From: Candidatus Roizmanbacteria bacterium GW2011_GWA2_35_19
GTDB taxonomy: Bacteria > Patescibacteriota > Microgenomatia > UBA1406 > GWC2-37-13
Assembly (NCBI GenBank): GCA_000990565.1
Contig: LBQC01000013.1
Span: forward strand, 1-34,090
Reading direction: 5' to 3'
Length of the DNA stretch: 34,090 nucleotides
Both the position numbers and the translations under genes were made by a program. The first letter of the stretch is position 1. Each line of letters begins with the position of its first letter. Of this stretch, positions 1 to 34,090 are shown piece by piece. The notes under the pieces are model-generated. The model saw only the letters and a list, made by a program, of their open reading frames with translations, did no database searches and had not been told where the DNA came from.

Positions 1-1
1 G

Positions 2-283
2 GATATTCTTACACTCGGTGCGATGAAAGCGTTTGCCTTAGGTCGCAGAGCCAAATGGAAAGATTATGTTGATTTATATTTTATTTTTCAAAAATATTCG
101 TTTAAAGACTTGGTTGATAAAACTAATTCCATTTTTAAATCTGAGTTTAATGAAAAACTATTCCGTACTCAACTTGGTTATTTTGAAGATATTGATCACT
201 CGGAAGAAATAAAATATATCCAGGGATTTGAAAAAAAGGATGAAGATATAAAACAATTCCTTGAAAAAATAAGCCTTTCTTAA
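2..283 (+). CDS. AbiEii/AbiGii-type nucleotidyltransferase, C-terminal part (5' truncated by window edge)
   Basis: Frame is open upstream of ATG 23: DILTLGAMKAFALGRRAKWKDYVDLYF..., typical of COG2253/AbiEii-like proteins. Confidence 0.7.
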   Translation, partial: DILTLGAMKAFALGRRAKWKDYVDLYFIFQKYSFKDLVDKTNSIFKSEFNEKLFRTQLGYFEDIDHSEEIKYIQGFEKKDEDIKQFLEKISLS

Positions 284-285
284 AC

Positions 286-318
286 AGTTTTAAATTGTGC
301 GTAAAAAGACCTAATATC
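286..318 (+). repeat. Diverged short repeat just after a stop codon (partner at 2660-2691)
   Basis: taaattgtgcgtaaaaagacctaatatcct versus taaatttgtgcgtaaaagattctaacatcct. Confidence 0.4.
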
Positions 319-410
319 CTTTACGAGCCCGATCTTGGTGTTTTAAGCTTTCTCAAGGCTCTATGTAGAAACAAGAAAGTGGATCCGAACCTTTTTGATA
401 TAATTCGTGT

Positions 411-1109
411 GTGGATAATGTGAATAAAAATAAATCTAAAGTATCCTGCATTATCCCCTTTTGGAATGAAAGTGAACGCTTACATACCGTTCTTGATGAA
501 ATAGTTAAGGTAAAAAACTTATCAAAGATAATATGCGTCGATGATGCTTCGGATGAAGATCAATCAGAAGAAATAAAAAAAACTTATCCAAGTATTAAGT
601 TAATTCGGTTAAACAATAACGTTGGTAAATCAGGAGCAATTCTTGAAGGACTAAAATATACTCAGAATAATTTTATTTTATTACTCGATGCTGACCTTCG
701 AAATCTAAATTATATAGAAATTGAAAATGCAATCAAGGCAGTTAAAAAAACTCAAGACATTGACATGCTTATTCTTAGAAGAATAAAGGCTCCATTTTTA
801 GTTAAAATAACTCGAGGAGATGTTTTATCTACTGGAGAACGAATAGTAAAAAAGGAGTATTTACTAAAACTTTTAGAAAGCTCTAGTAAAGGATGGCAAC
901 TTGAATCAAAGTTGAATTTATTCATGTATGAGAACAAGAAGAAAGTCTTTTGGGTACCTTCCTCGGGAATAAATACACATTGGAAGTGGGGTTGGAAAAC
1001 AGATTTAAAATACCACAAAAAGAAAATGACAGATATTTATTCTGTTGGATTAATTAACCTAATAAAACTTTTTCTATTCTTTGGGAAGAAAGAATATAAA
1101 CAAGATTAA
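411..1109 (+). CDS. Family 2 glycosyltransferase
   Basis: SCIIPFWNESERLHTVLDEI...CVDDASDED...NVGKSGAILEGL...LLLDADL; GTG start 7 nt after TATAAT (399-404). Confidence 0.85.
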   Translation: MDNVNKNKSKVSCIIPFWNESERLHTVLDEIVKVKNLSKIICVDDASDEDQSEEIKKTYPSIKLIRLNNNVGKSGAILEGLKYTQNNFILLLDADLRNLNYIEIENAIKAVKKTQDIDMLILRRIKAPFLVKITRGDVLSTGERIVKKEYLLKLLESSSKGWQLESKLNLFMYENKKKVFWVPSSGINTHWKWGWKTDLKYHKKKMTDIYSVGLINLIKLFLFFGKKEYKQD

Positions 1110-1115
1110 TTAAAT

Positions 1116-1694
1116 TTAATTTATAAGTTCTTTAAGAGGTATTTCAATATCTGGTTGAGCTTCGCGGATTCTTCTCCATATACCATCTGAAAAAGCTACT
1201 TCAAAATGTGAAGTATTTTTGAAGTCTTGCATTGTCTTGTTTTCCTCAATAAAACAACTTTCAATTTGTTCAATTGTCCATTTTTTTTCATCAGGATTTT
1301 CTACTTTTATTGCCACTATTTCTGATTTTCTAGCAGGAATTATCTGGACAGGTATAAATCGTGTTTTCAATTTTCCTTGCATATTTAATTCCTTAAGTGC
1401 TTCTAAACGATTATGTCCATCGGCAACACCTATTCTGCCATACTCTATATTAAATTTATTAAATAAATTTAGAGCTAAAGAATCATATAGAATGTCTTTT
1501 CTCACTTCAAAAACCGAAATGGCTGGCCCCTTGTATCCGCTTTTTAATAACGATTTGATAACATCTGACGTTTGATTTTCATGAACATTATTTACAATTT
1601 CGTGAGTGCCTATTTTATAAATGTCAACAATTAAAAATTTAGGAATTAGCAGAGTTTTGTCACTATTTCTAGCTTGCATTATCGTATATTGCAT
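1116..1694 (-). CDS. ParB/sulfiredoxin-like nuclease-fold domain protein
   Basis: GRIGVADGHNRLEALKEL...IPVQII resembles the ParB N-terminal GxHR-type motif. Confidence 0.5.
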   Translation of the reverse strand: MQYTIMQARNSDKTLLIPKFLIVDIYKIGTHEIVNNVHENQTSDVIKSLLKSGYKGPAISVFEVRKDILYDSLALNLFNKFNIEYGRIGVADGHNRLEALKELNMQGKLKTRFIPVQIIPARKSEIVAIKVENPDEKKWTIEQIESCFIEENKTMQDFKNTSHFEVAFSDGIWRRIREAQPDIEIPLKELIN

Positions 1695-1815
1695 AATTGT
1701 ATTAGTATATCAAAGTGCTATAGAGGGATCTAACACCTGACCGGCCTGCAGACTGGTACTCCACCCTCCTTCGCCGATGCTTCCACCTACGTATAGACTT
1801 CGGCGGACAAGTCGT

Positions 1816-1926
1816 GAGGGTAAGCCAGTCTGAACTTGTAGATTTAGTCTGTCTGAACAATCTAACCTAAGAAAATATACTTCAGCATTTCGTACTCTTC
1901 CTTTCAGTTTACTGTGTTTTGATATA
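1816..1926 (+). repeat. Direct repeat copy A, ending in a TTTTGATATAAT promoter
   Basis: gagggtaagccagtctgaacttgtagatttagtctgtctgaacaatctaacctaagaaaatatacttcagcatttcgtactcttcctttcagttt... nearly identical to 2745-2854. Confidence 0.9.
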
Positions 1927-1934
1927 ATCTTCTT

Positions 1935-2660
1935 ATGAAAATACACATCCTAATGCACGAAAGTTTTGAAGCACCAGGAGCTATCGAGAAATGGGCGAAA
2001 TATCATGATTTTCCAGTTACTTATACACGTTTCTATCAAAATGACAAACTTCGAGACAATATTGATGAATTTGATTATCTGATAGTTATGGGTGGGCCAC
2101 AATGCCCTATTACAACTGAATTAGAATGCCCACATTTTCATACTAAAGAAGAAATAGAATTTATAAAGCAAACAATCGCAAAAAAGAAATCATTATTGGG
2201 AGTTTGCTTAGGGGCTCAATTAATAGGTGAAGCGCTGGGAGCCAAATTTAAACATAGTCCTAGTCGGGAAATTGGTGTATATGATTTGACTTTAACTAAA
2301 GAAGCAAAAAACGATCCAATATTCTCAACTTTTCCAAAAAAATTTGCGGTTGGACATTGGCACGGAGATATGCCTGGCTTAACTCCAGACACTAAGATTT
2401 TGGCTACAAGTAAAGGATGTCCAAGGCAAATAGTTAGATTTTCACCAAAAATATACGGTTTTCAATGTCACTTTGAATTTACTCCTGAGTCTATGGCAGA
2501 TATGATAAAAAATAACGCTCAAGAGCTGAACCATTATAAAAATTGGCCTTTTATCGAAAGTGCAGAAACTCTTAGAAAACATGATTTTAGTGAAATGAAC
2601 AATTTATTGTTCAAATTTTTAGATTATATGGAATCTTTAGTTTCTAAAAATAGTCATTAA
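1935..2660 (+). CDS. Class I glutamine amidotransferase (GMP-synthase-like)
   Basis: MGGPQCP...LLGVCLGAQLIGEALGA...GHWHGD...FQCHFEFTPE: Cys nucleophile in GVCLGAQ and a following His-Glu pair. Confidence 0.9.
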   Translation: MKIHILMHESFEAPGAIEKWAKYHDFPVTYTRFYQNDKLRDNIDEFDYLIVMGGPQCPITTELECPHFHTKEEIEFIKQTIAKKKSLLGVCLGAQLIGEALGAKFKHSPSREIGVYDLTLTKEAKNDPIFSTFPKKFAVGHWHGDMPGLTPDTKILATSKGCPRQIVRFSPKIYGFQCHFEFTPESMADMIKNNAQELNHYKNWPFIESAETLRKHDFSEMNNLLFKFLDYMESLVSKNSH

Positions 2661-2744
2661 ATTTGTGCGTAAAAGATTCTAACATCCTCACTTCGGCTCA
2701 TTTTATTCGCTCAGTGTAAACCACCCTCTTTCGTAAAAACTTTG

Positions 2745-2854
2745 GAGGGTAAGCCAGTCTGAACTTGTAGATTTAGTCTGTCTGAACAATTTAATCTAAG
2801 AAAATATACTTCAGCATTTCGTACTCTTCCTTTCAGTTTGCTAGGTTTGATATA
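2745..2854 (+). repeat. Direct repeat copy B
   Basis: gagggtaagccagtctgaacttgtagatttagtctgtctgaacaatttaatctaagaaaatatacttcagcatttcgtactcttcctttcagtttgct..tttgatata; matches copy A with a few substitutions. Confidence 0.9.
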
Positions 2855-2966
2855 AATGACATACTCCTCGGGGCAAGCCCACGAGGTATCTTAGATCTGT
2901 CATTCCTGCCCCCGATCGGAGTCGAGGGCAGGCTCCGGCGGGAATCCAGACTAAGGATAGATTAAA
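2855..2966 (+). mobile_element. Double-hairpin MITE/REP-like element, copy 1
   Basis: aatgacatactcctcggggcaagcccacgaggtatcttagatctgtcattcctgcccccgatcggagtcgagggcaggctccggcgggaatccagactaaggatagattaaa; identical to 10116-10233 except for 6 nt. Contains aatgaca/tgtcatt, cctcggggc/gcccacgagg and cctgccc/gggcagg stems. Confidence 0.85.
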
Positions 2967-2967
2967 A

Positions 2968-3111
2968 AATAACCTTATCAAACAGGGTTTTGAGTTTATT
3001 ATGGCAGGTAATGTTAGAGGACAGAAAGTAACGGTTGATCATAAAACAAAAATTATTTTTAGAGATTCAGAAATAATCACTGTCTGTAGTAAAAATATTA
3101 ACTCAAAATAA
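2968..3111 (+). pseudogene. N-terminally truncated coding remnant
   Basis: Open frame directly after element copy 1: NNLIKQGFEFIMAGNVRGQKVTVDHKTKIIFRDSEIITVCSKNINSK*; no good start codon upstream. Confidence 0.45.
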
Positions 3112-4234
3112 AATCCAAGTAATTATTTTTATTTATGCACTCAAATTTCGCATCTGGATAGGCTTTCTGCCATCCTGCAGGAACCTTTGATGTTTTATTC
3201 CCTGATTTGAATTCATAGCCAAAAAGATTCCCGTTTTTTTCTTCAACATAATCAAGTTCCGCACCCGTATGAGTCCGCCAAAAATAATTCGAATATAGTT
3301 CTTGTTTGCTAGCATTATATTTCATTCTCTCAATTAAAAGAAAATTTTCCCATAAAAATCCTGAATCATTTCTATCTTTCAAAGATTTTAGGTTATCAAT
3401 TAAAATATTTCGAATACCTAGATCGTAAAAAAATATTTTGTCCATCCGAGTAACTTCTTTTCTTAAATTTCGGCTAAACCCACCCAATCGGAAAACTATG
3501 AATGATTTTTCCATTAAGTCTATATAGCGAGACACAGTGTCTTTACTCATGGAAAGCGAGGTCCCTAACTCACTTAAGGAAACTTGTGATCCAATTTGAA
3601 ATGCTAATAATTTTAAAAGGTCACGAATTTTTGAAGGATTTTTTATATCTCCAAATTCAATTAAATCACGATAAAGATAAGCGTCACTAACGTTTTGTAA
3701 ATATTCCCTTTTTTGGAATATGCTTTCATAGGAAAAAATTTCCGGATAAGAACCATATATTAATCTTTCCTCAAGATTATCATTAAGTTCAGCTCTGTTT
3801 TTAAAGGCAGACAATTCTGAAAAAGAAATTGGATATAAATGGTAACTCCAAACTCTACCCGTCAATGGTTCGCTGATTTTGCTCGCTAAATCTAGTGAAG
3901 AGGATCCTGTAACTATAACTTTAAGATTGGGAAGATTATCAAGAATAATTTTTAAATTTATCCCAATTTCAGAAATTCTTTGCGCTTCATCAATAAATAA
4001 CAGTTCATAATCTGAAACAAGAGATTTTATCTTAACTAAATCACGACTGGTAAGAATATCTAAAAAACGGCTTTGGTCTCCATTTAAAACTAAGGCGCGG
4101 AGGTTCAGTCTCTTAATAATTTCGTTTACGAGAGTAGTTTTCCCTACCTGTCTAGCCCCATAAATTACAACACCCTTTTTTGAAGAGTTCAACTTCTCTA
4201 AAATGGTTGACGTTAAACGACGAGTTATATACAT
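3098..4234 (-). CDS. AAA+ ATPase with DUF4143-type C-terminus (COG1373)
   Basis: GVVIYGARQVGKTTLV Walker A, ELLFIDEAQRI Walker B, VIVTGSSSLDL sensor 1, C-terminal RTHTGAELDYVEE...YEFKSG. Confidence 0.9.
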   Translation of the reverse strand: MYITRRLTSTILEKLNSSKKGVVIYGARQVGKTTLVNEIIKRLNLRALVLNGDQSRFLDILTSRDLVKIKSLVSDYELLFIDEAQRISEIGINLKIILDNLPNLKVIVTGSSSLDLASKISEPLTGRVWSYHLYPISFSELSAFKNRAELNDNLEERLIYGSYPEIFSYESIFQKREYLQNVSDAYLYRDLIEFGDIKNPSKIRDLLKLLAFQIGSQVSLSELGTSLSMSKDTVSRYIDLMEKSFIVFRLGGFSRNLRKEVTRMDKIFFYDLGIRNILIDNLKSLKDRNDSGFLWENFLLIERMKYNASKQELYSNYFWRTHTGAELDYVEEKNGNLFGYEFKSGNKTSKVPAGWQKAYPDAKFECINKNNYLDFILS

Positions 4235-4477
4235 ATTAGATGTATAATATCATTAATAACGCTATCTGTCAAGCGATAATAGCGCCATTACCGCTAATTG
4301 AATCGCTTTAATTGTTCTTTTTCCACTTCGGGCATAAAAAAACGCTAAACAAGTTAACTGGTCTGGGCTTATGTATGAGTAAAATTAAAAAAGGTTGAAT
4401 TGATTTGTCTTACTTGACTAATTCTATTTAATCTAATACTATATTAGTATTAGATTTGATCTATTACGAATTTAAAT

Positions 4478-4936
4478 ATGAAAAAAATTACTATTGTTTT
4501 AGGAGTTGTAGTTATTTCCGTATTTGTTGTTTTCGTTTTTTTCAGGACAGCTCAGGAAGAGAGAATTATAAGAGAGAAAATAATTGTTAATGATATTACT
4601 CCTTCAGATAACACGGAAAAAACTGATTCTTCTAGATACATTGACTACTCAAAGTCGTTATTTGATCAGATGCCTAATAAGAAAAGGGTCTATTTCTTCC
4701 ATGCTAAATGGTGTCCAACTTGTAAAGTGGCAAATGAAGAATTTACGCAGAATATCGATAGAATTCCCAATGACGTTATACTTTTCAAAACCGATTACGA
4801 TAGTGAAAAAGGGCTGAAGTCTAAATATGGCATTACCTACCAACATACCTTTGTTTATGTAGATTCGCAAGGAGAAGAGATAAATAAATGGAATGGTGGA
4901 GACATTGAAGAGTTAATCAATAACACAACTAAATAA
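4478..4936 (+). CDS. Membrane-anchored thioredoxin-family protein
   Basis: N-terminal TM then RVYFFHAKWCPTCKVANEEF; stop overlaps the next ATG (TAATG). Confidence 0.85.
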   Translation: MKKITIVLGVVVISVFVVFVFFRTAQEERIIREKIIVNDITPSDNTEKTDSSRYIDYSKSLFDQMPNKKRVYFFHAKWCPTCKVANEEFTQNIDRIPNDVILFKTDYDSEKGLKSKYGITYQHTFVYVDSQGEEINKWNGGDIEELINNTTK

Positions 4937-6627
4937 TGATTTTATTAATTGGTTTTGCATTTTTTGCAGGGTTAATAACAATATTATCTCCCTGTATACT
5001 TCCGATTCTTCCTATTATTCTCTCTTCAACTATTGGTGGAAAATCTACCGGCAAATCTAGACCAATTGGAGTCGTCATAGGTTTTATATTAAGTTTTACT
5101 TTTTTCACTCTTTTTCTATCAACAATTGTAAAGGTTAGCGGAATATCCTCAGATATTTTACGGACTATTTCCGTATTTGTAATTGCCGGAATGGGCATCT
5201 CACTTCTTATACCAAGATTCCAGTTAGTCATTGAAGGATTATTTTCCAAATTATCCCGATTATTACCACGCGGAAGTGCTAAACCAGGGTTTGGTCCAGG
5301 TCTCCTCATTGGCCTTTCACTTGGCCTTCTCTGGACACCATGTGTAGGGCCTATTCTTGCATCAGTTATATCACTTGCGATTTCAGGGACAGTAACCCTC
5401 GATGCATTTATCATTACTCTCGCTTATTCACTCGGAACTGCAATCCCCATGTTCCTCATAATTCTTGGGGGTCAAACATTGCTACAAAAAGTTCCCTGGC
5501 TTCTTGCAAATACATCCAATATCCAAAAGGCATTTGGTTTTGTAATGATTATCACTGCAATTGGCATACATTTTAATATAGACCGTTCTTTCCAGACATA
5601 TATCATTACCACATTCCCACAATACGGTATTGGTCTTACAAAATATGAAGACAATAAGATTGTTCAAACGGAGTTAAAAAAAATTACTCAAACAAAAAAT
5701 ATAGACATAAATAATTTCGGAAAACCATTACAACAAAAGGGACCGCTTGCTCCTGAAATTATTCCTGGAGGTGAGTGGCTTAATTCAAAGCCTTTGACTT
5801 TATCTGAGCTTAAAGGAAAAGTTGTATTAGTAGATTTTTGGACATATACCTGTATTAACTGTCAAAGAACTTTTCCATATCTAAAAGAGTGGTGGAAGAA
5901 ATATCAAGATCAAGGGTTAGTTATTATAGGCGTTCATTCGCCAGAATTTGAATTTGAAAAAAATAAAAATAATCTTTCGCAAGCCATAAATGATTTTGGT
6001 CTTACTTACCCGATAGTTCAAGATAATAATTTCTCAACTTGGAGGGCGTATGATAATCATTATTGGCCGGCAAAATATCTTATAGATAAAGATGGATTTG
6101 TTCGATATTCCCATTTTGGAGAAGGAAAATATGAGGAAACAGAGCAAAAAATTCAGGAATTATTGAAAGAAACAGGTAGAGAAATTGATAGTTTAATCAA
6201 GGAAGAAGAATTGGATACTCAATTTTTCCGTCGTACGCCCGAGACATATTTAGGATCAAACCGTACAGAAAGAAGAATTAATTATATTGATAATATACCT
6301 CTTGATAATTACTATCTAAATGGAAAATGGAATATCACTGAAGAATACGCTTCTTCATCAAAAAATTCATCTCTAATTCTTAATTTTTCAGGTAAGGAAG
6401 TTAATCTTGTTATGTCTCCCTCTGAAAAAATAAGTAAGGTTAAAATATATCTTAATGGTAAACTAGTTGACAAAAATTCGACTGGGAGGGATGTAGTAGA
6501 TGGAATGGTGATATTAGATGCTGAGAGATTATATAATCTTATTCTCTTACCTGCCCCCACCAACTCTGCAACTCTTAAAATTGAATATCTAAATGAGGGG
6601 ATTAAATCCTACGCCTTCACATTCTAA
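4936..6627 (+). CDS. DipZ-like fusion: CcdA/DsbD membrane domain + TlpA-like thioredoxin + C-terminal beta domain
   Basis: LSPCILPILPIILSS...LLWTPCVGPILA (CcdA Cys pair); VDFWTYTCINCQRTFPYLKEWW (thioredoxin CINC); C-terminal YLNGKWNITEEYA... Confidence 0.88.
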   Translation: MILLIGFAFFAGLITILSPCILPILPIILSSTIGGKSTGKSRPIGVVIGFILSFTFFTLFLSTIVKVSGISSDILRTISVFVIAGMGISLLIPRFQLVIEGLFSKLSRLLPRGSAKPGFGPGLLIGLSLGLLWTPCVGPILASVISLAISGTVTLDAFIITLAYSLGTAIPMFLIILGGQTLLQKVPWLLANTSNIQKAFGFVMIITAIGIHFNIDRSFQTYIITTFPQYGIGLTKYEDNKIVQTELKKITQTKNIDINNFGKPLQQKGPLAPEIIPGGEWLNSKPLTLSELKGKVVLVDFWTYTCINCQRTFPYLKEWWKKYQDQGLVIIGVHSPEFEFEKNKNNLSQAINDFGLTYPIVQDNNFSTWRAYDNHYWPAKYLIDKDGFVRYSHFGEGKYEETEQKIQELLKETGREIDSLIKEEELDTQFFRRTPETYLGSNRTERRINYIDNIPLDNYYLNGKWNITEEYASSSKNSSLILNFSGKEVNLVMSPSEKISKVKIYLNGKLVDKNSTGRDVVDGMVILDAERLYNLILLPAPTNSATLKIEYLNEGIKSYAFTF

Positions 6628-6642
6628 GCCATAACCACTATA

Positions 6643-7812
6643 TTAAGAGAGCAAATCCTTCGTTAATTGAATCCAATATTTCACTCCTGTCATTAAAACT
6701 TCATCGTTAAAATCATAATTAGAGCTATGATTAGCTCCCTTTTCTATACCGTTTCCTAAATGTGCATAACATCCTGGTTTTTTTTCGAGAAAAAATCCAA
6801 AATCCTCAGAGGCCATAACTGGTCGAGGCTCTGTAAAAACTTTTTCTTTTCCAAGTACTTTTTCTGCAGTAGAAATTGCTAATAAGGATTCCGTTTTAGT
6901 ATTTATTACAGCTGGATCACCAAAAATAAATTTAAAAGAATAATCTGCACCATAACTTTGACAAATACCTTTTATTATTTTTTCCATTTCAATTTTTATC
7001 TGGTCTCTCACATCATTTTTTTGAGTTCTTACTGTGCCGTTTAAAGTAACTTCACCAGGAATAATATTGTAAGCAGTACCACCATGAAATTGAGTTACTG
7101 AAATAACAGCTGGAAACAGTGGAGAAATTCTTCTGGAAATGATTGTTTGTAGGTTCATAACAATTTCCGATGCAATTACAATCGGGTCAATTCCTCTTTG
7201 AGGATGAGCGCCGTGTGTCACTTTTCCAATGATTTTAATATCAAATGTGCTCGAAGTTGCAAGAACTGGACCATCATGAATAGAAAAATACCCAGCTTTA
7301 ACAGAAGGCGCAACATGAAGTCCATAAATAGATTCGATTTTGAATTTTTTAAAAAGACCATCATTCATCATTGCTTTTGCACCATCGCCAGTTTCTTCAG
7401 CCGGCTGAAAGACAAAATAAACCGTTCCATTAAATTTTTTATTTTTAGCTAAAAATTGTGCAGCTCCAAGCAACATTGTCATGTGACCGTCATGACCACA
7501 GGCATGCATTATTCCTTTGTTAACAGACTTATATTCAACCTTGGTTTCTTCTGATATTGGTAAAGCGTCTATATCAGCCCTCAAAGCTATGGCTTTATTA
7601 CTATTGCCCGACTTAAGAACTCCAACTATACCTGTTTTTCCAATATTTCTATGAACAGTTATTCCAAATTCCTCAAGTTTTTTTGCGATATAATCTGAAG
7701 TATTTTTTTCTTCCATCGCTAGTTCCGGATTCTTATGAAGATAATGCCTTAATTCAAGTAATTCATTCAACATGGAATCTATGTGTTTGTTTTCCTCATT
7801 TGTTAAAGTCAT
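6643..7812 (-). CDS. M20-family amidohydrolase (N-acyl amino acid / hippurate hydrolase type)
   Basis: LRHYLHKNPELAMEE...ALRADIDALPI...MHACGHDGHMTMLLGAA...FVFQPAEE. ATG at 7812 lies 6 nt after TATAAT; the track's 7818 start is TTG. Confidence 0.92.
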   Translation of the reverse strand: MTLTNEENKHIDSMLNELLELRHYLHKNPELAMEEKNTSDYIAKKLEEFGITVHRNIGKTGIVGVLKSGNSNKAIALRADIDALPISEETKVEYKSVNKGIMHACGHDGHMTMLLGAAQFLAKNKKFNGTVYFVFQPAEETGDGAKAMMNDGLFKKFKIESIYGLHVAPSVKAGYFSIHDGPVLATSSTFDIKIIGKVTHGAHPQRGIDPIVIASEIVMNLQTIISRRISPLFPAVISVTQFHGGTAYNIIPGEVTLNGTVRTQKNDVRDQIKIEMEKIIKGICQSYGADYSFKFIFGDPAVINTKTESLLAISTAEKVLGKEKVFTEPRPVMASEDFGFFLEKKPGCYAHLGNGIEKGANHSSNYDFNDEVLMTGVKYWIQLTKDLLS

Positions 7813-7903
7813 AGGCAAATTATAACAAAATATTAATTAGCTCTAACTTAGATATTTTTTATAGAGGTTAAGTTCACCTCTCGGCTTTTGTTATACTTTA
7901 TCA

Positions 7904-8518
7904 ATGAAAGTTTTCAAAAACGGACTAATCACTGGCCTTATTTTTCAACTTGCCATCGGCCCCGTTTTCTTTTTTATTGTCAACTTAACTCTACAAAAAA
8001 CTATGCTGGACGGATTAGCCGGTGTTATAGGAGTCACGCTTGCCGATTATTTTTATATCGCTCTTGCAATTATCGGGGTTGGAAAAATACTTGAAAATAA
8101 TAAAATAAAAAAAGCTTTTGGGATAGTTAGCTCTGTAGTTCTTATACTTTTTGGGCTGACAATGCTAAAAGGAGTCGCCAATATTCAAATTTCAGCAAAT
8201 ACCATTATTGACTCTGCAAATATTTTTTCTAGTTTCCTTTCAGTTTTTCTCTTAACAATTTCTAGCCCATTAACCATAGTTTTTTGGACAGGTGTATTTG
8301 CAGCAAAAACCATTGAATTAAATTATTCTAAAAAGGAATTATTTATTTTTGGTTTATCTACAGGATTGGCGACATTTATTTTCATGAGCTTATCAGTAAT
8401 TTTATTTTCATTAATTAAGCAAATAGTTCCAATTATTTTAATTCAATTATTAAATGGGCTCGTTGGTTTCCTCCTTGTGGGTTACGGGATTTTAAGATTA
8501 AAAAAATCTTTACAGTAA
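7904..8518 (+). CDS. LysE-family amino acid exporter
   Basis: MKVFKNGLITGLIFQLAIGPVFFFIV...DGLAGVIGVTLADYFYIALAIIGV; multi-TM LysE/RhtB pattern. Confidence 0.8.
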   Translation: MKVFKNGLITGLIFQLAIGPVFFFIVNLTLQKTMLDGLAGVIGVTLADYFYIALAIIGVGKILENNKIKKAFGIVSSVVLILFGLTMLKGVANIQISANTIIDSANIFSSFLSVFLLTISSPLTIVFWTGVFAAKTIELNYSKKELFIFGLSTGLATFIFMSLSVILFSLIKQIVPIILIQLLNGLVGFLLVGYGILRLKKSLQ

Positions 8519-8546
8519 AAAAATAACAATCTCAAATATGAGTAGT

Positions 8547-9892
8547 TTAATAACGCTCTAAAAGAAGTTTTGCTTCTTGCTCAACGCTAAAATCTTTCAT
8601 TGCTAACCATTCTGCGTCTCGAACCGCTAAGAATGATTTAGCTAAGTCGCTTCCCACCATATCAAGAATTGTTTTATCTTTTCTCAAATGCTCAATTGCC
8701 AGACCCAGATTGGAAGGAAGAAGATTAATATTATTTTCGTGCAATTCATCTTTAGTTAAATCGGCTGGATCTTTATTAACTGAGTCACCCAATTTCATTT
8801 TTTTCTCCAAGCCATCAAGGCCGGCAGTAATAACTGCCCCAAGCGCAAGATAAGGATTACAGGTCGGATCTACTGTCTTTAATTCAATATTAGTGATTGG
8901 ATTATTATCATCAGTTTCTGGAATACGAATTGCAGCTTCTCTATTTCCATACCCCCAACATTTATAGGTCCCGCTCCAAAATCTTGGTTTAATTCTTTTA
9001 AAAGAATTTGCAGTTGGTGTGGTTAAACACATCAAGGCAGGTAGGTGAAATAATATCCCGGCAATAAATGATTGCGCTTTAGCTGAAATTTTTTTAATAT
9101 CTTTAAAATCTGCAGTAATATTTTTTTCGTTTTCCCATAAACTAAAATGAAGATGTGCCCCACTTCCTGCCTTATCACTAAATATTTTTGGTACAAAAGA
9201 TGCTATAACATCATCAAATTTTTGAGTAACCCCTCGGACGGTTTCCCTAAATGTAATCTGTTGATCCGCTGCAGCCAACGTATCAGTGTATCGAACGGGT
9301 ATTTCAAATTGTCCGCTGCCTGATTCTGCATATAACATTTCTGGATATACACTCTGTGCAGAAAGCGCGTCTGTAATATCTTTTATTATTAAATTTGCGT
9401 TATCAAGGGCATATGTTTGTGCAAATAATGATTGATCGAATAGTTGCATAATGCCATCCTTCAATTTAAGTAAATAAAATTCATTTTCAAAAGCAGCTTT
9501 AATTCTAAGATTATATTCTTCAGCTTTTTTAATTACCTTTTTTAAAAATGACCTAGGGCATTGAGTCCATTGTTTTCCAGCATTATATGTATTGGTATAT
9601 ACTCGTGCATGGCCAGGAGAATAAGGTAGGGACTTTAAAGTATCCCAATCAGCCCTCATAAAGACCTCTCCTGCAGGGGTAAGACCTGAATTAATAGCTT
9701 GAGCATCATACATCACTGGAAGAGCTTGTTGCGCCATCGCTATCCCTACTCCGTTCTTAAAATAATCTAAAATAAATTTGTATGAACTGCCTTTGCTCTA
9801 ATAACACCTGCATTATCACACCAAATAAATCTCACAAACTGAATATTTTTACTTTTTATTTCTTGAAGAATCTTTTGATGTAATTCCTTCAT
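8547..9892 (-). CDS. Glutamine synthetase-like (GlnA/FluG-type) enzyme with a frame break near codon 38
   Basis: Main ORF 8547-9737: AGSGAHLHFSLW, KRIKPRFWSGTYKCWGYGNREAAIRIP. Upstream frame from ATG 9892: MKELHQKILQEIKSKNIQFVRFIWCDNAGVIRAKAVHTNL, then -1 to ILDYFKNGVGIAMAQQALPV. TATAAT lies 6 nt upstream of 9892. Confidence 0.85.
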
Positions 9893-9962
9893 GCGATTAT
9901 TATAACACTAAAATAACTATTTAATTAAATTGACCTTAAAAACCTTTTGATATAATAATTCA

Positions 9963-10344
9963 ATGGTAACAGTTGAATATCTTGCAAAGGAAGTTGAAAA
10001 AATAAAAGGGAGAAATAGAAAGGTCGAGCTTGATAAAAGGTGGGAGACTAGCTTATTTAGAAGATTACTACTGGGATTTTTTACTTATTTTTCGATTGGT
10101 CTGTATATGTATACTAATGACATACTCCTCGGGGCAAGCCCACGAGGTATCTTAGATCTGTCATTCCTGCCCCCGATCGGAGTCGAGGGCAGGCTCCGGC
10201 GGGAATCCAGACTACCACTAAGGATAGATTAAAGTCGAAAAACCTTGGCTAAATGCAGTTATTCCAAGTGTAGGATTTTTTCTTTCTACTCTTACCCTTC
10301 CACTATTTAAGAATTACTGGATAAAAAAACATAAAAAGTTTTAA
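9963..10344 (+). pseudogene. Small CPR-type membrane protein gene interrupted by a 118 bp element
   Basis: MVTVEYLAKEVEKIKGRNRKVELDKRWETSLFRRLLLGFFTYFSIGLYMYT | [10116-10233] | VEKPWLNAVIPSVGFFLSTLTLPLFKNYWIKKHKKF*; deleting 118 bp restores the frame exactly. Confidence 0.85.
10116..10233 (+). mobile_element. Double-hairpin MITE/REP-like element, copy 2
   Basis: Same sequence as 2855-2966 with a 6 nt addition (gactACCACTaagg). Confidence 0.88.
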
Positions 10345-10379
10345 ACTCACTTTTTTATGTTTCATGTTATACTTTGGTT

Positions 10380-10508
10380 ATGAAAGCAAAAAAAATATTT
10401 ATTAAATACGAAAAAAAGAATTCTAAAAAAGCTTCCCTAATTACGAGAGCTGTTAAGCGTGGAATAAAGGAGTATGAAGAAACCTTTAGAAAACTTGCCG
10501 CCATCTAA
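10380..10508 (+). CDS. Putative small antitoxin upstream of the Doc-like toxin (42 aa)
   Basis: MKAKKIFIKYEKKNSKKASLITRAVKRGIKEYEETFRKLAAI*; tatact (10368-10373) is 6 nt upstream; overlaps the toxin ORF by 35 bp. Confidence 0.6.
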   Translation: MKAKKIFIKYEKKNSKKASLITRAVKRGIKEYEETFRKLAAI

Positions 10509-10947
10509 AATTAAGTGGTTGGAAATTGAAGACTTCGAATATCTCTGCTTTGATTTTACACAAAAATACATGTCCTACGATGAACCAATCCCGGATTTTT
10601 CAACTAGGGATAATGTGTTACTTGAATCTGCTTTAGGCTCACCAAAACAAACTTTTGCTGAAAAATTTCTCTACGAGGTTTTTAGTAAACAGGCTTCAAT
10701 CTTATTCTATTCAATAATAAAAAATCATCCGTTTAAAAATGGAAATAAACGAATCGCCGTTATGTCATTATTAGTCTTTCTATCTTTAAATAATCGATGG
10801 TTATCAATAGAACCGATTGATTTGTATAAATTAGCTCGTTATGTTGCAGCAACTAGAACAATAGAAAAAGACCAAGTACTAAATAAAATAGAGGAAAAAA
10901 TAATACAATACATCACATTTTTTCCTAAAAAACGTAGGAAATTCTAG
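10474..10947 (+). CDS. Death-on-curing (Doc)/Fic-family protein
   Basis: KNHPFKNGNKRIAVMSLLVFL matches the Fic/Doc core HxFxxxNKR. Confidence 0.85.
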   Translation: MKKPLENLPPSKIKWLEIEDFEYLCFDFTQKYMSYDEPIPDFSTRDNVLLESALGSPKQTFAEKFLYEVFSKQASILFYSIIKNHPFKNGNKRIAVMSLLVFLSLNNRWLSIEPIDLYKLARYVAATRTIEKDQVLNKIEEKIIQYITFFPKKRRKF

Positions 10948-11450
10948 CCACCTCTGATCTTAATATAATACTTTCGAACGTTTCTTTTCATGCTGAATTT
11001 TTTCCTAAAATATTCTGTAATCATTTTTAGGTGAATATGTTCATAAAGCTGTTTAATCAAAAATAATATTATCGAAAATGGCAAGTTATAATAACTACTT
11101 ACTTCTTTAAAGGTCAATTTACTGATTATTTTTTGAACCGCAATATTAGAGCTTGTTATAAAAATGTTTTTGTCAGAATAATCATCGACTATTTTATTAA
11201 GTAATATTTTTCCGTATCCTTTACCATGAAATTTCTTGAGAAATACTAATGGCCCAAGTTTCACCCAGTCTTTCATTTCATAAATGCCACATAGTCCAAC
11301 GAACTCACCATTTTGCTCGACTATAAATGCATTATTATATTTTCTAAATCGGGATTCTTTTACATAAACTAAGTCAGGATATAATCTAATATCTTTAATT
11401 AGAGACTTTACCTCGCTTTCTTTTAAAGGTCGTCTTATTATTTTTATCAT
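10944..11450 (-). CDS. GNAT-family N-acetyltransferase
   Basis: VEQNGEFVGLCGIYEMKDWVKLGPLVFLKKFHGKGYGKILLNKIV: GNAT motif A. Confidence 0.75.
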   Translation of the reverse strand: MIKIIRRPLKESEVKSLIKDIRLYPDLVYVKESRFRKYNNAFIVEQNGEFVGLCGIYEMKDWVKLGPLVFLKKFHGKGYGKILLNKIVDDYSDKNIFITSSNIAVQKIISKLTFKEVSSYYNLPFSIILFLIKQLYEHIHLKMITEYFRKKFSMKRNVRKYYIKIRGG

Positions 11451-12037
11451 TTTAAAATAAAATCTATAATTCTTTTTTTATATAAGGTCATATTTAAAGC
11501 AATGCTTATTACATGCTCAATTGAGGGCACGATTTCATTTCTTGCGTCTTTAATTGGAACAGTAAAATAAGGAACAGTTTCATCAAACCAAGGTCTTAGA
11601 GTCAAGATTTTTTTCCTGTCATTCTTAGTAAGCTTCTTTTCTAATTTTTGAGCTCTTATAACTGATTCACGAAATGATGGACTTGATTCCGTTGCCTGGT
11701 CGTATGTGAACCATGGCCAATCCCCGTCTCTTACCCGACCGCAATTAATTACGACATGATTTATTTGTTTTTTTCGCTCGCCATAAAGATTAAGGGCTAA
11801 ACTACTACCGGCGCTATTGCCAACTATCGAAATCTTTGAATTTTTTCCGGCTAAAGAATCGATTAATTTTAAAGCTCTTTTAAGTTTTTCTTGAAATCCG
11901 TTTTCTTCGACTTTCCATTTCGCGTCAAATACGTGAGGAACAATTCCGTAATTTTTCCAACTGTTTGTGGCCCACTCATGTTTCGCCACTCCATTCCCAA
12001 GCCCGGGAATGATGATCACGTGATTAGATGAAATCAT
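11447..12037 (-). CDS. RBBP9/YdeN-like alpha/beta hydrolase
   Basis: IIPGLGNG...ISIVGNSAGSSLALNLY (GNSAGS nucleophile elbow); TATAAT 7 nt upstream. Confidence 0.75.
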   Translation of the reverse strand: MISSNHVIIIPGLGNGVAKHEWATNSWKNYGIVPHVFDAKWKVEENGFQEKLKRALKLIDSLAGKNSKISIVGNSAGSSLALNLYGERKKQINHVVINCGRVRDGDWPWFTYDQATESSPSFRESVIRAQKLEKKLTKNDRKKILTLRPWFDETVPYFTVPIKDARNEIVPSIEHVISIALNMTLYKKRIIDFILK

Positions 12038-12075
12038 TTTAATAATTATATCCTAGTCCTACGTCTTCGAGATGT

Positions 12076-12118
12076 ATTTTCAATTTTTAATTGAAAATCA
12101 TTAATATTGTGATACAAT
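12076..12118 (+). promoter_or_regulatory. Promoter with overlapping perfect inverted repeat
   Basis: attttcaatt-ttt-aattgaaaat (12076-12098) overlaps -35 TTGAAA (12091-12096); N16; -10 TACAAT (12113-12118). Confidence 0.6.
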
Positions 12119-12158
12119 GTATACAACGTGATTAAAGTTAAAGGAGGTGATAAGCTAT

Positions 12159-12533
12159 ATGGATGATAAAAAAAACGAAAAGGTTGTTCATACCAGAATA
12201 TCAAAAAAACTATTTGACAAAATATCCAGCAAAGCAAAGAAACATCGTATTACCACTTCAAATTTATTGAGAAATTTGGTTGAAGATTACTTGGAGATTC
12301 ATGGAGAAGTTTGGGACGCGATTGATGAGAAATTGCGAAATTATCTTGCCTCAGGTGAAGATTCAATTATTGGTTATCAATCAATTGTTCTAAATAAAAA
12401 TAGTAATTGTTCTTTGTGCGGTAAGACTTTAAAGAAAGGATCTCAAGTATTTATCGGGTTTTTTGAAAAGTTACCTCAAAAAATTATTGTTTGTTCTGAA
12501 TGTAAGGAAAAAGAAGAGATGGCAAAGAAATAA
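12159..12533 (+). CDS. RHH-like DNA-binding domain + CxxC/CxxC zinc ribbon protein
   Basis: VVHTRISKKLFDKISSKAKKHRITTSNLLRNLVEDYLE; NCSLCGKTL...VCSECKEKEE; SD aaaggaggtg upstream of ATG 12159. Confidence 0.65.
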   Translation: MDDKKNEKVVHTRISKKLFDKISSKAKKHRITTSNLLRNLVEDYLEIHGEVWDAIDEKLRNYLASGEDSIIGYQSIVLNKNSNCSLCGKTLKKGSQVFIGFFEKLPQKIIVCSECKEKEEMAKK

Positions 12534-12555
12534 CCAATATCATTATAATAAATTT

Positions 12556-13962
12556 ATGCGAAGTAAAATAAATCAATTTTTTAGGTTGTGTGAAATCGTA
12601 TTGGTTTCACTTTCTTTTTTATTCTATATTTTTATTTGGTCAAAAATAAAAAAGGAGGGTCAAGAAAGACAAGCGATTTTTTTGAGGAAATCACTTGAAA
12701 AACTCGGTTCGGTATTTATTAAATTTGGACAAATGTTAGCTCTCCGGCCAGATTTTCTGTCCGACGTTTATTGTAATGAATTATATAAGTTGCTTGATAA
12801 TGTTCCTTCTTTCCCCAAACAATATGTTGAAGAAATAATAAATAAAGAATTAGATTTCCCCATCTCTGAATTATTTTCTAAATTTGATATTATTCCAATC
12901 GCTTCAGCTTCTTTTGCCCAAGTCCATAAAGCACGATTAAAGGATGGAAACATCGTCGCAGTAAAAGTGCAAAGGCCAAACATAAAGAAAAACGTCGATT
13001 CTGATCTGTCATTACTTAGGAAAATTGCCTTTATAGTGGATATCATTTTTAAGCCGGCAAATAAGTTGATCACGATTGTTGAAGAGTTTGAAATATGGAC
13101 TCAAGATGAGCTGGATTACGAACTTGAAGCTGAGAATATCGAAAAGTTTAGCGAGTTACAAAATGTTGTTAAAGATGATATTCGTGGCCCAAAGGTATAT
13201 CTAAAATACTCGACTAAAAAAGTCCTGGTTATGGAATTTGTTGATGGATTTAGTCTTTCACAAATAATACAAGCACGACGAGATAAAAATATAACAATAC
13301 TAAACAAATTAAAATCATTGGGTTTTGATGATAAGGAAGTTGTTAATAACTTGATAAGAAATACTTTGGAGATGTCTCACATAAATGGATTTTTTCACGC
13401 CGATCCTCATCCAGCCAATATTATATTCAACGAAAAAGGAGAGTTAGTCTTTATAGATTTTGGTATAGTCGGAACTCTATCAAAAAAAGAAAGGGTTTTG
13501 ATCCTTAGATATTTGAGGTCCATGTTAACTGGCAATTCTGATGATGCTTTTAATTCTCTCGTATCTCTTTGTGGAGAAAATACCCAAAAAAACTTAGAGG
13601 AAGTGAGAAAAGGATATGATTTGATTTCAGAAAAACTTGTTAGTACATTTGATTCCAAAACTTATCTTGAACAACAAAAGCAATCGGGGCCAATTTTAGT
13701 GGAAGTACTAAATTTGCTTCAAAGAAATGGTTTTAAAGTACCGGTCAGTATTGTTCGATATTTCAAGGCATTTGAAACAATTGAAGGATTAATTTTTGCC
13801 TTATATCCTGAATTACAAATTAAAAATATGGTGAAAGAATTTAGAAGAGTCTCAATATTGAATATTATTGATTCCTTGCCAGAAGCTTTAGAAGAAAAAA
13901 ACTTAAATGACATCATGCTTAAATTGATAAGTTCTATAGAGGATGGATTGTTATTAAGGTAA
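12556..13962 (+). CDS. UbiB/ABC1/AarF-family atypical kinase
   Basis: KLGSVFIKFGQMLALRPDFL (KxGQ), ASFAQVHKARLKDGNIVAVKVQRP, GFFHADPHPANI, VFIDFGIVG. ATG 12556 is 6 nt after TATAAT 12544-12549. Confidence 0.9.
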   Translation: MRSKINQFFRLCEIVLVSLSFLFYIFIWSKIKKEGQERQAIFLRKSLEKLGSVFIKFGQMLALRPDFLSDVYCNELYKLLDNVPSFPKQYVEEIINKELDFPISELFSKFDIIPIASASFAQVHKARLKDGNIVAVKVQRPNIKKNVDSDLSLLRKIAFIVDIIFKPANKLITIVEEFEIWTQDELDYELEAENIEKFSELQNVVKDDIRGPKVYLKYSTKKVLVMEFVDGFSLSQIIQARRDKNITILNKLKSLGFDDKEVVNNLIRNTLEMSHINGFFHADPHPANIIFNEKGELVFIDFGIVGTLSKKERVLILRYLRSMLTGNSDDAFNSLVSLCGENTQKNLEEVRKGYDLISEKLVSTFDSKTYLEQQKQSGPILVEVLNLLQRNGFKVPVSIVRYFKAFETIEGLIFALYPELQIKNMVKEFRRVSILNIIDSLPEALEEKNLNDIMLKLISSIEDGLLLR

Positions 13963-14346
13963 ATTGTCTATTCCTTCAAATTCTTTGATAACCACTGATT
14001 TTATTTTAGATTTTAGCTCTTCTTTGATATGTGGATAAACCATTTCTTTTTCTCCCCCAATACTTTCACAATCATCTTCAATTAAAACATCGGGTAGAAG
14101 TTTTTCCGCGACATTTTTATAATTTTCCCCTTGTTTACGAAAGTAAAGATTTTGCCAGTCGTTTTCAACCGCATTGCCAACCGGAATATAGTTTTCCAAA
14201 TCATTAACCGATCCTGGCGAGGCTTTGAAAGGTAAAATTCGCTGAATTATTGCAGCTTTTGATTGTCTAACCCGTTCTTCACGACTAACTCCTTTAGCCA
14301 AGGCATGCATTAGGACCGTTCCTTCAGTAAAAACTAAAATTTTCAT
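13954..14346 (-). CDS. Hypothetical protein, possibly HAD-like
   Basis: MKILVFTEGTVLMHALAKGVSREERVRQ...LLPDVLIEDDCESIGGEKEMVYPHIKEELKSKI. Confidence 0.55.
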   Translation of the reverse strand: MKILVFTEGTVLMHALAKGVSREERVRQSKAAIIQRILPFKASPGSVNDLENYIPVGNAVENDWQNLYFRKQGENYKNVAEKLLPDVLIEDDCESIGGEKEMVYPHIKEELKSKIKSVVIKEFEGIDNLP

Positions 14347-14399
14347 TAAAATTTTGATATTTATTTAACCCCTGAGATTATTTTAGTATAATCTAATTT

Positions 14400-14721
14400 A
14401 TGAAAATTCTCATAAGAGAAATTGCTCCCCCTGATTACTCGCAAACAATTAAAGTTATTAAAAGATCAAATACTGATTCTTTAGGTAAAATTTATCCTCA
14501 AAAGTTAATTGATGAATTTTGTAAATAATATAGTCTGGAAAATTTTTTGATAGATATATTGAAGAAGTAAAAAAGAGAGGATTAAAGGAAATTATTCTTG
14601 AGGGCAGCCCCTTAGGAGAGACTATTTATGAGCATTTTGGTTTTAAGAAAATTAAAATAATTAAGAAGAACAGGATTGGAATCGATTATGCTGATGCTTA
14701 TATGAAAAAGTCGCTTTTATA
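14400..14721 (+). pseudogene. Decayed GNAT-type acetyltransferase
   Basis: MKILIREIAPPDYSQTIKVIKRSNTDSLGKIYPQKLIDEFCK*, then in another frame SGKFFDRYIEEVKKRGLKEIILEGSPLGETIYEHFGFKKIKIIKKNRIGIDYADAYMKKSLL*; TATAAT promoter retained. Confidence 0.65.
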
Positions 14722-14791
14722 AATGTATTAAAAATACAGTTGGCATATTCAAACTTTTATTTAACTTAAAGGTTTTTAGTATAATTTCATC

Positions 14792-15280
14792 ATGATTTCA
14801 TATCAGAAAGCAAAAGTTGAAGAGGCTCCAGATATTAAAAAACTACTTTATAAAACTTGGACCTCCGCGTATTCTGACATTTACTCACAGGAGGCGATCG
14901 ATGCGGTAACGTCTGAGTGGCATTCAATTTCACTTTTAACAAAACAAATTTTAAATCCGAATGTTTCTTTTATTGTTGCAAAAAGCGATGAAAAAATAAT
15001 CGGTATGTGTAATGCGGAATTTAAACCAAAAAATAAATTGCTATATATTCAAAGACTTCATGTTGATCCTAAGTTTCAGAATCGAGGAATTGGATCGACT
15101 CTAATCAAAAAAGTTATGGGCAAATTTCCTAGTTTAATTAAACTAAAGTTAGAAGTAGAGAAGCAAAATCTGAAAGCTTTTTATTTTTATCAAAAACACG
15201 GATTTAAAAAAGTAGGAACAAAAAATTTTCTTGTGAAAGGTGTTCGCATGCCTTCTTTAATAATGGAGAAACTTATCTAA
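14792..15280 (+). CDS. GNAT-family N-acetyltransferase
   Basis: LYIQRLHVDPKFQNRGIGSTLIKKVM...KLEVEKQNLKAFYFYQKHGFKKVG; TATAAT 6 nt upstream. Confidence 0.88.
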   Translation: MISYQKAKVEEAPDIKKLLYKTWTSAYSDIYSQEAIDAVTSEWHSISLLTKQILNPNVSFIVAKSDEKIIGMCNAEFKPKNKLLYIQRLHVDPKFQNRGIGSTLIKKVMGKFPSLIKLKLEVEKQNLKAFYFYQKHGFKKVGTKNFLVKGVRMPSLIMEKLI

Positions 15281-15639
15281 AAAAGAACCACTAAACCAAA
15301 GATAATGAAGGTGAATAAAATCAGCCACCTGGCGGTGTAAATAACCAGTTTAACTGCTTGAAGTGTCTGCTTTTTGTGCCAAAATAAGATGAAAGGAAAA
15401 TAAAGAGTAATGATTGCGCAAATTAGGGCAGAAGTTGAAAAAAGTGTTAAGAAAAGTAATGGCCCTAAATAGTTTGGAATCTTATTACTAAATAATTGAT
15501 TTCCACTTGCCATCAGAAGTGCCACAAGACCAATATATACAAGAAGAGTAAAAGCCTGTATGAATGACATGTATTTTAATGCTCGATCACTTACCCTATT
15601 CATTACCTTAATAATATCATTTAAAGTATTTTTTTGCAC
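15277..15639 (-). CDS. Small membrane protein, unknown function
   Basis: About three hydrophobic helices; no recognised family. Confidence 0.5.
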   Translation of the reverse strand: MQKNTLNDIIKVMNRVSDRALKYMSFIQAFTLLVYIGLVALLMASGNQLFSNKIPNYLGPLLFLTLFSTSALICAIITLYFPFILFWHKKQTLQAVKLVIYTARWLILFTFIIFGLVVLF

Positions 15640-15716
15640 AGTCGTAGGGCATAATTTGCATCTCGTATTGTGATAGGAAGAAATTAGGTCTATACTCTAG
15701 GCAAGAGTATAAATAA

Positions 15717-15899
15717 ATGATTAAAAAAATCCAAAAGATTCGACTTCAATATAATTGTCCTTTTTGTAAAAAAGATATTATCGCTTCAAAAAAAACTGAA
15801 GTTTTTTATCGAAGTCACTGGATAAATGGTTGCAATGAATGCTTTGAATTATCAATTAGCGAAGCAACTACAATAGGATTTCAAGAAGTTGATTATTAA
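15717..15899 (+). CDS. Small zinc-ribbon-like protein
   Basis: YNCPFCKKDIIAS...NGCNECFELS: two Cys pairs. Confidence 0.5.
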   Translation: MIKKIQKIRLQYNCPFCKKDIIASKKTEVFYRSHWINGCNECFELSISEATTIGFQEVDY

Positions 15900-15901
15900 A
15901 A

Positions 15902-16012
15902 CTACTGTTTTCCTTGTTTTCTTCGTCTTATAAGCTTTCTCATACTCCCGTGCATTTTTTTACTCAAAGAAGGTTTCGCTTTCTTGTAGTTTCCTTTTTT
16001 AGTTTTGTACAT
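15902..16012 (-). CDS. Very basic 36-aa small protein, unknown
   Basis: MYKTKKGNYKKAKPSLSKKMHGSMRKLIRRRKQGKQ*; fills an otherwise empty gap. Confidence 0.35.
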   Translation of the reverse strand: MYKTKKGNYKKAKPSLSKKMHGSMRKLIRRRKQGKQ

Positions 16013-16079
16013 GCCTAACCTTAACACTTGTCTCCCCCATTGTCAAACAAAAAACTATTAATCATGTTACAATTTTTTT

Positions 16080-16379
16080 ATGCAGAAGTATTTAATTGTA
16101 TTTTTTTCTGTTGTCCTCCTCACCATACTTGCGCTTTTTGGATTCAGCTCAATGAATGGAAAATCAAATATTAATCCCAAAGTTACATCCGATCAATATG
16201 CGTGTAATAGCGATGTCGATTGCCAGGCTACTTGCAGCTTCGGATGCGTCAACACAAAATGGATGATTGGACGGGCTGATTGTGAAATGTTTGTGGATAT
16301 TACATGTACTTGCTTCCAAGGACAATGCATAGATAAAGGCCTCGAGCCTGAAAGCCAACCTACTGACTCTGGCGAATGA
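16080..16379 (+). CDS. Secreted/membrane-anchored Cys-rich small protein
   Basis: N-terminal TM, then YACNSDVDCQATCSFGCVN...DCEMFVDITCTCFQGQC (8 Cys); TACAAT 6 nt upstream. Confidence 0.6.
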   Translation: MQKYLIVFFSVVLLTILALFGFSSMNGKSNINPKVTSDQYACNSDVDCQATCSFGCVNTKWMIGRADCEMFVDITCTCFQGQCIDKGLEPESQPTDSGE

Positions 16380-16400
16380 ATAATTTGGTAGAATATCTTC

Positions 16401-17237
16401 ATGAAGAATGTGATTATCACCTGCTCCGATAAAAAATATGGTGATTTTTTGATTGATCATTGGCTTAAATCGGTGAAAACAAATGTTAATTTAAAAAATA
16501 TCGATATTGTAATAATTGATTATGGACTTTCTTTAAAACAACTTAAAAAATTAAAAAGTCATAAGGTAATTATTTATAAAGGAGGAAAAGAATACCATAT
16601 TGTTAATAAAAGGTTTTTTGATTCATGTAAATTTTTGAAAAGCAAAAAATATGATCAGGTTCTATTCATTGACGGAGGAGATACGATTATTCAAGAAGAT
16701 ATTTCCTTACTGTTTACTAAAGACAAGAATTTATTCCGTGTTGTACCACTTGGAATGGAAGTTCTTTTTTTTGAATGGTTTATCTTTAATAATTTTGAAA
16801 AAGGTATAAAAGAAAAAATTTGGAAAGTCGTCAAAGACAAAATTGTCATTAACGCTGGTGTGATCTTTGCTCCATATGATAAGTTCATTGAGTTATGTGA
16901 TCTTATGAAAAAACTTATAAAAGATAAGTGGGCTTTTGGACCTGATCAAATTATTTTGAATTATTATTTATATCAAAATAAATTTAAATTCATAGATAAT
17001 AAATACAACTTTATGATGAGCACCGAAGAGAAAGGATTCCTAGTAAAAAAAGGGGTCTTTTATAAGTCGACCGGAGAAAAAATTGCAATTGTCCACAACG
17101 CGGGAATGGTAGATTTTTTCCGGCCAATAGATAACTTTGGGTTCGGTGAAGAGTTTAACCAAACAAAACATTTAGTCTATCATGCTAAAAAAACCCAATA
17201 TAAATTACTTGGTTTATACAAAAAGATTTTCTCCTAG
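16401..17237 (+). CDS. Glycosyltransferase-like hypothetical protein
   Basis: MKNVIITCSDKKYGDFLIDHWLKSVKTNVNLKNIDIVIIDYG...QVLFIDGGDTIIQEDI...INAGVIFAP...FGPDQIILNYYLY; TAGAAT 6 nt upstream. Confidence 0.6.
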   Translation: MKNVIITCSDKKYGDFLIDHWLKSVKTNVNLKNIDIVIIDYGLSLKQLKKLKSHKVIIYKGGKEYHIVNKRFFDSCKFLKSKKYDQVLFIDGGDTIIQEDISLLFTKDKNLFRVVPLGMEVLFFEWFIFNNFEKGIKEKIWKVVKDKIVINAGVIFAPYDKFIELCDLMKKLIKDKWAFGPDQIILNYYLYQNKFKFIDNKYNFMMSTEEKGFLVKKGVFYKSTGEKIAIVHNAGMVDFFRPIDNFGFGEEFNQTKHLVYHAKKTQYKLLGLYKKIFS

Positions 17238-17243
17238 AATCAT

Positions 17244-17363
17244 TTAAATACCTCTACCCCCTCTTAAGGTATCACCTTCTGAAAAAGGAGCTTGGACTTC
17301 AACAATGGCAACCTGTAAATGATTGTAGTAATGTGAAACTACGCCCACTTTTTGATCGGCCAT
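17244..17363 (-). pseudogene. Truncated translation-factor-like beta-barrel (EF-Tu domain 2-like) small protein
   Basis: MADQKVGVVSHYYNHLQVAIVEVQAPFSEGDTLRGGRGI*; matches the start of the ~80-90 aa family but stops at about 39 aa. Confidence 0.55.
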
Positions 17364-17403
17364 AAATTCTCACCGCCTTCCTAATGTATAGGATAACAGA
17401 AAA

Positions 17404-17892
17404 TTACGCCTTTGATTCTATCTGGAAAAAAGTCATACGATTACCGCTTTCGTAAATGGCTTTGTAAGATAAAATTTCTGTTTCGTCCGATAAAATTCTG
17501 GGCAATATCCTTTTTAACTCCTCAAGTAAATTGCTTTTATTAAGAATCTCTTCTTTCGTCATCCAGACAAATTCTCCGTCGTCAACATTCTGCCTAAGGA
17601 CTCCATTTGAATAATCTGAGACTATCATATGAAAATAAAATTCCTTATCAAGATCTTTTAAATAAGCATTGCCTATTGCACGAACTCTAAGGTTTTTTAT
17701 CGTCAGTCCAGTTTCTTCCATTACTTCCCGACGGGCTGCTTCAAATAGTCCTTCGTTAAATTCCCGGTGTCCTCCTGGAGCCATAAGAATACCTGGCATT
17801 ATTTTTTTATCCTTATGACGATGAAGCATTAAATACTTATCTTCCTTTTTAATAAAGCATTCTAAGGTAATTGATATATTTCGATTTTTCAT
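17404..17892 (-). CDS. NUDIX hydrolase
   Basis: GGHREFNEGLFEAARREVMEETGL Nudix box; ATG 17892 is 7 nt from TATAAT. Confidence 0.88.
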   Translation of the reverse strand: MKNRNISITLECFIKKEDKYLMLHRHKDKKIMPGILMAPGGHREFNEGLFEAARREVMEETGLTIKNLRVRAIGNAYLKDLDKEFYFHMIVSDYSNGVLRQNVDDGEFVWMTKEEILNKSNLLEELKRILPRILSDETEILSYKAIYESGNRMTFFQIESKA

Positions 17893-17905
17893 CAAAATCA
17901 TTATA

Positions 17906-17933
17906 ACAAAAACCCCGCCTTTTCAGACGGGGC
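17906..17933 (-). terminator. Rho-independent terminator downstream of groEL
   Basis: Minus strand: agccccgtctgaaaaggcggggtttttgtt. Confidence 0.7.
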
Positions 17934-17973
17934 TAATTCTTTATAGACTTTATAAACTTTCGACTTTATGGAC

Positions 17974-19641
<1,668 letters not shown>

Positions 19642-19658
19642 CTAAAATAAACTTATAA

Positions 19659-19985
19659 TTATGCCACGACCGCCATGACATCTTTTTGTTCAATTAATAA
19701 CCATTCTTCATTCCCGACTTTAACTTCGTTTCCACCCCATTTTTTGTAAAGTACCTTCTGACCAACTTTAACTACCATCTCTCCTGTCTCGCATTTTTCT
19801 TCATCACAGCATTCACCGCAACTTTCTTTCCCAGGACCAACGGCCATAACTTCGCCCACCTGTGGCTTCTCTTTTGCCGAATCTGGAAGGACAATACCTG
19901 AAGGAGTTTTTGTCTCGCCTTCAAGAGGTTTAACTAATACATAATCGAAAAGGGGTTTTATTGTATTCCCTGTTGTTTTTACCAT
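19659..19985 (-). CDS. groES: Co-chaperonin GroES (Hsp10)
   Basis: IKPLFDYVLVKPLEGETKTPSGIVLPDSAKEKPQVGEVMAVGPG...KVGQKVLYKKWGGNEVKVG. Confidence 0.98.
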   Translation of the reverse strand: MVKTTGNTIKPLFDYVLVKPLEGETKTPSGIVLPDSAKEKPQVGEVMAVGPGKESCGECCDEEKCETGEMVVKVGQKVLYKKWGGNEVKVGNEEWLLIEQKDVMAVVA

Positions 19986-20020
19986 AAGTTTTTAGATAAA
20001 ATGAATTTATAACTTAAGTT

Positions 20021-20075
20021 TTGACAAAAAACATCATAGTAAAAAAATTCAACTTTGTCAATAGGATGTTTTGTC
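20021..20075. promoter_or_regulatory. groESL promoter and divergent control region with inverted repeats
   Basis: Minus strand TTGACA (20056-20061) N17 TATGAT (20033-20038). Inverted repeats ttgacaaa/tttgtcaa (20021-20028 / 20054-20061) and gacaaaaaacatc/gatgttttgtc (20023-20035 / 20065-20075). Confidence 0.65.
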
Positions 20076-21132
20076 TGCTAACAATATGGATGATAAGAAA
20101 AGCCTGTCAGAAATTGAAAAACTAAGATCTGCTTTGCAGACTGCCAATCTGCCTGCTAACTTGCATGACAAAGCGGCTGAGCAGATTGAGCGAATTGAAT
20201 TAGCACTTAAATATGGAGGTAATTTATCACAGCTTGACATCACAACAAAGTATATAGATTGGATCAGTCACCTGCCTTGGTACACACAAAGCAATGATGT
20301 CCTTGATATTAAGAATGCCCAGGAAGTATTAAATAAAAATCACTATGGTCTGGGGGAAATAAAAAAAAGGGTAATAGAATATCTATCAGTTTTACTTCTT
20401 CAAAAGGCTAAAGATGTCGATAAACTATTCCATGCTCCAAATCTTTTTTTTGTTGGACTAGCCGGAACCGGCAAGACTACTTTTGCTAAATCCGTCGCTG
20501 AAAGCTTGGGCCGTAAATTTGTAAGGATTCCGTTCGGTGGCTTATCATCGGCGCTTGACCTAAGAGGTCAATCTAAAATTTCGCCTGAGGCCGAGCCTGG
20601 AATGATAATGCGTGCTATAAGAAGAGCTGGAGTCCGTAACCCCGTCATTCTTCTTGATGAGCTTGACCGGATCACTCCCGAGTCGCGGGCCGCCATCATG
20701 GGAGTCTTGATTGAGCTACTCGACCCAGGTCAAAACGCTAATTTCGCCGACTACTTCATCGACTACCCATTTGATCTGTCTCAAGTATTGTTTATTGCTA
20801 CCGCTAACAACACTAATAATATCTCGACAGCAGTTATGGATCGGCTTGAGGTGATCCAGATGCCTTCATATACCGATGAGGAAAAAATTAATATCGCTAA
20901 AAATTATGTCTTTCCTAAATATGTCACTGAGGCAGGGCTCACAGTTGATAACATCAAAATAGAAGACTCACTGTGGGAAAAAATCACCAGACCCCTAGGG
21001 TTTGATGCTGGAATCAGGAGTCTGGAGAGGACTATTGAAGGGATTGTCCGTAAAGTGGCTTATAAAATCGTCTCCGCCCAAGGCCAGACTTTCACAATTA
21101 ATGAAACAAATATTAAAGAATATCTCTCATAA
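20071..21132 (+). CDS. Lon-type AAA+ ATPase lacking the S16 protease domain and the full LAN domain (start may be ATG 20086)
   Basis: NLFFVGLAGTGKTTFAKSVAESLGRKFVRIPFGGLSSALDLRGQ...NPVILLDELDRI...PFDLSQVLFIATANN...FDAGIRSLERTIEGIVRKVA, then EYLS*. Confidence 0.88.
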   Translation: MSANNMDDKKSLSEIEKLRSALQTANLPANLHDKAAEQIERIELALKYGGNLSQLDITTKYIDWISHLPWYTQSNDVLDIKNAQEVLNKNHYGLGEIKKRVIEYLSVLLLQKAKDVDKLFHAPNLFFVGLAGTGKTTFAKSVAESLGRKFVRIPFGGLSSALDLRGQSKISPEAEPGMIMRAIRRAGVRNPVILLDELDRITPESRAAIMGVLIELLDPGQNANFADYFIDYPFDLSQVLFIATANNTNNISTAVMDRLEVIQMPSYTDEEKINIAKNYVFPKYVTEAGLTVDNIKIEDSLWEKITRPLGFDAGIRSLERTIEGIVRKVAYKIVSAQGQTFTINETNIKEYLS

Positions 21133-21142
21133 TTTAAAATTA

Positions 21143-21616
21143 TCAAGTGTAGCGGTCAGCGACTTTTGAAGCGCCGTAGGAGTAAGGCTTAATTTTTACT
21201 TCATACCCAGATCCTCTTATCATCCCAACTACCTCATTTATCATGTCCCGCGTCTCACCATTATGGCCAATATCAACATGGATTTGGATATCATATCTTG
21301 AAATGCCGTTAGTTTTGAAAAAATTTACGAAGTTCTCTGAAGTTTCAAGTGACATCGTCGCCTCCTGGTAAATCCTTTCTTTTAAAGAAATTTTTCTGTC
21401 CTGAACAATTCTTTTCCAGAAGTATATCCCCCCCCAACCGACTCTATGGATAATTAAAGCCGAGACAAAATCGTATTTATTTTTTTCAATTTTCTGTGAG
21501 TCGGTTCCGACAATAATTTCATATTTTGCCGATTTGTCAGCTCCCATAAACTTGGAGACGATATTTTTGAGTTTTTCTAAATTAACTTTGCCGTAAGTCG
21601 GGCTTTGATAATCCAT
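21143..21616 (-). CDS. DUF458/YkuK-like RNase H-fold protein
   Basis: YEIIVGTDSQKIEKNKYDFVSALIIHRVGWGG...IHVDIGHNGETRDMINEVVGMIRGSGYEVKIKPYSYGASKVADRYT. Confidence 0.75.
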   Translation of the reverse strand: MDYQSPTYGKVNLEKLKNIVSKFMGADKSAKYEIIVGTDSQKIEKNKYDFVSALIIHRVGWGGIYFWKRIVQDRKISLKERIYQEATMSLETSENFVNFFKTNGISRYDIQIHVDIGHNGETRDMINEVVGMIRGSGYEVKIKPYSYGASKVADRYT

Positions 21617-21661
21617 AAATTGATCCCTCTATTTTACCAGAAATGGAGCTATAATGAGTCT

Positions 21662-21754
21662 ATGGTGAAGAAAATTGCTGAATTATTGAGAGCTTTTAAA
21701 AAGAATTTTTTTCCTTCTCTTAAACAGGTTCTAAAAAGCACTAAATGCTGTTAA
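21662..21754 (+). CDS. 30-aa cationic peptide with C-terminal Cys-Cys
   Basis: MVKKIAELLRAFKKNFFPSLKQVLKSTKCC*; TATAAT (21650-21655) 6 nt upstream. Confidence 0.5.
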   Translation: MVKKIAELLRAFKKNFFPSLKQVLKSTKCC

Positions 21755-21756
21755 GT

Positions 21757-22311
21757 CTATTCGTTGCAACAATTAAAATCAATGACTGAGCTAAGTGCTT
21801 TTCCAATTCTTGCAAAAAAGCCAGTTTTTTCCCCAGGCTTTACTTCAATAGGTGGGACAATATGATTTGTAGGAGGGATCTCAATATTTTCCAGTACTTT
21901 TTTATCGATTGATCCAAGATTCAGCCCCCAAAAAGTGTTATATAAATCATAAGATTTTTTAAATAAATCGTAGGCTTTTTCTTTATCACCTTGATTAAGG
22001 GCTTTAGTGGCCACTTCCATCACTCTCATTGATGAGGCAAGTAGGTGTTTGCTTATACACCAAACTTCTCCCTCATAGTCTTTAATGATCATCTTCAATA
22101 ATTCTTTCCTCATCTCCCGCACCTCTTGGAGCAAATCAAAATAAGTGTTTTTTCCTGTTTTTTCGGCAGTAAAAAAGAGATGCTCTTCGATTGAGATCAA
22201 ATTCATTATGGCAATTGATAGATCCTCGTTTGACGAAAGATCAAGACTCTCCCCCTTCTCAAATTTCTTAATTTTATCCATTAAATTTTTTACTTTATCT
22301 TCAGTTTTCAT
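21757..22311 (-). CDS. Hypothetical helical protein, convergent with the 30-aa peptide
   Basis: Long helical ORF ending FFARIGKALSSVIDFNCCNE*. Confidence 0.6.
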   Translation of the reverse strand: MKTEDKVKNLMDKIKKFEKGESLDLSSNEDLSIAIMNLISIEEHLFFTAEKTGKNTYFDLLQEVREMRKELLKMIIKDYEGEVWCISKHLLASSMRVMEVATKALNQGDKEKAYDLFKKSYDLYNTFWGLNLGSIDKKVLENIEIPPTNHIVPPIEVKPGEKTGFFARIGKALSSVIDFNCCNE

Positions 22312-22419
22312 TTATGTCAGATTGATGAGGCAGAGAAATTTTTTTCGCTTTCGAGGGGACCCAGACTCAGTAGGGTGAGACTCTCGTGCGATAAAAAATT
22401 GCGTCGCCGAATCAAGAAA

Positions 22420-22863
22420 TTATAATAATAATTTAAAAATAAAAGTCACCATCAAAAGAAATACCAAGGGAACAATCACTTTTTGAAAATTGAATAATCT
22501 TTTACCCCTATTCTTCATTCTAATAAATTTATCAGCAAAATTTGCAAGTAAAAATGTAATCATCCCCAAAGTCATGCCAAAAAACACTTTATCTATCTCT
22601 AAAAAAGTATTTCCAAGATGACCTAACTGTTTAGTATAAAAAAGATAAACTAAAGTGCTTATATAAAAAACCATTACCCATAAATAAGGATTGCTGAATA
22701 TCTTTTTTTTAATTTTTTCTGCTAAAAAAAATGCAATTGCCGTATTTAAACCCGAAATCCAAATCGAAACGAGAAGATCGTCTATCCCTAGTTTTTTAGC
22801 AATCAATAGTCCCCCACCGACTGTGATTATACAAACTGGACAATTAGCGTAGACTGAAAACAT
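22420..22863 (-). CDS. Multi-TM protein with N-terminal CPVC motif
   Basis: MFSVYANCPVCIITVGGGLLIAKKLG..., about 4 TM segments. Confidence 0.6.
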   Translation of the reverse strand: MFSVYANCPVCIITVGGGLLIAKKLGIDDLLVSIWISGLNTAIAFFLAEKIKKKIFSNPYLWVMVFYISTLVYLFYTKQLGHLGNTFLEIDKVFFGMTLGMITFLLANFADKFIRMKNRGKRLFNFQKVIVPLVFLLMVTFIFKLLL

Positions 22864-22893
22864 AGTTATAAAATTATTTGATAATATTATACT

Positions 22894-23733
22894 ATGATTT
22901 CTGAATCATTAAAAAAATATTTTATTGCTACCGTTTCAAGCTTGGCTATCTTCGCCCTATTGTTACTTTATCTTTTTTTCCGCCGGGGCTATATAGATTT
23001 GTATATTGTCAATAAGGTTTTCGCTGGGTCATCATTAATAGTGCTTGCGTTAGTTCTTTTAATAGGAAGTCTTGGTCGTTTTTACAACTTTTTTGATCCC
23101 TGGCTTGTATACAGAAAACATCTGGGGATCATAAGCTTTATATTGGCTTTATTTCATGGAATTGTTTCACTTTTTTTTCTCCCGGGCAGATTTACTCTTA
23201 GCTATTTTTTGACAAACTATGTTACTTTTATTTTAGGACTACTTGGCTTAATCCTTCTTGGTTATTTATTTTTCATTTCATTTAAAGTATTTACAAGCAA
23301 AATGGACCCAAAAAAATGGTGGGCATACCAGGTATGGGGAGGGCGAGTAGCTGGATTACTCGTTTTCTTTCATTTGGTTTTGATGAAATATCCGGGTTGG
23401 ATCAGATGGTATCAAAATGGAGGAAATGATGAGTTGGTACGACCGTTTATGCCGCCTGCGAGCATTATCGCTGCAGCTTTTGGATTCTTTGTAATCTTAG
23501 TTCGCTTGTTTGAATCAATGAATCAAAAACTTGTAAAATCCATCACGCCAATTTTATTTATGGGATTAATAATTTTTGTCGGGTTGTCTTTCTATATAGG
23601 TAAATCAAAAACTCCAGTTGCCTTACCTATTAAGTGGGAAACCTGTATTCATCTTTATGGAAGCAGGGTTTTAAATAATTCTACAAAATGTGCTTCAATT
23701 GATGGCCGCGTAGTTACCAAATTAGAAAACTAG
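22894..23733 (+). CDS. Ferric-reductase-like transmembrane protein
   Basis: FDPWLVYRKHLGIISFILALFHGIVSLF...WGGRVAGLLVFFHLVLMKYPGW: paired His in TM helices. Confidence 0.7.
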   Translation: MISESLKKYFIATVSSLAIFALLLLYLFFRRGYIDLYIVNKVFAGSSLIVLALVLLIGSLGRFYNFFDPWLVYRKHLGIISFILALFHGIVSLFFLPGRFTLSYFLTNYVTFILGLLGLILLGYLFFISFKVFTSKMDPKKWWAYQVWGGRVAGLLVFFHLVLMKYPGWIRWYQNGGNDELVRPFMPPASIIAAAFGFFVILVRLFESMNQKLVKSITPILFMGLIIFVGLSFYIGKSKTPVALPIKWETCIHLYGSRVLNNSTKCASIDGRVVTKLEN

Positions 23734-24314
23734 CTTTTATTCTTATAGCCCTTCTTGATCTTTGGATAATAAATAATAATTGTCATTAGTAAATTCATAA
23801 CTAAAAGATAAATTGGATATAAAGCAGTAGTAAAATTAAATCTTCCTAAAGCAAATAATGACAAACCGTGACGTAGGATATTTAGCAAGTATGTGAATAA
23901 TGTTTCGCTTGCAGGATTATTGATTGTCTTTCGGATTGTTGGCACAAAAGCTAGAGCATCTATTAACGTAACCAAGATAATAGAAAAAATTGGATTTTTT
24001 GTAATATACCAAGGAATTATTGATATTATAGATCCGATGAAAAAAACCTTATCCAATCTTGTCACATCTTTTGTCCCCTTTCTAAATGCAAGAATAGCGA
24101 TGATGATTACAATTGCGCCTGTTACTCCTGTTCCCCATGAGCCCGCTCCCCCACCACTTATCCACTGACCAAAAAACGCAAGTGTTACGATTATTGACCA
24201 AGTTAACCAAGTAAATAAATGTGGCTTTGTCTTTCCGCGGATTGTATCAACAATATAAGGAGTATGACCTATGACTGAAAGAATAATTGTTATTATCCCA
24301 AGCGACTCTTTCAT
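23730..24314 (-). CDS. Multi-TM hypothetical protein
   Basis: GHTPYIVDTIRGKTKPHLFTWLTWSIIVTLAFFGQ...; tatact 6 nt upstream. Confidence 0.65.
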   Translation of the reverse strand: MKESLGIITIILSVIGHTPYIVDTIRGKTKPHLFTWLTWSIIVTLAFFGQWISGGGAGSWGTGVTGAIVIIIAILAFRKGTKDVTRLDKVFFIGSIISIIPWYITKNPIFSIILVTLIDALAFVPTIRKTINNPASETLFTYLLNILRHGLSLFALGRFNFTTALYPIYLLVMNLLMTIIIYYPKIKKGYKNKS

Positions 24315-24475
24315 TAAATGAGTATATCAGACAATATTTTACTTATAAAAGATAAGTATTAGAGATTGTTAAAGCATTTAAGTCTGGAACAGCATAATTT
24401 TTAAATTATAAAGAATGACTTGACTTACAGAATATATTGTAGTATATTTAATTCTATTACAATTTCATAAACTAT

Positions 24476-24880
24476 ATGAGCTTTATAATAATAAAGAAAG
24501 GAACAAGAAAGAGTCCTTCTCAGATTAACATATCTGAATCTGCTAAGACGATCACATTTTCTGCAGGATTTTTTAGAACTTATAAAATAAGTGTAATAAG
24601 GACACCATACATAAGATTAGCTGTAGATATTACCTCTAAAGAAATTGCGTTTGAATTTGCAGAACTTGATAAAAAGAATAGTGAATATTTAAAACTGACC
24701 CCTACAATATCAAAAACCTCTGCATCATGTTCCGTTAATTCCATTTTATCAACATTCTCTACTGATATAAAAGAAATATCTGGTATTTATAAAGATGGAG
24801 CAATATCAGGGCCAGTTAAAATAAATGGTTTTTCAGAGCATGGATTTATTATTAAAATAAAAAATAGAGAAATAGTTTAA
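24476..24880 (+). CDS. Hypothetical protein
   Basis: Complete 134-aa ORF; no motif recognised. Confidence 0.5.
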   Translation: MSFIIIKKGTRKSPSQINISESAKTITFSAGFFRTYKISVIRTPYIRLAVDITSKEIAFEFAELDKKNSEYLKLTPTISKTSASCSVNSILSTFSTDIKEISGIYKDGAISGPVKINGFSEHGFIIKIKNREIV

Positions 24881-24889
24881 TCGACAAGT

Positions 24890-25057
24890 ATGTATTACTT
24901 TAATCAAATCAAAATACAAGGACAAAGTCTGTTTTTATTGCTATTGTTTATCGCAATTATGATTCTTTTATTGACGGTTATTGGAGGAAAAGCAGATATT
25001 AAGGAATTAAACATAACGGTTTTACACGAAGTATTACGATTCACTTTGAAAAAGTAG
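24890..25057 (+). CDS. 55-aa single-TM small protein
   Basis: MYYFNQIKIQGQSLFLLLLFIAIMILLLTVIGGKADIKELNITVLHEVLRFTLKK*. Confidence 0.45.
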   Translation: MYYFNQIKIQGQSLFLLLLFIAIMILLLTVIGGKADIKELNITVLHEVLRFTLKK

Positions 25058-25180
25058 TTATTTCATTTTTATATTTAATTTTGTTTTTTTTGCGCTACGC
25101 TCACAAGGTTGGCGCCTCTTAATCCCAAAAAATAAATATTTTCACACCCTACGGGTGAAATGAAAGGGATATGAATTTTT

Positions 25181-25798
25181 TTATGGTGTTGGAGTGAGCG
25201 TTGGCGTTACCGTGATAGTCGGAGTTGGAGAGGTATTAGGTTGAGCGGTAGGACTCGGTGTTGTGCTACTAGTAGGAGATGCTGACTTGGTTGGTGTCGC
25301 TGTTACAAAAATCTTGCCTCCAGTTACAATGATGACGTCAAATTCATTTTCACTATCAAGTTCTGACGATTTAGTTTTGATTTCATCAAATGAAGATTCG
25401 AGTTCATCTTTAATGTTACTTATAATTTCTTCAAAATTAACTTTTGCTTCAATAGTTGTCACTGAGTTATCAAACTCTTCAGCATTACCAGTCTTAATGT
25501 TATCAGCGCTATACCCCGCTTCCTCAAGTGCCTTGACGACTTCACCCGCCTGGCCTGGCGTACCGGTCCCATTTATGACCTGAATCTTAACAGTTGATTT
25601 TTCAATTTTTGGTTTTTCAGTTGGAGTCGGCTCACTTTTTTCTGCGACTACCTCTTTTTTTTCTTCTGTTTTTTTTGGTTGCTTGGACATTATGTATCCA
25701 CCAATAATAGCTGCAAGAATAACAACACCAATAATAACTAGTAAGGTCTTATTATTTTTCTTTGGAGGAGCCGGAAATGTATTTAAATTATCGTCCAT
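25181..25798 (-). CDS. LytR_C-domain membrane-anchored protein with Thr/Pro/Ser-rich tail
   Basis: TM, then VKIQVINGTGTPGQAGEVVKALEEAGYSADNIKTGNA, then tail TPTKSASPTSSTTPSPTAQPNTSPTPTITVTPTLTPTP. Confidence 0.8.
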   Translation of the reverse strand: MDDNLNTFPAPPKKNNKTLLVIIGVVILAAIIGGYIMSKQPKKTEEKKEVVAEKSEPTPTEKPKIEKSTVKIQVINGTGTPGQAGEVVKALEEAGYSADNIKTGNAEEFDNSVTTIEAKVNFEEIISNIKDELESSFDEIKTKSSELDSENEFDVIIVTGGKIFVTATPTKSASPTSSTTPSPTAQPNTSPTPTITVTPTLTPTP

Positions 25799-25934
25799 AA
25801 GTACAAAACTATTATAACGCCTATTATTTATTCGTCAACCCCAAAATTGTTTAATAAAAAATTTTTCGCTTGCCCGCTTGTGCAAAGCACTCGGGCCTGG
25901 AACAACTTGGTCATTATAGCGCTTATTAAAATAA

Positions 25935-26684
25935 TTAGCTTTTATGACGGCTTCCACCATCTACATATAAAAATAGCCCGTTAATATATTTTGCCTTATC
26001 ACTTACTAAATAACTTACCGCCTCAGCAATATCTTCGGGAGTTGGTACCCTTTTCATGGGGTTTGAATCGGCAAATTTTTTCCACATATTGTCATCCTCC
26101 AGACCAAAGCCAATCCAATTATCTGTTCTGGTTGTACCCGGGCAGATAGCATTTATCCTAAAGCCTTCTGGTGCAAGTTCTATTGCTAGCGATTTCACCA
26201 GATTGGCTACTCCAGCGGAAGCTACAGAATAGGCAAGGGCGCCTATCTGCGGTTTTTCCTCTACACTTGATGTATTCAAAATTATTTGTGGAAATTTTGT
26301 TTTTTTTAAAAGTTGGTAAAAATATTTTGGTACTAAAAATGAAGAATCCAGTTTGCTATTTAATACAAATTTCCAGTCTTCAAAAGATGTTTTTTTAAAA
26401 CTATGTGGCTTATCATGCATGCCGCTTACAACCAATACATCCAAATGATCATATTTTTTAGAAAACTCTTCAACAGAATCTTTAACATTTCTTTCATTAC
26501 CACCGTCTAGTTTTAACAAAAGTCCATTTTTATTAATTTCAGTAAAAACTTTTTCACCAGCAGCCTTGTCATAACAATAAGTTACAACTACTTCAAAACC
26601 TTCCTTGTGAAGTTTTAAAGCAATCGTACGACCAATCCCTCTGGAAGAACCTGTTACTAAAGCAACTTTATTATTAGACTTCAT
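25935..26684 (-). CDS. SDR-family oxidoreductase
   Basis: VALVTGSSRGIGRTIALKL...ILNTSSVE...YSVASAGVANLVKSLAIELAPEGFRINAICPG. Confidence 0.92.
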   Translation of the reverse strand: MKSNNKVALVTGSSRGIGRTIALKLHKEGFEVVVTYCYDKAAGEKVFTEINKNGLLLKLDGGNERNVKDSVEEFSKKYDHLDVLVVSGMHDKPHSFKKTSFEDWKFVLNSKLDSSFLVPKYFYQLLKKTKFPQIILNTSSVEEKPQIGALAYSVASAGVANLVKSLAIELAPEGFRINAICPGTTRTDNWIGFGLEDDNMWKKFADSNPMKRVPTPEDIAEAVSYLVSDKAKYINGLFLYVDGGSRHKS

Positions 26685-26776
26685 GGTTTGATTATGTCAA
26701 AAAAGAGATAATAGAATTTTGCCCACCAGCGTGCATTTCTTCGCGAAGAGCACACGAATTTGGAATTTCTTAATTT

Positions 26777-27199
26777 TCATAGTTTAATTTTAATATCCTC
26801 AAAATTAATTTTGGTTTTTTTCCCGTAAAGATCTTTTCTCATTTCTAAAGCAACGCTTGAGTAGTTTTGATGATTAATTTTTTCAATAAATTTTCTTAAA
26901 GAATATATAACGTTATCTTCTGCATATAATAATGAGTTATAAAGTTCAAGTTTAAGCTCTCTATGTAATGTTTTAATATCAAGAATATCTTCTCTGTAAA
27001 ATCTAAGATGTTTAAGTTCACTCTTTGGATTTAAGCTTGTCCACATAAGAATCATCAATGCTTTGTAACGTTGTTCTTTGAAGTTAAATTCACGTTCATT
27101 AATCTTCCCCTTCGATTGGAGAAAAGACTGGAAAAAATTTCCTATTAGTCCGCCAATTCCCAAGGAAGTTAAAATTGTTGTAATTGTCCCTAAATCCAT
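26777..27199 (-). CDS. Hypothetical membrane-anchored protein
   Basis: TITTILTSLGIGGLIGNFFQSFLQSKGKINEREFNFKEQRYKAL. Confidence 0.55.
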   Translation of the reverse strand: MDLGTITTILTSLGIGGLIGNFFQSFLQSKGKINEREFNFKEQRYKALMILMWTSLNPKSELKHLRFYREDILDIKTLHRELKLELYNSLLYAEDNVIYSLRKFIEKINHQNYSSVALEMRKDLYGKKTKINFEDIKIKL

Positions 27200-27211
27200 A
27201 TTATTCGCTGA

Positions 27212-27454
27212 TTATACAAAATTATGCTTATTAGTGAAAGCTCTTCCTGATCCTGATTTAAGATATTTTTCAAAGTCAAAAGCAGTGTATTTGTTGGAGA
27301 AGGCAAAGTAAGAAATAGGTTTTACAGGAAGTAGTGGTTTAGTTGCAGGAACATATCCTTTATTGTGTCGTTCTATTCTTTCTTTCAAATTGTTTGTGCA
27401 GCCAATATATGGCCTATCGGTTCTACATTTTAGGATATAAACATAGTGAAACAT
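27212..27454 (-). CDS. GIY-YIG nuclease-domain protein
   Basis: MFHYVYILKCRTDRPYIGCTNNLKERIERHNKG. Confidence 0.9.
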   Translation of the reverse strand: MFHYVYILKCRTDRPYIGCTNNLKERIERHNKGYVPATKPLLPVKPISYFAFSNKYTAFDFEKYLKSGSGRAFTNKHNFV

Positions 27455-27590
27455 ATTAGGAGAATTCCTCCTTCGTTAAAACTTAGTTTACTTTATTTGA
27501 AGCTGGGATAAAAGAACAAAAACAGGCGGACTGCGTCCGCTGAAACCCGATGAAGCCCTCCTACGCCCTTCGGGCTTCGGCGGGTGAAAG

Positions 27591-27675
27591 CGGAGGGTAG
27601 AGGATTTGAACCTCTGTAGGGATTACTCCCTCGAGTTTTCGAAACTCGTGCAATTGGCCGCTATGCGAACCCTCC
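27591..27675 (-). tRNA. tRNA-Ser(CGA)
   Basis: Minus strand: ggagggttcgcatagcggccaattgcacgagtttCGAaaactcgagggagtaatccctacagaggttcaaatcctctaccctccg; long variable arm. Confidence 0.92.
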
Positions 27676-27818
27676 ATTAGAAACCGTTGACGAGTCGAAC
27701 ATCATTTCGTTACGAGTTTACGGTTTCTTATGTCCGCCTAAGTTCGCTCCCCGCCTAAGGCGGGGTAAGAACGGGCGGATCCATATAGTTCTATTTTACC
27801 AAAGCAAGAGCGATTTAG

Positions 27819-28385
27819 TTATAGAGGCAGAAAAAACGAAGCGGCCAAAATACTTAAAAGAAAAGTAATTAATCCCCCTAATATATCAAGTACATAATGT
27901 TGTTTAACAAACACAGTTGAAAGTGTTATTAAGAGACAAATAGTTAAAATAATTATTAAAGAAGTAGGAATTGCTAAGTATAAAAAATATGAACAAATCA
28001 ATGTTGCAAATATATGAGCACTTGGAAAACCATTAGTATCTTCATCATGTTTATATATAAGTAAAATTAGCTTACTGAATATATCACTTCCCTGCACAAT
28101 TGGTCTTTTAACACCATTAGGAAAAAAGTACCAGAATAATCCAGCTAAAATATAGGAAATAATATAGCTGACGAAAAAAACATAAATATATTTTGTATTC
28201 CACAGTAAAAATATAGTTGCAATAATGTAAAGAAAATAACTGACATAAGGGATAATAAATATTGGAATAAATGGAATATGGTCGTCGAATATAATTTTCC
28301 AATAATATTTAGATTTCCTTTTGTTTAATGGAATATATATGCTTTTCACCAGCAAAAAGAGAGCTAAGAGGTAAAATTTATCCAT
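27819..28385 (-). CDS. PAP2-family phosphatase
   Basis: DEDTNGFPSAHIFATLICSYFLYLA...KQHYVLDILGGLI: PSxH and xxHxxxD motifs. Confidence 0.8.
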   Translation of the reverse strand: MDKFYLLALFLLVKSIYIPLNKRKSKYYWKIIFDDHIPFIPIFIIPYVSYFLYIIATIFLLWNTKYIYVFFVSYIISYILAGLFWYFFPNGVKRPIVQGSDIFSKLILLIYKHDEDTNGFPSAHIFATLICSYFLYLAIPTSLIIILTICLLITLSTVFVKQHYVLDILGGLITFLLSILAASFFLPL

Positions 28386-28455
28386 AATATATTATAACTT
28401 CAATTGTGATTAATACCCATTTGAAGTAAAATTAGATCCTGAATAGGTAGTTTAT

Positions 28456-28531
28456 GGCGCGTTGGCGAAGTGGAAACGCAGATGTCTGCAAAACATCTAC
28501 CGCGGGGGTTCGATTCCCCCACGCGCCTCCA
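28456..28531 (+). tRNA. tRNA-Cys(GCA), 3' CCA encoded
   Basis: ggcgcgttggcgaagtggaaacgcagatgtctGCAaaacatctaccgcgggggttcgattcccccacgcgcctcca. Confidence 0.95.
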
Positions 28532-28534
28532 AGT

Positions 28535-28825
28535 ATGATTGTTCATCTGGCATTGTACAAATGGAAAAAGACAGCAAATAAAGAAGAGGTAAATAGGATA
28601 GTAAAGAAAATAAAATTATTAAAGAATAGAATTGAGGGAATAAAAGACATAAAAGCTGGTGAAAATTTTTCTAAATATAATTTAGGATATAGTCATGCTT
28701 TTGTAGTATTTGCTGAAGATAAAAAATCCTTAGAAAAATACAAGAACAATAAAACCCATAAAGAAATTGCGATTAAAATAGAAAGGATCGAAGAGGAGTC
28801 ATTAGGATTTGATTTCGAAGACTAA
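28535..28825 (+). CDS. Dabb (stress-responsive A/B barrel) domain protein
   Basis: MIVHLALYKWKKTANKEEVNRIVKKIKLLKNRIEGIKDIKAGENFS...YSHAFVVFAEDKKSLEKYKNNKTHKEIA. Start corrected; the track ORF starts inside the tRNA region. Confidence 0.8.
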   Translation: MIVHLALYKWKKTANKEEVNRIVKKIKLLKNRIEGIKDIKAGENFSKYNLGYSHAFVVFAEDKKSLEKYKNNKTHKEIAIKIERIEEESLGFDFED

Positions 28826-28830
28826 CGTAA

Positions 28831-28912
28831 GGAGGGTGGGCAGGACGGTAATGCGCGAGTCTTGAAAACTCGTGAGCGTAAGCTCTAACAGGTTCGACCC
28901 CTGTACCCTCCG
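28831..28912 (+). tRNA. tRNA-Ser(TGA)
   Basis: ggagggtgggcaggacggtaatgcgcgagtctTGAaaactcgtgagcgtaagctctaacaggttcgacccctgtaccctccg; CCA not encoded. Confidence 0.92.
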
Positions 28913-28913
28913 C

Positions 28914-28995
28914 AACGTAAAAAATTTTCAAAAAAAGTTTGAAAATTTTAACGTTGCTGGGACGTTGAAATTTTGTTAAAAATTTCTTACGTCCC
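28914..28995. repeat. Two consecutive long inverted repeats (hairpins)
   Basis: aacgtaaaaaattttcaaa-aaaag-tttgaaaattttaacgtt (28914-28955) and gggacgttgaaatttt...aaaaatttcttacgtccc (28959-28995). Confidence 0.75.
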
Positions 28996-29034
28996 GCTTT
29001 CGAAAATTTTAGTCACTTTGATATAATTATTTTA

Positions 29035-29784
29035 ATGAAAATTACACTTCTTAACGAAAACTCTGTAGGCAGAAAAAATCATAAATTATGTTTGGCCGAG
29101 TGGGGTCTTTCAGTATTTATTGAAGTAAATGATATTAGAGTACTTTTAGACTCAGGACATACTGACGTCTATAAGCGAAATGCTAAAAAATTAAGCATTG
29201 ACTTAAATCAGGTAGATTTTGTAGTTTTATCACATAACCACTGGGATCATACAGGGGGTTTGCGGTTTCACGAATTTAAGGAGAAAAAGAAAATCTTTAT
29301 TCATCCCCAAATATTTGATAAACTTCCTAAGGATGAATCAGATAAAATAAGTAAAGATTTTGAAGTTATTTCATCGACGAAACCTCTTGAATTCTCGAAA
29401 GACATCTTTTATTTAGGCGAAATCCCTAGGCTAACAGCCTTTGAAAAAGGCGGATATAAAAGCGACCCGATGCTCGATGATTCTGCCATTGCGATAAAAA
29501 CGAGCGAGGGAGTTGTAGTTATTTCTGGATGCTCTCATTCAGGGATATGTAATATCTGTGAATATGCAAAGAAAATAACCGGTCAAAAACTTCTTGGAGT
29601 TATTGGCGGATTTCATTTATTTGAGGAGGATATGGAAACTGTTATGAAAACAGTAGAATATTTCAAAGTAGAAAAACCAAAATATCTCTTTCCTATGCAC
29701 TGTGTTGACCATGCGGCTATGGCTCATTTCTACAATAATTTTCAGTGTAAAAAATATTCATCAGGCGATACTTTTGAAATATGA
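29035..29784 (+). CDS. Metallo-beta-lactamase-fold hydrolase
   Basis: VLLDSGHTDVYKRNAKKLSIDLNQVDFVVLSHNHWDHTGGL...VVISGCSHSGICNI...MHCVDHAA. Confidence 0.92.
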   Translation: MKITLLNENSVGRKNHKLCLAEWGLSVFIEVNDIRVLLDSGHTDVYKRNAKKLSIDLNQVDFVVLSHNHWDHTGGLRFHEFKEKKKIFIHPQIFDKLPKDESDKISKDFEVISSTKPLEFSKDIFYLGEIPRLTAFEKGGYKSDPMLDDSAIAIKTSEGVVVISGCSHSGICNICEYAKKITGQKLLGVIGGFHLFEEDMETVMKTVEYFKVEKPKYLFPMHCVDHAAMAHFYNNFQCKKYSSGDTFEI

Positions 29785-30194
29785 AAATAGTTCCGGTTGT
29801 AATTTCAATTATTCGAAAAAATAACAAATATCTTATAACTAAGAGGGTTGTATTTGATAAAGAAGATAAGAGATTTTATCCGCTTGTTTGGAACATTCCC
29901 GGAGGAGGAATTGAATTTGGAGAAACACCAGAGAATGCTTTAATCCGTGAGACGTGGGAGGAATTAGGGGTTGAATTAAAAAATATTATCCAAATTCCAA
30001 AAATTTTCTCGGAAGTCCGTGATCACTGGCAGGGTCTTTTTATTGTTTTTGTATCTGAATTATCAGACTCAAATGCAAAAATAATCCTAAATAGTGAGGC
30101 TAGCGAATTTGGTTGGTTCACTCTTAATGAAGCGAAAAAACTTAAGCTAATGCCAAAAACTATAGAAATGCTTGAAGAAGCTGATAAAATATAG
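29781..30194 (+). CDS. NUDIX hydrolase
   Basis: GGGIEFGETPENALIRETWEELGV; ATGA overlap with the previous gene. Confidence 0.9.
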   Translation: MKIVPVVISIIRKNNKYLITKRVVFDKEDKRFYPLVWNIPGGGIEFGETPENALIRETWEELGVELKNIIQIPKIFSEVRDHWQGLFIVFVSELSDSNAKIILNSEASEFGWFTLNEAKKLKLMPKTIEMLEEADKI

Positions 30195-30196
30195 GA

Positions 30197-30658
30197 ATGT
30201 TTGTCTTATTGCTACTATCGATCTCGGGTCTCATCGATTCCCTGTACCTTACCTGGGAGCATTATAGAAAAGTCATACCTCCTTGCACTGTGAATCATTT
30301 ATTGCCCATTCTGTCAGACTGTGGAAAGGTCCTAACAAGCCCATATGCAGTTGCATTCGGAGTCCCACTTGCCCTTTTTGGTGTATTTCATTACGGTTTA
30401 TTGTCAATATTGTTTACCGCTACCTTTTTTTCAAAAAATAAAATTATCAAATACATTGTAATCATTGAATCAATTGGTGGTTTTTTTGCCTCAATTTATT
30501 TCATGTACATCCAATTGATCGTGATAAAAAGTATCTGCATATATTGCACGCTATCGGCGCTCATTAGTTTTATTATTATTTACTTGGTTTTCAAAAAACT
30601 AAGAAAAGAAAGGTTTGAGCTGTTTTTGGTGAGTTGCTTTCAAAGACTCCAATCATGA
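30197..30658 (+). CDS. Vitamin K epoxide reductase (VKOR)-family protein
   Basis: GLIDSLYLTWEHY...CTVNHLLPILSDCGKVLTSPYAVAFGVPLALFGVFHY...SICIYCTLSALISF (CxxC). Confidence 0.88.
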   Translation: MFVLLLLSISGLIDSLYLTWEHYRKVIPPCTVNHLLPILSDCGKVLTSPYAVAFGVPLALFGVFHYGLLSILFTATFFSKNKIIKYIVIIESIGGFFASIYFMYIQLIVIKSICIYCTLSALISFIIIYLVFKKLRKERFELFLVSCFQRLQS

Positions 30659-31650
30659 AACTAATTGGAAGTAAATTTATCTATAAAGATAAGTCTTTAA
30701 AACAAAAGGTAAGTGGAATAACATTTGAAAATCCGGTAGGTCTAGCTGCTGGCTTTGATTACAATGCAAATCTGACTCAAGCTCTTTCATATCTTAATTT
30801 CGGATTCCAAAGTGTCGGAACGATAACTTATATCCCCTACGAGGGCAATCCCCCTCCCCGCCTGGGAAGACTTCCAAAATCGAGATCACTTATGGTTAAT
30901 AAAGGATTTAAAAACCTAGGGACAGATTTCATTTCTAAAAAATTAAAAAATCTTGAGTTTAAAATTCCTATTGGTATAAGCATCGGGTTGACAAATTCTA
31001 ATGAAAATAAAACGCTTGATCAAGCAATTAAAGATATAGTCGCTGCTTTTAAAATCTTTGAGAATTCGGGAGTCAAAAACAGTTATTATGAATTAAACAT
31101 CTCCTGTCCTAATTTAATAAACAATAGTATCAGTTTCTATAAGTCCGCTAATTTAAAACAGTTACTCCAATTGATTAAACGATTGAAGTTAAAAAAATCA
31201 GTTTTTATTAAGATGCCAATTGAAAAATCAAATGCTCAAGTAATTTCAATTTGCAATGTCTTAATTAACTCTAAATTTATAAAGGGCGTCATTATTGGTA
31301 ATTTACAAAAAGATAGAAAGCATCCATCACTTGTTAAATCCGAGGTTAAAAAATTCAAAGTTGGCTATTTTTCCGGTAAGGCCTGCGAGGAGAGATCTAA
31401 TGAGTTGATTAAGTTAGTTTATAAAAAATATAAGAGTAAGTTGATTATTATTGGATGTGGTGGTGTATTTTCCGGCGCTGACGCTTACAAAAAGATAAAG
31501 TTAGGCGCAACTCTTATACAATTAATTACAGGTATGATTTTTCAAGGCCCACAACTTATTGCGCAAATTAATCTAGAATTAATTGATTTGTTAAAAAAGG
31601 ATGGTTTCGAAAATATCAAAGAGGCCGTTGGAGGAGACGTATCAGCGTAA
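30655..31650 (+). CDS. Dihydroorotate dehydrogenase-family protein (class 2-like scaffold)
   Basis: FENPVGLAAGFDYNA...GNPPPRLGRLPKSRSLMVNKGFKNLG...YYELNISCPNL...IIGCGGVFSGADAYKKIKLGATLIQLITGMIFQGPQLI. Confidence 0.85.
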   Translation: MKLIGSKFIYKDKSLKQKVSGITFENPVGLAAGFDYNANLTQALSYLNFGFQSVGTITYIPYEGNPPPRLGRLPKSRSLMVNKGFKNLGTDFISKKLKNLEFKIPIGISIGLTNSNENKTLDQAIKDIVAAFKIFENSGVKNSYYELNISCPNLINNSISFYKSANLKQLLQLIKRLKLKKSVFIKMPIEKSNAQVISICNVLINSKFIKGVIIGNLQKDRKHPSLVKSEVKKFKVGYFSGKACEERSNELIKLVYKKYKSKLIIIGCGGVFSGADAYKKIKLGATLIQLITGMIFQGPQLIAQINLELIDLLKKDGFENIKEAVGGDVSA

Positions 31651-31670
31651 CATTACACTGATAAACATAT

Positions 31671-32519
31671 ATGAAAAAAGCACTATTTGCCGCTTTAGGT
31701 TTTTGTCTTTTTTTTAGTCTACAGATAGTTCTACAAAAGAAATTTTTAATTACTCAAATTAACCCCTTGCAAATGAATTTCTTAATGAATCTTACCAGTT
31801 TTATTCTACTTACCATTTATGGTCTTATTTTTAACAAAAAAATATTTTCATTTAAACTAGTTAGACCTGTACTTAGGCCATATTTAATTGCAACGGTTTT
31901 ATGGATTGCAGCAGATTTATTTGCAATATTTGGATTAAAAATGTCTTCTTCTGTTAACTATTCAATCCTATCTAGAACGACAGTCTTTTTCACTTATTTT
32001 ATGGCAATTTTATTTTTTGAAGAAGTTTATTTCTTTAATAAAGTGGTTTCGATATTCCTATCACTAATCGGAAGCTTTTTAGTCGTTTATAACTTTAAGA
32101 CAGCTATCGCGGTTAATCCTGGCGATCTATTCTTTTTAGGATTTGCCATTTTTATCAGTTTGAGCGGCCTTTTTCGCCCAAAGATTTTTAAACAGATTTC
32201 CCCTATTCATCTAACTTACTTAATGTTTTGTCTATCTACTTTAATTTTAGGTTTATTAACCTTTTTCCTTGACCCGCTTAAAGAATTGGTTATCCCACAA
32301 TTTATAATTGCAATTTCAATTTTTGGACTACTTGGTTTTAACTTAGTTAACTATGCAATCCAAAAAGCAGGCGCTTCATTTTTTTCTGTAGTTTCAAGTC
32401 TGCTACCTTTATTTACAGCTGTGTTTACATTTTTCATACTTGGAACCCTGCCAACATTTAATCAATTAATTGGAGGTTTGATAATTATCTTTAGTATTTA
32501 TATCTTTCAAAAAAAATGA
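31671..32519 (+). CDS. EamA-family (DMT superfamily) transporter
   Basis: About ten TM segments; two internal halves; MSSSVNYSILSRTTVFFTYFMAILFFEE. Confidence 0.85.
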   Translation: MKKALFAALGFCLFFSLQIVLQKKFLITQINPLQMNFLMNLTSFILLTIYGLIFNKKIFSFKLVRPVLRPYLIATVLWIAADLFAIFGLKMSSSVNYSILSRTTVFFTYFMAILFFEEVYFFNKVVSIFLSLIGSFLVVYNFKTAIAVNPGDLFFLGFAIFISLSGLFRPKIFKQISPIHLTYLMFCLSTLILGLLTFFLDPLKELVIPQFIIAISIFGLLGFNLVNYAIQKAGASFFSVVSSLLPLFTAVFTFFILGTLPTFNQLIGGLIIIFSIYIFQKK

Positions 32520-32959
32520 AAACAATACGTCAAGTTTCCGCAGGAGGAATCGTCTTTAAACTAATCACTAATCACCAATCACTAATAACTAATCGTCTAT
32601 GGTTAGTAGGTCAGCATTCACAGCATAAGGGATGGGTATTTTTGAAAGGATTAGTCGGAGACAAAGATACTGATGAGTCAAAGGAAGCGGCCGCATTAAG
32701 AGAAGTTGAGGAAGAAGGCGGAATTAAGGCCAGAATAGTTATAAACGAACCGATAGTCGTCAGTTATGAGTATGTTTGGAAAAATGAGCTGATCAAAAAA
32801 ACTGTCTATTATTATTTAATGGAATATATATCCGGAAATACAAAAAATCATGATTGGGAAATGAGCGATGTTAAATTTTTACCGGAAGATGAGATAAAGA
32901 AAACTCTTACCTACCCTTCTGATAAGCTCGCTTTTGAAAAAGCCCTGAAACTAATATAA
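32516..32959 (+). CDS. NUDIX hydrolase with in-gene heptamer repeat
   Basis: RQVSAGGIVFK...LVGQHSQHKGWVFLKGLVGDKDTDESKEAAALREVEEEGGI. Confidence 0.9.
   Translation: MKTIRQVSAGGIVFKLITNHQSLITNRLWLVGQHSQHKGWVFLKGLVGDKDTDESKEAAALREVEEEGGIKARIVINEPIVVSYEYVWKNELIKKTVYYYLMEYISGNTKNHDWEMSDVKFLPEDEIKKTLTYPSDKLAFEKALKLI
32561..32595 (+). repeat. Five tandem heptamers (ctaatca-type)
   Basis: ctaatca ctaatca ccaatca ctaataa ctaatcg. Confidence 0.8.
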
Positions 32960-32966
32960 TGGAATC

Positions 32967-33444
32967 ATGGAGGAAAAAAGAAGCCGACTGCAGATATTTA
33001 GATACAACGCAATTCTTTCTATTTTGTTTTTTTTTCTGTCGACTTTCTATATAGGCACACAAATAAAAAATTTCGATCCAGCGCGATTTACAATTTCGCA
33101 AATGAGTAGATTTTTAACTCCCGAAAAACTCTCATATCATTTGGCTTGTGGCAGTCCTTTCGTTTGGCCTACTCGGTTTTTTCCCCACTCATTTATATCA
33201 CAATATACATCTTTCAATTGTTATAGTAATGTTTTTTACTTGGACATTGTCAGAGCATCTATTTGCTAACCTTACAAAAAACGAGGGATTTATTTACTTC
33301 ACAAATAATTTAATCTTCATTCAGATGGTTATTATTTTCTTCTTTGTTGTGACAAAAAACTTTAATGCAATTTTCGAAAGTATTTATCTTTTTGCAGTTT
33401 TTATTTGGATAATTATATTTATAGGCAAGTTTCTTAGGAAGTGA
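32967..33444 (+). pseudogene. Small multi-TM protein split by an apparent +1 frameshift near 33147
   Basis: MEEKRSRLQIFRYN...FTISQMSRFLTPEKLSYHLA | (skip T33147) | VAVLSFGLLGFFPTHLYHNIHLS...GKFLRK. Confidence 0.65.
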
Positions 33445-33807
33445 TTATTTAGACGTATCAACGACTAAACTAAATGGTAGGGCTGTTAACGCAATTACTG
33501 AATAAGCAAGTGCTCCTATAGTGATCATAACCTTATCAGGAAATGGGTCATCTTTATATACCTTTTTAACATCGTCAACCATTCTTTTCATTAATCCCCC
33601 ATAGATACTTTCAGGTTTGATCACATCTTTTACAACAGTAGCCGGAAGACTCATTACGGTTAACACAGGTAAGCAAACAGCCATTTCGGTCGTTTTTAAT
33701 ACTCTTGCTGGTAAACTATCCGATTTAATTGATTCTATATAAGCTTTTGCCAAATCTTTCGAACCTCTTAATAATTTCCTTGTATAACTATGAGGAACTT
33801 CTTTCAT
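33445..33807 (-). CDS. Hypothetical membrane-associated protein
   Basis: MKEVPHSYTRKLLRGSKDLAKAYIESIKSDSLPARVLKTTEMAVCLPVLTVMSLPATVV...; ATG 33807 is 7 nt from TATAAT. Confidence 0.55.
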   Translation of the reverse strand: MKEVPHSYTRKLLRGSKDLAKAYIESIKSDSLPARVLKTTEMAVCLPVLTVMSLPATVVKDVIKPESIYGGLMKRMVDDVKKVYKDDPFPDKVMITIGALAYSVIALTALPFSLVVDTSK

Positions 33808-33944
33808 GAGAATCATTATACTATAGGACTTTATATTTATCAAATGAAAGCGGTGCGAGTGGAGAGAATTGCCCGTTGTGGTATGGAGGACGCTTCGTCT
33901 CCGCTCCATAGACGGGGCATTTTATTATTAAACTCGAGAGCGGT

Positions 33945-34020
33945 GGATGGGATTTGAACCCACGACCTCCCCGCCATGGCGGGGCATTCTAGGCGCTGGT
34001 ATCGTAAACAGTTGATAAAT
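33945..34020 (-). tRNA. tRNA-like 3' half with long variable arm; 5' half not in window
   Basis: Minus strand: ...cgcctagaatgccccgccatggcggggaggtcgtgggttcaaatcccatccaccgct; T-arm and acceptor 3' strand present, no matching gcggtgg in the remaining sequence. Confidence 0.4.
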
Positions 34021-34090
34021 CTTCACTTTAAGCGGTCCTAGTAATCTAAAGTACTCTTTTTCTTCTGAAACGGTCGGTTTTCTTCGTTTT

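Follow-up and report, generated by a model that had tools for sequence, protein, structure and literature searches.

A short element in two copies

The window, by which we mean the whole 34,090-nt stretch of DNA analysed here, carries at 9963–10344 on the plus strand the gene of a conserved small membrane protein, whose interrupted frame stops at 10232. Inside this gene lies a 112-bp element, copy B (10116–10227, minus strand), delimited by sequence comparison, and a second copy of 106 bp, copy A, is found at 2855–2960, likewise on the minus strand. An earlier note on this DNA had seen that the sequence at 10116–10233 is also present at 2855–2966, which we can confirm: over 106 nt the two copies differ only by a 6-bp gap between TAGT repeats, a likeness far beyond chance. 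Read along the minus strand, both copies run from the start CTATCCTTAGT through a REP-like hairpin and the hairpin CCTCGTGGGCTTGCCCCGAGG to the end GTATGTCATT. In copy B these parts comprise a left-end remnant CTATCCTTAGTGG (10215–10227, minus strand), whose adjoining left-end hairpin has been deleted; a hairpin resembling REPs of the CGTC superfamily by the criteria of PMC3733652 (10159–10209, plus strand), with a TGTC tag, an ATTCC...GGAAT stem, a CCA tail and a long loop containing an inner hairpin; the right-end subterminal hairpin CCTCGTGGGCTTGCCCCGAGG (10127–10147, minus strand), placed by the table of ends and by folding; and the terminal TCATT, the reverse complement of AATGA (10116–10120, minus strand). 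The element stands directly 3′ of the host target TTTAAT on the minus strand (10228–10233; ATTAAA on the plus strand), and the host target of copy A is also TTTAAT (2961–2966). The fold of copy B as a whole is better than that of dinucleotide shuffles (z = -3.3), and so is that of its right-end hairpin region (z = -2.3); an Rfam scan of the window returned three tRNAs only.

The source genome (G000) is an 87% complete draft of 1.12 Mb in 52 contigs, and copy numbers given for whole genomes are those returned by searches. Longer relatives of the element were found in the same genome, one on contig C27 with 226 bp from end to end and one on C47, so that related copies occupy four places altogether; the observation that the earlier note had named as fatal to its reading, a lack of further copies in the genome, was thus not made.

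The interrupted gene and its empty site

Searches with the rebuilt protein, in which both flanks are joined, found homologues in 88 of the 280 genomes searched, G000 included; among the sampled relatives, 66 of 213 good genomes have one. In G000 the matches are the two halves of the protein only, and no other copy of the gene was found in the genome. Queried with the orthologue from genome G004, the protein matched no Pfam or NCBIfam model. All 28 intact orthologues that were measured are uninterrupted, natural presence of the element was not seen among them, and their stretch from FTY to VIP is 25 residues long in every case: this empty-site comparison is one between proteins about 52–68% identical, with no sister strain, and covers a single insertion, that of copy B. 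Excisions of 112, 115 and 118 bp each reopen the frame, with resulting FTY-to-VIP lengths of 25 (FTYFSIGLYMYTIKVEKPWLNAVIP), 24 and 23 residues, respectively. The first of these joins 9963–10115 to 10228–10344 to give a protein of 89 aa and, by keeping ATTAAA, leaves Ile-Lys at the junction; most orthologues (AIGV, AIKV, AISV) have Ile here, the commonest residue at this place. Given the orthologue length of 25 and the Ile at the junction, the host would have read ...TATACT|ATTAAAGTC..., and the element is 10116–10227.

The earlier note had taken the element to be 118 bp long, on the grounds that its removal gives an open frame of 87 aa; such a frame does result, but it leaves 23 residues against the 25 of the orthologues, and the boundary has been corrected to 112 bp, with the last six bases, ATTAAA, assigned to the host target. 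An alternative 112-bp cut at 10121–10232, with AATGA as host sequence and Asn-Glu at the junction, gives the same length but was set aside, since Ile occupies that place in most orthologues and the IS200 pattern described below has TCATT within the element. The suggestion that the site records a transposition without target duplication is borne out, as the orthologues supply the empty site and the 112-bp excision leaves no duplication. Judged by these sequence comparisons, the insertion in the small membrane-protein gene is real, and we infer that the gene has lost its function.

Related copies and their ends

Copies with the same two ends occur in genera g1, g6, g7 and g13 of the same GTDB family. 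The 17 two-ended elements that we tabulated measure 106–233 bp, and their flanks outside the ends are unlike each other. Their left end reads TTAAT ^ ...TTAG-GGTTTAATTCC-hairpin, the hairpin being deleted in the window copies only, and their right end reads AGATACC-hairpin-TCAT(T) ^, with TCAT closing all 17. The left flank in the final table is TTAAT in these elements, and TGAAT and TCAAT in two autonomous copies; G058:C72 appears there two bases out of register, its flank being likewise TTAAT, and the right ends of G000:C47 and G016:C58 are divergent or truncated and were missed by the final end pattern.

In these properties the family resembles the palindrome-associated transposable elements (PATEs) described in Haloquadratum (PMC3119063). 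As there, terminal inverted repeats are lacking (the ends CTATCC... and ...GTCATT are not complementary), near-terminal palindromes match those of an IS605-type transposon, insertion occurs without duplication at a short fixed target (the left flank is TTAAT or a near variant of it), the distance from the start to the hairpin is long at the left (5′) end and short at the right, the copies of 106–233 bp are too short for a transposase, and the core shows deletions between direct repeats. Palindromes near both termini are seen in the family (C27, G013, G067 and others), the window copies having one at the right end only. The family differs from the Haloquadratum PATEs in being bacterial (Patescibacteria), in its tnpA-only IS200-type ends and in its CGTC-type REP core, and the window copies differ in addition by the loss of the left-end hairpin.

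Those records with the pattern that carry names are Candidatus Roizmanbacteria together with two contigs of one Bacteroidetes assembly. The latter (L204 and L206 of Bacteroidetes bacterium GSL.Bin13) extend this type of PATE end to another phylum; L204 is two-ended and lacks a REP core, and the pattern in this assembly may stem from shared ancestry, transfer or a binning error.

Autonomous partners and Y1 transposases

We use IS200/IS605 as defined in PMC7290912 and PMC6006769. In three relatives, a TnpA of about 148 aa is encoded between the same two ends, in units of 520–541 bp overall (G016:C33, G058:C36 and G002:C44). This partner TnpA scores 120.9 bits against the NCBIfam model transpos_IS200 (cut-off 55 bits) and 118.5 bits against Pfam Y1_Tnp, and it aligns with solved IS200/IS605 transposase structures, ISHp608 among them, as well as with 2XM3/2XMA, which we take to be structures of ISDra2 TnpA. 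Relatives of this TnpA, about 55–62% identical, lie on Pseudanabaena, Megaera and Piscirickettsia plasmids between ends of the same pattern: at the left, TTTAAT or ATCAAT is followed by CTC or CAC, by GGG...ATTCCCCG and by a hairpin; at the right, TTATT or TCATT follows a hairpin. Such IS200-type insertion sequences with TnpA only (G016, G058, Pseudanabaena or Piscirickettsia plasmids) share the pattern of both ends and the target with the window family, and differ in carrying tnpA, in having no REPs and in their length of about 520–556 bp. Since the ends are common to the autonomous copies, the strand is fixed: the element reads from TTTAAT on the minus strand of the window.

For the IS200 copy on G002:C44 (L208), the downstream flank resembles an ATP synthase beta chain and the upstream flank does not, possibly owing to a misjoin at the repeat. 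Three contigs of a further genome (G050:C2, C6 and C20; L229–L231) start within the final 28 codons of an IS200 tnpA and continue into a right end of this kind, which indicates that IS copies break assemblies in these genomes.

A cognate IS200 TnpA was not found in G000, a genome 87% complete, IS copies often lying at contig breaks. The five Y1 genes of G000 (PF01797, 216–228 aa) are of the longer, RAYT-like type; within the family, Y1_Tnp matches occur in 52 of 72 genomes, many of them RAYT-like and about 216–250 aa long. The earlier note had proposed mobilisation of either the IS200/IS605 or the RAYT type, and had suggested looking for a Y1/RAYT transposase and matching ends: RAYT-like genes are indeed present, and the cognate TnpA was located in G016, G002 and G058 and not in G000. 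The first type gains support from autonomous IS200 elements of relatives, whose ends are the same; the second is not supported. That a REP/REPIN pair was moved by one of the five RAYT-like (TnpA-REP) genes of the genome is highly improbable, and we regard this explanation as largely refuted: the genes exist, the one protein tested has REP_Tyr_transpos as its best model (with a score below its cut-off) and the inner hairpins are REP-like, yet no REP lies within 1.5 kb of a RAYT-like gene at any of 20 loci (five in G000 and 15 in relatives), the core tag is TGTC rather than GTAG or GTGG, and the element ends coincide with IS200 ends, not with REP ends. The window family thus has short hairpins and Y1 enzymes in the genome in common with GTAG REP/REPIN sequences and their RAYTs, but neither the GTRG tag nor the RAYT linkage.

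Still less credible is a classical MITE moved by a DDE transposase, in which TAA would be a target duplication of 3 bp and 115 bp would have to be removed: TAA does stand at both ends of copy B and this removal keeps the frame, but the window element shows neither terminal inverted repeats nor the target duplication of that class, the resulting protein is one residue short against 28 of 28 orthologues, and the fixed motifs differ between the ends (TTAAT and TCATT). A chimera of metagenome assembly or another artefact without true insertion, which a draft genome in 52 contigs might bring to mind, can practically be dismissed, as a unit of 112 bp is short, the flanks on either side are parts of a single gene with frame and order intact, and four places in the genome carry related copies that share these ends.

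The 112-bp sequence is very probably a PATE, that is, a non-autonomous derivative of an IS200-type element (Y1 HUH transposase), inserted by a TnpA in trans with disruption of the gene and bearing a CGTC REP passenger core. By analogy with the IS200 family, TnpA acting in trans would insert the element on the minus strand directly 3′ of TTAAT, a host pentanucleotide (here within TTTAAT), and the single-strand route of this family would leave no target duplication, the element closing with its own TCATT. The insertion falls between the two halves of the conserved small membrane protein and so disrupts the sole gene copy found in the genome. From sequence, the insertion, its boundaries, its family and the type of its cognate enzyme appear well supported, with the copies, the ends, the target preference, the empty site in orthologues and the same-end autonomous partners in relatives all directly visible. 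It counts against this reading of the element as a PATE that no cognate TnpA was found in G000, that both window copies are without the normal left-end hairpin of the family, and that the empty-site comparison, made for this one insertion, is between proteins about 52–68% identical. A search of the literature collection used here found no paper on mobile elements of Roizmanbacteria. The present analysis documents a probable IS200-derived miniature element family in Candidatus Roizmanbacteria, with its exact insertion site, target and cognate enzyme type.

The REP core

The cores of the Roizmanbacteria PATEs contain hairpins tagged GTCAT...ATCCA, the tags forming an inverted pair in 15 of the 17 two-ended PATEs and occurring singly in both copies of the window; no REP tags are present in the autonomous IS copies or in the Bacteroidetes PATE. 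CGTC-tagged REPs are described as having a CGTC or TGTC tag, a stem of 8–9 bp starting with AT, a loop of 4–5 nt and a CCA tail (PMC3733652), and the core hairpins fit this superfamily in their TGTC tag, AT-starting stem, CCA tail and inverted (HH) dimers with outward tags; they differ from the REPs of that study in lying within IS200 ends. Most family copies have a short REP stem-loop (e.g. GTCATTCCCGCGAAGGCGGGAATCCA), and the hairpins of the window copies combine the tag, AT start and CCA tail of CGTC REPs with a base stem of 5 bp and a long loop that encloses an inner hairpin. As with CGTC REPs, there are many copies per genome: the exact REP pattern has 39 matches in G000 and 114 in G013, the highest number among the relatives, with none for a reversed control pattern in both, and most of these REPs sit outside PATEs. 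The 2013 survey of CGTC REPs reported them from five phyla, Patescibacteria not among them, and with no linked transposase (PMC3733652). The CGTC REP core is the unusual feature of the Roizmanbacteria PATEs, the remaining features being ordinary; the REP hairpin is carried as a passenger in the element core, and its position inside IS200 ends suggests a testable route for the spread of REPs without a known transposase, a question thereby opened to a simple cutting assay.

The missing left-end hairpin

In comparison with C27, both window copies are without the left-end hairpin, the spacer and the second REP, and the REP hairpin stands in the place of the left-end hairpin, which is present in the C27 and C47 copies. 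A C27-like parent would yield copy A by deletion between two of its TTAGT repeats, and copy B retains six more bases. The window copies are about 14% different from C27 and identical to each other outside the gap: either a single shortened element may have moved, with a later loss of 6 bases, or the shortening may have happened separately in two long copies, the same ambiguity having been recorded for the Haloquadratum PATEs (PMC3119063). As read from the sequences, the ATTCCC foot of the REP hairpin lies at element base 16 in copy A and 22 in copy B, and the ATTCCC before the left-end hairpin lies at base 18 in C27, so that the deletion brings the REP foot to about where the latter ATTCCC stood. 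The foot is preceded by CTGG where TTTA is normal, which counts against full function. It is conceivable, though we consider it unlikely, that a CGTC-type REP hairpin can take the place of the left-end hairpin in an IS200-type element and so allow an IS200 TnpA to move REP-bearing copies. If true, the window would hold two copies of an element that was shortened first and moved afterwards, and CGTC REPs would have in IS200 transposases a means of spreading.

Surroundings of the two copies

Just downstream of the interrupted gene, 10474–10947 encodes a Fic/DOC-family protein (PF02661) with a short ORF before it, an arrangement suggestive of a toxin-antitoxin pair. At 1816–1919 and 2745–2848 lie the two copies, 95% identical, of a 104-bp direct repeat that ends in a TTTGATATAAT-like promoter sequence; one copy lies upstream of the gene at 1935 and the other adjoins PATE copy A. 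With copy A taken out, GATATA would rejoin AT.
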